Under the pieces are notes generated by a model. That model made no database searches, was not told the origin of the DNA, and was given only the letters and a program-made list of their open reading frames with translations. The translations under genes and the position numbers were made by a program. From positions 1 through 64,000 of the forward strand of contig VOPR01000016.1 of assembly GCA_009594995.1 (NCBI GenBank): DNA of 64,000 bases, given 5' to 3'. Positions 1-64,000 of the stretch are shown here, in pieces; the first letter of the stretch is position 1, and each line of letters opens with the position of its first letter. The stretch comes from Nitrospira sp. (GTDB taxonomy: Bacteria; Nitrospirota; Nitrospiria; Nitrospirales; Nitrospiraceae).

Positions 1-1
1 T

Positions 2-901
2 ATGAGCCTTGATTACGTCAAGTTTTCAAACGGCTTTGAAAAGTTTATGCCGAAAGAATATCGGGACATGGTCGAGCATGGCCCCTTCGGGAAAAAAGTC
101 TCCGTTTCGCAAATGGGGTCCTTCAAGGAAGTGCTCGAAGAGCACCCTATGTGCGCCGGATGTGCGATGACTCTCTTCATCCGACTTGCCATGATTGCCT
201 TCCCGAATCCTGAAGATACGATCACTGTTGGTACTGCCGGTTGTGGACGGTTGGCAATTTCACAAGCTGCGATTCCATTCGTATATGGGAACTACGGTGA
301 CCAGAATGGCGTCGCGAGCGGTCTGTCTCGCGGGTTGCGCCTTCGCTTCGGTGACAAGCCGAAAGACGTGGTCGTGATGGCGGGTGACGGGGGTACGGCT
401 GATATCGGATTCCAGCAGGTCCTCCATTCCTGGTTCCGCAAGGAACGGTTCACCACAATTATGTTGGACAACGAAGTATATGGAAATACCGGCGGCCAAG
501 AAAGCGGAATGACGAACCGAGGCGCTGTGTTGAAGATGGCACCGCTCGGGAAGAAGTTCGAGAAAATGGATATGTTGCAGATGGCGAAAGTTGCCGGCTG
601 CGCGTACGTCGCGACGGTTGTCCCGAACAATCCTCGCCGTGTTGAGAGCGTGATCAAGAAGGCTGTGTTGATCGCTAGAGAGGTTGGATCGACGTACATT
701 CAGGCTTACACCTCCTGCAACATTGAGTATGCCATTCCGACCGACAAGGTCATGGAAGACGCCAAAAACGTTGAAAACGATCGTTATCAGTTCTCCGAAT
801 ACATCACCGATGAGGCAAAGCAATTTCTCACGGAGCGTTATGGCTATAAGGAGTTCCTCCCGAAGCCGGCTGCTCCCGCTCCTGGTCTTCCCAAGGCTTG
901 A
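2..901 (+). CDS. porB: 2-oxoacid:ferredoxin oxidoreductase, beta (TPP-binding) subunit
   Basis: This cytoplasmic subunit binds thiamine pyrophosphate and one Fe-S cluster in the enzyme that reductively carboxylates acetyl-CoA or succinyl-CoA. The TPP motif begins GDGGTADIGF (about residue 128) and ends at LDNEVYGNTGGQ. Cluster cysteines are visible in MCAGC (about residues 51-54), GTAGCGR and YTSCN. At 299 aa it is full length for the family. The ATG lies at base 2, so its ribosome binding site is outside the window and a start further upstream cannot be excluded. It is the first visible gene of an operon with gamma, ferredoxin-like, CODH-epsilon-like and alpha genes, matching the five-subunit enzymes known from Hydrogenobacter. 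Whether the substrate is pyruvate or 2-oxoglutarate cannot be decided from sequence, so the por symbol is provisional. Confidence 0.88.
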   Translation: MSLDYVKFSNGFEKFMPKEYRDMVEHGPFGKKVSVSQMGSFKEVLEEHPMCAGCAMTLFIRLAMIAFPNPEDTITVGTAGCGRLAISQAAIPFVYGNYGDQNGVASGLSRGLRLRFGDKPKDVVVMAGDGGTADIGFQQVLHSWFRKERFTTIMLDNEVYGNTGGQESGMTNRGAVLKMAPLGKKFEKMDMLQMAKVAGCAYVATVVPNNPRRVESVIKKAVLIAREVGSTYIQAYTSCNIEYAIPTDKVMEDAKNVENDRYQFSEYITDEAKQFLTERYGYKEFLPKPAAPAPGLPKA

Positions 902-924
902 GCAACGTTTAAGGAGGATTGAGT

Positions 925-1638
925 ATGGCGACACGGTTCAATATTCGTATGGCGGGTGTAGGTGGCCAGGGCGTTGTGACCGGCTCGCACATCCTGAGCA
1001 CGGCAGTCATCCATGCCGGAGGGGAAAGTACGATCGTTCCGTTCTATGGATCGGAAAAGCGTATGGCGCCGGTAGAAAGCTACGTCAGAGTTTCTGACGA
1101 GCCTATTTACGAAATCGGCGAAATCACCTTCCCGCACATCATTATCATCTTTCACCCCCAAGTTATTACTCACGGCAAATCCTATACGATGCCGTTCTAT
1201 TTCGGGTTGAAGGAAAATGGAATCGCCTTGATCAATAATGATGGGCCGATGAAATTACACCGAGATCAGGCTCGCGAGCTTGAGGAGCGTCACGCCAAGC
1301 TGTACTACTTCCCTGCTACGAAGCTCTCGCTGGAGGTTGCTGGCATGGACCTCGCCACCAATATGGCCTTGATGGGCTGCATTGGGGCTATCACGGGCCT
1401 GACCTCAGTTGAGGCGCTAGAACAGTCCGTGAAGGATCGTTTCCTCGGAAAAGGATTTGTCGTGTCCGGTGGAACGGCGGCGTTGGATAGTGTCGTCGAA
1501 CGGAAATTCAAAAAGAAGCAAGAATTGATCGAGAAAAATGTGGCCGTTATTCGAGCTGGCTGGAATTATGCCGTTGACCACGGATGGGCTGCTCCCTCCG
1601 TGAAACGTTCCGAAGCGGTGGAGAGCGTCACCGCATAA
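925..1638 (+). CDS. porG: 2-oxoacid:ferredoxin oxidoreductase, gamma subunit
   Basis: This is the gamma (catalytic-domain) subunit of the same enzyme. The N-terminal GVGGQGVVTGSHIL signature is typical of the POR/KOR gamma family, and the 237-aa length fits. I chose the ATG at 925 because AAGGAGG at 911-917 lies 7 nt upstream; an in-frame TTG at 919 would leave almost no spacing. It starts 23 bp after the beta stop and ends 25 bp before the ferredoxin-like gene, so it is co-transcribed. The family role is well established; the substrate is not determined. Confidence 0.88.
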   Translation: MATRFNIRMAGVGGQGVVTGSHILSTAVIHAGGESTIVPFYGSEKRMAPVESYVRVSDEPIYEIGEITFPHIIIIFHPQVITHGKSYTMPFYFGLKENGIALINNDGPMKLHRDQARELEERHAKLYYFPATKLSLEVAGMDLATNMALMGCIGAITGLTSVEALEQSVKDRFLGKGFVVSGGTAALDSVVERKFKKKQELIEKNVAVIRAGWNYAVDHGWAAPSVKRSEAVESVTA

Positions 1639-1663
1639 TCCGGTTCAAGGACAAGGAGTTCTC

Positions 1664-1987
1664 ATGTATCTCGTAGCCGATATCAGCGTTGAAATCTGTG
1701 CCGCGAAAAGCTGTAAGCTGTGTACTCAATATTGTCCTGAGGCCAACACCATCCTTTACAGCGATGAAATGGGCAAGGATAAAGGGTTTAAGTACGGGTC
1801 GGCATATGTGGCTGTGGACCGATGCAAGGGCTGCGCGCAATGCGTGTGGGTCTGCGACAACATGGCAAAAAATAATGCCATTAAAATGATCATGATCGAC
1901 CAGTTGCCGGTAGCGGCATTGACGGACAATATTACCTATGGGGAAAAGAGCACGACGGCGACATTGGTCAGCCCTGTAGTTGGGTAA
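1664..1987 (+). CDS. porD: 2-oxoacid:ferredoxin oxidoreductase, ferredoxin-like (delta) subunit with two [4Fe-4S] motifs
   Basis: This 107-aa subunit would pass electrons between reduced ferredoxin and the catalytic core. It has two cysteine clusters. The first is C-x4-C-x2-C-x3-CP near residues 12-25 (CAAKSCKLCTQYCP). The second is C-x2-C-x2-C-x3-C near residues 50-60 (CKGCAQCVWVC). AAGGAG upstream of the ATG serves as ribosome binding site. The extra residues between the first two cysteines of cluster one are a small departure from the standard C-x2-C-x2-C-x3-CP spacing. The assignment is secure as a dicluster ferredoxin domain; the delta name follows the five-subunit oxidoreductase scheme. 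Confidence 0.85.
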   Translation: MYLVADISVEICAAKSCKLCTQYCPEANTILYSDEMGKDKGFKYGSAYVAVDRCKGCAQCVWVCDNMAKNNAIKMIMIDQLPVAALTDNITYGEKSTTATLVSPVVG

Positions 1988-2008
1988 TTGGACGAAAGGG
2001 GTACGGGC

Positions 2009-2773
2009 GTGGGAACGACGCAAGATACGAGAGAACGGATTATCGTGCCGGGACCGGCAGGGTTCCATCCACCGTCAGCGGCTCAGTTGGGAGTGTCGCT
2101 ACCAGATCCTGGGCAGGGGCTCTATTACGGCCTTCTGGAGCCTAGTGAAGACGTAGTGATCGAAGAGATGGCTCGCAAAATGCTGACGAGTCCGAATGCA
2201 ACGATCTTTCCGGGACCTCTCGTCCTATGGGCTTGGAATGATCATGCCGTTGAGAAGGCGAAGGCGGTGTTGGAAATTGCCGCGCAGATCCCGGATGTGA
2301 TGATTATTCCCATGCCGGATTATCGCCCGAAGTATCCAAAGATCGATCCTGAGGAAGTGATCAATCCGAACCATCCCAACCTTACGATTTGGGGTAACAA
2401 GATTGAAGCCTGCATATTTATCGGGGTGCACTGCCACTACGCCAATCTCACTCTGAAAATGATTCGTGCGGGGACAAATTGCTGCACGATGGCCATCTGT
2501 GCCGAGCAAGGGCACGAAGATGCCATGCTGACCATCCGGGACTCAGATACTTTGAAATTGAAGAAGACCGCACAAATCTTCAAGAAGGTTCGTGAGGAAA
2601 TGGGCATTAAGTTGCCTGACAACGGGGAAAATGTCCGATTCACCGGAACTCAGTCTAAAGTTCACAATGGCAAGACGCATACAAATCCTATGACTTTTAT
2701 GCCTTCGGCTGCAGGAACAGGTAGTGCAGCTACTTTTGGTCACTCGGCTGATCAGATGAAGCGAGAAGGTTAG
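2009..2773 (+). CDS. porE: CODH-epsilon-like accessory subunit of the oxidoreductase
   Basis: This 254-aa protein has no cofactor motif I can name. It contains a Rossmann-like stretch (GPLVLWAWNDHAVEKAKAVL, then IEACIFIGVHCHYANLTLKM) that resembles the CO dehydrogenase/acetyl-CoA synthase epsilon (CO_dh, DHS-like) family. Its place between the ferredoxin and alpha genes, and its size of about 28 kDa, fit the fifth subunit of Hydrogenobacter-type 2-oxoacid:ferredoxin oxidoreductases, whose role is not established. I chose GTG 2009 because GAAAGGGG (1994-2001) lies 7 nt upstream; an in-frame TTG at 1988 overlaps the preceding stop region and has no Shine-Dalgarno. The C-terminal 40 residues are rich in Gly, Thr and Ala and probably disordered. 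The family link is from memory and should be treated as moderate. Confidence 0.65.
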   Translation: MGTTQDTRERIIVPGPAGFHPPSAAQLGVSLPDPGQGLYYGLLEPSEDVVIEEMARKMLTSPNATIFPGPLVLWAWNDHAVEKAKAVLEIAAQIPDVMIIPMPDYRPKYPKIDPEEVINPNHPNLTIWGNKIEACIFIGVHCHYANLTLKMIRAGTNCCTMAICAEQGHEDAMLTIRDSDTLKLKKTAQIFKKVREEMGIKLPDNGENVRFTGTQSKVHNGKTHTNPMTFMPSAAGTGSAATFGHSADQMKREG

Positions 2774-2811
2774 GGTTTTAGGCTAAGGCGATACAGTCAA
2801 GAGGTGCAACG

Positions 2812-4158
2812 ATGAGCGAAACATTGGAACCCAAGCAAAAGACTAGCCCCCAGGGCGATCCTGCCACGAGTGTATCGGCACCGAAGGTAGAAGCTAAGAA
2901 AGATCCGCATGCAGCCGCCAAGCAGCAGAAGGTTGTAACCCCGGAATACATGTTCTTGGAGGCTCCTAGGACCAAGGAGTTTATCACCGGGAGCGAAGCC
3001 GCAAAAGAGGCTATTCGTCGCTCTAACGTCGATCTTGCTATCGCCTACCCCATTACTCCTCAGAGCGAAACCATGCAGCTAGTAGGTGTTTTGTATGGTG
3101 AAGGCTATGTAAAGGAGTATTATCGCGGGGAAGAAGAAGTTGGCGTCATGGCTGCCATCGCGGGTGGTTCGCGGGCGGGAGTTCGTTGTTATACCGCCAC
3201 TGCGGGTCCTGGGACCCTGAGAGGGTTAGAGGGGATCGCTTCCTGGCCCGGTCATAGACTGCCCGTTGTGGCTATGTTTACCTGTCGAGTGGTCAACGCT
3301 CCACTGGCCATTCAGCCTGACAATATTGAAGTGTCGTATCTGCTCAATTGCGGCATGATTGTGTTCCATGCTGAAAATCAGCAGGACATGTATGACTTTA
3401 CGTTAGCAGGATTTATCATCAGCGAAAAAAATGATGTCACTCTTCCTGTTGGCGTCTGTTGCGACGGATTCTTTGTGACGCATGCTCGTGGTTACGTGCG
3501 TATGCAGGATCGTGACATGAAGCTTCCGCCGCGCGAGCCCTGGCGCGGAGCGGTTCCTGTTCTAGATGCCGAGAATCCTCCGGCCCGACTTTCTCGCGAT
3601 GCCCCGGTTCAAAAGTCCAATTTCATGGCCTACAATATCCACGCAGTTTGGCAGCAGGAAGTATGGGCTGCGGTGGAACGTTCTCGGAAGTATATCAATC
3701 AATATATGGGCGGATTGCTTACGGCTGAAAATGTCGATGATGCCGAGGCCGTTATTATTGCTTCCGGCAGCGCAGCGGCTCAGTCTCGTGAAGCTGTGCG
3801 CATTTGTGCGGAAAAAGGAATCAAGATCGGCTTGATTAAGATTCGCTCGCTTCGTCCCTTCCCGACGCAAGAGTTGCGCAAGCTTTGTGGCAAGGCCAAG
3901 TTGATTGTCGTGCCTGAATTTAATTATGTGGGATGGTTGGCCAAAGAAGTGGCCACCGCCATTTACGGCTTTTCAAATGCGAAGATCATCGGAGGGCCCA
4001 GGGTCTATGGTGGCCAGTCGATGCCGGTAGAGTTAATTGTGGACGAAGTTGAATCCGGGTTGACCGGAAAGAAGTCGACGAACGTCGCGATTTCTCAGGT
4101 TATGGGTGCATCCGCGGCTGATCACGAAGCCATGGGGCATTTCATGCGCAGTATTTAA
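2812..4158 (+). CDS. porA: 2-oxoacid:ferredoxin oxidoreductase, alpha subunit
   Basis: The alpha subunit carries the N-terminal pyrimidine-binding domain of the POR family and a C-terminal transketolase-like domain II. Visible hallmarks are ITGSEAAKEAIRRSNVDLAIAYPITPQSE (residues about 60-90), the YRGEEEVGVMAAIAGGSRAG segment and ATAGPGTLRGLEG. The 448-aa length exceeds the roughly 390-aa core because of a charged Lys/Ala/Pro-rich N-terminal extension of about 55 residues. The gene is last in the operon, 38 bp after the previous stop, and is followed at 4191 by a strong terminator. Preferred substrate (pyruvate or 2-oxoglutarate) is unresolved. Confidence 0.88.
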   Translation: MSETLEPKQKTSPQGDPATSVSAPKVEAKKDPHAAAKQQKVVTPEYMFLEAPRTKEFITGSEAAKEAIRRSNVDLAIAYPITPQSETMQLVGVLYGEGYVKEYYRGEEEVGVMAAIAGGSRAGVRCYTATAGPGTLRGLEGIASWPGHRLPVVAMFTCRVVNAPLAIQPDNIEVSYLLNCGMIVFHAENQQDMYDFTLAGFIISEKNDVTLPVGVCCDGFFVTHARGYVRMQDRDMKLPPREPWRGAVPVLDAENPPARLSRDAPVQKSNFMAYNIHAVWQQEVWAAVERSRKYINQYMGGLLTAENVDDAEAVIIASGSAAAQSREAVRICAEKGIKIGLIKIRSLRPFPTQELRKLCGKAKLIVVPEFNYVGWLAKEVATAIYGFSNAKIIGGPRVYGGQSMPVELIVDEVESGLTGKKSTNVAISQVMGASAADHEAMGHFMRSI

Positions 4159-4190
4159 CTCGCAGCGGCGCAACCTGATTGAAAAAAGAA

Positions 4191-4219
4191 GGGCCCGTTC
4201 GGCTAAGCCGAACGGGCCC
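4191..4219. terminator. Perfect bidirectional terminator between porA and the 82-aa gene
   Basis: A 13-bp perfect inverted repeat, GGGCCCGTTCGGC and its complement, is separated by the loop TAA. It is preceded by GAAAAAAGAA and followed by TCTTCATTTC, so a U-rich tract follows the hairpin on both strands. It lies 33 bp after the porA stop and 29 bp beyond the stop of the convergent small gene, so it can serve both. Confidence 0.85.
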
Positions 4220-4248
4220 TCTTCATTTCCACCGTCCTAAAATGTGGA

Positions 4249-4497
4249 TCAACCTTGTAGGTCTTCTTCAACCAGATCAGGGCTCTCCGGCATCCCGTGA
4301 GCCACATATTTAGCATAGGATAAATAAATCGATGCACTATCACGCATGGCTTTGGTGCCATTGGCCATGCGATGCAACTTATCTGAGCCAGGTGCCTCAG
4401 TCTTGCGCAGATGATCGACATGGTCATGGAGGACCAGCGTAAAACGCTCCATAGCCATTTCTACCTCTCGGTAGGCTTGCAAAATAGGGTCGGTCAT
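4249..4497 (-). CDS. Small hypothetical protein, 82 aa
   Basis: I do not recognise this family. The protein is 82 aa, mainly helical by composition, and contains a His/Asp-rich stretch LHDHVDHLRK (about residues 23-32). It has no signal peptide, transmembrane segment or cysteine motif. It appears real because AGGAG lies about 8 nt before its ATG and because it shares the bidirectional terminator at 4191-4219. It is convergent with the oxidoreductase operon and divergent from the Rsm22-like gene. An overlapping reading frame at 4203-4427 on the same strand lacks such support. Confidence 0.6.
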   Translation of the reverse strand: MTDPILQAYREVEMAMERFTLVLHDHVDHLRKTEAPGSDKLHRMANGTKAMRDSASIYLSYAKYVAHGMPESPDLVEEDLQG

Positions 4498-4566
4498 GTG
4501 AAGTACTCCTCTTGAACTCAGAATACCGCAGGACTATTTGAAGGGTCAACCGAAGGACGGGTCCTT

Positions 4567-5772
4567 ATGTACCAATTGTCGGAAGCAGTGCTACATGCCA
4601 TTTCAACAGTAGCCAAACTGAATGTTTCAGGAATTGACCGGCGCGTATCGGGCACACTCCTAAATGGCGTGAGGAGGCTGTCCGAAATGTTTACGAGAGG
4701 AGGTGAAGGCCTCGGGACTGCCTATCTTGACGACCAGCAGTTACGGGCTAGCTACCTAACCTACTATGTGCCAGTTAACCTAGGTAAGGTGCAGCTTCTC
4801 CTAGAAGAGTTGCGACCTGTACTCCCCATTCTCCCAGATGACGAGTTTCGCGTATTAGACCTCGGGGGTGGGCCCGGAACCGGGGCACTAGCCTTGCTCG
4901 ATTGGTGCTGTTCAGAATCCCTGCCGCCGGCCACATCGATCCGTATGACGATCGTTGACCGCTCGGCGGAGGTATTGAGGCTGTGCGCCGAGCTTTGGCA
5001 GGCATATGCCGGACAGTCCGGCGTTCAATCTATTCGACCTGTGCAGACCGTCCTGTGTAATCTCGAGCGCTCCCTTCCGTCGGTGTTTCAAGTGAAAGCG
5101 CCGGAAAATGGGTATCACCTCATCATTGTCCAGAACCTACTTTCGGAGCTCTTCACCAAGAGTTCGGACCCCAGTGGCCAACGCACGGCGTTTGTCAGCC
5201 ATTTGTTGGAACGTCTGGCGCCGGACGGGAGCTTGATGCTGATTGAGCCTGCGCTCAAGTCAACATCACGGGGGTTGCATGAGGTACGGAACAATTTATT
5301 GGCTGGATTTCATTGCTCAGTGTATAGCCCCTGCCTCCATGACCAGCCCTGTCCGGCGCTCGTCAAACCGGATGATTGGTGTCATGAGGAGCGCCAATGG
5401 GAAACACCAGCCTGGATTGCCCAGATTGATTCAGAGGTGGGTCTTATTAAGGATGCGCTAAAGTTTTCCTATGTGATTCTGCGCAAGGATGGGAAAACAT
5501 TGGTCCCTCGAAAGGCAGGCTACCATCGGGTCGTGAGCGAGTTGCGTGTTATGAAGGGGGAGAAAAGGGTTTGGTTGTGCGATGAGACAGGGAGATCTGA
5601 GCTAGGACGGCAGGATAAAGAAAGTGCGCCATCCAATGTGGCGTTCGACGATTGCCATCGAGGGGCTATTATTCGGGTCAGCGAGCTAGTAAGGAAAGAA
5701 AGGAAAGGTCGTCCGGCAATGGTCGGCCGGATACTTTCCTCTGGAGCAGTGGAACTAATTCGCCCTGCGTGA
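4567..5772 (+). CDS. Rsm22/METTL17-family ribosome-assembly methyltransferase-like protein
   Basis: The protein has a class I methyltransferase fold: the SAM-binding glycine motif LDLGGGPGTG lies at residues 97-106 and a second strand VDRSAEVL near 130-137. After the fold come four spaced cysteines, C250-x5-C256-x5-C262-x9-C272, in the context PCLHDQPCP and DDWCHEE. This is the signature of the Rsm22 family, whose mitochondrial members (METTL17) bind a [4Fe-4S] cluster and assist small-subunit assembly. A basic C-terminal tail (about residues 310-401) resembles an RNA-binding OB-like domain. AAGGA precedes the ATG closely. The gene stands alone, with small genes running the other way on both sides. 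Family assignment is fairly secure; catalytic activity is unproven for the family. Confidence 0.8.
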   Translation: MYQLSEAVLHAISTVAKLNVSGIDRRVSGTLLNGVRRLSEMFTRGGEGLGTAYLDDQQLRASYLTYYVPVNLGKVQLLLEELRPVLPILPDDEFRVLDLGGGPGTGALALLDWCCSESLPPATSIRMTIVDRSAEVLRLCAELWQAYAGQSGVQSIRPVQTVLCNLERSLPSVFQVKAPENGYHLIIVQNLLSELFTKSSDPSGQRTAFVSHLLERLAPDGSLMLIEPALKSTSRGLHEVRNNLLAGFHCSVYSPCLHDQPCPALVKPDDWCHEERQWETPAWIAQIDSEVGLIKDALKFSYVILRKDGKTLVPRKAGYHRVVSELRVMKGEKRVWLCDETGRSELGRQDKESAPSNVAFDDCHRGAIIRVSELVRKERKGRPAMVGRILSSGAVELIRPA

Positions 5773-5776
5773 TGGG

Positions 5777-5971
5777 CTAGTCTGCTTCGGGCTCCGAGGA
5801 TCCGTGTTGATGGGATACCCGATCCTCATCAAACAGCTCGGCCATTTCCGCTGCAATCATGTCTCGATCGTTGGGAACCGAGATCAGGGGGATTTCCTTA
5901 CGAGGCTTAGGTGCCGTGTCAGCGGTGGGAGGAGGATCTTGCTGGGGATTCTTATTTTGCGCGTCGCTCAT
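5777..5971 (-). CDS. Small hypothetical acidic/Pro-rich protein, about 64 aa
   Basis: This short protein is not recognised. Its N-terminal third is rich in Asn, Gln, Pro and Asp, and the C-terminal half carries a helical MIAAEMAELFDEDRV stretch. It follows the zinc-ribbon gene on the same strand and its stop lies 4 bp from the convergent Rsm22-like stop. The start is uncertain: ATG at 5971 has no clear Shine-Dalgarno, while TTG at 6016 overlaps the end of the upstream gene and would give 79 aa. The tight packing suggests that it is co-transcribed with the upstream gene. Confidence 0.45.
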   Translation of the reverse strand: MSDAQNKNPQQDPPPTADTAPKPRKEIPLISVPNDRDMIAAEMAELFDEDRVSHQHGSSEPEAD

Positions 5972-6008
5972 AGTTGAATCAGTATACACGAAATCTAGGT
6001 CGGAATGG

Positions 6009-6368
6009 CTATTCAAAAGCCTCCAATGACGAACGTTCTGGAAACTGGGTCTGGCATGCAGTGCAGGTGACGAAATAGATGGCTTCTCTGACAGACATGG
6101 TAATGCGGAAGTCGAGGGCGACGCCTCGATGTTGACAGCTTGGACACGAGATCTCTTTCAGGCGATAGGGGATATCGGGTTGAGTGCGCGTGTAAAACTC
6201 CATGTCCGTATAGACCGGAAAGCTGTAGCGGCATTTGAGGCAGACACCGCGGCATTCGCCGTCCGATTGAAGAGTCCTTCGATCGATACCGAATGTATTC
6301 GTTTTGCAGATTGCGCACTGTACGCTAGACAGCCGTTTTTCGACTTGTTCAAGAGCAATAAGAGCCAT
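6009..6368 (-). CDS. Multi-CxxC (zinc-ribbon-like) protein, 119 aa
   Basis: The protein contains four CxxC pairs, at residues 18/21, 43/46, 75/78 and 102/105, plus Cys39. This is the pattern of two zinc ribbons or rubredoxin-like knuckles. No catalytic domain is visible and I cannot assign a function. I chose ATG 6368 because a GGGGGAT element lies about 5 nt upstream; an upstream start at 6413 would add 15 residues with no sequence hallmarks. It probably forms a two-gene unit with the short gene downstream. Transcriptional regulation or RNA binding are possible roles, but this is inference only. Confidence 0.6.
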   Translation of the reverse strand: MALIALEQVEKRLSSVQCAICKTNTFGIDRRTLQSDGECRGVCLKCRYSFPVYTDMEFYTRTQPDIPYRLKEISCPSCQHRGVALDFRITMSVREAIYFVTCTACQTQFPERSSLEAFE

Positions 6369-6451
6369 CAATCCCCCATTCTGTACTGAAAGGATTATAG
6401 GCACCGCTTGCACGAATCTTCAACGGCCTCGCTAGGAATCAAGGGATTTCC

Positions 6452-6479
6452 TTGACCCGCCGCCGCCGCCCCCTATACT
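6452..6479 (+). promoter_or_regulatory. Sigma70-type promoter for the dual-specificity phosphatase gene
   Basis: TTGACC (6452-6457) and TATACT (6474-6479) are separated by 16 bp, and the spacer contains a CCG repeat. Transcription would start near 6486, only about 3-9 nt before the two candidate ATG codons (6489, 6495). No Shine-Dalgarno can fit, so the mRNA may be leaderless. Confidence 0.6.
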
Positions 6480-6488
6480 AACGACAGC

Positions 6489-6917
6489 ATGCATATGATC
6501 AATAAGCGTTTACTCGTCGGCAATGCCGACGACGCCAGGAATCCACCGCCGCAAGTTGGCGCGGTTCTCATGGTGGCAGAGGAACAAAATGTGACAGTTC
6601 CGTCACGGGTTCTCTACGCCAAGATTCCATTGAAGGAGTTCGGTGAGCCGACGGCTTCGGCTCTGTTCGAGGCGGTGCAATGGATTGAGACGCATCTTGC
6701 GGACCATCGGCTAATGGTGTGCTGTCGGGTCGGTATGGGACGCTCTGTTTCGGTGGTCATTGCCTATCTTTGCTGCGTAGAGGGGATGCCCTACGCCGAC
6801 GCGGTGAAGCTCGTTCTGACAAGACGCCCGGGCGGCATGCCGTTGCCCCGTCTCCAAGAGGTTGTCGAGGGTGTTTGTCGTAGACGTAGGGGAGGAGATA
6901 GCTTGTCCCCTTCCTAG
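6489..6917 (+). CDS. Dual-specificity/tyrosine phosphatase-like protein
   Basis: The protein (142 aa) carries the cysteine-dependent phosphatase P-loop C79-x5-R85 followed by Ser (CRVGMGRSVS), after a short domain typical of compact dual-specificity phosphatases. The residue before the catalytic cysteine, normally His in HCx5R, is Cys78 here. The region expected to hold the general-acid Asp reads KIPLKEFGEP, with Glu but no Asp. It is a cytoplasmic protein with no signal or membrane segment. Starts at ATG 6489 and 6495 are both possible, and the promoter position suggests a leaderless transcript. The substrate cannot be inferred. It is a single-gene unit between a divergent zinc-ribbon gene and mutM. 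Confidence 0.75.
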   Translation: MHMINKRLLVGNADDARNPPPQVGAVLMVAEEQNVTVPSRVLYAKIPLKEFGEPTASALFEAVQWIETHLADHRLMVCCRVGMGRSVSVVIAYLCCVEGMPYADAVKLVLTRRPGGMPLPRLQEVVEGVCRRRRGGDSLSPS

Positions 6918-7107
6918 TGCCAAGGATTCCCGGCCCCTGCATAGTCTTCTGCCTATAACCTGCGATCCCCCTCTCACAGTACTCCCTAGCAGCTATTAGT
7001 GCGCTAAGGCCTTCGAAAGTCTGGCGCGCTGCAGTTGCATTTTATGTTGGCGGCGTGGCGTAATTCGCTCTTCCTGGTTTTTTGCCCACAAGTGCAGGAA
7101 CTATTTC

Positions 7108-7953
7108 ATGCCTGAATTGCCGGAAGCAGAAGTTGCCGCACGTCAGCTACGCGAACGGGTTGTCGGGGCCATCGTGAGCGACTGCTGGGTTGGGCGCGAA
7201 GATATTGTGAGGGAAGGATTGTCTTCTCTGGCATGGTATCGAAGAGCGAGGATCTCGGGAGTTGAGCGACGAGGCAAGAGTGTAATCATAACCTTTCTTC
7301 GTGAAGAACAGGCCCGATTTCTCGCCGCCGAACTGGGTATGACCGGATTGCTGTTGTTCCAGCGGACGCCGACCAAATTTCCTCAACATACACACTTTAT
7401 CTTGCGCCTTGAGGGGACAGTTGAGCGAGAAGTTCGATACTGGAACCCTCGCCGTTTTGGCCGCCTATCGCTGTTCGATCAAGCCGGACTGGATCAATAT
7501 GTCGCTCGTCGATTCGGGCATGATCCTCTCGTGATCAGTCTGAATCAGTTTTTAGAACTGCTTTCCTCCACGCGTAGCAGGCTGAAGACCCTCTTGATGT
7601 ACCAGCAGGTCATCGCAGGGATTGGGAATATTTACGCCAACGAAATCCTGTTTCGTGCCAGGCTTCATCCCGACCAATCGGCCAATCAGGTCGGGGAAGA
7701 GGCTGCGACGCGTTTGTATGAAATGATGGGCGCGGTGTTGCGCGAGGCCATCACGATGGGCGGGTCTAGCGTGCGGGACTATTTCGCTCCAGATGGGACA
7801 GAGGGGCAGTATAAACGCAGGCATTTGGTCTATGCCAAGACGGGTGAGCCTTGCCCAAATGTTTGTGGGGCCACGATCAGGCGCTCGGTCGGCGAGCGAA
7901 GCTCCTTTTACTGTCCGACCTGCCAACGGATGAGGCGCCGTTGTGTTAGCTAG
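7108..7953 (+). CDS. mutM: Formamidopyrimidine-DNA glycosylase (Fpg/MutM)
   Basis: This bifunctional DNA repair enzyme excises oxidised purines (8-oxoguanine, FapyG) and nicks the abasic site. The N-terminus reads MPELPEAE, supplying the catalytic Pro2 and Glu3, and the conserved Lys57 is present in RRGKSVI. A helix-two-turn-helix segment (QVIAGIGNIYANE) and a C-terminal zinc finger (GEPCPNVCG then FYCPTCQ) follow. The first zinc-finger pair is C-x3-C rather than the usual C-x2-C, a small anomaly. The 281-aa length is slightly above the common 270. The upstream gap 6918-7107 shows no further feature I can name. Confidence 0.93.
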   Translation: MPELPEAEVAARQLRERVVGAIVSDCWVGREDIVREGLSSLAWYRRARISGVERRGKSVIITFLREEQARFLAAELGMTGLLLFQRTPTKFPQHTHFILRLEGTVEREVRYWNPRRFGRLSLFDQAGLDQYVARRFGHDPLVISLNQFLELLSSTRSRLKTLLMYQQVIAGIGNIYANEILFRARLHPDQSANQVGEEAATRLYEMMGAVLREAITMGGSSVRDYFAPDGTEGQYKRRHLVYAKTGEPCPNVCGATIRRSVGERSSFYCPTCQRMRRRCVS

Positions 7954-7990
7954 GGACCAGGAGTTCAGTGGCGATATTCTGTGCGTGGCC

Positions 7991-8025
7991 GATGACAATA
8001 TAAAGTTATCAATAATTTATGGTGA
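7991..8025 (+). promoter_or_regulatory. AT-rich candidate promoter region upstream of the rTCA block
   Basis: The 208-bp gap before aclB holds a short AT-rich island unlike its GC-richer surroundings, including ATGACA (7992-7997) and AT-rich hexamers downstream. No single -35/-10 pair stands out. It is the only plausible promoter location for a transcript that may run to the terminator at 20472. Confidence 0.25.
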
Positions 8026-8161
8026 TGAATCTTCAGTGCGCATTGTGGTAGGACTTCTGAGCTCGTAGCGTAGGCCCTTTGGAGGATTGAGCTAATCGGC
8101 GGAATTCGGTACTCTGTCGCTCCGTTTCTCTGCCCTATCACACACCAAGGAGTCGTCAATC

Positions 8162-9361
8162 ATGGCGAAAGTGCTGGAAGGTCCCGGGATGGGGCTAATG
8201 AAAAAGTGGGGAATCAACGTCCCCAATTACGTCGTCGTAACTTCGGTTGATGAACTGACCAAGCTCGGGCAAGCCAATGAATGGCTGAAGAAGTCTAAGC
8301 TTGTCGCCAAGGCGCACGAGGCGCTTGGCTCCCGTTTTAAGCTGGGATTGGTCAAGGTCGATTTAGATTTCAAAGCTGCGGAAGCGGCCACCAAGGAGAT
8401 GATTGGCCGACAAGTCGGTAGCATCACCGTGACCCAGGTGATTGTCTCTGAAATGATCCCGCACAAAGAAGAATATTACTGTGCTGTGAAATCGACGCGT
8501 GAGGGCAGTGAAGTCCTCGTGGCCAACTGTGGCGGAATCGAAGTTGAGTCGAATTGGGAGCGCGTTAAACGTCTCTGCCTAGAGATCGGACAATCTCCAT
8601 CTCCAGAATCTCTCGAAAAGTTGTCTAAGGAAGCAGGGTTTACCGGCTCGCTGGCCAAGAAAATGGCCGACTTCGCCGGGAAGATGTTTGCCTGCTTTGA
8701 CAGCGAAGACGCGCAGTACCTTGAAGTCAACCCGGTTGTGCTTCGTGCCGGCGATGATGAACTGGTCGCCCTTGACGCAGTCACCCTGCTCGACGGCGAT
8801 GCCAAGTTTAGACATCCGGATTGGAACTTTGCCTTTGCCGCAGAATTCGGCCGAGCCTACTCCAAGCAGGAGCTTGAAGTTATGGCGGTCGACAGCAAGA
8901 TTAAAGGGTCGGTCAAGTTCATCGAAATCCCGGGTGGGGATACGGCCATGTTGCCGGCAGGCGGCGGCGCCAGTGTGTATTATTCGGATGCAGTGGTCGC
9001 TCGCGGCGGCAAGCTTGCAAACTATGCCGAGTATTCAGGTGACCCGCCTGATTGGGCAGTCGAAGTTCTTACCGAGAAAGTGTGCTCCCTTCCTGGTATC
9101 CGAAACATCATCGTCGGTGGTGCCATTGCGAATTTCACCGACGTCAAAAAGACTTTCGGCGGCATCATCAACGGCTTCCGGAAGGCGAAGTCGGAAGGCA
9201 AATTAAAGAATGTGAAGATCTGGGTGCGACGTGGTGGGCCGCGTGAGAAAGAAGGCCTTGATGCGATGCGCGCGCTGAAAGACGAGGGCTTTGATATCAA
9301 TGTCTTCGACCGCAACACACCGCTTACTGACATTGTCGACAAGGCACTCCAGGCGAAGTAG
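8162..9361 (+). CDS. aclB: ATP-citrate lyase, AclB (SucC-like) subunit
   Basis: AclB supplies the ATP-grasp and CoA-ligase-like part of ATP-citrate lyase, which splits citrate to acetyl-CoA and oxaloacetate, the defining reaction of the rTCA cycle. The 399-aa length matches the smaller subunit of the Chlorobium-type two-subunit enzyme. The protein resembles the N-terminal part of animal ATP-citrate lyase, including KLVAKAHEALGSRFKLGLV, a conserved EVNPVVLRAG (about residue 190) and IIVGGAIANFTDVKKTFGGI near residue 320. AGGAG lies 8 nt before the ATG. It is followed by aclA after 42 bp. Confidence 0.93.
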   Translation: MAKVLEGPGMGLMKKWGINVPNYVVVTSVDELTKLGQANEWLKKSKLVAKAHEALGSRFKLGLVKVDLDFKAAEAATKEMIGRQVGSITVTQVIVSEMIPHKEEYYCAVKSTREGSEVLVANCGGIEVESNWERVKRLCLEIGQSPSPESLEKLSKEAGFTGSLAKKMADFAGKMFACFDSEDAQYLEVNPVVLRAGDDELVALDAVTLLDGDAKFRHPDWNFAFAAEFGRAYSKQELEVMAVDSKIKGSVKFIEIPGGDTAMLPAGGGASVYYSDAVVARGGKLANYAEYSGDPPDWAVEVLTEKVCSLPGIRNIIVGGAIANFTDVKKTFGGIINGFRKAKSEGKLKNVKIWVRRGGPREKEGLDAMRALKDEGFDINVFDRNTPLTDIVDKALQAK

Positions 9362-9403
9362 CCTGCCGCCTATGACCAACTGAATATAAGGGGAGATCCC
9401 GAG

Positions 9404-11224
9404 ATGAGTATTCTGGCAAACAAAGACACCCGCGTGGTGATCCAGGGTGGTCAAGCCGGTGTCAACGCCGCCCGCCGCATGGCCGAGTTCTGTTATCTCA
9501 TCAAGCGTCCGCTGAATGTCGAGGCGTTCGTCTATCCGCCTGATGCCGGCAAGACCAATGAGATCCCCTACGGCAGCGGCCTCATCGCCATTCCGGTGTA
9601 TAAGTCCATCGCTGAAGCCACAAAAAATCACCCGACGCTCAATACGAGTCTTGTCTACATCGGCGCTGACCGCGCGATGAAGGGCGGGATGGAAGCGCTT
9701 GATGATTCTCATATCAAAGTAGTCTCGATGATTACCGAGGGAGTGCCCGAGAAGGACGCAAAAATTCTGGGGGCTCACGCACGCAAATTAGGCAAGGTCT
9801 TTAACGGTCCCTCTTCCATCGGTATCATTTCTGCCGGAGCCTGCCGTTTGGGCGTCATCGGTGGCGCGTTTGACAACCTCGTCCTTTCCAAGCTCTATCG
9901 CGAAGGGTCATTTGGCGTCATTACCAAGTCTGGCGGTCTCTCGAACGAAATTATTTGGATTTGTTCCCAATTTGCCGACGGCATCACGACGGCTATCGGG
10001 ATTGGTGGCGATGCCTACCCTGGCACGGACTACGTCAGCTATCTTGAGATGTTCGAAAACGATCCGCAAACAAAGGCTGTCGTCATCGTCGGCGAAATGG
10101 GCGGCGATCTCGAAGAGCGGGCAGCCGAATGGTACGGGGCGAAAAAGCGGCGGGTGAAGTTGATCGCCGTAGTGTCTGGTTTCTGTCAGGAGAGTTTGCC
10201 CAAGGGGATGAAATTCGGCCATGCGGGCGCCAAGGAAGGTATGAAGGGTGAAGGATCGGCTCGATCCAAGTCCGACGCACTGAAGAAGTCCGGTGCGATT
10301 GTGCCTCCGACTTTTGGCGCACTTGGTCCGGCTATCAAGGAAACGTATGAGGAATTGCTGAAGTCCGGTCAGGTGAAGGCACCGGTTGAACCGGCCGTCT
10401 TGCCTCGATTGCCGAAAACGGTCGAAGAGGCGATGAAGGCCGATGAAGTCATGGTTGCCCCGCTCATCCGCACGACCATCAGCGATGACCGCGGCGACGA
10501 ACCCTGCTACGACGGTTATCCTGCCTCGGAGCTGATCAATAAGGGCTATGAAATTCCTCACGTGATCGGCCTCCTCTGGGACAAGCGATTGATCTCCAAG
10601 CAGGAAGCCGAAATCATTAAGCGCATCATGATGCTTTCTGCCGATCATGGTCCCTGTGTCAGTGGTGCCTACGCGACGATCTTGGCGGCATGCGCCGGCA
10701 TCGGGCTGTCGCAGTCGGTTGCCGCGGGGATGATCATGATTGGTCCACGTTTTGGTGGGGCGGTGACCGATGCCGGACGGTTCTTCAAGTATGCCGTCGA
10801 CAATAAGATGTCTGTCGACGAATTTCTTGCGTATATGAAGAAGAATCATGGCCCGGTGCCGGGGATCGGCCATCGGGTCAAGAGCCTGCGCAATCCGGAC
10901 AAGCGAGTCAAAGAGCTGGTCGGCTACGTGAAGAGCCTCAAGATCAAGACTCCCTGCTTAGACTTTGCGCTGGAAGTCGAGAAGATCACGTCAGTGAAGA
11001 AGGATAATTTGATCCTGAACGTCGATGGGACTATGGCCGCGGTCTTGGTCGATATCGGGTTCCCGGTTGATAGTTTGAACGGATTCTTCATTTTGTCACG
11101 CACGATTGGCTTGATCGGGCACTGGGTCGACCAAAAGCGTCAGGACAGCCGGTTGATCCGGTTGTTTGATTACCTTGTGAACTATGCAGCACCTAAGCGG
11201 CGGGAAGTTCCGCCATTGAAATAA
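9404..11224 (+). CDS. aclA: ATP-citrate lyase, AclA (SucD/citrate synthase-like) subunit
   Basis: This 606-aa subunit combines a SucD-like CoA-binding domain with a C-terminal citrate-synthase-like domain. The phosphorylated histidine is expected in FGHAGAKEG (His273), which carries the phosphoryl group during citrate activation. The citrate synthase part shows GPRFGGAVTDAGRFF and PGIGHRVKSL (His near residue 489). The length matches the canonical partner of AclB. AAGGGGAG precedes the ATG. With aclB it establishes the potential for citrate cleavage and hence autotrophy through the rTCA cycle. Confidence 0.93.
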   Translation: MSILANKDTRVVIQGGQAGVNAARRMAEFCYLIKRPLNVEAFVYPPDAGKTNEIPYGSGLIAIPVYKSIAEATKNHPTLNTSLVYIGADRAMKGGMEALDDSHIKVVSMITEGVPEKDAKILGAHARKLGKVFNGPSSIGIISAGACRLGVIGGAFDNLVLSKLYREGSFGVITKSGGLSNEIIWICSQFADGITTAIGIGGDAYPGTDYVSYLEMFENDPQTKAVVIVGEMGGDLEERAAEWYGAKKRRVKLIAVVSGFCQESLPKGMKFGHAGAKEGMKGEGSARSKSDALKKSGAIVPPTFGALGPAIKETYEELLKSGQVKAPVEPAVLPRLPKTVEEAMKADEVMVAPLIRTTISDDRGDEPCYDGYPASELINKGYEIPHVIGLLWDKRLISKQEAEIIKRIMMLSADHGPCVSGAYATILAACAGIGLSQSVAAGMIMIGPRFGGAVTDAGRFFKYAVDNKMSVDEFLAYMKKNHGPVPGIGHRVKSLRNPDKRVKELVGYVKSLKIKTPCLDFALEVEKITSVKKDNLILNVDGTMAAVLVDIGFPVDSLNGFFILSRTIGLIGHWVDQKRQDSRLIRLFDYLVNYAAPKRREVPPLK

Positions 11225-11333
11225 AGCGTCAATGGTCACTCCTCATCGGCTGTCCGGGATCCATTTGGAGCGCGCTGTATTCGCGGGAGTTCTGGGCAGT
11301 AGTTGAAGAAGGACATATATAAGGAGATAAGTC

Positions 11334-13580
11334 ATGTCGATGGATCTCGCTAAAAAGCTGTATGCCAAGATGCCGGACGTGTTTGCCAAGGCCCGAAAGA
11401 AATTCGGCCGCGGGTTGACGCTGGCGGACAAGATCTTGGTCTCTCACGCAGACAACTTTGACGCGCAGACCTGGGAGCGGGGCAAGGCGATGCTGGCCCT
11501 CCGGCCAGATCGCGTTGCGATGCAGGATGCTACGGCGCAGATGGCCATGCTGCAATTTATGCAGGCCAACAAGAAGACGGCTGCCGTGCCCAGCACGATC
11601 CACTGCGATCACCTCATTCGTGCGGAGATGGGTTCTGAGAAAGACCTCCTGCGCGCGATGGATGAGAACCGTGAGGTCTACAACTTCCTCGCCTCGGCCG
11701 CGAAGAAATACGGCATTGGTTTCTGGAAGCCGGGCGCCGGGATTATCCATCAAGTCGTGTTGGAAAACTATGCTTTCCCCGGCTGCTTGATCATCGGGAC
11801 GGACTCGCATACCCCGAACGGCGGCGGTTTGGGTGGATTGGCAATTGGTGTCGGCGGAGCCGATGCAGGCGAAGTGATGGCGGGGTTACCGTGGGAGGTG
11901 CTTCATCCGAAATTGATTGGCGTGCGACTGACGGGAAAGCTCAATGGCTGGGCTTCGCCGAAGGACGTCATTCTCTATCTCTGTGGTCTGCTGACGGTGA
12001 AAGGCGGCACCAACAAGATCGTCGAGTATTTCGGGCCTGGTGCGGAAACAATCAGCGCGACCGGCAAAGGCACGATCTGCAACATGGGCGCGGAACTCGG
12101 TGCTACGACCTCCGTCTTCCCCTTTGACCAGAAAATGGTCGCCTACATGAACATTACGGATCGAGCGGATTTGGCGAGTTTCGCTCAAGCGCATAAGGAA
12201 CTTCTCGTGGCCGATTCAGAGGTCTATCAATCGCCCGAGAAATATTACGATCAAATTGTCGAAGTCGACCTGTCAAAGCTCGAACCGCATGTTGTCGGAC
12301 CGCACACTCCGGATCTTGCTCGGCCGATTTCAAAGCTGGCAGCTGAAGCCAAGGCGAAGGGCTATCCGGTTGAGTTGAAGGCCGCCCTCATCGGTAGCTG
12401 TACAAATTCTTCCTACGAAGACATCAGCCGGTCTGCGCATGTGGCGGAACAGGGATTGAAGGCTGGATTGAAGGCGAAGGCTTCGTTTCTTGTCTCGCCA
12501 GGATCCGAGCGCATTTACCATACGATGAAGCGGGATGGGTTTCTGGAGACGTTTGAAAAGCTCGGCGGGACGGTCCTTTCCAACTCTTGCGGTCCTTGCA
12601 TCGGGCAATGGAAGCGTGCGGATGGTGTGAAAGGGAAGGCCGATTCGATCGTCAGTTCTTTTAATCGTAACTTCCCTGGCCGAAACGACGGTATCAGCGA
12701 AACGTTATCGTTTCTAGCGAGCCCTGAGGTAGTGACGGCCTACGCCATTACCGGCGACTTAGGTTTTGATCCGGTCAATCAGACGCTCAAGGGTGCAGAC
12801 GGAAAGGAGTTCAAGTTCCAGCCGCCGCAAGGCGAAGAACTGCCTGCCAAGGGTTTTGCCAAAGGGGAAGAAGGTTTTGTGGCCCCAGCCGAAAATGGCG
12901 AGGGGTTGACGGTCGATATCCCACCCACCAGTGAACGATTGCAGCTTTTGAAACCATTTCCGTGCTGGGATGGGAAAGACTTCGAGAAGTTGCCGCTCTT
13001 GATCAAAACCAAGGGCAAGACCACAACCGATCACATTTCTCCGGCTGGGCCCTGGCTCAAGTTCCGTGGGCACCTCGACAAGATCAGTGACAACATGTTC
13101 CTGGGTGCAAACAGTGCATTTACCTCGGAGCCGGGCAAAGGGACAAACGTTCTCACGGGCGAGACCAATCTCACGATCGCCCAGATCGCGCGTGCCTACA
13201 AGGCGCAAGGAATTGGTTCGGTAGTCGTGGGTGACGAGAATTATGGCGAAGGCAGCAGCCGAGAGCATGCTGCCATGTCTCCGCGTTTCTTGAATGTGAA
13301 GGTCGTGATCACGAAAAGCTTTGCTCGGATCCATGAGACCAATTTGAAGAAGCAGGGCATTCTGGCGTTGACGTTTGCTGATCCTAAGGACTACGAGAAG
13401 ATCGAACAGCAAGATCGCATTAGCGTGACGGGTTTGAATAATCTCACACCCGGCAAGCCCGTGCAGGTCACGATTCACAAGCCGGATGGAAAGGCGTTCA
13501 CCATCCAGACGAACCACAGTATTACTGAACAGCAGATCGCGTGGTTTAAGGCGGGTTCCGCGTTGAACGCCCTGAACTAA
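11334..13580 (+). CDS. acnA: Aconitate hydratase (mitochondrial-type aconitase)
   Basis: Aconitase interconverts citrate and isocitrate. The three [4Fe-4S] ligands are Cys356 (GSCTNSSYED), Cys419 and Cys422 (NSCGPCIGQW). The C-terminal swivel domain has the substrate-binding GEGSSREHAA motif. The 748-aa length and overall pattern match the mitochondrial-type family rather than bacterial AcnB. AAGGAG lies just upstream of the ATG. It follows aclA after 109 bp and precedes icd by 24 bp, consistent with one rTCA transcription unit. The acnA symbol is used loosely. Confidence 0.92.
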   Translation: MSMDLAKKLYAKMPDVFAKARKKFGRGLTLADKILVSHADNFDAQTWERGKAMLALRPDRVAMQDATAQMAMLQFMQANKKTAAVPSTIHCDHLIRAEMGSEKDLLRAMDENREVYNFLASAAKKYGIGFWKPGAGIIHQVVLENYAFPGCLIIGTDSHTPNGGGLGGLAIGVGGADAGEVMAGLPWEVLHPKLIGVRLTGKLNGWASPKDVILYLCGLLTVKGGTNKIVEYFGPGAETISATGKGTICNMGAELGATTSVFPFDQKMVAYMNITDRADLASFAQAHKELLVADSEVYQSPEKYYDQIVEVDLSKLEPHVVGPHTPDLARPISKLAAEAKAKGYPVELKAALIGSCTNSSYEDISRSAHVAEQGLKAGLKAKASFLVSPGSERIYHTMKRDGFLETFEKLGGTVLSNSCGPCIGQWKRADGVKGKADSIVSSFNRNFPGRNDGISETLSFLASPEVVTAYAITGDLGFDPVNQTLKGADGKEFKFQPPQGEELPAKGFAKGEEGFVAPAENGEGLTVDIPPTSERLQLLKPFPCWDGKDFEKLPLLIKTKGKTTTDHISPAGPWLKFRGHLDKISDNMFLGANSAFTSEPGKGTNVLTGETNLTIAQIARAYKAQGIGSVVVGDENYGEGSSREHAAMSPRFLNVKVVITKSFARIHETNLKKQGILALTFADPKDYEKIEQQDRISVTGLNNLTPGKPVQVTIHKPDGKAFTIQTNHSITEQQIAWFKAGSALNALN

Positions 13581-15836
<2,256 letters not shown>

Positions 15837-15860
15837 CGGCATGTGATTTGATCAGGCGCT

Positions 15861-15893
15861 AGGCGCAAGGAGGATTGCTTCCTCCTTGCGCCT
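15861..15893. terminator. Strong hairpin between icd and frdB
   Basis: A 14-bp perfect stem (AGGCGCAAGGAGGA and its complement) with a 5-nt loop lies 25 bp after the icd stop. It is followed by CACCTTTCACG, so the U-tract is poor. It could be a partial terminator or an mRNA-stabilising 3' end that sets different levels for icd and frdB. Confidence 0.5.
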
Positions 15894-15919
15894 CACCTTT
15901 CACGCTTCACGAGAGAACC

Positions 15920-16630
15920 ATGGCACAAGAAGATACTAATGTGATCGATCAGCCGGAAGTCCTGCGTCACAAAATGGTGACGATAGAAATTTCTGGCAAG
16001 AAGTATGAAGTGCCGGAAGGTATCACCGTGATTAAGGCCCTGTGGCATACCGGACAAGAGGTAGTGCGAGGCGCCGGTTGTCTCGGTGGATTCTGTGGAG
16101 CCTGTGCGACGTATTATCGAACGAAAGATGATCCGAAGGTCCGCACGTGTTTGGCCTGCCAGATGGCGGTTGAAGATGGCATGTCTTTTACCATCATGCC
16201 TCCGTTCCCTGCGCGTAAAGCCCTGTACGACATCCAGTCACTCAAAGATCCTAAGCAGGACCTCTTTAATCTGTATCCGGAAGCGCCGCTCTGCCGCAAC
16301 TGCAATGCCTGCACGGAAGCCTGTCCCCAGAAAATCGACGTCCGCGAAGGTGTGTGGAAAGCCGTCTTTGGTGACTTCAAAAGTGTGTCGGAAATGTTCA
16401 TGGATTGTGTGATGTGCGGGATGTGCACGCCGGTGTGTATTGCCGACATTGCCCCCAACTTGGTGGCCCTATATGTGAGCCGAGCGCAGGGAGCCCACTT
16501 TACCGAGAAGCCACAAGGCCTCGATCTCCGTATCAAAGAAATTCAGGATGGCCGATTCAACGACGAGTGGAAGAAGGTGCTCGCGATGAATGAGCAGGAG
16601 TTGGCCGATCACTGCGCGACAGTGAAGTAA
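15920..16630 (+). CDS. frdB: Fumarate reductase/succinate dehydrogenase iron-sulfur subunit
   Basis: This 236-aa protein relays electrons to the flavoprotein FrdA. An N-terminal [2Fe-2S] ferredoxin domain has Cys54, 59, 62 and 77 (GCLGGFCGAC then RTCLAC). Two C-x2-C-x2-C-x3-C clusters follow, at Cys125/128/131/135 and Cys163/166/169/173. The second set suggests two [4Fe-4S] clusters rather than the [4Fe-4S] plus [3Fe-4S] pair of classical SdhB. ATG 15920 was chosen because the longer frame would start inside the preceding hairpin; the local Shine-Dalgarno (GAGAGAA) is modest. No membrane anchor gene is adjacent. Confidence 0.85.
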   Translation: MAQEDTNVIDQPEVLRHKMVTIEISGKKYEVPEGITVIKALWHTGQEVVRGAGCLGGFCGACATYYRTKDDPKVRTCLACQMAVEDGMSFTIMPPFPARKALYDIQSLKDPKQDLFNLYPEAPLCRNCNACTEACPQKIDVREGVWKAVFGDFKSVSEMFMDCVMCGMCTPVCIADIAPNLVALYVSRAQGAHFTEKPQGLDLRIKEIQDGRFNDEWKKVLAMNEQELADHCATVK

Positions 16631-16699
16631 TGCATTGTGCCGTCAGCCGGTTCCGAGCGAATACGTCAGGGGACCGAGCTCCGCGCTGAAAGCGAAATC

Positions 16700-18301
16700 A
16701 TGGATATTCACGCACTCCAGCAGATTGTTCATCAAACCCGCGATGCTCGTCGCCAACAGACCATTCCGAAGTTTTCTCCTAGCGATCGCGACCAGCTCAT
16801 TCACAAGTATCATCCGGATTATCGAGCCAGTGCCTATCGGCCAATTCGCTTCGGCCCAAATGCCGACGACAAAACGGTTGTCGAATTAGCGGCCTTACTT
16901 GAGGGCGATAGCTCGATTCCTGCGAATATCGATCTGACCCCGCAGTACACGACCGATGTTTTAGTTATTGGCGGAGGGGGGGCAGGTTGTGCTGCCGCGC
17001 TTCATGCCCATGGAACAGGCGCCAAGGTTATCCTCGCCACCAAGTTACGGCTAGGTGACTCCAATAGCGTGATGGCTCAGGGCGGCATGCAAATTTCCGT
17101 CGCCCCGGAAGACTCTCCGGTCACCCACTTCCTTGACACTCTGAAGGGTGGCCACATGCAAAACGACCATGATTTGCTCAAAGTCATGGTTGAGGAAGGT
17201 CCGTCGATCGCGAAGTGGCTGATCGAACTGGGTGTGCTTTTTGATCGGCAGGCAGACGGTAATTTGCATGTAAAGAAGGGGGGAGGTAGTTCGAAGCCGC
17301 GCCTTCTTACCTGCTCGGACTATACCGGCCTGGAGATTATGCGCGTCCTGAAGGACGAAGTGCTGAATCAGAAGATTCAACTTCTGGAGTTCTGCGCGGC
17401 GGTGGAATTGCTGAGTGATGAAAATGGTCAGTGTACAGGAGCGATTTTTAAGGATCTCGACAATCATCGCCATGTCGTTGTGGCAGCCAAGTCGGTGATT
17501 CTTGCCACCGGTGGCATCGGTCGCCTGCACATTCAGGGTTTTCCCACGAGCAATCACTACGGCGCCACCGGAGACGGTTTATGCCTTTCGTATCGAATGG
17601 GCGCGAAGTTGGATCACATTGATACTTTTCAGTACCATCCCTCCGGGGCAGTGTATCCGGAGCAGTTGATTGGCGCCCTCGTTACCGAAGGTATCAGATC
17701 AGAGGGTGGCCATCTGGTGAACGCAAAAGGCGAGCGGTTTGTGAACGAGCTTGATACCCGTGACGTCGTGTCCTCTTCCATCATTCGTGAGTGTGAGGAA
17801 GGTCGAGGCATTCGTACGATGTCAGGTCGGGTCGGAGTGTGGCTGGATACCCCTTTGCTCGATGCGGAACATGGGCCTGGAACGGTAGAGAAGCATTTTC
17901 CTGCGATGATGATGCAATTTGAACGATTCGGCATCGATATCAGCAAGGACCCGGTGCTCATCTATCCGACCTTGCACTACCAGAACGGCGGGGTGAAAAT
18001 CGATGCGAATTCAGAGACTAACGTCAAGAATCTGTTTGTAGCAGGTGAGGCATCGGGAGGGTTGCATGGGCGAAATCGCTTGATGGGCAATTCGTTGCTC
18101 GATCTGATGGTTTTCGGCAAACGTTCAGGCCTAACGGCCGCCTCGCGAGCCGGCTCCATGCCACAAGGCAAACTCACGGTCAATCACTTGCAGCGGTTCC
18201 GGGCCGAGGCTAAAAAGCACGGCAGTTCCAGCGGCGTGATCTCTCCGATGATTCTTCCCGCCTATACACGCAAAGAACCAGAACGTACTGTGAACAAGTG
18301 A
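16700..18301 (+). CDS. frdA: Fumarate reductase/succinate dehydrogenase flavoprotein subunit
   Basis: This is the FAD-containing catalytic subunit, which in the rTCA cycle reduces fumarate to succinate. The dinucleotide motif VLVIGGGGAGCAA lies at about residues 87-99. Active-site elements are HPSGAVYPEQ, VTEGIRSEGGHLV, LHYQNGGV and HGRNRLMGNSLL. The position of the FAD-linking histidine in SHTVAAQGG-type sequences reads SNSVMAQGG here, with Asn122, so FAD is probably not covalently bound. The FAD motif is preceded by about 85 residues, longer than usual. I chose ATG 16700; a GTG at 16637 would add 21 residues. With no cytochrome b anchor nearby, a soluble cytoplasmic enzyme is likely. Confidence 0.85.
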   Translation: MDIHALQQIVHQTRDARRQQTIPKFSPSDRDQLIHKYHPDYRASAYRPIRFGPNADDKTVVELAALLEGDSSIPANIDLTPQYTTDVLVIGGGGAGCAAALHAHGTGAKVILATKLRLGDSNSVMAQGGMQISVAPEDSPVTHFLDTLKGGHMQNDHDLLKVMVEEGPSIAKWLIELGVLFDRQADGNLHVKKGGGSSKPRLLTCSDYTGLEIMRVLKDEVLNQKIQLLEFCAAVELLSDENGQCTGAIFKDLDNHRHVVVAAKSVILATGGIGRLHIQGFPTSNHYGATGDGLCLSYRMGAKLDHIDTFQYHPSGAVYPEQLIGALVTEGIRSEGGHLVNAKGERFVNELDTRDVVSSSIIRECEEGRGIRTMSGRVGVWLDTPLLDAEHGPGTVEKHFPAMMMQFERFGIDISKDPVLIYPTLHYQNGGVKIDANSETNVKNLFVAGEASGGLHGRNRLMGNSLLDLMVFGKRSGLTAASRAGSMPQGKLTVNHLQRFRAEAKKHGSSSGVISPMILPAYTRKEPERTVNK

Positions 18302-18384
18302 TGGTGGGGATGGCCAAGGAGGCTACACCGGGATTGTATGCGCTACGTTATTTGTCATGAGCCATTAGCTCTTATGAGGATTCA

Positions 18385-19563
18385 ATGAACGTTCATGAGT
18401 TTCAGGCCAAGCAGTTATTTGCACAGTTCGGGGTCCCGGTGCCACGCGGAAAAGAAATTACTTCGCCCGAGGGAGCGACGGCTTGGGCGAACGAACTGAA
18501 CACCCCGGTCTTTGTTGTAAAGGCACAAATTCATGCGGGCGGACGGGGTAAAGCCGGTGGGGTGAAGATCACGAAGGACAAGGCGGCCGTTGCCGGCTTC
18601 GCAAAGGAGCTGATCGGCAAGACTCTGATCACGCACCAGACCGGGCCCAAGGGACGAACGGTCCATCGGTTGCTCCTTGAGGAAGGCGCGAACATTGCCA
18701 AAGAACTCTATCTCAGTATCCTGGTAGATCGAGACACTGGTTGGCCCACCTTTATTGCCAGCACAGAAGGTGGCATGGAAATCGAAGAGGTGGCCGAGAA
18801 GACTCCAGAGAAGATCATCAAGGAAGCAATTGATCCGGCCGTAGGATTCCAAGGACACAATGGGCGCAACGTGGCCTTCGCCTTGGGACTTCAGGTTATG
18901 GAACCGGCCGTCATCAATCCGTTTGTGCAGATGCTGGGCAATCTCTATCGCCTGTTCATGGAGAAGCACGCAGCTCTTGTGGAAATCAACCCGCTGATCA
19001 TCACCAAGGAAAAGACGCTCGTCGCGCTGGACGGAAAAGTGTCTTTCGATGACAGCGGTCTCTTTAAGCACGAAGACGTTCAGAAGATGCGCGATCTCAA
19101 TGAAGAGGATCCGCTGGAAATCGAAGCGACGGCCAACAATCTGAACTATGTAAAGCTTGATGGCAATATCGGCTGCATGGTGAATGGCGCCGGACTCGCG
19201 ATGGCTACCATGGATGTCATTAAGCTGGCGGGTAGTGAGCCGGCAAACTTTCTGGATGTCGGCGGCGGCGCAACAAAAGATACGGTGGCGGCGGGTTTTC
19301 GGATTTTGCTCAAGGACCCGAACGTTAAGGGTATTTTCATCAACATCTTTGGGGGCATTGTGCGGTGCGAGCGAATCGCGCACGGTGTGATCGAAGCGGC
19401 CAAGGAAGTGAAGATCACGGTGCCGCTGGTCGTGCGTCTCCAAGGCACAAATGCGGACGAGGGGCGTAAATTGTTGTCAGCGTCCGGCCTGAAAGTGGAG
19501 GTCGCCGACGACCTGTGGGAAGCGGCGCAGAAAATCGTGAAGCTGACCGGCAAGGCGGCGTAA
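18385..19563 (+). CDS. sucC: Succinyl-CoA synthetase, beta subunit
   Basis: SucC, with SucD, forms succinyl-CoA from succinate, CoA and ATP (or GTP) in the rTCA direction. The 392-aa sequence begins [20 protein letters not shown] and includes [15 protein letters not shown] (ATP-grasp), [19 protein letters not shown] and [16 protein letters not shown], all family hallmarks. GAGGATTCA precedes the ATG. It follows frdA after 83 bp, with no evident terminator, and is separated from sucD by only 11 bp. Confidence 0.95.
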
Positions 19564-19574
19564 AGGAGAAGACC

Positions 19575-20447
19575 GTGAGCATTCTCGTCAATAAGAATAC
19601 GCGAGTGGTGGTACAAGGGATCACAGGGAAGGAAGGATCCTTCCACGCGACGCAGTGCAAAGCCTACGGGACGAAAATGGTCGCCGGGGTGACGCCGGGT
19701 AAAGCCGGACAGGAAGTCGAGGGCATTCCCGTCTTTAACACCGTGGCCGATGCTGTAAAAAAGACTGAGTGTGATACCTCGCTGATTTTTGTGCCGCCCC
19801 CATTCTGTGCGGACGCCATTCTGGAAGCCGCTGACGCAGGTGTGAAGCTGATCATCTGTATCACCGAAGGTATTCCGGTCAACGATATGGTAAAGGTGAA
19901 GCGGGCCTTGCATGGTCGCGATGTCCGCCTGATTGGTCCGAACTGCCCTGGGGTCATTACGGTCGATGAAGCCAAAATTGGTATTATGCCGGGTTTCATT
20001 CACAAGCGCGGGGTAGTGGGCGTCGTCTCTCGCAGTGGCACCTTGACTTACGAGGCAGTGCATCAACTTTCCACGCTGGGCCTTGGTGAGACGACGTGTG
20101 TCGGCATTGGTGGAGATCCGGTCAACGGTACGGGTTTCGTTGATGTGTTGCCGCTGTTCGAGAAGGACCCTGAAACTCAGGCCGTGGTCATGATTGGTGA
20201 AATCGGCGGCGATGCGGAAGAGAAAGCTGCTGAATACATTAAGAAGCACGTCAAGAAGCCGGTGATCAGTTTCATTGCCGGGATTACCGCCCCTCCTGGC
20301 CGACGCATGGGCCACGCAGGAGCGATCATTTCAGGCGGCAAGGGAACGGCGACGGAGAAGATGAAGGCGCTTGAATCCGCAGGGGTTCGCGTGGTGAAGA
20401 ATCCGGCCGAGATCGGCCATGCCGTAAAAGCGGCGCTTGGTCGCTAG
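19575..20447 (+). CDS. sucD: Succinyl-CoA synthetase, alpha subunit
   Basis: SucD binds CoA and carries the phosphohistidine. The sequence starts [20 protein letters not shown], has [10 protein letters not shown] and [10 protein letters not shown], and ends with the phosphohistidine motif [13 protein letters not shown] (His near residue 246). GTG 19575 is chosen because AAAGGAGAA lies just upstream; an earlier in-frame start at 19515 lies within sucC. At 290 aa the gene is standard length. It is the last of the rTCA block and is followed by a strong terminator. Confidence 0.95.
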
Positions 20448-20471
20448 TTAGTCATAGGCACGCAGTGCAAG

Positions 20472-20510
20472 GAGGGCGTCGGAATCCATCCGACGCCCTC
20501 TTTATTTTTA
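20472..20510 (+). terminator. Intrinsic terminator of the rTCA block
   Basis: A 12-bp perfect stem (GAGGGCGTCGGA and its complement), a 5-nt loop (ATCCA) and the T-rich tail TTTATTTTTA form a textbook rho-independent terminator 25 bp after sucD. The remaining gap to 20728 shows nothing else I can support. Confidence 0.9.
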
Positions 20511-20728
20511 GGAAATGAATGTCTCATGCCGAATGGGATGAATGTCGTGCTCGGAATGAGTGCCAGAATCTTCCCTTTTTCCCTCGCGCCAGACGTGGTA
20601 CTGTAGGGGCGCCCACTGGGAGACGAATGGCCCTAGGGAATTCGCCTGTTCGAGTAGTATTGAGGGTTTTCCAGCAGGCGAAACTGTCAGGCTAGGGCTT
20701 CGTACTGTTCCTATGAAAGGACGTCACT

Positions 20729-22363
20729 ATGCTCGTGTTTCTTATACATGTGCGTGATCCCCAGTTTTATGCCCTTCCAGCAAAGACACGAGCCAAGAAT
20801 GGGCGTATTCGGGTGATGGGATTTCCTCCCATCGGCATCATGTCTCTGTCCTCGGTTTTAAAGCGGGCGGGGCATGAATGTGTCATGTTTGATCAGGCAC
20901 ATCCGGAGACGCCGAATGAATTTATCATTGAGGAAATCAAGCGACGGAAACCAGCCCTCGTCGGGTTGAGTTTTCTTAGTACGACCAGCTACCCCTATGC
21001 GAAAATTCTTGCAAGACAAATTCGGGCTGCTGATACCACGGTAAAACTGGCATTTGGGGGTGTGTTTGCCAGCCTCAACGCCGGCCTGGTGAAGCTGCAA
21101 TGTCCGGAGGTCGATTTTGTCTGCCGGGGAGACGGAGAGCAGTTGCTCTTGGATCTGCTTGAACGCATGGATGATCCGCAGGATGTGGGTGGCCTGACCT
21201 GGTCGAAGGATGGCAAGGTCATCAACAATCCCAACCGGGTCATGGAACGTCACCTGGACCAGTGGCCCTTTCCAGATCGGGAAAGTTTGGAATTGGACTT
21301 TGTCGAGTCTATGCCGTTGGATGTGCCTGCGGTGTTATCCATGGAACGGTTTACGACCATGCAGACATCGCGAGGATGCCCATGGCCCTGCGTGTTTTGC
21401 GATATTCCGATCTTTAATGAAGGTAAATGGCGCGCGCGTAGCGCACAGCACGTTGTCGACGAGCTGAAATATCTGGAGCAGAACGGTTATGGATCGGTCT
21501 ACTTCGTGGACGATCACTTCCTCCTCCAACCAAAACGAATCGATGCGATCTGCAAGGGCATCATTGATGCCAGACTCTCTATTCAATGGGGAATTGAAGG
21601 CCGGGTAGATTCGGTGGCACAGCATCTCTTCCCTGCCATGGCCAAAGCGCATTGCCGAACGGTGATGTTTGGTATTGAAAGCGGCAGTCAGAAGATCCTG
21701 GATCGTTTGCAGAAAGAACAAACACTGGCAGAGGTTGAGACGGCGGTGAGAAACGCCAAGAAGGCCGGTATCGAAATTGTTCACGGCTTCTTTACCGTGG
21801 GCAATCCTGACGAGACAGTGGAGGACATGGAGAAGACCTTCGACTTCGCATCCAAGCTGCCATTGGATACATTCGGATTCAATCGACTCTGCGTCTACCG
21901 GGGAACCCCGCTGTGGCAGGAATACATCAAGCGCGGATTAGTCAGCGATGCCAAGGATTGGTACAAATATTTCAAGTGTTCTGAGATCGATCCGACCTGT
22001 TTGCCAGGGGCGACCATTAATTCAGTGCGACAGGAGGGGCTCAAGAGGCTGTTCATTTATAAGCTCACCCGGTACCCGATTCAGACCTTCAAATTGTTGC
22101 GTCGCTTCTTGCGATATATGCCGTTCCGCGATGTGGCCTACCTTATCATCAAGCCCTTTCTGGGACAGAAGAAAGGCGCGACTAAGGCAGAGGTCCTCTC
22201 CCGCGCGGTTGAGCATTCCGAGATGAAGGACGCAGCGGCTCAACTCACTCAACTGAGCGACGAGTTGCTGCACAGCGTGTTGGAAGAGTCGAAAGCCGAA
22301 CGCCAGCGGATTCAGCAGGAAGCTGAAGGGGCTCGGGAGCTGCCTATGATTTCAACCAGGTAA
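20729..22363 (+). CDS. B12-binding-domain radical SAM protein
   Basis: The 544-aa protein has an N-terminal cobalamin-binding-like Rossmann domain (FPPIGIMSLSSVLKRAGHE, about residues 35-53, then PALVGLSFLSTTSYPYAK). A radical SAM core follows with the cluster motif C217-x3-C221-x2-C224 (SRGCPWPCVFCD). A C-terminal region of about 150 residues ends in a charged, probably coiled-coil tail. This places it among class B-like B12 radical SAM proteins (BchE/HpnJ-like), which carry out methylations or ring/chain rearrangements. GAAAGGAC lies upstream of the ATG. No neighbour reveals the substrate; a role in hopanoid tailoring is conceivable because shc and hpnG lie 20 kb away, but this is speculative. 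Its 3' end overlaps the convergent DUF72 gene by 12 bp. Confidence 0.78.
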   Translation: MLVFLIHVRDPQFYALPAKTRAKNGRIRVMGFPPIGIMSLSSVLKRAGHECVMFDQAHPETPNEFIIEEIKRRKPALVGLSFLSTTSYPYAKILARQIRAADTTVKLAFGGVFASLNAGLVKLQCPEVDFVCRGDGEQLLLDLLERMDDPQDVGGLTWSKDGKVINNPNRVMERHLDQWPFPDRESLELDFVESMPLDVPAVLSMERFTTMQTSRGCPWPCVFCDIPIFNEGKWRARSAQHVVDELKYLEQNGYGSVYFVDDHFLLQPKRIDAICKGIIDARLSIQWGIEGRVDSVAQHLFPAMAKAHCRTVMFGIESGSQKILDRLQKEQTLAEVETAVRNAKKAGIEIVHGFFTVGNPDETVEDMEKTFDFASKLPLDTFGFNRLCVYRGTPLWQEYIKRGLVSDAKDWYKYFKCSEIDPTCLPGATINSVRQEGLKRLFIYKLTRYPIQTFKLLRRFLRYMPFRDVAYLIIKPFLGQKKGATKAEVLSRAVEHSEMKDAAAQLTQLSDELLHSVLEESKAERQRIQQEAEGARELPMISTR

Positions 22364-23089
22364 GGGAGATGATTCCGTCAGTCGCAACAGTTGATCCGCC
22401 CAGATCCATGGCGATCCCTCATCTTCGTGTTTGCAGTATGCATAGCAATCCTTCCCGTTCGTTCTCGCTTTTCTGAAGTGCTCAGCCCACTGCTCCAGGT
22501 CTTTGTCCGCATAGCGACTGCGTCGGAGTCGGGCATACACGAAATCGGCTGTGTCACGATGCTCCGCTTGGCGATCATCCGTATCCACCGCCGCCCACGC
22601 GATACGAAAACGACACAAGAGATCTTCAATTGAAGCATGGCTCCAGCTGTCATGGCGGAATTCTATCGCCCAGTGGAATGTTGTGGGCAGAGAAGGTAAG
22701 AAATCGGCTAGCCGATCATTGTCTCGCGTAAAATTGGGAGGTAGTTGAATAAGGATCGGTCCCAACTTTCCTTTCGCAGCCAGGGGGCTCAGGTGCTCCA
22801 GCATGGTATGGAGGAATGGAACGGATTCAAGACGTAGCCGTTTCATGTGAGTGATCATGCGATGAGCTTTGACTGAAAACGTGAAGTCATCGGGTGTCTG
22901 TTCGATCCATTTCACTACCGACGACAAGGCGGGGAGCCTGTACCACACACCATCCAATTCCACGGTGTTGTAGTGGTTTGAGTAATAGGGCAGAAAATCA
23001 GACGGCTTGATCCCTGATGGATAAAAGCGATTCTTTCCCTGCCACGCCTTATATGAGTAGCCGGAGAGACCGATGCGAATGCGAGCCAT
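22352..23089 (-). CDS. DUF72-family protein (YecE-like)
   Basis: The 245-aa protein matches the DUF72 TIM-barrel-like family. It opens with RIRIGLSGYSYKAWQGKNRFYP and contains YYSNHYNTVELDGVWYRLP, DFTFSVKAHRMITH and FHWAIEFRHDSW, all family landmarks. The biochemical function of the family is not established. It is a monocistronic unit on the minus strand, convergent with and overlapping the radical SAM gene by 12 bp. Confidence 0.85.
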   Translation of the reverse strand: MARIRIGLSGYSYKAWQGKNRFYPSGIKPSDFLPYYSNHYNTVELDGVWYRLPALSSVVKWIEQTPDDFTFSVKAHRMITHMKRLRLESVPFLHTMLEHLSPLAAKGKLGPILIQLPPNFTRDNDRLADFLPSLPTTFHWAIEFRHDSWSHASIEDLLCRFRIAWAAVDTDDRQAEHRDTADFVYARLRRSRYADKDLEQWAEHFRKARTNGKDCYAYCKHEDEGSPWIWADQLLRLTESSPLPG

Positions 23090-23321
23090 AGGAAATTATC
23101 GGCAGCAAGGTAGATGGATATAAAGAGCGCGTGATCATCTCTGATGATAACGAAGACAAGTCATGAATGTGAAGCTGACCTCAAATCCAAACTGCTGTCG
23201 TGAGGCAAGTAGAAAGGGTAGAACTCCCGATTGCCGGTCTTCCCGAATGGGTCTCGTCGGTATCGAGTGAAGCTACGGTAATGGAGAGGTGTGTGTGGCG
23301 GGCGACGCTTCTGAAGAGAGG

Positions 23322-23356
23322 CAAGCGGCCGGTGCATGAATGCATCCGGCCGCTTG
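23322..23356 (-). terminator. Hairpin terminator candidate after ahcY
   Basis: An 11-bp inverted repeat (CAAGCGGCCGG and its complement) flanks a spacer containing TGCAT repeats that can extend the stem with a bulge. It lies just past the ahcY stop on the minus strand. The U-tract is weak (CTCTCTTC follows), so termination may depend on Rho. The rest of the gap 23090-23321 shows nothing supported. Confidence 0.55.
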
Positions 23357-23366
23357 TCGTATAGGA

Positions 23367-25885
<2,519 letters not shown>

Positions 25886-26082
25886 TGTTCCCCCTGGAAG
25901 TGAAGTGATTCGAGAATGCGGCGGTTAGAGTTAGGCGGTACGACGACTGAACGTGGAAGATTCTACGCTTGCAATGATCAGACAACCCCGCAAAAAAGCT
26001 AAGGCAATAGTAGCTGACCAGGCTGTTTTTGTCTACCGTTCTGACGGAATTGATGGTGTCTTTTACGAGACCAGCGTCTTGC

Positions 26083-26112
26083 TTGACAGCCCTTTGAGAC
26101 GACTTGTAAGAT
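26083..26112 (+). promoter_or_regulatory. Candidate promoter of the cytochrome c maturation operon
   Basis: TTGACA (26083-26088) is followed after 18 bp by TAAGAT (26107-26112) in the 399-bp gap between metK and resB, which otherwise shows no supported gene. The -10 matches consensus at four positions. A leader of about 165 nt would result. Confidence 0.4.
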
Positions 26113-26284
26113 AGCTTACTTTTCGCGCATTTGGAACATTTTTCATCATAAACGCTCTGCCCCGGCAACTCCAACCTCGTGGTATCGGCCTGCATTGGCG
26201 CAGGATCCCACACGCAGCTCGTCATTAGATATGATGATGGGGTCTGTATGACGGCCAGGTCGAAGCAGCTAGGTGTGTTAATTC

Positions 26285-27721
26285 ATGAACGATAAACCCG
26301 ACGCAGCATCCGAGGTGAGCGCATCCGGTCCTTCCACGTCCGGGCTGGGCTGGGATGAGTTTTCGCGCGAGGTGGTAGACTTTTTCGCCTCAATTAAGCT
26401 GGCCATGTTTTTGTTTATTGTCCTGGCCATGACCGCCACGATTGGCACGGTGATCCAGCAGGGCGAGCGGCCAGAAACCTATGTCCAGGAGTACGGCGAA
26501 GAGGCGTACCGCTGGTTCCTTCGCCTAGGCTTTACGGATGTGTATCACACCTGGTGGTTTACCGGGCTGCTCGGGCTGCTCTGCGTGAACTCGCTGACCT
26601 GCTTTCATAAGCGCTTTCCCAGCGTGTGGCGCTCCATGCGTCAGGATAAAGTCAGTGTGTCCCTGGCCTTTATCCAGGGGATGAAGCAACAGACCGCGCT
26701 GACGCTCAACCAATCCAAGGAAGTTGTCGCGGAGTCGCTGGTGAGGCTGTTTGCAGAGAAAGGCTACAAGGTGCTGGCGAAAAGCGATCCCGGCGAAGTC
26801 ACGGTCTATGCCACGAAAGGGATTATGGGCCGCGTTGGTGCGCACGTCGCCCACCTCAGTGCGACGGTCATCGTGCTGGGAGGCCTGCTCGGCAGTTATT
26901 ACGGATTTTCTGAGTTCGGCGTCTGTCTTGAGGGGCAGACCTACCATATCCCCAGGGGCAACTTTGACCTTCGGGTGGACAAGTTCTGGATCGACTACCA
27001 TGAAAATGGCTCAGTCAAATCCTACAACAGCACGCTGACGGTGATCGATCAGGGCGCACCGACTATGACGAAGACGATCACCGTCAATGATCCGTTGGTC
27101 TACAAGGGTATCTGGTTTTACCAGTCCAGTTATGGTGATGCGTGGGACCAGATTGAGGCGGCGCGGATCAACATCAAGGACAAGGCGTCGGACAAGGTCG
27201 TTGCGACGGTTGATTTGGAGTGGAACAAGGAAAAAGCGGTCGATGGCCTGCCGTTAAAGATGAAGATGACCGATTTTGTGGCTGACTTTGCGTTTAATTC
27301 GACGGAGAAGAAGGTCTTTTCCAAAACCGCCGAGCATGCCAATCCTGCCATTCGTCTGGCGGTCGACGAACGCAACACCGTGCAATCCACGCCCTGGGTG
27401 TTTTATCATTACCCTGACCTGTTTGAGATCAAGGACTCGGCGTATCAGTTCGAATTTATCGGATATCAACCGAAGAAATTCACCGGTCTCCAGATTGCCA
27501 GAAATCCGGGCATCATGATGGTGTGGATCGGGTGTACGATGTTGGTGGTGGGGATGACGCTGTCGTCGCTCATCTATCACCGGCGGCTGTGGGCGAAGAT
27601 CCTGCCCGGTGAATCCGGTGTTACGTTGCATCTCGGCGGAACTACGCACAAAAGTCAGATCGACTTTCAAAAAGAATTCAAGAAATTGACGGAGAAGATT
27701 CAAGCCAAGACCTCATCCTGA
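26285..27721 (+). CDS. resB: Cytochrome c biogenesis protein ResB (CcsB/Ccs1)
   Basis: ResB is the membrane partner of CcsA in system II, which moves heme across the membrane and attaches it to apocytochromes c. The 478-aa sequence has hydrophobic segments at about residues 37-57 (LAMFLFIVLAMTATIGTVIQQ), 90-105, 195-212 and near 410-430. A large periplasmic domain lies between the last two. It opens a five-gene cluster (resB, ccsA, two TlpA-like proteins, ccdA). Such dedicated maturation fits an organism dependent on c-type cytochromes. Confidence 0.9.
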   Translation: MNDKPDAASEVSASGPSTSGLGWDEFSREVVDFFASIKLAMFLFIVLAMTATIGTVIQQGERPETYVQEYGEEAYRWFLRLGFTDVYHTWWFTGLLGLLCVNSLTCFHKRFPSVWRSMRQDKVSVSLAFIQGMKQQTALTLNQSKEVVAESLVRLFAEKGYKVLAKSDPGEVTVYATKGIMGRVGAHVAHLSATVIVLGGLLGSYYGFSEFGVCLEGQTYHIPRGNFDLRVDKFWIDYHENGSVKSYNSTLTVIDQGAPTMTKTITVNDPLVYKGIWFYQSSYGDAWDQIEAARINIKDKASDKVVATVDLEWNKEKAVDGLPLKMKMTDFVADFAFNSTEKKVFSKTAEHANPAIRLAVDERNTVQSTPWVFYHYPDLFEIKDSAYQFEFIGYQPKKFTGLQIARNPGIMMVWIGCTMLVVGMTLSSLIYHRRLWAKILPGESGVTLHLGGTTHKSQIDFQKEFKKLTEKIQAKTSS

Positions 27722-27793
27722 AGCCCGATGCAGTGTCGCTGTGTGAAATTTCCAGTAAGCCGGCACTGCACGCTACGATAGACGGAGGCCCGT

Positions 27794-28708
27794 ATGATGC
27801 GATCATTGTTTCTTTTCGATATGACGTTCTGGCTCTACCTGGCAGCGTTGGGCCTCTACGTGGCCTATCTGTTCGCGAAACGTCCTGCCATGCAGATGGC
27901 TCCGGCCGGACATCCCATCGATAACCTTGAAGATCGGGATGGCGCCTGGGCCACCCAGTTGGGTCAGGTCGCAACCCTGGTGACCGTCTTCGGATGGGTG
28001 CTGAATACCCTGGCCTTGACGACTCGGGCGTTCGAGCGGATGGAGCATTCCGGGACATTCGCCCCCTGGTCGAATCAGTTCGAAGCCATGGCGTATGTGT
28101 CCTGGGCGATCATTCTCGGTTATGTACTCCTGGAGTTCCGGTACAGGATCAAGGCGGTCGGGGCCTTTGTGGTGGGAATCGGCTTCATCGCGATGGGCGC
28201 GGCGTCGCTCCTGCCCTACCGATATCAGACGGCGGAACCGCTTGTGCCCGCGTTGAACAGCTACTGGATTTACATCCATGTGTCCGTCACCCTGACCAGT
28301 TACGCGGCATTTGCCATGGCCGGCGGATTGGGGCTGATGTACCTCTTCAAGGAGCGGGCGGTGAACCGGGGCAGCCAGTCCCGTTTTTATGCGGCATTCC
28401 CCGACCTCGAAACGATCGACGAACTCGGGTACAAGGCGATTATGCTGGGCTTCCCACTGCTGGCCTTTGGCATCATTCTCGGAGCCATGTGGGCCAACTA
28501 TGCCTGGGGAGGCTATTGGAGTTGGGACCCAAAAGAAACCTGGTCGTTGATCGTCTGGCTGATCTATGGCGCTTATATCCATGCCCGCATGACGCGGGGG
28601 TGGGAAGGCCATAAGGCCGCGATTTACGCGATCTTCGGGTTTTTGATGGTGATCTTCTGCTTCTGGGGAGTGAACTTTTTGCTCTCTGGTCTGCATGCCT
28701 ACGCGTAG
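27794..28708 (+). CDS. ccsA: Cytochrome c biogenesis protein CcsA (ResC)
   Basis: CcsA is the multi-spanning heme-handling component of system II. The tryptophan-rich WWD-type motif is present as WANYAWGGYWSWDPKETWSL (about residues 233-252). At 304 aa it is of standard length with about eight membrane segments. GGAGG (27784-27788) lies 5 nt before the first of two tandem ATG codons at 27794. It is followed after 3 bp by a TlpA-like gene. Confidence 0.93.
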   Translation: MMRSLFLFDMTFWLYLAALGLYVAYLFAKRPAMQMAPAGHPIDNLEDRDGAWATQLGQVATLVTVFGWVLNTLALTTRAFERMEHSGTFAPWSNQFEAMAYVSWAIILGYVLLEFRYRIKAVGAFVVGIGFIAMGAASLLPYRYQTAEPLVPALNSYWIYIHVSVTLTSYAAFAMAGGLGLMYLFKERAVNRGSQSRFYAAFPDLETIDELGYKAIMLGFPLLAFGIILGAMWANYAWGGYWSWDPKETWSLIVWLIYGAYIHARMTRGWEGHKAAIYAIFGFLMVIFCFWGVNFLLSGLHAYA

Positions 28709-28711
28709 ACC

Positions 28712-29335
28712 ATGAGTGATCACGTAAATAAGAGTTCAACCGGCGCTGCCGTGCGAAGTGGTCCTTCTCGAACGGTGGTTGTGCTCGCTGCTGCGGCCAT
28801 CCTTGGCGTGATGTTCCTTGTCGTGTGGCTGCAAAGCTCCAAGTACGAGCCGCTGGTTGTCGGAAAAGAGGCGCCGGATTTTCAATTGCCTGACCTCAAC
28901 GACAAGCAGTTGCGGCTATCTGACTATCGCGGCAAAGTGGTTTTTTTGAATTTCTGGGCCACCTGGTGCAAGCCCTGTCGAGAAGAAATGCCTTCTATGG
29001 AAGTGCTGTATAAGAATTTTGAAAAAGACGGGTTGGTCATTCTCGCGGTCAGCATCGATCGGGTGACGACGAAGAAAGAAATCCCGCCCTTCGTCAAGGG
29101 CCTGAATCTCACCTTTCCCGTGCTGGTCGATTCCTGGGGGCAGACGGACAAACGCTACAAGCTGATGGGGGTTCCTGAAACCTATATCATCGATCAGCAA
29201 GGCGTTTTGCGCGAAAAAGTGATCGGACCTCGGGATTGGACGCGATTGGACAATCTCAAAGTGCTCACGCAATTACTCAAGCCTGCCGAGAAAGCCGCGC
29301 ATGTGGCCTCTCCCCAGGCGGCACCGGCTTTGTGA
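28712..29335 (+). CDS. ResA/TlpA-like thiol-disulfide oxidoreductase, copy 1
   Basis: This 207-aa protein is a membrane-anchored periplasmic thioredoxin. It has one N-terminal membrane helix (about residues 22-42), then APDFQLPDLND and the redox motif FWATWCKPCREEMP. CcdA-fed proteins of this type reduce the apocytochrome CxxCH cysteines before heme attachment. It directly follows ccsA. The redox motif is CKPC, unlike the CGPC of the next gene, suggesting different redox potentials or partners. Confidence 0.88.
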   Translation: MSDHVNKSSTGAAVRSGPSRTVVVLAAAAILGVMFLVVWLQSSKYEPLVVGKEAPDFQLPDLNDKQLRLSDYRGKVVFLNFWATWCKPCREEMPSMEVLYKNFEKDGLVILAVSIDRVTTKKEIPPFVKGLNLTFPVLVDSWGQTDKRYKLMGVPETYIIDQQGVLREKVIGPRDWTRLDNLKVLTQLLKPAEKAAHVASPQAAPAL

Positions 29336-29340
29336 CTGTG

Positions 29341-29904
29341 ATGCTGAATCGCTGGTCGATCCTCTCCATGATCGGTGTCGGTGTAGTGATTGGCGGAATT
29401 ATTCTTGCCGATGCCCGCGGGGCGTCATCGATTTCAGATCCTGCTCTTCTTGTGGTGGCTAATCGTGCGCCGCAGGTTGACGAGGAGGCACCGAACTTTC
29501 TTCTCAAAGATTCCGAGGGATTCAATGTCACTCTGGATCAGTTTCGCGGGAAAGTCGTGCTCCTGAATTTCTGGGCCACTTGGTGTGGGCCCTGTAAAAT
29601 CGAGATGCCGGCGATGGAGCGATTGTATCGATCGTTCAGCCGTAAGGAGTTTGAGATTCTGGCGGTCTCAACTGATGCCCAGGGTACGGCGGTGACTCGC
29701 CCATTTCAGCAGGAAGTCGGCTTCACATTTCCTGTGCTCCATGACGCCGATTTCAGGATCGGACTGCAGTATGGTGCCCGCCAGTTACCAATGACATTCC
29801 TGATCGATCGGAAGGGCATTATTCGTAATCGGATTCCCGGTGCCCGCGACTGGAGCGCCCCGGCCGGGAAACGCCTGGTCGAAGCGCTCTTGCAGGGGTC
29901 CTAG
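29341..29904 (+). CDS. ResA/TlpA-like thiol-disulfide oxidoreductase, copy 2
   Basis: A second periplasmic thioredoxin-fold protein with an N-terminal membrane anchor (LSMIGVGVVIGGIILA), APNFLLKDSEG and the motif FWATWCGPCKIEMP. I list ATG 29341 (187 aa); GTG 29332 overlaps the upstream stop as GTGA and would give 190 aa. It is a tandem paralogue of the gene just upstream. It may reduce a different apocytochrome set or act in series with copy 1; the sequence does not decide. Confidence 0.88.
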   Translation: MLNRWSILSMIGVGVVIGGIILADARGASSISDPALLVVANRAPQVDEEAPNFLLKDSEGFNVTLDQFRGKVVLLNFWATWCGPCKIEMPAMERLYRSFSRKEFEILAVSTDAQGTAVTRPFQQEVGFTFPVLHDADFRIGLQYGARQLPMTFLIDRKGIIRNRIPGARDWSAPAGKRLVEALLQGS

Positions 29905-29905
29905 C

Positions 29906-30652
29906 ATGACCGACTCGGTGCAATCGATTTCATTGGTCGCCGCGTTTTCAGCCGGCCTGCTCTCGTTTGTCTCGCCCTGCGTATTGCCTCTGGTTCCGTC
30001 CTATATTTCCTACATCACCGGTCTTTCAATCGAACAGCTGACCGACGTGTCCGAACGCAGCCGCTTTCGCAAGGCGATCATTTTGAATTCCCTGCTGTTC
30101 ATCGCGGGTTTTTCAACGGTGTTTGTGGCATTCGGTGCCTCGGCGAGCCTGTTGGGTCAGGCTCTGATTACCTATCAGGAACATCTGCGACGGTTCGGGG
30201 GAATTGTCGTAATTGTGTTCGGTCTATACCTCCTGGGTATTTTGAACCTGAATTTCTTGAAAATGGAGCACCGCTATCAGTTTCGGAACCGCCCGGCCGG
30301 ATTCCTCGGTTCTTTCTTAATTGGGATCGCATTTGCGGCTGGATGGACGCCTTGCGTAGGGCCTGTTCTGGGGACGATTCTGCTCTATGCCAGCACGACC
30401 GAATCGATGTTCAGTGGAGTGGTCTTGCTCACGTTCTACTCCTTGGGATTAGCTCTACCGTTGTTTCTTACGGCCCTCGGCGTGGATCGATTCCTCAGTT
30501 ATTTTAAAGAAGTACGCGCCTACCTCTGGGGGGTCTCAACGGTGAGCGGAGTGCTGCTCATTATCGTGGGCGTGATGATTTATGCGAATTCGCTAACCAT
30601 GATCACGAGTTTTCTCGAACGATACGGGATTGGCTGGTACCTCGGGCAATAA
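29906..30652 (+). CDS. ccdA: Cytochrome c biogenesis protein CcdA
   Basis: CcdA carries reducing equivalents from cytoplasmic thioredoxin across the membrane to ResA/TlpA-like proteins. The 248-aa protein has about six membrane segments and the two redox cysteines, in FVSPCVLPLVPSY (near residue 25) and GWTPCVGPVLG (about residue 152). I chose ATG 29906, one base after the upstream stop; a longer frame would lie inside the previous gene. It closes the system II cluster. Confidence 0.93.
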   Translation: MTDSVQSISLVAAFSAGLLSFVSPCVLPLVPSYISYITGLSIEQLTDVSERSRFRKAIILNSLLFIAGFSTVFVAFGASASLLGQALITYQEHLRRFGGIVVIVFGLYLLGILNLNFLKMEHRYQFRNRPAGFLGSFLIGIAFAAGWTPCVGPVLGTILLYASTTESMFSGVVLLTFYSLGLALPLFLTALGVDRFLSYFKEVRAYLWGVSTVSGVLLIIVGVMIYANSLTMITSFLERYGIGWYLGQ

Positions 30653-30770
30653 TCAGGATCTCTGCTCCTTCCCCGTCTCGCGCTTCCCGAACGTCCACGC
30701 AGCAACCATTCGCTACTTCGGCAGGCCGGCCTGTTGCGGAGTAGGACTTTCTACAATCGGTGCATGTGAC

Positions 30771-31979
30771 ATGGCTGGTGGGCAGGTACACACAACGTAT
30801 GATGTGATCATCGTCGGAACTGGCCCGGCCGGGTCGACCGCTGCCGCGGCCCTCAGTCGCGGCGGTTTGGCAGTGCTCGGCTTGGATAAGGAGACGCATC
30901 CCCGGTACAAGGTCTGCGGTGGCGGGTTGTCGGCGCGCATTGAGCAGGTGTTAGACCCCGGGTTTCAATCGGTGGTCGAGCAGTCTGTGAATGGCGTGCA
31001 ATTCGTCTATCGCGGGCAAGATCCGCTGTTGATTCAATCAGCCCAGCCGATTGCCTATATGGTCATGCGGGATCGTTTTGACCACTATCTTGTTCAAGAA
31101 GCCATCGATGCTGGAGCCGAAATCCGAACCGGCGACGGAGTGCGTGAGATCAAGCAGGACTCCGGTGGCGTCGAAGTTGCGACCGGGACTGGGCGGTATC
31201 GCGGTAAAATCGTCATCGGCGCTGACGGTGCCAATAGTCTGGTTGCCCGGCAGCTGTTTCCAGACAGATCCCAGTTTCGCGCTCCGGCGCTTGAGAGCGA
31301 AGTATTCATCGAAGATGGCCGGCATTATCCCGGCGCCACAACGATTCTTGTGGATGTAGGCGCAGCGCGACAGGGGTACGGATGGATCTTTCCCAAGCGG
31401 GAGTGCCTGTCCGTGGGAGTTGGAGAGTTTCGTCGCAAAACGACGAGCCTGCGCTCGACCTTTGACCGTTTCGTCAAAGAAGAGCAAGGCCTGACCGGCT
31501 GGACCGTGCCGCGCCCGGTGGGGCACCCAATTCCTGCCTATGCAGAGCCTGAAGGGCAGCAAGCCGACGAACGCGCTTCACGGTTTGTCGTTGGTCGCGC
31601 GGTGCTGGTCGGTGATGCAGGCCATTTGGTCGACCCGTTGTTCGGGGAGGGAATCTATTACGCGGTTCGTTCAGGACAACTGGTAGCCCGTGCGATTCTG
31701 GCGCACAAAGACGACCACTGCCTGTCGCTGGCCGCCTATGAGACGGCGCTGGAACAGGAGATTCTGCCGGACTTTCGGGTGACAGCGAGGATTGCCCGTG
31801 TCATCTATGCCTTCCCTCGCCTCGGGTTTAAACTGCTGCGCCGCTACCAGGATGTGGTGCAGGATTATTTCGAAGTCCTACAAGGGCGCATCACCGCCCA
31901 GCAGTTTCTGCCTAACGCGAAGAAACGCCTCAAGGCATCGGTCAACGACCTCCTCCTCGAAGCACTCCATTTGCGATGA
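30771..31979 (+). CDS. Geranylgeranyl-reductase-family FAD-dependent oxidoreductase
   Basis: The 402-aa protein has an N-terminal FAD motif (VIIVGTGPAGSTAAAALSRG), the CGGGLSARI segment and GDAGHLVDPLFGEGIYYAVRSG near residue 280, as in the geranylgeranyl reductase family. Members saturate isoprenoid chains of chlorophylls, lipids or quinones. In a non-photosynthetic bacterium, quinone side-chain or lipid prenyl reduction is plausible but unproven. I chose ATG 30771; an upstream frame adds 47 residues with no homology-like features. It follows the cytochrome c cluster by 118 bp and is convergent with the BamD-like gene. Confidence 0.82.
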   Translation: MAGGQVHTTYDVIIVGTGPAGSTAAAALSRGGLAVLGLDKETHPRYKVCGGGLSARIEQVLDPGFQSVVEQSVNGVQFVYRGQDPLLIQSAQPIAYMVMRDRFDHYLVQEAIDAGAEIRTGDGVREIKQDSGGVEVATGTGRYRGKIVIGADGANSLVARQLFPDRSQFRAPALESEVFIEDGRHYPGATTILVDVGAARQGYGWIFPKRECLSVGVGEFRRKTTSLRSTFDRFVKEEQGLTGWTVPRPVGHPIPAYAEPEGQQADERASRFVVGRAVLVGDAGHLVDPLFGEGIYYAVRSGQLVARAILAHKDDHCLSLAAYETALEQEILPDFRVTARIARVIYAFPRLGFKLLRRYQDVVQDYFEVLQGRITAQQFLPNAKKRLKASVNDLLLEALHLR

Positions 31980-32004
31980 ATAGGTTGGTTGCAGTCTGCG
32001 TGCG

Positions 32005-32919
32005 TCAGCACCAGGCCCCAAGTCGGCACGAGACAAACGGCTGGGTCAGAGAGACACTCGGAGTGCGCTTCAGATCAGGTACGGCCGCTGAAGCGGGTGC
32101 GGTCAGGCGTGCCGGGGGAACTGAAGCGGCAAGCAGCGTGTTGGATGGTTGAGTGTTTGGTGCCGGCGCTTCCTTGCTGGCTGCGATTGTCGTAGGCGGT
32201 GATTTTTTCTCCAGCTTGGTCAGCAGACGGCGGCCGCTTCCGGCGACCTCGCTGTTCGGGTATTTTTCAGCCAACAGCTGAAGCTTTTCGGTCGCCCAAT
32301 CGTTAGCCCCGAGTTCCTGATAGGTCAGGGCCAGATAGTACAAGGCTTCTGGCGCCACTTTCTTGTCCGGATAGTCTTTGATGATGAGATCAAACCGGTG
32401 GGCAGCCGCCAGGTAGGACGAGCGGCGATAATAGAATTGCCCGACAAACAAATGCGTCTGGGCGAGCCAATCATGGCAATCGGCCAGACGTTGAAGCGCT
32501 TGGGCTTCATATTTGCTGCCGGGAAAGTCCTTTCGCAGCTTTTCGAATGCGGTGATGGCTTTCTGGATCGGTTCCGGGTCGCGGTCGATCGATTTTCCCA
32601 TTCTGAGATGGCTTTCAGCCAAACGGAACTGTGCATACACGGCCAACTGATGGGCCCGATGCAGTTCCAAGAAATGCTGGTATTCAACGATCGCTTCAGC
32701 GAACTCTTCCTTGTCGAAGAAGGCCTCGCCGCGTTTCATGATGACGTTGGGGTCGTAGTTCTTTTCAATAGTGTCGCCCAGGAAGATTTGCTCGTCGGTG
32801 CCGCTCACGGGTTTGCCTTGGGCCGTGGTTTTCGGTTTGCTTGAGCATCCGCCCGCAAAGCAGAGCAATCCCACCATAACGGTAAAGCGCACACACCAAC
32901 CCATTGAATGCCGGTGCAT
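32005..32919 (-). CDS. bamD: Outer membrane assembly lipoprotein, BamD/YfiO-like
   Basis: The 304-aa protein has a lipoprotein signal ending in the lipobox AGGC (Cys25), followed by about five TPR-like repeats such as YDPNVIMKRGEAFFDKEEFAEAI, VYAQFRLAESHLR and APEALYYLALTYQELG. These are hallmarks of BamD, the lipoprotein that helps BamA insert beta-barrels. The C-terminal 80 residues are low-complexity, rich in Ala, Pro, Ser and Thr, and extend beyond the usual BamD. A start five codons further in (ATG 32904) is possible. Confidence 0.82.
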   Translation of the reverse strand: MHRHSMGWCVRFTVMVGLLCFAGGCSSKPKTTAQGKPVSGTDEQIFLGDTIEKNYDPNVIMKRGEAFFDKEEFAEAIVEYQHFLELHRAHQLAVYAQFRLAESHLRMGKSIDRDPEPIQKAITAFEKLRKDFPGSKYEAQALQRLADCHDWLAQTHLFVGQFYYRRSSYLAAAHRFDLIIKDYPDKKVAPEALYYLALTYQELGANDWATEKLQLLAEKYPNSEVAGSGRRLLTKLEKKSPPTTIAASKEAPAPNTQPSNTLLAASVPPARLTAPASAAVPDLKRTPSVSLTQPFVSCRLGAWC

Positions 32920-33024
32920 CCAGCGACTCCTTCAGGTACAGGAAACAGATTGTCGAGTGATCGTAACTATACAATTTTTCTAGCAGATCAAGGAATGAAA
33001 AGCAACGAATTCAAATTCCGGAGG

Positions 33025-33053
33025 TTGACCCTCCAGGAGCCGGGTCCTATAAT
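33025..33053 (+). promoter_or_regulatory. Near-consensus sigma70 promoter for fabH
   Basis: TTGACC (33025-33030) and a perfect TATAAT (33048-33053) are spaced by exactly 17 bp, about 72 bp before the GTG of fabH. The -35 box lies in the loop of a small inverted repeat (GGAGG at 33020-33024, CCTCC at 33030-33034), which could be an operator. Confidence 0.75.
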
Positions 33054-33125
33054 CTCGCCGCACCTCGAAATGATAGTGCGGCACGTTGTGATCGACCATC
33101 CCAAAGATGCTCCAGTAGGGACCCC

Positions 33126-34118
33126 GTGAAGCGCAGTCGTATTGTCGGAACCGGTTCGTATGTGCCCCCTCGGGTTGTCGGCAATGAGGAGGTGGGGGCG
33201 CCGCTTGGCCTGCATCCCGATCAAATCATGGCCCTGACCGGGATCCGGACGAGGCACTGGGCGGAGCCGGGCCAGGCGTCCTCGGATCTCGCGCTGGTAG
33301 CTGGGCAGCGAGCCTGCGAAGCTGCCGGGCTGGCGCCCCGGTCGTTGGATGCTATTCTCGTGTCGACCACCTCGCCCGATAGCGCCTTTCCTTCCACGGC
33401 CTGCCATGTCCAGCGCGCACTGGGGGCCGGTCCGGTCACGGCATTTGACCTGTCTGCGTCTTGCTCGGGATTTCTGTATGGTTTGTCGATGGCGGATGCC
33501 ATGATTCGAAGTGGTCAGATCCGCAACTGCCTCGTTATTGCCGCTGAGGTGAAGTCGTGTTCGCTCGATGCGATGGACAGGGAGACGGCTATGCTGTTCG
33601 GCGATGGCGCGGGCGCGGTGGTCGTCGTGCAGGAGGAGTCGGTGCAGCCGGATGCGGCCGGGATTTTGGGCGTACGCCTGTATGCTGAAGGCGCCGGGCA
33701 TGGTCTCATCACGATCCCTGCAGGGGGATCGCGGAAGCCGGGTGGCCCGGAAACTGTTCGTGCGAAAGAGCACCTGCTTCACATGCGGGGGAGCGCCGTG
33801 TTTCGCGCCGCAGTGCGTCGTCTGGAGCAAGCGGTCGCAGCACTCCTGAAAGAATTCGGCTTCACGGTTGATGATGTGACTCGGGTGATCGCCCATCAGG
33901 CAAATGCACGGATTTTGGAACAGCTTCGTCGCCGCCTCGGGTTGTCGCAGGAGGCGGTGTACTCGGTGATTGAACGCTATGGCAATACCTCCTCGGCTTC
34001 GCTACCCATCGCATTGGATGACGCAGTGCGATCACAGCGGCTTGCGGCGGGAGATCTCGTGTTGTTGGGCGCATTCGGCGGGGGCTTAACCTGGGCCACA
34101 GGATTGGTGCGGTGGTAA
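33126..34118 (+). CDS. fabH: 3-oxoacyl-ACP synthase III (FabH)
   Basis: FabH condenses acetyl-CoA with malonyl-ACP to start fatty acid synthesis. The catalytic triad is visible as Cys113 (SASCSGFLYG), His257 (VIAHQANAR) and Asn287 (YGNTSSAS). The 330-aa length is normal for the family. It starts with GTG; a strong promoter lies upstream. No other fab genes are adjacent, so it is separated from the usual plsX-fabH-fabD cluster and may be a specialised paralogue. Confidence 0.92.
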   Translation: MKRSRIVGTGSYVPPRVVGNEEVGAPLGLHPDQIMALTGIRTRHWAEPGQASSDLALVAGQRACEAAGLAPRSLDAILVSTTSPDSAFPSTACHVQRALGAGPVTAFDLSASCSGFLYGLSMADAMIRSGQIRNCLVIAAEVKSCSLDAMDRETAMLFGDGAGAVVVVQEESVQPDAAGILGVRLYAEGAGHGLITIPAGGSRKPGGPETVRAKEHLLHMRGSAVFRAAVRRLEQAVAALLKEFGFTVDDVTRVIAHQANARILEQLRRRLGLSQEAVYSVIERYGNTSSASLPIALDDAVRSQRLAAGDLVLLGAFGGGLTWATGLVRW

Positions 34119-34142
34119 CCCCTCGCGGCTAGAAAGGACGTT

Positions 34143-34760
34143 ATGTTCGGTCTCATACCTCGGGAAGAAGCGTTTTTCGATTTGTTCAAGAACGCAGCGC
34201 ACAACATGATCGAGGGAAGTCGCCTTCTGAAGGACATGACGGAGGACTTCCGGAATCCGGTTGAGAAGGCGAAGCGCATCAAAGATGTCGAGCATGTGGG
34301 GGACGGTATTACCCATGAGATTGCCAGAAAGCTCAACCAGACATTCATTACGCCCATTGATCGGGAAGACATCCATGATCTGGCGAGCGCGCTCGACGAC
34401 ATTCTGGATGTGGTCGAAGCCATCGCGGACCGATTTGTCCTCTACAAGGTGGCGGCTCCCACGGAGTCGGCGATCCGGCTGGCGAATGTGCTGTATCAGG
34501 CTGCAGTTGAGGTCGGGGCCACGGTAGATTTGCTCGGCAAGTCCCACCAGGCGGTGACGGAGTGCAGCGTGCGGGTCAATAGCTTGGAAAATGAAGCCGA
34601 CCGGATCTCCCGCGACGCCATCTCGTTGTTGTTTGAGAAGGAGACGGACCCGATCGCCGTCATCAAGTGGAAAGAGATCTACGAAAACTTTGAGGCAGGA
34701 ACCGATCGGTGTGAAGATGTCGCGAACATTCTCGAGCGCATCGCTCTGAAACACACGTGA
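34143..34760 (+). CDS. DUF47 family PhoU-like protein (Pit accessory)
   Basis: The 205-aa all-helical protein matches the DUF47/PhoU-like family, with MFGLIPREEAFFDLFKNAA at the start and the metal-binding-type segments KRIKDVEHVGDGITHEI and DREDIHDLASALDDILDVVE. Such proteins are encoded next to PiT transporters and are thought to regulate them. It lies 63 bp upstream of the PiT gene, so the two are likely one operon. AGAAAGGACG precedes the ATG. Confidence 0.9.
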   Translation: MFGLIPREEAFFDLFKNAAHNMIEGSRLLKDMTEDFRNPVEKAKRIKDVEHVGDGITHEIARKLNQTFITPIDREDIHDLASALDDILDVVEAIADRFVLYKVAAPTESAIRLANVLYQAAVEVGATVDLLGKSHQAVTECSVRVNSLENEADRISRDAISLLFEKETDPIAVIKWKEIYENFEAGTDRCEDVANILERIALKHT

Positions 34761-34823
34761 GCGCCTCCCGCGTCTTCTTCGGTACTCATTCTGGCGACAT
34801 TTCAAGGGTAGGAAGCAGCATTC

Positions 34824-35816
34824 ATGGCTGAACTGAGCGGACTGTTGTTAGTGGTCGTGATCCTGGCGTTGCTCTTTGACTTTTCGAATGGTTGGCACGA
34901 CAGCGCCAATGCCATTGCGACGGTGGTCTCAACCCGTGTGGTGAGTCCCTCCATCGCGGTCCTCGTCGCCGGCGGGCTGAATGTGGCCGGCGCGTTCATG
35001 TCGACGGCGGTTGCCAAGATGGTCGGCACCGGGATCGTGGACCCGCAATCGGTGACCCAGACCGTGGTGGCCTCGGCGCTTGCCGGCGCCATTGTATGGA
35101 ATTTCATGACCCTCCTGCTGGGGCTGCCGACCAGCTCGTCCCATGCCCTCATCGGGGGCCTGGTGGGCGCCGCGCTGACTCATGGAGGAATGCAGGCCGT
35201 GAAATTTTCGGGGCTGCGGTCGGTCCTTGAGGCGATGATTTTGTCGCCCTTCTTCGGTTTCGCCATTGGGCTGGTGCTGATGGTGATCCTGAGTTGGGTG
35301 TTTTTCAGGGTGCCGCGCGCCCTGGCTCTGAGGTTATTCTCCCGCCTGCAACTCGTCTCTGCGAGTTTTATGGCGTTCAGTCACGGGGCGAACGATGCGC
35401 AGAAGGCCATGGGAATCATCACGTTGGCGCTCGTGTCGGCTGGTGTGATTCCCACGGCGGAAGTCCCCACCTGGGTGATCGGATCCTGCGCGCTCGCGAT
35501 GGGTCTCGGGACGGCTGTGGGCGGCTGGCGGATCGTACGAACTCTGGGCATGCGGATCGTGAAGCTGGAGCCGGTCCATGGGTTCGCGGCCGAGACCGGC
35601 GCCGCGATCGTGTTGATGGCCACGGCCCATATCGGGCTTCCGGTCAGTACCACGCACACCATCACCTCGACGGTCATGGGGGTCGGAGCCGTCAAGCGGT
35701 TGTCGGCGGTGCGGTGGGGCGTGACCCGTCGGATCCTATCGGCCTGGTTGTTTACCCTGCCGGGCGCCGCGTTGATCTCGACTATGTGCTACCTGCTCCT
35801 GTCGAAATTGTTGTAG
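34824..35816 (+). CDS. pit: Low-affinity inorganic phosphate transporter (PiT family)
   Basis: The 330-aa integral membrane protein carries both PiT signature sequences: FDFSNGWHDSANAIATVVSTR in the N-terminal half and FSHGANDAQKAMGIITLAL in the C-terminal half, each with the conserved GANDxxN-like or HDSANA core. It would import phosphate with protons or metal cations. The last 35 bp overlap the 3' end of the convergent phoR gene, an arrangement that places phosphate uptake opposite its regulator. Confidence 0.92.
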   Translation: MAELSGLLLVVVILALLFDFSNGWHDSANAIATVVSTRVVSPSIAVLVAGGLNVAGAFMSTAVAKMVGTGIVDPQSVTQTVVASALAGAIVWNFMTLLLGLPTSSSHALIGGLVGAALTHGGMQAVKFSGLRSVLEAMILSPFFGFAIGLVLMVILSWVFFRVPRALALRLFSRLQLVSASFMAFSHGANDAQKAMGIITLALVSAGVIPTAEVPTWVIGSCALAMGLGTAVGGWRIVRTLGMRIVKLEPVHGFAAETGAAIVLMATAHIGLPVSTTHTITSTVMGVGAVKRLSAVRWGVTRRILSAWLFTLPGAALISTMCYLLLSKLL

Positions 35817-37641
35817 GCGATTCCTGCGCAACAGGGAGGTGGACGACAAACCGGCTGCCCCTGGGCGTATTGCCTTCCACCCAAACATGCCCGCTATGGG
35901 CCTCGACGATATGTTTGACAATGGCGAGCCCCAGGCCTGTTCCGCCGAGTTCGCGCGAGCGGGCCTTATCGACCCGATAAAACCGTTCGAAGACGCGCGG
36001 CCGGTCCGCTTCGGGAATGCCAATTCCGGAATCCGCTACGACAACCTCGATCATAGCGCGAGGCGAGGCCGCCCGGCTTTGCGCCGCATGGCGGATGGCC
36101 ATAGAGATCCGTCCATGATCCGGGGTGTATTTCACGGCGTTTTCAAGCAGGTTGATGAACACCTGCACTAAACGCTCCTCGTCGCCCTCGACCACGACAT
36201 ACTCATCCGGCAGCGCCAGTTCGATCGTGTGGTGCTTCTTGTCCGCCAGCGGCTTAATGACCGCCACTATCCGCTCCAGCAAGGCCCGCAGCTCAACCGG
36301 CTCCCGGCGAAACAGCACCTGCCCCGATTCGATTTGTGACAATTGCAGCAAGTCGTCCAAAATGAGGTTAAGGCGATTGCTTTGCCGCATGATGATTTCC
36401 AGAAACGCGGCGGCAGTCTCAGGGTCGTCCTTGCCCCCGTCCAGCAGGGCTTCCACGTAGCCCTTGATGGACGTGAGCGGGGTGCGGAGTTCGTGCGAGA
36501 CGTTGGCGACGAAATCTTTGCGGATGTTTTCCAACCGGCGCAATTCCGTGATGTCATGAAACACAAATACGGCGCAGGCCTCGTGCTCTCGAATGCCCCC
36601 GGCGATTGACGCTTCCACGCGCAGACAGCGGCCGCCGGGGGAGAGGGTGATTTCGCCGCCCTGGCCGGAGCGTGTCTGCAAAACCGCGGAGACAATTGCG
36701 GTCAGGCCTTCATGCCGGATGAGTTCGGCGTAGTGACGGCCTCGCGATTCCGTCAATTCCAGCGCGAACATGCGTTCCAATGCGGGATTCACCTGGACCA
36801 CCGTGCCTCGATAATCCAGCACCATCACGCCTTCGACCATTGCGATGAGCATGGCCAGGAGTTGGGCGCGGTCGTCGGAGACCTCCTTGATTTTCGTTTC
36901 CAGCTGGTCGGTCATCTGGTTGAGGGTTTGCGCGAGCAAGCCGACCTCGTCGGCGGAGGAGACAACCAGGCGCACTCCCGGCGTGCCTCCGGCGAGTTGA
37001 CGGGCGGCCGCGGCCATCTCCGAAAGCGGCTTCGTGAGATTGCGTGACACCCAGAGGCTGAGCATCATGGCGAGGAGAAAGGCGGCTCCGAAGGCGGTCG
37101 CCAAATCCTGCTGAATGTGCCGCACGCGTTCGTCGATCGAGGTCAGCGGAAGACCGAGCCGGATGACCGGAACTCCCGGCCGGAGTTGGGGGGGCTCGGA
37201 CAGCAGCCGCGCCACGTAGTACGTACGTTCTCCGGTGGTCTGGCTGGCCCTGATATCCATGCCCCGGCCGGATGCCAGTGCCTGTGCCACCTCGGGGCGA
37301 GCAAGATGATTGTCCACATGGACCAGGCCCTCGGCGGGGACGGCGCTGTCGGAGAGCACGGTGCCATCCTGCTTGATGACGGTGATACGGAGGTGGGCCT
37401 GTTGGCTCAGTTCGCGGATAGTCGCGTGAAGAATCGGCCCGGCTACGGTCGGGCCGGATTGATCGAACAAGGGGCGGAGTGTCATGGCTGCCAGGCCGCT
37501 CCGGGTCTCCAGCATCTCCGCCATGCGGCTGAGTTCAGTTTGTTCGACGGAGCGGATGACCAGCCAGCCCGCGACCAGGAGGCCGACGAGGACGGCGGCG
37601 AGTGTGCCCAGGGCGACTTTCCACCGGATGCCAAGGTTCAT
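35782..37641 (-). CDS. phoR: Phosphate-regulon-type sensor histidine kinase (PhoR-like)
   Basis: The 619-aa kinase has an N-terminal membrane helix (about residues 8-28), a periplasmic sensor region, a second helix (about 186-206), a HAMP segment, a PAS-like domain (near 265-370), HisKA with NVSHELRTPLTSIKG, and a HATPase domain with N (NLLENAVKYTP), G1 (DSGIGIP) and G2 (GGTGLGLAIVKH) boxes. The periplasmic sensor is larger than in E. coli PhoR. It starts within the stop of phoB (ATGA overlap), so the two are translationally coupled. Placement beside pit supports a phosphate role but does not prove it. Confidence 0.85.
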   Translation of the reverse strand: MNLGIRWKVALGTLAAVLVGLLVAGWLVIRSVEQTELSRMAEMLETRSGLAAMTLRPLFDQSGPTVAGPILHATIRELSQQAHLRITVIKQDGTVLSDSAVPAEGLVHVDNHLARPEVAQALASGRGMDIRASQTTGERTYYVARLLSEPPQLRPGVPVIRLGLPLTSIDERVRHIQQDLATAFGAAFLLAMMLSLWVSRNLTKPLSEMAAAARQLAGGTPGVRLVVSSADEVGLLAQTLNQMTDQLETKIKEVSDDRAQLLAMLIAMVEGVMVLDYRGTVVQVNPALERMFALELTESRGRHYAELIRHEGLTAIVSAVLQTRSGQGGEITLSPGGRCLRVEASIAGGIREHEACAVFVFHDITELRRLENIRKDFVANVSHELRTPLTSIKGYVEALLDGGKDDPETAAAFLEIIMRQSNRLNLILDDLLQLSQIESGQVLFRREPVELRALLERIVAVIKPLADKKHHTIELALPDEYVVVEGDEERLVQVFINLLENAVKYTPDHGRISMAIRHAAQSRAASPRAMIEVVVADSGIGIPEADRPRVFERFYRVDKARSRELGGTGLGLAIVKHIVEAHSGHVWVEGNTPRGSRFVVHLPVAQESPTTISTGAGST

Positions 37642-38354
37642 GCAGATTTGTCGGACTCGCGCAATTTGTAGCCGAGTGATTTGATCGACACGATGGCGTC
37701 ATCGAGGAGCGGGAGTTTTTGTTTGAGCCGTCGCACGTGGACATCGACGGTGCGCGTCGTTCCGTAATAGTCATAGCCCCAGACGGCACTGAGCAGGACG
37801 TCGCGCGTGAGCACCCGTCCGACATTGCGTAGCAGATGTTCCAGGAGGCCGAACTCTTTGGCCGTAAGCGTGACCTCCTCCCCTTGTAGTCTGACTTCAT
37901 GCCGGGAGAGGTCGACGGTCAACGGGCCGTAATGGTACTGGGTTTGGGCGCTGTTCGCGTTGCGATCCAAGCGCCGGAGCAGAGCTTTGACTCGTGCCAC
38001 CAACGCCTTGGGACTGAAGGGTTTGGTCACATAGTCGTCGGCTCCCAGTTCGAGCCCGATGACCGTATCCGACTCCTCCGCCTTGGCGGTCAGCATGAGA
38101 ATAGGAAGCAGCGCGGTCTCCTGATTCAGGCGGATGCGCTTGCAGACCTCCAGTCCGTCCAATTCCGGCAACATGAGGTCCAGGATAATTAGGTCCGGGT
38201 GTTCCGCCTTCACCTGACGCAACGCCTCTGTGCCCGTCATGGCCGCGACTGTCCGAAACCCCTCCTTCTCCAGATAGAGTTTGACGAGCTGCAGAATGTC
38301 TTTCTCATCTTCGACGATCAGAATTTTTTTGTGGATTGGTGCGGGCGAGGACAT
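37638..38354 (-). CDS. phoB: Response regulator, OmpR/PhoB family
   Basis: The 238-aa regulator has a receiver domain (KILIVEDEKDILQLVKLYLEKEGF, with phospho-acceptor Asp in LIILDLMLPELDGLEV and Lys in DDYVTKPF) and a C-terminal winged helix (LTAKEFGLLEHLLRNVGRVLTRDVLL, VDVHVRRLKQKL). ATG 38354 is chosen because GGGAG lies about 10 nt upstream; the longer frame to 38474 adds a basic leader without homology. It is divergent from ispH. I do not see a clear Pho box in the 174-bp gap. Confidence 0.88.
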   Translation of the reverse strand: MSSPAPIHKKILIVEDEKDILQLVKLYLEKEGFRTVAAMTGTEALRQVKAEHPDLIILDLMLPELDGLEVCKRIRLNQETALLPILMLTAKAEESDTVIGLELGADDYVTKPFSPKALVARVKALLRRLDRNANSAQTQYHYGPLTVDLSRHEVRLQGEEVTLTAKEFGLLEHLLRNVGRVLTRDVLLSAVWGYDYYGTTRTVDVHVRRLKQKLPLLDDAIVSIKSLGYKLRESDKSA

Positions 38355-38528
38355 GGCGGGATTCTCCCACAATACTCCTGTCGCCTCAACAGGATCTTGT
38401 GGCGGCTGACGCGGTCCGCGTTGGTTGACGACAAGGGCAGGTCTGACGTAAGGTGACCGGTGCAGTGTGGCCATGTGTCCTCCCGGAGGGCCGAGCGCGC
38501 TATCGTGAGCGTCAAGGGGATACCGAAT

Positions 38529-39491
38529 ATGAAAATTTATTTAGCCAATCCTCGCGGATTTTGCGCGGGTGTCGACCGCGCTATCGATATTGTCGACCTG
38601 TCACTGAAAAAATATGGCGCGCCGATTTATGTGCGCCACGAGATTGTCCATAGTCGGCACGTGGTGAACTCGCTCCGGCATAAGGGCGCCGTGTTCGTGG
38701 AAGAGTTGAACGAGGTGCCCGAAGGATCAGTGGTGATCTTCAGTGCTCATGGTGTCGCAAAGTCGGTGTGGGAAGAAGCGCAGAGCCGCCGCCTGCACGT
38801 GATCGATGCCACCTGTCCGCTGGTCATCAAGGTGCATAACGAGGTCAACCGCGATTACACGCAGGGCTACGAGTTGATTCTCATTGGCCATGCAGGCCAC
38901 CCGGAAGTCATCGGGACATTGGGACAGATCCCCGATAAATTCCACCTGGTGTCTTCAGTGAAAGACGTGGAAGCACTGCAGGTTGAAAAAACACAGAATC
39001 TGTCCTATGTCACCCAGACCACGCTCAGCGTGGATGAGTGCCGGGATATCGTCGAGGCCTTGCATCGACGCTTTCCCAACATCAAGGGGCCGCACCAGGA
39101 AGATATTTGTTATGCCACCCAGAATCGGCAGAACGCGGTCAAGTCGTTGTCGAAACTGGTGGACGTCATCCTCGTGATCGGGTCGCCGAACAGTTCGAAT
39201 TCAAACCGGCTGCGCGAACTCGGCGAGCATTGCGGTATTCCTTCCTATCTCATCGATGCCGCGTCGGACATCAATCCGGATTGGCTGAAGGATGCGAAGA
39301 GTGTGGGCCTATCGGCGGGTGCCTCCGCTCCCGAAGTGTTGGTCACGGAAGTGGTGGCGTACCTGAAGCGCCTGGGCTCTTCTGAAGAAGTTGAGGAATT
39401 GACCGTCATCGAAGAGGATGTGGAGTTTCTCCTTCCCAAAGAGCTGGTCACCATCGAGTCTGCCTCGCGAACGGCGGCCTCCGCGAACTAG
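38529..39491 (+). CDS. ispH: 4-hydroxy-3-methylbut-2-enyl diphosphate reductase (IspH/LytB)
   Basis: IspH is the last enzyme of the MEP isoprenoid pathway; it reduces HMBPP to IPP and DMAPP with a [4Fe-4S] cluster. The 320-aa protein shows [13 protein letters not shown] (first Cys), [13 protein letters not shown] (second Cys) and [16 protein letters not shown], and a GASAPEVLV motif near the C-terminus. ATG 38529 is preceded by AAGGGG (38515-38520). Two hairpins follow at 39531-39593. Confidence 0.94.
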
Positions 39492-39530
39492 CTTCGCCGG
39501 GCGCCTTCCCGTTCTCCTACGTACGGATCT

Positions 39531-39593
39531 GGCCACTTCTCCATATATTGGGGGAGTGGCCTCTTTGTTCCCCCATATCAGGGGTTTTTCTTT
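39531..39593 (+). terminator. Tandem terminator hairpins after ispH
   Basis: The first hairpin pairs 39531-39542 (GGCCACTTCTCC) with 39550-39561 with two G-T wobbles and is followed by TCTTTGTT. A second, short hairpin (CCCC, loop ATATCA, GGGG at 39571-39584) is followed by TTTTTCTTT. Together they should stop transcription from ispH before smc. Confidence 0.75.
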
Positions 39594-39681
39594 GCATTGA
39601 TCCTATCGCTGTGATAGAAGATTTTCCGTTTTATTCCTCACACAACGTCCCTTCTCAACCTTCTTGCTCTGGAGGTCGCCG

Positions 39682-42600
39682 GTGTATCTGAAGTCATTGG
39701 AAATGCTCGGCTTCAAGTCGTTCGCAGAGGCGAAGATCCAATTTCCGAAGGGCATCACGGCGATCGTGGGTCCGAACGGCAGCGGCAAAAGTAATGTCGT
39801 GGATTCCATCCTCTGGGTGCTGGGCGAGCAAAGCACCAAAACGCTTCGGAGCGAGAAGATGGAAGACGTCATCTTCAACGGGACCGAAGTGCGCAAACCG
39901 CTGGGCTTGGTGGAAGTGTCCCTGGTGATCGGCGGGCTGGGCGAGTTGCGCTTGGATGCGATCTCGGGGCTGCCGAGTCAGTTGAGCGAATACCAGGAAC
40001 TGATGATCACGCGGCGTCTCTATCGCAACGGCGACAGCGAATATCTCATCAACAAAACGCCTTGCAGGCTAAAGGATATTCGCAACGTGCTGATCGAGAC
40101 CAGGGCGGGGTCCAAGGGGCACACCGTCATCGAGCAGGGTCGGATTGAGCAGATCCTGCAGGCTTCGCCGCAGGACCGCCGGGAATTGATTGAGGAAACC
40201 GCCGGCATCGTTCGCTATAAAAAGCAGAAGGCCGAAGCCCTGCGCAAATTGGAGTCTACTCACCAAAACCTCGTGCGGGTGCGCGACATTGTGGCGGAGG
40301 TCAAGAAGCAGCTGAACTCGCTGGAACGCCAGGCTCGCCAGGCCCGGACCTACCAAACCTTGCAGCAAGAGGCTCGGGGGCTTGAGATCGAGCTCTTGTC
40401 CCGCGACTACCGCACCATGCATGCCGACCTGGAATCGGTGGATCGTGAAGCGCGTGAAGTCGAAGCGCTGGAGACCGAGCAGGTCGCCGAGCAGGCGCGG
40501 TTGGATTCGGAGCAGGAGACCATCCGGCTCCGCATGAACGACACCGCCGAGGCGATCTCGCGGGTGCGCGACACGTTGGCCGGCACCGAGCAGCGGCAGT
40601 CGCAGGCCTTGACGGCCGCGGAGGTTGAGCGAAACCGAACTGAACTGTTTGAGCGGCAACGCGTGCAGGCTGCCCAGGAGATGGAACGGTTGGCAGCCGA
40701 TCAGGAACAGGCCCAGGCCGAGATCGAAGAACTTCGCGCGACCTTGCTCCAATTGGACGGTGACATCGTCGAGCAGGAAGCGCAGTTTCAGCAGGCAGAT
40801 GCCGAAGCGAAGGCGCTGGCCGGACATCGAGCTGGAGCCGTCGCCGAAGAGGAGCGTGCACGGAAGGACGTGTTGAATCTCGCCGTCCTCGTCGCAAACA
40901 CGGAACAGAGCCTTGCGCAGATCACGGCGCGCCAACAGGAAACCGCTGCACGGGCGGAGCGGGTCTCGCGCGAGCAGGAACAGATGGTCGCGCAAGTGGC
41001 CGGACTGGATGAGCAGCGTGAATTGCTGGCCGCACAGAGGGAGGAAGCAACTCAACGTATCCAGGGCCTCATGGCGGAACGGCAGGCAGCAATCGAACAC
41101 ATTGAAGGACTGGGCGGGCAGATCACGGGGTTGGATCGCGACATCGTTCGCTTCTCGGAAGAGGTCGCCGGTGTAGAGTCTCGACTGGGCGCACTGCAAG
41201 GCGTCGTGCGGGAAGAAATGGGGTATGGCCGGGAAGGGGAAGAGGAAGGTACCGCGCTGAAAACCTGCGACGGCGTGCGAGAGGCACTTGCGGAGTGGCT
41301 TGTGATTCCTCCAGGGCTCGATCGCGCGGTGGAAACGATTCTGGGCGAGCGTGTGCGTGGGTGGCTGGTTGATGAGCCTTCGGCCGCGAGCCGCGCGGTC
41401 GAGTTTTTGAAGGGCAAGGACCTCGGCCGTGGAGCCTTTATCCCACAGCAGATACGATGGGCCGCTGACCAGGTGGCGGGTGATGCCTCGGCCTCCTGGT
41501 GGCCGGCGCTGAATGGGCAACCGGGAGTCGTCGGTCGCGCGACGGATCTGATTCGTGCCGAAGGGGCGTCGGCCTCCACGTTGAATTATCTCTTCGACGG
41601 AATTGTCATCGTGGAATCCCTGGCTGTCGCCCTGCAACTCTGGGAGCAGCATCAATGGGCGGCTCCGGCAGGGCCAACCTACGTGACGTTATCCGGCGAG
41701 ACGCTGGATGCGGCAGGCGTGATGACCGGTGGCGGCACCAGTGCCGGTGCCGGACTGTTGCAGCGTCGGCGTGAAGTCCTGGAGCTGGAGGCGCGACGGA
41801 CCGAGGCGGTGCAGGCGCTGGAGCTGGCCAGGGTTGCGCGCGAAGAGGCGGCGGCTGCGCTGGGCCTAGGTCGTGAGGACGAACAGCGCCTCGGCAGAGC
41901 CATCCGCGAAGCGGAGATGTTGGAGTTGTCGCTGCAGAAGGATGATGCAGGCGTGGAGCGCCAGCGCGGAGAATTGCACCGGCGCATGGACGTGTTGGGG
42001 GAAGAACTGCAGCGGAGCTTGGCTGAACAGGCGCGGCTTCAGGAGCAGTTCCAGTCCAGCCAAGCGCAGCTGGAGCAATGGGTGGGGGAAAAGGTCGGAC
42101 AGGAAAGCGGGTTGCTTCAGGTACGGGAACGGCTGGTCGTCATTGAGAGCCAGGGGCTTGCGATTCAGCAACGATTGACGGAAGTCCGCCTCTCCCTGGA
42201 AAGCATGCGCGGCCGGAGGGAGCATGCCACCGGAGACATTGCGCGGTTTACACAACGGCTGGATGCGGCGCAGCGGCGTGCAACCGATCTCGAAGAGCAG
42301 GTGGCCGGGTTGGTGCAGGCCACGGAGAGCAGCCGGGAGGAGCAGACCAGGCAGGAGGCGCTGTGCCGGGAGTTAGGCGCCGAAGTTGACGGGATCAAGG
42401 CGGAGTTGGTGGCTGCTCAGGAGCGCCAGGCCCAGGAAATGAGCGGGTTGCATGCGGTGGAGGAAACCCTCTCCACCGTGCGGCAAAGTCTGTCGGCGCT
42501 GCATGATCGCCGGATGACGGCCGAGGTGCGGAAGGCCGAAGTGAAGGCGCATCTATCCACCATCGAGAGCACGCTGGCGGGTACGTATCAAATCGATCCG

Positions 42601-43365
42601 GCCACGCTACTCATGGCACCGGCGGATGATCAGCCGGTACCCGAGGGCGAAGAACCGGCGGCGCCCGTTTCCCTGCTGGAAACGCCTCAGTTGCGGGAGC
42701 AGATTCAAAAGATCCGCGAGCGGCTGGACCGTATGGGCGCGATCAACCTGGCGGCGATCGACGAACATCGTGAATTGGAAGAACGTTATCAGTTTCTGAC
42801 GACGCAGGAGCAGGACCTCTCGACGTCCATCGCCTCTCTCAAGGAAATCATTCAGCGCATCAACCGGACGACGAAAGACATGTTCGTGGAGACCTTCAAC
42901 GAACTGCAGCAGAAGTTCCGGGATGTCTTCGCTCAATTCTTTCCCGGTGGCCGCGCCGAGTTGCAATTGGTCGAGGAGCCGCTGGAAGAAGGGGTGGAGG
43001 ACAATGGCGCCCGCGAGCCCGGTGTGGAGATCGTGGCGCAGCCGCCGGGGAAACGTTTGAAGAGCATTACCATGTTGTCCGGCGGAGAAAAGACCCTGAC
43101 CGCGATGGCGCTGCTCATCGCCAGCTTCCTGATCCGCCCGACGCCGTTCTGTATCCTGGACGAAATCGACGCGCCGCTCGACGAAGAAAATATCGGGCGC
43201 TTCACGAGCGTGTTGCGCAGTTTGTCGTCGACCGCCCAGTTCATGGTCATCACGCACAACAAGCGGACGATGGCGATGGCGGATTCGCTTTTCGGGGTGA
43301 CGATGGAAGAGCCCGGCGTGTCGACCTTGATCTCGGTCAAGCTCGGCGATCTCCAGCCGGCCTAA
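39682..43365 (+). CDS. smc: Chromosome segregation protein SMC
   Basis: SMC is the condensin ATPase that organises and segregates the chromosome. Residue numbers refer to the 1227-aa form. The N-terminal domain has Walker A GPNGSGKS (30-37), followed by long coiled coils, a central hinge (about residues 510-690) and a second coiled coil. The C-terminal half has the signature [14 protein letters not shown] (about 1132) and Walker [11 protein letters not shown] (about 1156-1165). GTG 39682 is chosen because GGAGG (39671-39675) lies 6 nt upstream. No scpA or scpB gene is adjacent. Confidence 0.94.
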
Positions 43366-43446
43366 TCGAGGAAACGCGCGAGCCGAACGGGTGCGTAGTC
43401 TTCAGTTCCTGCGGGCACTTAGGATCCATGGAAGGGGCTGCTTCCC

Positions 43447-43475
43447 TTGACTGGCCCAAAGCAGTTTGTTATACA
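43447..43475 (+). promoter_or_regulatory. Sigma70-type promoter for the hopanoid genes
   Basis: TTGACT (43447-43452) and TATACA (43470-43475) are spaced by 17 bp, both close to consensus. They lie between smc and shc, and would give a leader of about 50 nt to ATG 43533 or about 108 nt to ATG 43590. Confidence 0.6.
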
Positions 43476-43532
43476 GTCCTGCTAATGGTTATAACTGGTA
43501 CTGTGCGGTTTCATGTGATCGCAGCTTGATTG

Positions 43533-45764
43533 ATGGAACCGTCTCGAATATCGATCCCGCCGTCTTTGTCGGATTCACGGCAACACGCTATGCGACTTCT
43601 CAAGAACCTGTTCAATCGTCTGTCCGATAGCCTCTTGGTGTCGGTGCCCAGTCGAATCAGGGCGGCGCGCGACTTCGCGTCCGCTCCGGTATTGCGATTG
43701 GTCTCCAACAAACCTGACGCTCCGGTCGGGGACAGTGCGGCGAAACGGGCTCCTTCCCATTCGATCGGCCAACTGGAAGCCTTGGAAGAGGCGCTCCGGA
43801 AAAGTCAGGCCTGGTTTCTGGCGAGGCAGGATGCGTCTGAAGGATACTGGGTTGCCGAACTGGAAGCCGATACGACGCTGAGCTCCGAATACTTGATGTT
43901 GCGCCGGTTCATGAATTGCGTCGATCCCGAGCGCGAGCGCAAGGTGATCCGCTATTTGAAATCCGCGCAGCTTCCCTGCGGAGGCTGGCCGATTTACCAC
44001 GGAGGCCCCGCGGATATCAGCGCCTCTGTGAAGGCCTACTTTGCCTTGAAGCTCTCCGGCGTGTCCGCGGATGAGCCGTTCATGGTGAATGCTAGAACCT
44101 GTATCCTCGACAAGGGCGGGGTGGTGGCGGCTAACGTCTTCACGAAAATCGCCTTGGCTCTCTTCGGGCAGTACGATTGGCGCGGCGTCCCCAGCATGCC
44201 TCCCGAAATCATGCTGTTGCCGAAGCGGTTCTATTTCAGCATCTACGCCATTTCCTACTGGTCGCGCGCGGTGCTGATTCCCCTCTTGATCATTTTCGCG
44301 AAACGACCGCAGTGTTATGTGCCGCCGGAGCAGGGCATAGACGAGTTGTACACGGAGCCCCCGGCGCAGATTGACTATGGCACGGTGCCGCCCTTCAAGA
44401 AGGACCGGACCTGGTTTACCGCCCGAAACTTTTTCATCAATCTTGATGCGTTGCTCAAGATCTACGATCGCTCGCCGGTGGAATGGGTTCGGCAGAAGGC
44501 GCTGAAGTGCGCCGAGAACTGGATGCTCGATCACATGAAGGGAAGCGGAGGCCTCGGCGCGATTTATCCCGCCATGGCCAACTCCGTCATGGCTCTGCAT
44601 TGCCTCGGGTATAAGAACGACGATCACTTGCTGGCGAAGGCGATGCGGGAGATCGAAGAGCTCGAGATTCACGACACCGTGATGGACAACGGGCAATGTG
44701 TCGATGCCCTGCATCTGCAGCCTTGCCATTCTCCGATCTGGGACACGGCGTTGCTCATCAATGCGCTCTCCGAGGCAGGAATGCCGCAGGACCATCCGGC
44801 GTTACAAAAAGCGGCCAGCTGGTTGCTGTCCAAACAAACGAAGACTGTCGGCGATTGGATTATTTCCTCGCCCGGAGCAGAGCCGGGTGGCTGGTACTTC
44901 CAATTCGAAAATGAGTTGTTCCCGGATGTCGACGATTCGGCGGTGGTGCTGATGGCCCTGACCAAAGTGCGACTTCCGGATGAAGAGCAGCAGCGGCTGG
45001 CGATTCGTCGCGGATGCCGCTGGGTGACCGCTATGCAGGGGTCGGACGGCGGCTGGGGCGCCTACGACGTTGACAACAACCGGATCGTGTTCAACTACAT
45101 TCCCTTTGCCGATCACCGTGCCCTGCTGGATCCCAGCACGGCCGACTTGGCCGGTCGATGCCTCGAAATGCTCGCGAGCCTGGGGTATGACTGGACGCAC
45201 CCCTCGGTGGCCTCCGCCCTGGCCTTCGTGAAAAACGATCAGGAGCACGACGGCAGCTGGTATGGTCGCTGGGGAGTGAACTATATTTACGGCACCTGGT
45301 CGGTTCTGTCCGGGCTGCGCGCCATCGGTGAAGACCTCTCGTCGCCCTATATCCGCCGGGCGGTCAGCTGGGTCGAATCGAAACAGAATCCTGACGGCGG
45401 GTGGGGCGAATCCTGCCTGTCCTATGCCGATGTCGCGGAAAGCGGCCGTGGCGAGAGTACCCCCTCGCAAACCGCCTGGGCGCTGTTGGCCCTCATGGCA
45501 GGCGGCGTGACTGACTCGTTCAGCCTGGCCAGGGGCATCCATTACCTCATTCGGAATCAGCGGAAGGATGGGTCATGGGAAGAGGTACGCCATACCGGAA
45601 CCGGTTTCCCTCGCGTGTTCTATCTTCGTTATCATTGGTATTGCCAATACTTCCCCCTCTGGGCGCTGGCCATGTACCGCAATCTGAAGACTCGTGGAAC
45701 GACGAGGGCGGATGAATTGCGCCAGCTGGCCTATCAATCAGGACAGTTCCGGTCGCCACGCTGA
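43533..45764 (+). CDS. shc: Squalene-hopene cyclase
   Basis: This monotopic membrane enzyme cyclises squalene to hopene and hopanol, the first committed step of hopanoid synthesis. The catalytic acid motif DVDD (FPDVDDSAVV) lies at about residues 465-468, and several QW repeats are visible (AMQGSDGGWGAYD, ESKQNPDGGWGES). The length of 743 aa from ATG 43533, or 724 aa from ATG 43590, exceeds the usual 630-720 because of an N-terminal extension of about 90 residues. Neither start has a clear Shine-Dalgarno. It is followed 54 bp later by hpnG. Confidence 0.93.
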   Translation: MEPSRISIPPSLSDSRQHAMRLLKNLFNRLSDSLLVSVPSRIRAARDFASAPVLRLVSNKPDAPVGDSAAKRAPSHSIGQLEALEEALRKSQAWFLARQDASEGYWVAELEADTTLSSEYLMLRRFMNCVDPERERKVIRYLKSAQLPCGGWPIYHGGPADISASVKAYFALKLSGVSADEPFMVNARTCILDKGGVVAANVFTKIALALFGQYDWRGVPSMPPEIMLLPKRFYFSIYAISYWSRAVLIPLLIIFAKRPQCYVPPEQGIDELYTEPPAQIDYGTVPPFKKDRTWFTARNFFINLDALLKIYDRSPVEWVRQKALKCAENWMLDHMKGSGGLGAIYPAMANSVMALHCLGYKNDDHLLAKAMREIEELEIHDTVMDNGQCVDALHLQPCHSPIWDTALLINALSEAGMPQDHPALQKAASWLLSKQTKTVGDWIISSPGAEPGGWYFQFENELFPDVDDSAVVLMALTKVRLPDEEQQRLAIRRGCRWVTAMQGSDGGWGAYDVDNNRIVFNYIPFADHRALLDPSTADLAGRCLEMLASLGYDWTHPSVASALAFVKNDQEHDGSWYGRWGVNYIYGTWSVLSGLRAIGEDLSSPYIRRAVSWVESKQNPDGGWGESCLSYADVAESGRGESTPSQTAWALLALMAGGVTDSFSLARGIHYLIRNQRKDGSWEEVRHTGTGFPRVFYLRYHWYCQYFPLWALAMYRNLKTRGTTRADELRQLAYQSGQFRSPR

Positions 45765-45818
45765 CCGTGGGTGTTCATCGAACCCACCTCTTCTTGTCAT
45801 CATTCCCCGGGAGCCGCT

Positions 45819-46574
45819 GTGACCGCGATCGGAGTCTTCGTAGCGACTCGATGGGAGCTCGACGCGGTGCGTCGTGCGTTCGGGACAACCGAGGCGCGGG
45901 TCGTCGACGGAATTCGCTGTCTGGTCGCGCGGCAGGCGCAGGCGGAATGGTGGATCATTCCCATGGGAGTCGGGCCTGAGCGGGCGGCTGCCACTGCGAG
46001 ACGCATGCTCGCCGCGCAGCCATTCACTGCCGTATGGTCCACTGGATTTGCCTGTGCTCTGGGCTCTGCCCGCATCGGCGATGTTTTGATCGGCACGCAG
46101 GTCACCATGGAGGACGGCCAGTCGACAGGGCGGCCGGTGTCCTGTGCTCAGACGCTGGTCGATTGGATGAGGCAGGCCGTAGAGGCGCAGGGGCTTTCGA
46201 TGCAGGCCGGTGGGTTCGTGACAGTTCCGCGAGTGCTTTGTCGGGCAGAAGAGAAACGAGAGATGGCCGCACAAGCAGGAGGCATAGGTCTCGATATGGA
46301 GAGCGCAGCCTTGGGGCTCGTGGCTTCGGAGCACCGGATTCCGTTTGCGATTGTGCGTACGGTTTCGGATCTGGTGGATGAGAGTCTGCCGCTTGACTTC
46401 AACCTGTTTCTCAGGCCATCTGGATGGGCGAAGGGCGTGGTCGCATGCCTCACGCATCCGACGAGCCTCATCGGCCTCAACCGATTGCGGGTGCAAAGCC
46501 GGATCGCAGGGGCGCAGCTGACGGCCTTGTATCGTGCTTGTGCCGACCGGGCTCTGCGCGAAGGGTTTGCCTGA
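45819..46574 (+). CDS. hpnG: Hopanoid-associated nucleosidase/phosphorylase HpnG
   Basis: The 251-aa protein resembles the MTA/SAH nucleosidase-phosphorylase fold: IGVFVATRWELDAV at the start, WIIPMGVGPERAAATARRML, WSTGFACALGSARIGDVLIG and the late GIGLDMESAALGLVA motif (active-site Met-Glu). In hopanoid producers this enzyme releases adenine from adenosylhopane to give ribosylhopane. GTG 45819 has GGGAG 5 nt upstream; an earlier GTG at 45771 would add 16 residues. Its position right after shc strongly supports the hopanoid role. Confidence 0.85.
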   Translation: MTAIGVFVATRWELDAVRRAFGTTEARVVDGIRCLVARQAQAEWWIIPMGVGPERAAATARRMLAAQPFTAVWSTGFACALGSARIGDVLIGTQVTMEDGQSTGRPVSCAQTLVDWMRQAVEAQGLSMQAGGFVTVPRVLCRAEEKREMAAQAGGIGLDMESAALGLVASEHRIPFAIVRTVSDLVDESLPLDFNLFLRPSGWAKGVVACLTHPTSLIGLNRLRVQSRIAGAQLTALYRACADRALREGFA

Positions 46575-46628
46575 CCGAGGACGACGCAGGACACGTCTCT
46601 TGGATCGAGAGGCGAGAGGAGGAGTGGC

Positions 46629-47396
46629 GTGGAAGGGATTGCTCGCATCGGACGGTACACGATCGACCTGACGGAACAGATGGGGCGGATGATGATGTTC
46701 GTCCTGTCGTCCTTTGCCTGGTTGACCCGTCCGCCGTTCAGGGTCTACCAGATCGTCAAGCAACTGAATTTTATCGGTTACAAGTCCACCTTCGTGGTTG
46801 TCCTCACGGCCGTCTTTACCGGCATGGTCCTGGCGCTTCAAGGGCATTACACGTTGAGGAAATTCGGCTCGGAAGCCGTGCTCGGCTCCGCTGTGGCGCT
46901 CAGCATCATTCGGGAATTAGGGCCGGTGCTCGCGGCGTTGATGGTGACGGCCCGCGCCGGCTCTGCCATGACGGCTGAGATCGGCATCATGCGGATTACC
47001 GAACAAATCGATGCCTTGGACACGATGGCGGTGAATCCGCTGCAATATCTGATCGGTCCCAAGCTTGTGGCCAGCTTAATCGCCGTGCCGCTGTTGGTCG
47101 CCTTGTTCGACGTGGTTGGCATATACGGCGGGTATGTCGTCGGCGTGCAGTTACTGAACGGCAATGAGGGCGCCTACTGGAGCTCGATTGAATCGGCGGT
47201 GGAATGGAAGGATGTCTACGGAGGCATTCTCAAATCGATCAGCTTCGGCCTGTTGATCAGTTGGGTCTGCTGCTATAAGGGATTTCATACCAAACACAGC
47301 GCCGAAGGGTTGGGAACCGCAACCACCGAAGCCGTGGTGCTCTCGGCGGTCTTGATTCTGGTGTGGGACTATTTCCTGACCTCGGTACTGCTGTAA
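46629..47396 (+). CDS. mlaE: Mla-type ABC transporter permease (MlaE)
   Basis: The 255-aa permease has the MlaE/YrbE pattern with about five hydrophobic segments, including FVVVLTAVFTGMVLALQGHY, SIIRELGPVLAALMVTARAGSA and EIGIMRITEQIDALDTMAVNP. With MlaF it moves lipids between inner membrane and periplasmic carriers. It starts with GTG after GAGGAG. It begins a six-gene run: mlaE, mlaF, mlaD, mlaC, Omp85-like barrel and DUF3187 protein. mlaB-like STAS genes and mlaA are absent here. Confidence 0.92.
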   Translation: MEGIARIGRYTIDLTEQMGRMMMFVLSSFAWLTRPPFRVYQIVKQLNFIGYKSTFVVVLTAVFTGMVLALQGHYTLRKFGSEAVLGSAVALSIIRELGPVLAALMVTARAGSAMTAEIGIMRITEQIDALDTMAVNPLQYLIGPKLVASLIAVPLLVALFDVVGIYGGYVVGVQLLNGNEGAYWSSIESAVEWKDVYGGILKSISFGLLISWVCCYKGFHTKHSAEGLGTATTEAVVLSAVLILVWDYFLTSVLL

Positions 47397-47479
47397 AGCC
47401 CTCAAGCCTGAGGGGTGAAGCGCCTGAGGCGAGCGGGAGTGGGACGGCAGGGGGCGGGATGTGGCCCCGATGAGGAACT

Positions 47480-48241
47480 ATGATCAAGCTGGTCGGTGTG
47501 GAAAAAACCCTGGGGAAGCAGCCGGTACTGCGCGGCGTTGACCTGACGATTCCCACGGGAAAACTGACGACGATTATCGGACGTAGCGGTGAAGGCAAGA
47601 GTGTGCTGTTGAAGCACATCATCGGCCTGATGCAGCCGGATCGAGGCGAAGTCTGGATCGACGGGACGGACATCGCCCGTCTCAAAGGGCAGGCGCTCAA
47701 CGAGGTTCGCAAAAAATTCGCGATGCTGTTCCAGGGCGCCGCGCTGTTCGATTCGATGACGGTATTTGAAAATGTTGCCTTCCCCTTGCGGGAAAAACTC
47801 CGGTTGAAGGGCGACGTCGTCACCAGGCGGGTTGAGGAGAAGCTGGAGCAGGTCGGGTTAAAGGGCATGGGACATAAGTTTCCCGCTGAACTGAGCGGCG
47901 GCATGCGCAAACGCGCCGGGCTGGCACGTGCGCTGGTGATGGAGCCGGAAATCATTCTGTTCGATGAGCCGACCACGGGCCTTGACCCACTGATGGCCAA
48001 GGCCATTCACGACCTTATCGTGGCGATGCAGCAGCAATTCCGGTTCACCGCCGTCATGGTCAGCCATGAGATCCCTGAAATTTTTGGTATATCCGACTAC
48101 GTGGCGATGTTGAAGAACGGCCGGATCGCCGAGATGGCGCCATCGAGCGAGTTTGTGAAAACGACGGATGAAGAGATTCGGGAGTTCATTTTTGTTGGAG
48201 GCACCGTCACGGCAAAGGGGCTGCCCACCGCATCCCTCTGA
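47480..48241 (+). CDS. mlaF: Mla-type ABC transporter ATP-binding protein (MlaF)
   Basis: The 253-aa ATPase has Walker A GRSGEGKSVLLKHI (about residue 35), the Q-loop FQGAALFDSM, signature LSGGMRKRAGLARAL and Walker B ILFDEPTTGLDP. GRSGEGKS and SGGMRKRA are typical of MlaF and resemble TtgA-like ABC families. GAGGAACT precedes the ATG. A small CCCTCA/TGAGGG hairpin lies in the 83-bp gap after mlaE. Confidence 0.92.
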   Translation: MIKLVGVEKTLGKQPVLRGVDLTIPTGKLTTIIGRSGEGKSVLLKHIIGLMQPDRGEVWIDGTDIARLKGQALNEVRKKFAMLFQGAALFDSMTVFENVAFPLREKLRLKGDVVTRRVEEKLEQVGLKGMGHKFPAELSGGMRKRAGLARALVMEPEIILFDEPTTGLDPLMAKAIHDLIVAMQQQFRFTAVMVSHEIPEIFGISDYVAMLKNGRIAEMAPSSEFVKTTDEEIREFIFVGGTVTAKGLPTASL

Positions 48242-48252
48242 TAGGAGACGTT

Positions 48253-48696
48253 ATGGAACGTGCAAAGCTGGAACTGATGGTCGGAGTCTTCGTGCTCGTC
48301 GGGCTTGCCTGTCTGGGCTATTTGTCCATTAAGCTGGGAAAGCTGGAAGTCATCGGTGGGCACAATTACGCCGTCGAGGCGGAGTTTACGTCTGCGTCGG
48401 GACTCAAGCCCGGCGCATCGGTGGAAATCGCCGGAGTCGAGGTCGGCCGCGTTCGGCACATTGGCTTGAGCAGCGACCGGGCCCTGGTCGCCCTGGCAAT
48501 TCAGGACGGCGTCAAGCTGTATTCGGACACGATTGCCTCAATCAAGACCCGCGGAATCATCGGTGATAAGTATCTCGCGCTCTCCGTGGGCGGCGGCGGC
48601 GACGTGTTGAAGCCCGGCGATAAGATTCGTGACACCGAGGCCGGACTTGATCTGGAAGAATTGGTTAGCCAGTATGTACATGGCAAGGTCAACTAG
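48253..48696 (+). CDS. mlaD: MCE-domain periplasmic lipid-binding protein MlaD
   Basis: The 147-aa protein has one N-terminal membrane helix (LMVGVFVLVGLACLGYLSI) and one MCE domain (FTSASGLKPGASVEIAGVEVGRVRHI; TRGIIGDKYLALSVGG). In the Mla system it assembles as a hexameric ring that binds the permease. It is 11 bp after mlaF, preceded by GGAGAC. The length is slightly short compared with E. coli MlaD (183 aa), the C-terminal tail being reduced. Confidence 0.9.
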   Translation: MERAKLELMVGVFVLVGLACLGYLSIKLGKLEVIGGHNYAVEAEFTSASGLKPGASVEIAGVEVGRVRHIGLSSDRALVALAIQDGVKLYSDTIASIKTRGIIGDKYLALSVGGGGDVLKPGDKIRDTEAGLDLEELVSQYVHGKVN

Positions 48697-48784
48697 TCTC
48701 ACCGCGTCACGCGTCACAGGGATGGCCATGCGTGAAAAAATCCGGGGAGGCGAGGGGATCACCACTCACAGGAGAGGTGTCGAT

Positions 48785-49399
48785 ATGTATGTCAGACAAT
48801 GGATAGTCGTAGGGATGGTCTTGGCCCTGCAGCTGTGCGTCGGTGGGCTGTCGTCCGCCCTGGCCGGGCCGGCGACCGAGTCGATCAGGGGCACGGTCGA
48901 TGAAGTACTCAGGATATTGAACGATAAGGAGCTGAAGGCGCCCGCCCGACAAGAAGATCGCCGGCAGCGTTTGGAGAAAGTGGTGGCGGCGCGATTCGAC
49001 TATTCCGAAATGTCCCGGCGGTCGTTGGGGGCGCAGTGGAATCAATTATCGGATAAGGAGAAGCAGGAATTTATTGACCTGTTTCGAACCCTGCTGACCA
49101 ACACCTATGCCGATCGGGTCGAGACGTACTCCGGCGAAGGGGTGCAGTATCTCAATGAGCGCACGGAAAAAGAATATGCGGAAGTGCGCACCAAGGTGCT
49201 GTCCGGCAAGACCGAAATCCCCATGGATTACCGGTTGCTGAATAAAAGTAACGACTGGCATGTCTATGACGTCGTGGTCGATGGCGTCAGTCTGGTGAAC
49301 AATTACCGCGGACAATTTACGAAGATCCTCCACACCTCCTCGTATTCCGACCTCGTTGACCAACTCCGCAAGAAATCCGACAAGATCAAAGCTCCGTAG
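48785..49399 (+). CDS. mlaC: Periplasmic phospholipid-carrier protein MlaC
   Basis: This 204-aa protein is a Tol-pal/Ttg2D-like lipid shuttle. It has a signal peptide (YVRQWIVVGMVLALQLCVG, then SSALAG cleavage region) and the Ttg2 domain, with RFDYSEMSRRSLGAQWNQLSDKE and YRGQFTKIL near the C-terminus. ATG 48785 has AGGAGAGG about 8 nt upstream; the longer frame overlaps mlaD and lacks a signal. It carries lipids between MlaD and the outer membrane partner. Confidence 0.88.
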   Translation: MYVRQWIVVGMVLALQLCVGGLSSALAGPATESIRGTVDEVLRILNDKELKAPARQEDRRQRLEKVVAARFDYSEMSRRSLGAQWNQLSDKEKQEFIDLFRTLLTNTYADRVETYSGEGVQYLNERTEKEYAEVRTKVLSGKTEIPMDYRLLNKSNDWHVYDVVVDGVSLVNNYRGQFTKILHTSSYSDLVDQLRKKSDKIKAP

Positions 49400-49431
49400 T
49401 ACGTAGGGAGCGACCAATTCCGGCGAGCGCC

Positions 49432-50637
49432 ATGCAGCGTGATTATTTTTTGTCGATCCGAGTTTTCCTGGCGCTGGCCGGACTCTTCTCGCTGAGTCTT
49501 TCAGATCCGGCATGGGCGGACACGCAAATTTTCCCTGTGCCGTCGGTCTCCAGCAGCCGAAACGACGGGAACGATGCCGGCTTGATCGCGCCGATTCTGA
49601 TCACGGACCCGGACGGCGAGTTGAAATATCTCATGGCGCCCATGCTCATCCAGAACTCCATCGTGGGTACCCGCGGGGTGTTCAATCTCTTCAAATACGA
49701 GCCGGGCGGGCGCCAGATGAAATTCATTGCCTCGCTGACCGAACGAATCGAGAGGAAGGTGGTGTTCGATTATGCCGATCCGGCGTTCGCCAACGGACAA
49801 TACTCGCTCAATTTCGGTGGCACGTTTTTCAAGAACGCCACCTCGCGGTTCTTCGGACTCGGGCAGGCGACGGTGCAGGCCGGTGAGTCGAACTATACGG
49901 CGCGGGAAGCGCGCGCCTACTGGCGGCTCGGTCTCTACGCCAATGAAGTGACGCAGATTTCGGTGGGGCAGCGGGTGCGGCAGGTACAGTTGCAGCGGGG
50001 TGCCACGGATCTCCCGTTTTCGGTCGAACAGTTCCCTACGGTCGACGGCATTCAGGGCGAGTCGATCATCGTCGGTCACCGGGCCACGTTTTACTACGAC
50101 ACGCGCGACAGTCTGGTCTCGCCGACCGACGGTGTGGCGGTCACCGCCTATGCCGAATTGAATCAAAATATAAAAAACGGCGACCATCCGGTCTATTCGC
50201 GGTATGAACTCGAAGTCAAAAAGTTATTTCCTAGTGAATCCAAGCGCGCCATTCTGGTTGTTCGCGCCGATCTGCAAGCGACGATCGGTTCACAGGTTCC
50301 GTTTTTCGAGCAGTCGTCGCTGGGAGGGCAGAACAACCTGCGCGGCTTCGGGTTGGACCGCTACATCGACAAGCACCTCATCGCCCTCAGTATCGAGGAA
50401 CGCATACATATTCTGAGGACGAAACTGGCGGGGGTGACGGCGGATTTCGAGATCGCGCCCTTTCTGGATACCGGTCAGGTGTTTAATTCCTTTAAAGACG
50501 TCAGTTTTCAGGACTACCGGATGACCCCGGGCCTCGGGTTTCGCGCGATCGTCCGGCCCAACGTTGTTGGCCGGGTCGATTATGGATATAGTCGTGAAGG
50601 CGGAGCGGTGTTCGCCGGGTTAGATTTCCCCTATTAG
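49432..50637 (+). CDS. Omp85/surface-antigen (D15)-family outer membrane barrel without POTRA domains
   Basis: The 401-aa protein has a Sec signal peptide (LALAGLFSLSLSDPAWA), then a beta-rich sequence matching the Omp85 C-terminal barrel. The loop-6 motif is present as NNLRGFGLDRYID (about residues 300-312), and further strands such as VVFDYADPAF, FYYDTRDSLVSPTDGV and VGRVDYGYSREGGAVFA follow. No POTRA repeat is visible between signal and barrel, only about 50 residues. The last residue is Tyr, as in BAM substrates. It lies 32 bp after mlaC and its RBS region is weak; co-transcription with the mla genes is likely. It may be the outer-membrane partner in place of MlaA. Confidence 0.75.
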   Translation: MQRDYFLSIRVFLALAGLFSLSLSDPAWADTQIFPVPSVSSSRNDGNDAGLIAPILITDPDGELKYLMAPMLIQNSIVGTRGVFNLFKYEPGGRQMKFIASLTERIERKVVFDYADPAFANGQYSLNFGGTFFKNATSRFFGLGQATVQAGESNYTAREARAYWRLGLYANEVTQISVGQRVRQVQLQRGATDLPFSVEQFPTVDGIQGESIIVGHRATFYYDTRDSLVSPTDGVAVTAYAELNQNIKNGDHPVYSRYELEVKKLFPSESKRAILVVRADLQATIGSQVPFFEQSSLGGQNNLRGFGLDRYIDKHLIALSIEERIHILRTKLAGVTADFEIAPFLDTGQVFNSFKDVSFQDYRMTPGLGFRAIVRPNVVGRVDYGYSREGGAVFAGLDFPY

Positions 50638-50643
50638 ACGCCA

Positions 50644-51666
50644 GTGAGTGAACGGCCGGTATTACTCATGCGGCACACAATCTATTTCCTCTGCATGTTC
50701 GCGATCCCCTGTGGATTGCCGCTTCTGGCTGGAGCGGAAGGGTTTGGCCCGTTCCCCGTCAGAAACTTTCAAGCGCTCGACCAGCTGGTATTGGCCATGC
50801 CGGGCGAGCGGGCGGCGGTGCTGAAGAAGGGCGATTTCGACATCCGCCTGGAAGCGGCCAATACCGCGTCGATTGCCAGAGATCAGGAAGAGCAGGCCGA
50901 CGTCACGATGAAGTTTGAAACCGTACGGGCCGGGCTGTTTCTTCGATATGGTCTGACCGACCGACTGGAGCTTGGTGTTGAAGTTCCCGCCTACCACCGG
51001 CATCGAGGATTCATGGAAGAGCCGATCCTCGGAGTCGAGCGTGGGACGACCGGGATTTCGCCGCCTCGCAAGGCCCTGCGGGAGACCGACTACGCCTTCA
51101 ATGTTTCGAACGGTGGCCGCACGATGTTTCAGGGCTCGAAGGGCGCGACGGGGTTGGGCGATATTTCGTTTTATGGGAAGTATCAGTTGCTCAAGGAGAC
51201 TGGCAGCCTTCCAGCCCTGTCGGTGCGGGTAGGGGTGAAGGCTCCGACCGGAGATACGAACGAAGTGTTCGGCAGCGGCCATCCGGATGCCGGCATCGGC
51301 CTCGCCTTGGATAAGACCTTCGCTTCTGGATGGATTCTATACGCCAATTTGAACGGGGTCTTTCCCACCGGGAAAATCGCGGGACTCGAACTCCAGCCGG
51401 TCATAAGCGGATTGGTCGCAGTGGAATATCTCTGGACCGAGAATTTTTCCATCACCGCGCAGTTCGACTACTATTCCCCACCGTTTCACGGCACAGGAAC
51501 GCGCGTCTTGGATAAGGGGGTGACCGAGTCGGTGCTCGGGGTGAGCTACCGGGTGCTGCCGGGTCTGCTCTGGCAACTGTACGGAGTGGAGAATTTGGAT
51601 TTTATTACCGGGAGCGCGGCGGATTTCACGCTGTCGACCGTCTTCACCTACCGGTTTCGGTCATGA
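50644..51666 (+). CDS. DUF3187 family outer-membrane-type protein
   Basis: The 340-aa protein has a cleavable signal peptide (YFLCMFAIPCGLPLLAGA) and a beta-rich body. It resembles the DUF3187 family by features such as FPVRNFQALDQL, RYGLTDRLELGVEVPAY and the last strand LSTVFTYRFRS. Function of the family is unknown; an outer-membrane barrel is likely. It starts 6 bp after the barrel gene stop and so belongs to the same unit. It may use a GTG at 50644 or the ATG at 50668. Confidence 0.7.
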   Translation: MSERPVLLMRHTIYFLCMFAIPCGLPLLAGAEGFGPFPVRNFQALDQLVLAMPGERAAVLKKGDFDIRLEAANTASIARDQEEQADVTMKFETVRAGLFLRYGLTDRLELGVEVPAYHRHRGFMEEPILGVERGTTGISPPRKALRETDYAFNVSNGGRTMFQGSKGATGLGDISFYGKYQLLKETGSLPALSVRVGVKAPTGDTNEVFGSGHPDAGIGLALDKTFASGWILYANLNGVFPTGKIAGLELQPVISGLVAVEYLWTENFSITAQFDYYSPPFHGTGTRVLDKGVTESVLGVSYRVLPGLLWQLYGVENLDFITGSAADFTLSTVFTYRFRS

Positions 51667-51703
51667 AATTCGATTGGCCGCCCCCGGCGGAGGGAGCGAA
51701 ATC

Positions 51704-51732
51704 TTGACATGGGCTTTGCCATATGTGAGGAT
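51704..51732 (+). promoter_or_regulatory. Candidate promoter of dxs
   Basis: TTGACA (51704-51709) is followed after 17 bp by GAGGAT (51727-51732), which keeps the three most conserved -10 positions. The start would lie about 105 nt before the dxs ATG at 51847. Confidence 0.45.
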
Positions 51733-51846
51733 GAGTCGATTTGTACGAAACTTCTTTCGCTGCTTCGCCACGACCTTCTCAAGACGATTGTTTTCCACCT
51801 ATATGAATACCTGCGTCCAGTCATGCTTTGACAAGGAGATTGTGCA

Positions 51847-53793
51847 ATGTCTCTGCTAAAAAATATCCACAGTCCCGCTGATTTGAAGCGCCTGTCCCCT
51901 GAACAGTTTCCGGAACTATGCCAGGAGATTCGTGAGCAGATCCTTGCGGTGGTTTCGAATGTCGGGGGGCATCTGGCCTCCAACTTGGGCGTCGTGGAAT
52001 TGACCGTCGCATTGCAATATCTCCTGGATACACCGAAAGATAAGATTGTCTGGGATACCAGCAACCAAGCCTATACCCATAAGCTCCTCACCGGCCGGCG
52101 GGAACAGTTCCACACCTTGCGGCAATACGGCGGATTGAGCGGTTTCTGTAAGCGTGAAGAAAGCGTCTATGACACCTTTAACGCCGGGCATGCCGGCACC
52201 GGGGTTTCCGCCGCATTTGGCATGGTGGAGGCACGCGAGCAGCGGGGCGAGAAACATAAGGTGGTCTGCGTTGTCGGCGACGGCGCGATGACGGCGGGCA
52301 TGACCCTGGAGGGATTACACCACGCGGGCGGGACGAACAAGGATTTCATCGTCGTCCTGAATGACAACCAGATGTCTATCTCGCGCAACGTGGGTGCCAT
52401 TTCCGCCTACCTGAACCGGACCTTCACCGGTGAGTTCTACGCGCGGATGCGGGAAGAAACCGGCCAGCTCTTGCGGAAGATTCCCCACATCGGGCTGGAA
52501 GTGCAGAAAATCGCTCGCCGGGCCGAGGAATTAGCCAAGGGCGCCATTCTTCCTGGTTTATTGTTCGAAGAATTGGGCTTTCAGTACGCCGGGCCGATCG
52601 ACGGACATAACTTCGAGCACCTTCTTCCGACATTGGAGAACGTGCTGAAAATGAAGGGGCCGGTCCTGCTGCACGTCATCACGAAGAAGGGCTTGGGCTA
52701 TCAGGCGGCGATGGATAACCCCGTCTGGTTCCATGCCTGCCCTCCCTTCGTGCGCGAAACCGGCGTGCCGGCGAAAAAAGCCGTGCGGCCGAGTTACACG
52801 AGCATGGCCGTGGATGCCTTGATCAAGGTGGCTCACCAAGACAAACGGGTTGTGGCCATCACCGCCGCCATGTGCGAAGGCACGGGCCTCAATGCGTTTG
52901 AAAAAGTGTTTCCGGATCGTATCTATGATGTCGGTATTGCCGAGCAACATGCCGTGACCTTTGCGGCTGGTATGGCGGCGCAGGGGATGAAGCCGGTTGT
53001 CGCCCTCTATTCCACTTTCTTGCAGCGGGCCTACGACCAGGTGGTACACGATGTGGCGACCCAAAACTTGCCGGTGACGTTCTGTATCGACCGGGGCGGC
53101 CTCGTCGCGGAAGATGGAACCACGCACCACGGCGCGTTTGACTTCGCGTTCTTGCGCCATGTGCCGAATATGGTCGTTGCCGCACCCAAGGACGAAAACG
53201 AACTGCAGCACATGATGAAGACCTGCGTCAGTTACGATGGTCCCGCGTCCGTGCGATACGCTCGTGGCGTGAGCCTCGGGGTGTCGATGGATCCGGAGCC
53301 TACGGCCTTGCCGATCGGGAAGGGCGAGCTGTTGCGGGAAGGGACTGATGTGGCCATTGTGGGGATCGGAGTCACGGTGTGGCCGGCCCTGAAGGCCGCG
53401 GAGCGATTGGCGCAAGAGGGTATCTCTGCCGCCGTCGTGAACGCCCGGTTCGTGAAGCCGCTCGACACGGAACTGATCATCAATACCGCCAAGAAAGTCC
53501 GTTGTCTGGTGACAGTGGAAGAAGGATGCAAGATGGGCGGATTCGGGTCCGCGGTTCTAGAGGCCCTGTCAGAAGAAGGGCTCACCCATTTGCGCACCAA
53601 GCTGATCGGCCTTCCCGACTGGTATATCGAGCAGGGACCTCAGGATCTACTGCGCGAACGATATGGTCTGACGGCCGACGGGATCTATAACAGCGTGAAA
53701 GCGTTGTTCGGCGCCAGTGTGGCGACGGACGATGCCGCACGATTGGCGTCGCTCGTGGGAAGTTTGCCGCACGGCGATGAGCAGGGCAGCTAG
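51847..53793 (+). CDS. dxs: 1-deoxy-D-xylulose-5-phosphate synthase
   Basis: DXS condenses pyruvate with glyceraldehyde 3-phosphate, entering the MEP pathway. The 648-aa protein contains the TPP motif GDGAMTAGMTLEGLHHAG, catalytic loop residues in DTSNQAYTHKLLTGR and the transketolase-type DRGGLVAEDGTTHHGAFD near residue 415. AAGGAG precedes the ATG. It is followed by ispG after 49 bp. Together with ispH at 38.5 kb it supplies isoprenoids for quinones and hopanoids. Confidence 0.95.
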   Translation: MSLLKNIHSPADLKRLSPEQFPELCQEIREQILAVVSNVGGHLASNLGVVELTVALQYLLDTPKDKIVWDTSNQAYTHKLLTGRREQFHTLRQYGGLSGFCKREESVYDTFNAGHAGTGVSAAFGMVEAREQRGEKHKVVCVVGDGAMTAGMTLEGLHHAGGTNKDFIVVLNDNQMSISRNVGAISAYLNRTFTGEFYARMREETGQLLRKIPHIGLEVQKIARRAEELAKGAILPGLLFEELGFQYAGPIDGHNFEHLLPTLENVLKMKGPVLLHVITKKGLGYQAAMDNPVWFHACPPFVRETGVPAKKAVRPSYTSMAVDALIKVAHQDKRVVAITAAMCEGTGLNAFEKVFPDRIYDVGIAEQHAVTFAAGMAAQGMKPVVALYSTFLQRAYDQVVHDVATQNLPVTFCIDRGGLVAEDGTTHHGAFDFAFLRHVPNMVVAAPKDENELQHMMKTCVSYDGPASVRYARGVSLGVSMDPEPTALPIGKGELLREGTDVAIVGIGVTVWPALKAAERLAQEGISAAVVNARFVKPLDTELIINTAKKVRCLVTVEEGCKMGGFGSAVLEALSEEGLTHLRTKLIGLPDWYIEQGPQDLLRERYGLTADGIYNSVKALFGASVATDDAARLASLVGSLPHGDEQGS

Positions 53794-53842
53794 CTGAAGT
53801 CGGGCCGGTAGACGACACTACAATAGAGAAGCTGAGCAGCTG

Positions 53843-55048
53843 ATGCATATCACCAGGAAAAAGACACGGCAGATTCAGGCGGGATCGGTCAAGATTGGCG
53901 GGGATGCGCCGATTTCAGTCCAATCGATGTGTTCCACGGATACACGCGATGTGAAGGCCACGGTGGCTCAGATCCGTCAGCTGGAAGAGGCCGGGTGTGA
54001 AATCATCCGTGTTGCTGTCCCTGATGACGAGGCGGCAGCCGCGCTTCCCCAGATCAAAGCCGCGATGACGGTTCCGCTGATCGCCGACATTCACTTTGAT
54101 CATCGGCTGGCCCTCAAGGCCGCCGAGGTCGTCGATTGTGTCCGCATCAATCCCGGGAACATCGGCGCCTGGTGGAAAGTGCAGGAAGTGATCAAGGCCG
54201 TCAATGAGCGGGGGATTCCCCTGCGCGTAGGTGTGAACGGCGGCTCGCTCGAACGTCCCTTGCTGGACAAGTATGGCTGGCCCTCGCCGGAAGCCTTGTC
54301 GGAATCAGCCCTCAACGCGGTCCATGCCTTGGAAGACGAGGGCTTCACCAACATGAAGGTGTCGCTCAAAGCCTCCGATGTGCATCACGCCATCGATGCC
54401 TACTATTTGTTTTCCACCCAGTCGAACTATCCCTTGCACATCGGTATCACGGAAGCGGGGACTGCCATGACCGGTGCCGTGAAGTCCGCCATCGGCCTCG
54501 GCTGGCTCCTGTCGCAGGGCATTGGTGACACGTTGCGCGTGTCGCTAGCTGCTGATCCGGTGGAAGAGGTGAAAGTCGGCTTCGAGATCCTCAAATCGCT
54601 GGAGCTGCGGCATCGCGGCATCAACGTGATCGCCTGTCCGACCTGCGGCCGGGTTGAAATCGATGTGGTGCGTATGGCGAACGAGCTGGAAAAGAAACTG
54701 GGCCATATCAAGACGCCATTGAACGTATCTGTGCTCGGTTGTGTCGTGAACGGCATCGGCGAGGGCAAAGAAGCGGATATCGGCATCGCCGGCGGCGAAG
54801 GGAAAGGCATTCTCTTCAAAAAGGGCAAGCTGATGCGGAAGGTGCCGCTCGAAGAACTCATGGACACCTTGATCCATGAAGTTGAGTTACTGGCGAAGGA
54901 AAAAGAAGCCGAAGCCGCCGGGGTGTCTCACGAGGCGCCGGCTGCTGTCGATGGGCATGCGGAGCCAGGCTGGGAACTGATCGGCCATGCGCCGGATGAA
55001 CATTCGACGATCGTTCGTGATATTCCCGTGCTTCCAACCAAGCCGTAA
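53843..55048 (+). CDS. ispG: 4-hydroxy-3-methylbut-2-en-1-yl diphosphate synthase (IspG/GcpE)
   Basis: IspG converts MEcPP to HMBPP with a [4Fe-4S] cluster. The 401-aa protein contains PISVQSMCSTDTRDV at the start, RINPGNIG, VGVNGGSLE and the cluster ligands in ACPTCGR and CVVNGIGEGKEADIGIAGG. The C-terminal 45 residues extend beyond the common 370 aa and are low-complexity. ATG 53843 has a weak ribosome binding site. It lies 49 bp after dxs and probably is co-transcribed. Confidence 0.95.
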   Translation: MHITRKKTRQIQAGSVKIGGDAPISVQSMCSTDTRDVKATVAQIRQLEEAGCEIIRVAVPDDEAAAALPQIKAAMTVPLIADIHFDHRLALKAAEVVDCVRINPGNIGAWWKVQEVIKAVNERGIPLRVGVNGGSLERPLLDKYGWPSPEALSESALNAVHALEDEGFTNMKVSLKASDVHHAIDAYYLFSTQSNYPLHIGITEAGTAMTGAVKSAIGLGWLLSQGIGDTLRVSLAADPVEEVKVGFEILKSLELRHRGINVIACPTCGRVEIDVVRMANELEKKLGHIKTPLNVSVLGCVVNGIGEGKEADIGIAGGEGKGILFKKGKLMRKVPLEELMDTLIHEVELLAKEKEAEAAGVSHEAPAAVDGHAEPGWELIGHAPDEHSTIVRDIPVLPTKP

Positions 55049-55152
55049 TTTGCCGTCGTGTACCCGCTGCGATATTTCTTGAGAATATTCCTGCGTTTCA
55101 TGGCTCTTCGCGGTTGAGTTCCTGAAGCTCCCCCTTCTATAATCCGTTCCGT

Positions 55153-55228
55153 GGCGCCGTACCCAAGTGGCTAAGGGAGCAGTCTGCAAAACTGCGATGC
55201 GGCGGTTCGAACCCGCCCGGCGCCTCCA
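55153..55228 (+). tRNA. tRNA-Cys (anticodon GCA), CCA encoded
   Basis: A complete cloverleaf fits. The acceptor stem pairs GGCGCCG (55153-55159) with CGGCGCC (55218-55224). The anticodon stem GCAGT/ACTGC encloses CTGCAAA with GCA at 55186-55188. The T arm pairs GGCGG (55201-55205) with CCGCC (55213-55217) around TTCGAAC. The discriminator is U (55225), as expected for tRNA-Cys, and CCA follows in the DNA. Confidence 0.97.
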
Positions 55229-55587
55229 ACCCGCACTTCATACGTCTCTGCGGCCATTCAAGCAGAGTCATTTTTCTCCTCCTACAAAAATCCTACAGTG
55301 ATTTCCCTTCCTAGGCTGATCTCACCCTGAAACCCTTCAATGGTTCCGGACGACGAGATACTCGTTTCCAGTGGGTTGTTTTTTGTGCGCGCGGTCTGCC
55401 CCTGCATGATTGCCGAATAGACGGGGTGTATCTTCACACCGTTAGGCCGCGCATCGCTGATACCTGCCGAATATCTGACGCGAATTTCCTTCTCAAATAT
55501 GCTCTTCACCTTTGAGCAGCCGCGTGAATCGGCGTTGGTTCATGGTAGGCTGCAGCCTGAAGGACGACCTGCTATCTGAGAGGACTC

Positions 55588-57297
55588 ATGGCCCCAGATC
55601 CCATTTTCTTCCGAGATCTCGCATATGTTTTCATCGCTGCGGTCATAGGCGGGTCCTCCGCCTACCTGCTTCGTCAGCCATTAATTCTTGGCTATGTCTT
55701 CGGTGGCATTTTAATCGGCCCCTTTACCCCGGGCCCCTCCATTTCGGATGTGCATAGTTTCGAATTATTCGCCGAGATCGGCGTGATCCTCTTGATGTTC
55801 TGCATCGGGATCGAGTTTTCCCTGAATGACCTGTTACGAGTGCGGTGGGTCGCTTTGCTGGGAGGGCCACTCGGTATTGTCCTCTCCATTCTCCTGGCCG
55901 TCGGTCTGGGCCATGTCGTGGGATGGAGTTGGATTCAAAGCATGGTGATCGGGTCGGTGGTGTCCGTGGCCAGCACGATGGTTTTGGCGCGCTTGCTGCT
56001 AGATAGTGGAGACCTGCGGGCCAAACATGGCCGGGTGATGCTCGGAATCACCCTCGTGGAGGATTTGGCGGTGGTCGTCCTCACCGTCCTGGTTCCGGCG
56101 CTGGGTGCACTGGAACCCGGGCGCTTTGCCACGATCGGAAAGGCCCTGTGGCTTGCCGTTCTGATTCTGGTTCCCTTCGCCTATCTCGCGTCCAAAGCCA
56201 TTCCGCCCTTGTTGACTCGCATTGCGAAGACACAAAATGCCGAGCTCTTTTTGCTGGTCGCACTCTCCTTAGGAATTGGAACGGCCGCTGTTACACAGTT
56301 GGCGGGCTTGTCCCTGGCATTGGGGGCATTTCTGGCAGGATTGATTATTAGTGGATCGGAGTATGGGCACGAAACCTTAGCCCGGCTTCTGTCGCTCCGC
56401 GACGCATTCGTGGCCCTGTTCTTTGTGACGATCGGTGTCCTCATTGATCCGCGCGTGGTGTGGGCCAATCTTCCGCTGCTCGGTCTCATGCTCGGATTGA
56501 TTATCGTGGGGAAATTCGTCATTTGGACGTTGGTCGTGAGGCTGTTTCGTTATGCCTGGGGCACAGCCCTGCTCGTAGGGGCCGGGCTCACGCAGATCGG
56601 CGAGTTTTCTTTCGTGCTGGTTCAGGTCGCCAAAACGGCGGGCCATGTGAGCGAGGATGTCTACAATGCCACCCTGGCCGCCTCGCTGCTGAGTATTCTC
56701 CTCAACGCGCCCCTCGTCCGGTATGCGCCGGGATGGATTGCCGCATTGCACTTTAAGATGGGACGAGCGTCCTTGCCTACTCAAGGCGGGGTTTCTGACG
56801 ACCAAGCCGGACATGTGGTGTTGTGCGGGTTTGGTCGAATGGGTAGCACGGTTGGGCTCGCGCTCGATCATTTTCAGCTCCCATACACCGTGATTGAGCG
56901 CGACCCGGACCTGGTCCGGCAGCTCCGCAGGCGGGGAATTTCCTGCGTATACGGAGATGCTTCGCAAACAGAACTGTTGAAGGCGGCTGGCGCGCAACAT
57001 GCGGCGCTGGTGATCGTGGCCCTGCCAGTGATTCATGAGGCGTCGCTGACCGTTCGCCGATTCCGGGCGCTGAATGAAAAAATCCCTCTCCTTGCCAGAG
57101 CGCATGACTTCAGGGAGGCGGGGGATTTGAAGAGCGTAGGCGCAACGGAAGTCATTCTCCCTGAGGTCGAGGGTGCGCACACCTTGATTCGGCATGCGTT
57201 TCAGGCATTGCATGTCTCGAAGCCGAACATTCTCGATTATCTGAAGTCCTGCCAGGCGTTCCGAGCATCGAGCGCAAGCCCGGAGCCTGGCTCGTAG
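55588..57297 (+). CDS. CPA2-family monovalent cation:proton antiporter with RCK domain (KefB/KefC-like)
   Basis: The 569-aa protein has an N-terminal membrane domain of about 12 helices (residues 8-390), with FIAAVIGGSSAYLLRQPLIL and MLGITLVEDLAVVVLTVLVP. A C-terminal TrkA-N/RCK nucleotide-binding domain begins VVLCGFGRMGSTVGLAL near residue 410. Such proteins exchange K+ or Na+ for protons and are gated by nucleotides or thiols. No ancillary subunit (KefF/KefG) is adjacent. The 360-bp gap after tRNA-Cys (55229-55587) shows no convincing gene. Confidence 0.88.
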   Translation: MAPDPIFFRDLAYVFIAAVIGGSSAYLLRQPLILGYVFGGILIGPFTPGPSISDVHSFELFAEIGVILLMFCIGIEFSLNDLLRVRWVALLGGPLGIVLSILLAVGLGHVVGWSWIQSMVIGSVVSVASTMVLARLLLDSGDLRAKHGRVMLGITLVEDLAVVVLTVLVPALGALEPGRFATIGKALWLAVLILVPFAYLASKAIPPLLTRIAKTQNAELFLLVALSLGIGTAAVTQLAGLSLALGAFLAGLIISGSEYGHETLARLLSLRDAFVALFFVTIGVLIDPRVVWANLPLLGLMLGLIIVGKFVIWTLVVRLFRYAWGTALLVGAGLTQIGEFSFVLVQVAKTAGHVSEDVYNATLAASLLSILLNAPLVRYAPGWIAALHFKMGRASLPTQGGVSDDQAGHVVLCGFGRMGSTVGLALDHFQLPYTVIERDPDLVRQLRRRGISCVYGDASQTELLKAAGAQHAALVIVALPVIHEASLTVRRFRALNEKIPLLARAHDFREAGDLKSVGATEVILPEVEGAHTLIRHAFQALHVSKPNILDYLKSCQAFRASSASPEPGS

Positions 57298-57386
57298 GAG
57301 GTAGGCGGCGCACGTTCTGAGGGAATGGTCAGCGATGAGAAAGATTGCGCCCTGAGCTGAATCGAGGACGGTCTAGATGCGTTGTG

Positions 57387-58010
57387 CTATCGCCCGAAGT
57401 GATAGGCGATCCCAAACATAAACAGATTGGCTCGATAGTCGGCGGTGATGTTGTCGCGGCTAAATTTAAACTGGGCGAAGTTGTATTTGTATTCGATGAA
57501 GGGTGCAATGGAGTCGGTCATGTAATAGCGGATACCTGCCAGTACGTTAAAGCTTGGAGCAAAAGACGCTTCCGGCCGGAAATTTCCATTGGAAATATTG
57601 CCCACGTTGAGGCCGATACCCAAACCGGCATAGGGCTCTACTTTGTATTGATAGCCAGTGACCCGAACCAACGCATTAAATGCCAGCGAATGGACCTGGA
57701 GGTCGGCCCCGGGAATCCTTCCGGACAAACGCGGATTGCTGGAGGTGGGGAGCGTTTGCTGTTTGACGCCTGGTGTGGAGCGGTAGGCGTCAACCTCAAG
57801 GCCGAACCAGTTATAGCCGCGGTCGTTGAAATAATGGCCGATTTTACCGCCGTAGAAAAGGTCCTTCTGGAGTGATACTTTACCCGCATCCGTGGTGTCG
57901 AAGGTGGGGGTGTTCATGCCCATTCCTGCTGCGATATAGGTTTCAGCCTGGGCAACGATAGGAGCCCCGAGCAGGCTTAGGAATAGTAGACTGATGACCC
58001 AACGGCGCAT
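57387..58010 (-). CDS. Outer membrane beta-barrel protein (porin/OmpA-like barrel family)
   Basis: The 207-aa protein has a clear signal peptide (MRRWVISLLFLSLLGAPIVAQA) and then alternating beta-strand sequence (YIAAGMGMNTPTFD, YGGKIGHYF, WFGLEVDAY, VEPYAGLGIGLNVG, IAPFIEYKYNFAQF, FMFGIAYHF). This matches the small eight-stranded outer-membrane barrel families. ATG 58010 has GGAGG just upstream; a longer frame adds 13 residues. The final residue is Arg after Phe-Gly. Function is unknown. Confidence 0.75.
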   Translation of the reverse strand: MRRWVISLLFLSLLGAPIVAQAETYIAAGMGMNTPTFDTTDAGKVSLQKDLFYGGKIGHYFNDRGYNWFGLEVDAYRSTPGVKQQTLPTSSNPRLSGRIPGADLQVHSLAFNALVRVTGYQYKVEPYAGLGIGLNVGNISNGNFRPEASFAPSFNVLAGIRYYMTDSIAPFIEYKYNFAQFKFSRDNITADYRANLFMFGIAYHFGR

Positions 58011-58102
58011 TACCCCTCCTCTTGCCAGGACAAATCCTTGAAATGGCACTTAGGATGCTACTCTAACGGGCTTGCCGCGAGGTGGCAAGAGAGAAGTGCA
58101 TC

Positions 58103-60373
58103 TCAGAATTGGCCGCAGGATGATTCGCTTCGATGCAGCAGGGTCGGACGCAGACAGAATCCTCGCCACGGCGAATGATCCCAGGACCAGTTCAGCAGTG
58201 CATATTCCGTGTGCGTGACACGGTTGTCGATGGTACGTCCAAATCCGCCGATGCGCAACGAGAAGCCGGCGGGGAGCAGGAAATCTTTCAAGAGTCCGAA
58301 TTCCGTGAAATTGCCGGCGTAGTAGGCAGGATCGCCCTGTTCGTTCACAAAATGCTCACCGCGCCAAACGGTCACATAGGGCCGCCACCCGTCGAGGTTC
58401 ACCCCGGCGGTTAGCTGATACCCGCGCCCCCGCACGATCGGTGCGCCGCCTTGAGTCGGTTCGTTCTGGCTCGTGAGGTACAACGCCATCACATCGATCT
58501 CCTTGAACCAAGGCAAGGCAGACCAGTATCGGCCTGGCTGGAAGGTCAATTGCGGGCCGAAGGCCGTCAGGAAATTATTCGAGGCGGGTCTGTCGCGTGG
58601 AAGGCCTACGCCGAAGAACGTGCGGGATTCAGAGTATTGCGTCCCCCCGCTGTGAGCCCAATAGACCTGACCATTGAAGGAAAGGAATCCCGCGCCTGCT
58701 CGCCCCGCATAGCCCACGTCGAAACGTTCCGCCTTTTGGAACGTTTCAAGCTGCTTCCAATTGATGAAGAGATCCTGCTGATAATGTTCTCGGTTCACCA
58801 GCAATTGGAAGCCCTGCTCGAGGGGGCGTGCAAACAACGTAGCATCGTTAAACAGCGCATCCACAAAAGGGTGGTTGCGCTTGATGGTGCCAGCAATCAC
58901 CGATACCTGCGGCCAGAATTCATATTCTGCCGATAGGACCGGCTGCACGGTGTGGAAGCGTTGAGTGTCCCCGACAGGCAACCCTGCAAACACGCCGATA
59001 TCAAAGTGTAGTCTCGGCGAAGGGGCATAGCGAAGTACCGGTGCCAGGTACTGTCCGGCGAAAGTGGCATTGGCTACGGGCCGTCCGCCGATCTGTCCGA
59101 GGCCGGAATAGTTAATGTTGTAGACGTAGGTCAGCGCATCGACCTTAGCTGTGAATCGCGGCTCGGTAGTTTCTGGCTGTTCGGACGCCCCAGTGTTCTG
59201 AGTGGGGAACAGGTCTCTCATGAGGCGCCCGTCAGCCGTATCCCAGTTCCAGTTGAAGACCAGATATTGTTGATTGACCCACTTAAAGGTATCCCGGTTC
59301 TGATAATTCACCCCGTCTTCGGTGAAGAAGGCCCGGATGCGGCGTGCTTGGACGCCAAACTCGATGGAGGCCGACTCGCCGAGCGGGACGATCTTTGAGA
59401 GGCCGAATTCGGGGAAATTGCTGGCGGCGTATTCAGGGTCGCCCTGCTGACTCAAGAAGTGACGTCCCCTCCAAAAGGAGACCGACGGCCTCCATCCCGA
59501 GAAGTCCATCCAGACGATCAGTTCATAGCCGCGCCCCCGAACGGCAGGGCCACCGGCGAGCGAGTCGTTCAACGACGTCAAATAGGTGGCGCGAATGCCG
59601 GCTTGGCGCCACCAGGTCAGGGCCTGGAAATATGTGGAGGGTTCCACGACCAGTTCTGGGCCTAGGGCGGTGGTGAGATTGTCGGCCGTATCGAACGATC
59701 GATCCAGCTTCCAGAGCGCCTGCCCATTGTGGACCCAATGGGCCTGGGCGTTGAAGCGGAACGGACCGGCCAGAAATTGCCCAGCATAACCGACATCATA
59801 GCGATTCGTGGCGGAGCCACGGAACGCCTGTTCCCAGTTGATGAAGAGGTCTTGCCGATAGTGTCTGGAATCCACTAGCATTTGAGCCCCCTGCTCAATT
59901 GGGCGCAGGAAGCGATTGCCCCGATAGAAGACGGCATTGTGGAAATCCTGATGGGGTACACGCAGCGTTCCGATGATGCCCGTCAGCGCCTCGCTGGGCT
60001 GATAGGTCAACCGTAGGATGGGACGGACTTGTGAGATTTCGGTATCGTGCCCGAACGGCATGTTGACGAACACGCCCAGCTCAGCCTCAAGTCCGGGAAG
60101 CAGGCGTCTGTAGATCGAGGCATTCACCAAGTTGCCAATGAGAGTGGTATCTCGCCCAAGACCGTTCGTGAAGGTATTGTCTTCCAGCCCCTGTTTCTCC
60201 AGATTGAGGACGTAGGTGGTGGTGGAGAACCGCATGTCGACCAGATGAGAAGGGGCGGGGTGGTCGTTTTCTTCAGCGAGGAGCAGTCCGGGGAAGGCCA
60301 GTAGAGTCAGCGTGAGGAATAGGCATGCCCGTGAGAGACGACAAGAACGGCGATGGGTGGGGTGGAGTGTCAC
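58103..60373 (-). CDS. Large outer-membrane-type protein made of two tandem homologous units
   Basis: The protein (756 aa from GTG 60373; an ATG at 60544 would give 813 aa) has a signal peptide (LSRACLFLTLTLLAFPGLLLA). Its body is two copies of one unit: about residues 44-380 and 404-734. Matching elements are RQDLFINWEQ and QQDLFINWKQ, VRGRGYELIVWM and VRGRGYQLTAGV, FLSQQGDPEYAASNF and FVNEQGDPAYYAGNF, and NWNWD and NWSWD, offset by about 355-370 residues. Each unit looks like a beta-barrel. The last residue is Phe, typical of barrel proteins. The start is uncertain because neither candidate has a clear Shine-Dalgarno; GTG 60373 is favoured for the position of the signal peptide. I cannot name the family. 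Confidence 0.65.
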   Translation of the reverse strand: MTLHPTHRRSCRLSRACLFLTLTLLAFPGLLLAEENDHPAPSHLVDMRFSTTTYVLNLEKQGLEDNTFTNGLGRDTTLIGNLVNASIYRRLLPGLEAELGVFVNMPFGHDTEISQVRPILRLTYQPSEALTGIIGTLRVPHQDFHNAVFYRGNRFLRPIEQGAQMLVDSRHYRQDLFINWEQAFRGSATNRYDVGYAGQFLAGPFRFNAQAHWVHNGQALWKLDRSFDTADNLTTALGPELVVEPSTYFQALTWWRQAGIRATYLTSLNDSLAGGPAVRGRGYELIVWMDFSGWRPSVSFWRGRHFLSQQGDPEYAASNFPEFGLSKIVPLGESASIEFGVQARRIRAFFTEDGVNYQNRDTFKWVNQQYLVFNWNWDTADGRLMRDLFPTQNTGASEQPETTEPRFTAKVDALTYVYNINYSGLGQIGGRPVANATFAGQYLAPVLRYAPSPRLHFDIGVFAGLPVGDTQRFHTVQPVLSAEYEFWPQVSVIAGTIKRNHPFVDALFNDATLFARPLEQGFQLLVNREHYQQDLFINWKQLETFQKAERFDVGYAGRAGAGFLSFNGQVYWAHSGGTQYSESRTFFGVGLPRDRPASNNFLTAFGPQLTFQPGRYWSALPWFKEIDVMALYLTSQNEPTQGGAPIVRGRGYQLTAGVNLDGWRPYVTVWRGEHFVNEQGDPAYYAGNFTEFGLLKDFLLPAGFSLRIGGFGRTIDNRVTHTEYALLNWSWDHSPWRGFCLRPTLLHRSESSCGQF

Positions 60374-60498
60374 GTGTGGGGGGGGATCATAAGAATCGGG
60401 ACGGTGCCGCGTCAATGACCCTGTTATTGATACCCCACCGGGCTGGAAGGGGATAGGGTGCAGGGCGCGAGGTGATGCTCCAGCCAACTGAGAACAGA

Positions 60499-62022
60499 AT
60501 GGAAAAAGAAGTCGGGAAAACGTTATCGGTACAAAGTTGGACATCGGCTTCGGTGATGTTGTTGGGGGTTACCGGGGCGAGTAAAGCGCTGGGGTTTTTC
60601 CGTGAACTGTTGTTGGCGAGTTACCTAGGTGCGAGTGGGCAGGTGGATGCGTATGCGGTTGCCTATGCGATTCCTCTCTTCTTGATTGGCGGCGTTGGGT
60701 ATGCCTTCTCGACGAGTATAGTTCCTGGATATCATCAAGAGGTGGCAGAGCGTGGACGTAAGGCGGGCACTCGATTTCTAGCCACCACGTGTTTTTCAAC
60801 GTTCGTGTGGTCCCTATTGTTGTTGATTCCTGTGTGGACTGTGCCGGAAGTGTTGGTAGGGGTAGCAGCTCCATCATTGCCGGACGGTACGGCCCGCTTG
60901 ACCGCCGATCTGATGGGTTGGTTAGCGCTGTACGTGTTGTTGTTGAACATGGTGTATGTGTTGTCGGCGGCCTTTCATGCCCTCAGTCACTTTCGGGTGC
61001 CGGCGGCGAGTGAGCTGGTGTTTAACCTCACCGCGCTGGTGGTGTTTGTGGGCCTCGTTGCTCGCTGGGAGGTGCGCGCCTTGGTGATTGGAAACTTGGT
61101 AGGCATTGCGGCCTGCGGCTTGCTGCTGGCTCTTGCCCTACTTAGCGTAAAGCGCGAATGGGGCGGGGGGATGGTTCGACCGGGGGAAGTGGGCGCCCCG
61201 CTGCTGACCTCTTTGCCCATCGCAGCATATTACCTCTGTTCACAGTTTCCAGGTATGCTCGCTAACTACTTTGCCGGGGGATTGGCCGAAGGCAGTATTG
61301 CGGCGTTCAGTTATGCCAAAATATTGCTGACCGCAGTGGTCACCCTTATTACGCTGAGCGTGGCACGCGGGGTTTTTCCGACCTTTGCTGACTTGTTTGC
61401 AAGCGGCCAACGGGAGGCGCTGCATCGGTTTGTGGTGGGGTTGGGCAAACTCGTCGTGGTGATCTTTGTGCCGCTATCGATAGTGGCTGTTGCGTATCGT
61501 GAACCGGTGTTGAGGGTGCTGTACCAGCGAGGGTTGTTCGATGATACGGCGCTCCAACTGACGGTGACAGCCTTTGCCTGCATGGCCATCGGACTGACCT
61601 TTGCGGCTTGGGAACCGATCGGCACACGCGCGCTCTATGCGGTGGGAGATGCCCGGTCTCCCTTGCTGGCTACGACGGGAAGTGTGTGTGTGCTGGTTCC
61701 GCTGTTAGTCGTCTTAACGCCCCTGTTCGGACTGGGCGGCGTCGCGCTGAGCCTGTCACTGGCCTTAGCTGCGGATAGTGCGCTACAGGTGTTGTATCTG
61801 GGGCGAAGGTTGGAATCGTCCATCGGGCTAGACCTCGCATCATTCTTCGTAAAATGCACTGCCTGCGCGTCGCTAGCGGGAGGTTTCCTGTTCATGCTCC
61901 CAGGTGTTGGCTTGGGTGTTGTGTGTGCTGGCACCGTCCTCTTTGCCTGCGCGTATGCACTGTTGGTTCAGGTATTGGTGCAGCCGATCCGGTCAATTGT
62001 GATGGTGACCGCTGCACGGTAG
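60499..62022 (+). CDS. MurJ/Wzx-like lipid-linked oligosaccharide flippase (MVF family)
   Basis: The 507-aa protein has 13-14 predicted membrane helices and the MVF N-terminal pattern SKALGFFRELLLASYLGASGQVDAYAVAYAIPLF. Candidates are lipid II flippase MurJ or a repeat-unit flippase. The downstream O-antigen ligase-like gene and GT9 gene favour a surface-polysaccharide role. Starts at ATG 60475 (515 aa) and ATG 60499 are both possible; neither has a strong ribosome binding site. It diverges from the tandem-unit protein, with about 100 bp between the two starts. Confidence 0.78.
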   Translation: MEKEVGKTLSVQSWTSASVMLLGVTGASKALGFFRELLLASYLGASGQVDAYAVAYAIPLFLIGGVGYAFSTSIVPGYHQEVAERGRKAGTRFLATTCFSTFVWSLLLLIPVWTVPEVLVGVAAPSLPDGTARLTADLMGWLALYVLLLNMVYVLSAAFHALSHFRVPAASELVFNLTALVVFVGLVARWEVRALVIGNLVGIAACGLLLALALLSVKREWGGGMVRPGEVGAPLLTSLPIAAYYLCSQFPGMLANYFAGGLAEGSIAAFSYAKILLTAVVTLITLSVARGVFPTFADLFASGQREALHRFVVGLGKLVVVIFVPLSIVAVAYREPVLRVLYQRGLFDDTALQLTVTAFACMAIGLTFAAWEPIGTRALYAVGDARSPLLATTGSVCVLVPLLVVLTPLFGLGGVALSLSLALAADSALQVLYLGRRLESSIGLDLASFFVKCTACASLAGGFLFMLPGVGLGVVCAGTVLFACAYALLVQVLVQPIRSIVMVTAAR

Positions 62023-62032
62023 GGAGCATGGT

Positions 62033-63376
62033 GTGCGCAAGAGTTTGAGAATGACGGATCCATCAGGTCAATCTGCCGCTTCTGGTCCGCAAGTATCCAT
62101 GCAGTTGGATCCCTTTCTCATCCTGAGCATGTGGTTGGGGATCTCACTTCTTTTTGTGAATCCAAGCAAAGACGGCTGGTTTGAGTGGCTTTACCTGCCC
62201 GTCGCTTCAGGTTACGGGCTGTCTCTATTTGAGGCTGTCGCAATATTTGTGAACGTGGTGGTGATTGTGGCAAAGGGCTTCGTGGTGAAGCCGGCAGAGC
62301 GTCGCATTATTTTAGCCTTATTCCTTGTCTTGTGTAGTAGGGCCATTTCGATTGTTCTCGCGCAAGAATCCACCCCCGACCAATTCCTAAGTCTCCTGCG
62401 GTATTCCGGAATCGCTGTCCTTATCATCGGTTCTGCAGGCCTCTTTAGCGTGCGTTCGAGCAGGACGGCTTTTGTCGTGGGCGCTACCATTGCTGCACTG
62501 ACAGAGGCTCTCGGCGGGATGTTAATCACCTTGTCGTCGAGCGGAGAGCAACGGGGCATTCTGGTTAGCGAAGGCGCCTATGTGGTGGAAGCATTTATTG
62601 CGACGCTGTGTTTGCTCGTTGCTGCGAAGCGTGTCAATTTCGTTTTTCCCGCAGGATTGGGGTTGGTTGTAATCATCGGAGGAGTGCTGGCGAGTCTCAC
62701 ACGCACAGGAATGATCCTCGCTGCCCTTTCACTGGCCCTGGCCTATGGATATTTGGCCTACAGCCAAAGGTCCAAGCGCTACCAGATGCTTCTCGTCGGC
62801 GGCGGGTTGGCCACGCTAGTGGCGGGTCTCTGCGCAGTGGCCTATCTTTCCCTGCCGCGTGTGGGACAGGTTATCGAAGAAAGAATTCTGATGGCGTTTC
62901 ATGGGGAAGGATCGGTTCTGGAACGGTATTATCTGTGGGATAGGGCTCTTGCTGCGTTTCTTGAGTACCCGATCACAGGCATTGGTTCAGGCGGGTTCGC
63001 TCGACAGCAGGCTAGTCTGCCTCAGCTTTTTGGGATTGAGTCTCCCTACCAATACACTGATGTTGAGGAATTGCCGGGGGTGCATAATTTGGTCTTAGGT
63101 GTTGCGTCAGAAACAGGACTGGCGGGATTATCTGCCTATGCAGTTTGGTTCAGCATAGTTATCATGCTTTCTGTTCGGGCGCTGAAGGTTGGGCGCTCCT
63201 CTTCCGAAGTTGCTCCCATCGCTGCCGCTATTCTTCTATTGGCCTTGGCTTTGTCTGACTTTTGGGCAAGTGGCAGTTTCTTGCCGAGCTTTTCAATTCT
63301 CGCAGGTTTTGTCCTCGGTTGGTTGCGTGAGTTGAGAGCGGCGGCTCTTGACCATAGCCGCCTCGGTTTCGCTTAG
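62033..63376 (+). CDS. O-antigen ligase/polymerase family membrane protein
   Basis: The 447-aa protein has about 12 hydrophobic segments and the late periplasmic loop signature YTDVEELPGVHNLVLGVASE, with the His-Asn pair typical of WaaL/Wzy (PF04932-type) enzymes, and TGIGSGGFARQQ. It would polymerise or ligate surface-polysaccharide repeat units. It starts at GTG 62033, 7 nt after AGGGAG (62021-62026), and the previous stop is only 10 bp away, so it is co-transcribed with the flippase. The 112-bp gap to the next gene shows nothing. Confidence 0.8.
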   Translation: MRKSLRMTDPSGQSAASGPQVSMQLDPFLILSMWLGISLLFVNPSKDGWFEWLYLPVASGYGLSLFEAVAIFVNVVVIVAKGFVVKPAERRIILALFLVLCSRAISIVLAQESTPDQFLSLLRYSGIAVLIIGSAGLFSVRSSRTAFVVGATIAALTEALGGMLITLSSSGEQRGILVSEGAYVVEAFIATLCLLVAAKRVNFVFPAGLGLVVIIGGVLASLTRTGMILAALSLALAYGYLAYSQRSKRYQMLLVGGGLATLVAGLCAVAYLSLPRVGQVIEERILMAFHGEGSVLERYYLWDRALAAFLEYPITGIGSGGFARQQASLPQLFGIESPYQYTDVEELPGVHNLVLGVASETGLAGLSAYAVWFSIVIMLSVRALKVGRSSSEVAPIAAAILLLALALSDFWASGSFLPSFSILAGFVLGWLRELRAAALDHSRLGFA

Positions 63377-63488
63377 CAACAGAGGTAATTGGTTGGCTCC
63401 TGGGGTATCCCGATTAGATTTATCCTGCCACGATTCCCTCATGTGCGTGTGCTGAGAGTCACGGGTTCCAACGGTTGGAAGGTGTGAT

Positions 63489-64000
63489 GTGGATAGACTT
63501 GTGGTCTTCCAGACGTGGGGAATCGGGGACATGGTGATGACGACACCAATGCTGCGCCATCTGCGCGCACATCTTCCTCAAGCACATCTTACTGTCGTTG
63601 CCGGCTCGGCGGCCGCAGCGGAGGTAATTCAGAATTCATCACTATGCGATGATATTCGCATGATGTCCTTCCGGGATAGTTCGCCCATCTCGATTCTCCG
63701 ATTTTTTTTGCGCCTGCGAAAAGATAGGTTTGACGCTGCAGTAGTTGCGAGTCGACTCTCGCCAAGAATCGCGCTTTGCCTCCGCACGTTCTCCGGGGTC
63801 AAGATTGTGATGGGGGATGGAGCGGGGGCTCGGGGGTGGGGATATACCCACTGGCGAGCGGTTGATGTGAGCCATCATAAAGTCATGGAGAATCTCTCCA
63901 TTCTTGAACCATTATGGCCCACTGAGTCGGCGGGGGCTGTGTATTTTCATCTGGATGAAAGTGCCCGAACTGAGGCCGCATCTGCCTGGGCCAACTCCCA
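63489..64000 (+). CDS. GT9 heptosyltransferase-like glycosyltransferase, 3' end cut by the window
   Basis: A reading frame opens at GTG 63489, 6 nt after GGAAGG (63477-63482), and stays open to the last base (170 codons). It reads VDRLVVFQTWGIGDMVMTTPMLRHL at the start, with the GIGDMVMTTP signature of GT9/ADP-heptose:LPS heptosyltransferases, then HLPQAHLTVVAGSAAA. The rest includes RFDAAVVASRLSPRIALCL and a Gly-rich stretch with a YTHWRAVDVSHHKV segment. This confirms that the locus makes a surface glycan. The truncated frame could be heptose- or other-sugar-specific. Confidence 0.8.
   Translation, partial: MDRLVVFQTWGIGDMVMTTPMLRHLRAHLPQAHLTVVAGSAAAAEVIQNSSLCDDIRMMSFRDSSPISILRFFLRLRKDRFDAAVVASRLSPRIALCLRTFSGVKIVMGDGAGARGWGYTHWRAVDVSHHKVMENLSILEPLWPTESAGAVYFHLDESARTEAASAWANS

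Follow-up and report, generated by a model that had tools for sequence, protein, structure and literature searches.

A gene block in the 64,000-nucleotide stretch of Nitrospira sp. DNA analyzed here (the window) may well be a hopanoid synthesis-and-delivery operon, in which a POTRA-less Omp85 barrel would serve as the outer-membrane port for hopanoids carried by HpnM; we give this reading an even chance. Its basis is formed by the genes themselves, the fold of the barrel, the conserved gene order, the co-occurrence with shc, the near-exclusion with HpnN and the exchange of pumps around a persistent hpnM-barrel pair. With somewhat less than even confidence, we propose that the barrel, handling lipids that it receives from HpnM and working with ABC and RND pumps that can substitute for each other, could be the first outer-membrane component dedicated to hopanoid delivery, and that in most Nitrospirota that make hopanoids it takes over from the route through HpnN, HpnM and MlaA. 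Hopanoids are sterol-like bacterial lipids and major biomarkers in rocks. To our knowledge, HpnN is the sole known means of hopanoid transfer to the outer membrane, and we know of no established outer-membrane partner for hopanoid delivery. Members of the Omp85 superfamily are chiefly known to insert or secrete proteins; a POTRA-less member that handles lipids, if true, would add lipid delivery to the roles of the superfamily.

Gene content and conservation of the block

Six genes, from mlaE to the gene for a DUF3187 protein, lie at the positions and on the strand given in an earlier sequence-only reading, and all six have Pfam matches (Table 1). The gaps of 32 bp between mlaC and the barrel gene and of 6 bp between the barrel and DUF3187 genes were also given correctly, the latter with a GTG start; the true start of DUF3187 may be the ATG at 50668. 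MlaE, MlaF, MlaD and MlaC are encoded within one operon, directly 5' of which lie the adjacent hopanoid genes shc and hpnG, a placement that the earlier reading had described and that the NCBIfam matches confirm, the hpnG-like gene scoring 102 bits against TIGR03468, below the cut-off of 187. In many relatives (L041, L042, L061 and others), hpnH lies 3' of ispG. The AlphaFold model of DUF3187 has a pLDDT of 77, and its best Foldseek match is FapF (6e-13).

Table 1. Features of the gene block, with positions in the window
Feature	Coordinates	Strand	Evidence
shc (hpnF), squalene-hopene cyclase; opens conserved block	43530..45764	+	TIGR01507, 772 bits (cut-off 431)
hpnG-like phosphorylase/nucleosidase, hopanoid-associated	45771..46574	+	TIGR03468 (HpnG) best NCBIfam match; PF01048
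mlaE, ABC permease	46629..47396	+	PF02405, 281 bits, E 8.9e-84; TIGR00056 above cut-off
mlaF, ABC ATPase	47480..48241	+	PRK11831 (MlaF) best NCBIfam match, 222 bits; ABC_tran, 3.4e-35
mlaD, short, single-MCE	48253..48696	+	TIGR04430 (OM_asym_MlaD), 139.2 bits (cut-off 135); Pfam MlaD, 5.2e-20
mlaC/hpnM, periplasmic lipid carrier	48785..49399	+	PF05494, 174 bits, E 2.3e-51
POTRA-less Omp85 barrel ("hopanoid-linked barrel"); signal peptide ~residues 1-29	49432..50637	+	PF01103, 64 bits, E 2.4e-17
DUF3187, predicted outer-membrane channel, FapF/COG4313-like	50644..51666	+	PF11383, 82 bits, E 5.1e-23
dxs, isoprenoid precursor gene; 3' in conserved block	51847..53793	+	TIGR00204, 821 bits
ispG, isoprenoid precursor gene	53843..55048	+	TIGR00612, 423 bits

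The best 80 matches of a genome-contig scan were all Nitrospira-type loci, and all 80 kept the order shc-hpnG-mlaEFD-mlaC-barrel-(DUF3187)-dxs-ispG within contig limits, with barrel identities of 64-94%. Families f2 and f33 also kept the order of the block. Because of this conservation, the gene layout is far above chance, and the synteny proposed for checking in the sequence-only reading was upheld. Against the delivery reading, two genomes of the Nitrospira-type family f1 (G143 and G060) have mlaEFDC in the operon without the barrel gene and only a barrel paralogue elsewhere. Among the matches from plasmid records there were only distant Bacteroidota BamA/TamA proteins.

The barrel is an Omp85 protein without POTRA domains

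The barrel protein matches PF01103 (64 bits, above the cut-off), and residues 59-398 of its AlphaFold model superpose on the barrel of BamA (VIA Z 23.8 over 310 residues, rmsd 3.7). By sequence and predicted fold, it is a BamA/TamA-type member of the Omp85 superfamily. The loop 6 motif (V/L)RG(F/Y) is present as LRGF at residues 303-306 and the FxDxG partner motif as FLDTG at residues 344-348; both are kept in most of the barrel family, and the loop 6 motif reads LEGY or LEGF in family f18.

A Pfam scan detected no POTRA domain in the barrel protein, the strands of which begin at residue 30, right after the signal peptide. The genome's other two Omp85 proteins served as positive controls for the POTRA models, and the same scan found five POTRAs in BamA and a POTRA_2 domain in a TpsB/FhaC-like protein. 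Together, these observations bear out the earlier description of the barrel as POTRA-less and rule out a hidden POTRA upstream of it. The protein thus lacks the at least one POTRA 5' of the barrel that marks BamA, TamA and TpsB, and has the architecture of a noNterm Omp85, a signal peptide and then a barrel with no N-terminal extension.

The carrier is HpnM-like and MlaA is encoded elsewhere

The operon's carrier scored 106.4 bits against the HpnM model TIGR03481 and 32.7 bits against the E. coli MlaC model, below both cut-offs (160.1 bits for TIGR03481). Judged by these scores, it is HpnM-like, resembling HpnM more closely than E. coli MlaC, and is not a certified HpnM. The sequence-only reading had reported no mlaA, which holds for the locus but not for the genome: a canonical MlaA (229 bits) is encoded on another contig, unlinked to the operon. 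MlaA was present in 47/47 f1 genomes of the 198 sampled, and it occurred together with the barrel in all 47 and in three others. The suggestion that MlaA is missing and replaced by the barrel, against which that reading had itself named an mlaA elsewhere in the genome as evidence, is therefore rejected.

Hopanoid synthesis is the constant partner of the barrel

Several lineages pair the barrel with hopanoid genes where no Mla gene is adjacent, in the orders shc-hpnG-barrel-hpnA-ispH-hpnJ-hpnI (f18), hpnH-shc-hpnG-barrel-DUF3187 (f6) and barrel-ispH-hpnJ-hpnI (f12). Because of these loci, the earlier assignment of the barrel to Mla fails as a general rule; the constant partner of the barrel is hopanoid synthesis, and not primarily Mla. 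In some loci, hpnG and the barrel gene overlap by 4 bp or lie in one open frame. No MlaC-family protein was found in the f18 genomes, and so the f18 barrel needs another donor.

Three operons of genus g13 in f2 keep hpnM next to the barrel gene while mlaEFD is gone from the operon, and the g13 genome G137 has no MlaE anywhere. In f34, an RND (MMPL) pump occupies the mlaEFD slot, and hpnM and the barrel gene are still together. The persistence of this pair supports the proposal, made in the sequence-only reading, that the barrel is the outer-membrane partner of an MlaC-type carrier; hopanoids, also put forward there, are its likely cargo. Weak BstC/TAtT-like TPR proteins adjoin some barrels.

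Barrel and HpnN have near-complementary distributions

HpnN acts in hopanoid localization (Doughty 2011, as cited in PMC12583986). Among 198 Nitrospirota genomes, shc was found in 78 of the 80 with a barrel, the other two being 75% and 83% complete. All 88 Shc-positive genomes carried the barrel or HpnN: each of the 10 without a barrel had HpnN, and barrel and HpnN occurred together in 1 of the 78. In the larger sample of 396 genomes, 6 of 35 HpnN genomes also had the barrel, so strict mutual exclusion is weakened by one exception in the smaller sample and six in the larger. These six genomes, and the position of HpnN inside the barrel operon in G231, raise the possibility that barrel and HpnN cooperate. 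Fisher's p for the exclusion was 2e-12, a value that ignores the relatedness of the genomes; on the Shc tree, swaps between HpnN and barrel amounted to 3-4 independent changes (sign test p 0.25). In the genome studied here (G000, ~90% complete), the best match to the HpnN model TIGR03480 was below the cut-off (7.3e-7). HpnN mostly adjoins HpnM and MlaA in Nitrospirota, and the barrel adjoins HpnM. As far as gene distribution can tell, these data suggest that the barrel route largely stands in for HpnN, and the near-complementary pattern makes a direct swap experiment possible.

Proposed mechanism and alternatives

In the proposed mechanism, Shc, HpnG and HpnH would make hopanoids, which the inner-membrane ABC pump MlaEFD would load as its presumed cargo onto periplasmic HpnM, a member of the MlaC family. 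Transport would run toward the outer membrane, where HpnM would contact the barrel and unload. The barrel would stand where relatives have MlaA next to HpnN, and the lipid would cross the barrel seam into the outer membrane. DUF3187 would be an accessory, a part that in f2 would fall to a TPR protein.

Omp85 barrels are familiar above all for their action on proteins, and so the client of the barrel could be a protein. The barrel might be a reduced BamA/TamA, specialized in protein insertion into the outer membrane or in secretion, that assembles an envelope protein required by hopanoid-rich outer membranes and has no contact with lipids. The BamA-type fold agrees with this, and since Sam50 works without its POTRA, Heinz and Lithgow proposed membrane protein biogenesis for the noNterm class (PMC4104836). 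However, an intact BamA with five POTRAs is already encoded in the genome, the neighboring genes serve lipid synthesis or encode a lipid carrier, and no conserved protein client was seen across the families; we consider this explanation unlikely. Still less probable is the first framing of the sequence-only reading, a retrograde Mla-type phospholipid system merely coregulated with hopanoid synthesis and having the barrel as its outer-membrane partner. The strong conservation of the mlaEFDC-barrel order and an MlaD above the OM_asym_MlaD cut-off speak for it, but the carrier is HpnM-like, every f1 genome also encodes a canonical MlaA, and f18, f6 and f12 keep the barrel among hopanoid genes with no Mla gene next to it.

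The barrel might instead modify or structure the outer membrane within the hopanoid pathway, as a scaffold or an organizer of lipid A and hopanoids, with no part in transport. Its recurrent pairing with HpnM and interchangeable pumps, and its near-exclusion with HpnN, which is a transporter, make this very improbable, even though the link to hopanoid genes persists without a nearby pump or carrier in f18 and f6 and can be as close as the hpnG overlap or shared frame. Delivery of hopanoids through HpnM and the barrel is the reading that we prefer.

Comparison with known systems

The literature that we found on hopanoids together with Omp85, Mla or noNterm proteins consists of passing mentions. 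An Omp85 protein is named in passing, as BamA or an assembly factor, in Leptospirillum hopanoid clusters (PMC7231039, PMC12654047); the available text of these accounts gives no POTRA absence, transport role or comparison with HpnN. This gene and that of the f18 barrel are probably one and the same, f18 being by our inference Leptospirillum. The barrel can be likened by architecture to the noNterm class, Omp85 barrels without an N-terminal extension, for which the accessible part of Heinz and Lithgow 2014 gives no lipid or hopanoid link (PMC4104836). BstABC sterol transport shares the idea of a dedicated route for a polycyclic lipid, together with TPR proteins of the kind seen near some barrels, but it uses other carrier families and another pump, and no Omp85 barrel is described in the portion of the source available (PMC10942540).

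Like the E. coli system MlaFEDB-MlaC-MlaA/OmpC, the Nitrospira block has a homologous permease and ATPase, a single-MCE MlaD and an MlaC-family carrier. In contrast to it, the block has no mlaB, mlaA lies elsewhere in the genome, the carrier gene is followed by that of a POTRA-less Omp85 barrel, the carrier is HpnM-like, and the whole is set among hopanoid genes. With the HpnN (RND)-HpnM system it shares an inner-membrane pump beside an HpnM carrier in hopanoid clusters. Whereas the HpnN system of Nitrospirota has MlaA as its outer-membrane piece, in the Nitrospira block the pump is the ABC transporter MlaEFD (f34 has a different MMPL protein in this role), and the corresponding outer-membrane piece would be the barrel.

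Results

All six genes of the mlaEFDC-barrel-DUF3187 block were found where the sequence-only reading had placed them, and Pfam confirmed each identity. The description of the barrel as lacking POTRA repeats was borne out: Pfam matched Omp85 and no POTRA domain in this protein, and strands start at residue 30 of an AlphaFold model that was built from 43 window-family sequences and has a mean pLDDT of 73.8. POTRA domains were detected by Pfam in BamA and a TpsB/FhaC-like protein of the same genome. Residues 59-398 of the predicted model could be aligned to the barrel of BamA, at positions 350-693 in the Fusobacterium protein (Z 23.8, rmsd 3.7) and about 420-809 in that of Escherichia coli. The model is weak at loop 6 and the C-terminus, and therefore lateral-gate detail is not claimed.

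In a barrel tree, the operon barrels of families f1 (the Nitrospira type), f2, f33 and f34 formed one clade, separate from paralogues. A second well-supported POTRA-less clade in f1/f2 has longer N-termini, with hpnJ, hpnK, a DegT aminotransferase and a sugar epimerase as neighbors; the L048 barrel has a small ankyrin-repeat gene after it. The single open frame of G019 is possibly a fusion or contains an internal TTG start; frames of similar length occur in G066 and G074.

Barrels and associated features in the window and in fetched loci (L numbers)
Feature	Location	Remarks
POTRA-less Omp85 barrel	window:49432-50637	401 aa; signal peptide, then barrel alone
Barrel, longer N-terminus	L048:5998-7452	
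Barrel, longer N-terminus	L050:5998-7365	
Barrel, longer N-terminus	L203:6919-8067	
HpnG-like domain plus barrel (G019)	L049:5998-8220	740 aa; signal-peptide-like stretch mid-way
TPR protein	L041:7187-7978	f2 DUF3187 slot or near f12 barrel
TPR protein	L042:7233-8033	as L041
TPR protein	L046:9438-10172	as L041
Barrel operon with HpnN (G231)	L196:6112-19162	shc-hpnG-mlaEFD-hpnM-barrel
RND pump, hpnM, barrel (G311)	L206:7654-12356	f34

The order shc-hpnG-mlaE-mlaF-mlaD-mlaC-barrel-(DUF3187)-dxs-ispG was conserved, to contig limits, in 80 Nitrospira-type loci (the best matches listed; barrel identity, 64-94%), with DUF3187 recognizable in 43; Candidatus Nitrospira defluvii (L113) is among the genomes with this order. 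For DUF3187 the prediction is an outer-membrane channel resembling FapF/COG4313, and TPR proteins take its slot in f2. The tabulated TPR proteins show, in part, weak similarity to TAtT/BstC; BstC is a sterol-binding protein from Methylococcus.

The order was also kept in f2 and f33, often with hpnH last. Three genomes of f2 genus g13 lack mlaEFD in the operon, leaving shc-hpnG-hpnM-barrel, and a genome-wide search for MlaE in one (G137) found none. Pump interchange around hpnM-barrel was observed in f34, where an 841-aa MMPL/RND protein, HpnN-related and under the HpnN cut-off, fills the mlaEFD slot after hpnG (seen in G311; the locus of the second f34 genome, L210, ends before it). Family f6 has hpnH-shc-hpnG-barrel-DUF3187, and f18, inferred to be Leptospirillum-like, has shc-hpnG-barrel, then hpnA, ispH, hpnJ and hpnI. 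The f12 barrel has ispH, hpnJ and hpnI after it, with mlaEFD-mlaC-hpnH-shc at another place. Because of these variants in f6, f18, f12, f34 and g13, we conclude that the Mla module and the barrel both attach to hopanoid genes, and that each can do so alone. In two f1 genomes (G143 and G060) the operon mlaEFDC is present without a barrel, the sole barrel being a paralogue elsewhere.

The absence of mlaA noted for the locus does not extend to the genome: contig 4 encodes a canonical MlaA (PF04333, 229 bits), and MlaA was present in 47/47 f1 genomes (of 198 sampled). The operon MlaC is HpnM-like, because it scored higher against HpnM (106 bits) than against the E. coli MlaC model (33 bits), yet it passed neither cut-off. 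On contigs 14 (L077-L079) and 9 (L080), the genome of the window has two more Mce/MlaD systems, as well as two MlaC-family proteins that stand alone and likewise fit HpnM best (65 and 77 bits).

The barrel was associated with shc. Among 198 Nitrospirota genomes, a strong barrel (E < 1e-50) was found in 80, genuine Shc (E < 1e-50) in 88 and both in 78; completeness is 75% and 83% for the two that have a barrel but no Shc. HpnN exceeded the TIGR03480 cut-off in ten, and G029 has a copy truncated at a contig end. All 10 Shc-positive genomes without the barrel are among these eleven; the eleventh (G155) has barrel and HpnN. This near-exclusion gave a Fisher's p of 2.4e-12 with relatedness ignored; the Shc tree holds only 3-4 independent barrel/HpnN changes, and in every one the direction was opposite (sign test p 0.25). 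In a 396-genome sample, 159 had the barrel, 35 HpnN and 6 both. Under independence, about 14 genomes with both would be expected across all 396 (p 0.002), and about 30 if the union alone is considered. Barrel and HpnN can coexist, because G231 (f2), one of the six, holds full HpnN and a second shc inside its barrel operon.

Nitrospirota HpnN usually adjoins an HpnM/MlaC-family gene and mlaA (L187, L188, L189, L191, L193, L207, L208 and L209), and several times these modules lie beside shc, hpnA and hpnH. In f19, f37 and f30 (L207, L208 and L209), HpnN-HpnM-MlaA directly adjoins shc-hpnA-hpnH, which suggests that MlaA is the outer-membrane partner of HpnN there. Since HpnN usually has these neighbors, two layouts emerge, RND pump-HpnM-MlaA and ABC (or RND) pump-HpnM-barrel.

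Discussion

The arrangement is real and widely conserved, and it is linked chiefly to hopanoids. Read most simply, the barrel would be the component that serves an alternative hopanoid route at the outer membrane. Hopanoids would be the cargo and would move outward; HpnM may dock on the barrel, and lipid could pass at the barrel seam. A search for an MlaC-family protein in f18 detected none, and therefore the f18 barrel must take lipid from another source. The function of the barrel is testable.

The ingredients, Mla/HpnM transport and a POTRA-less Omp85 protein, are known and are combined here. PMC4104836 describes POTRA-less Omp85 proteins as the "noNterm" class, with a role perhaps in membrane protein biogenesis. 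Two Leptospirillum papers (PMC7231039 and PMC12654047) name "BamA" or "Omp85" with hopanoid genes in passing, and one of them cites expression data for acid stress. In the open-licence literature searched, no paper was found that proposes a role in hopanoid transport or notes the relation to HpnN. Hopanoid localization to the outer membrane requires HpnN (Doughty 2011, cited in PMC12583986).

The HpnN layout usually sets an RND pump with MlaA, which may act at the outer membrane, whereas the barrel operon sets an ABC or RND pump with the barrel, and an HpnM-type carrier is found in both. The proposed barrel route would run outward, opposite to the inward direction generally accepted for E. coli Mla.
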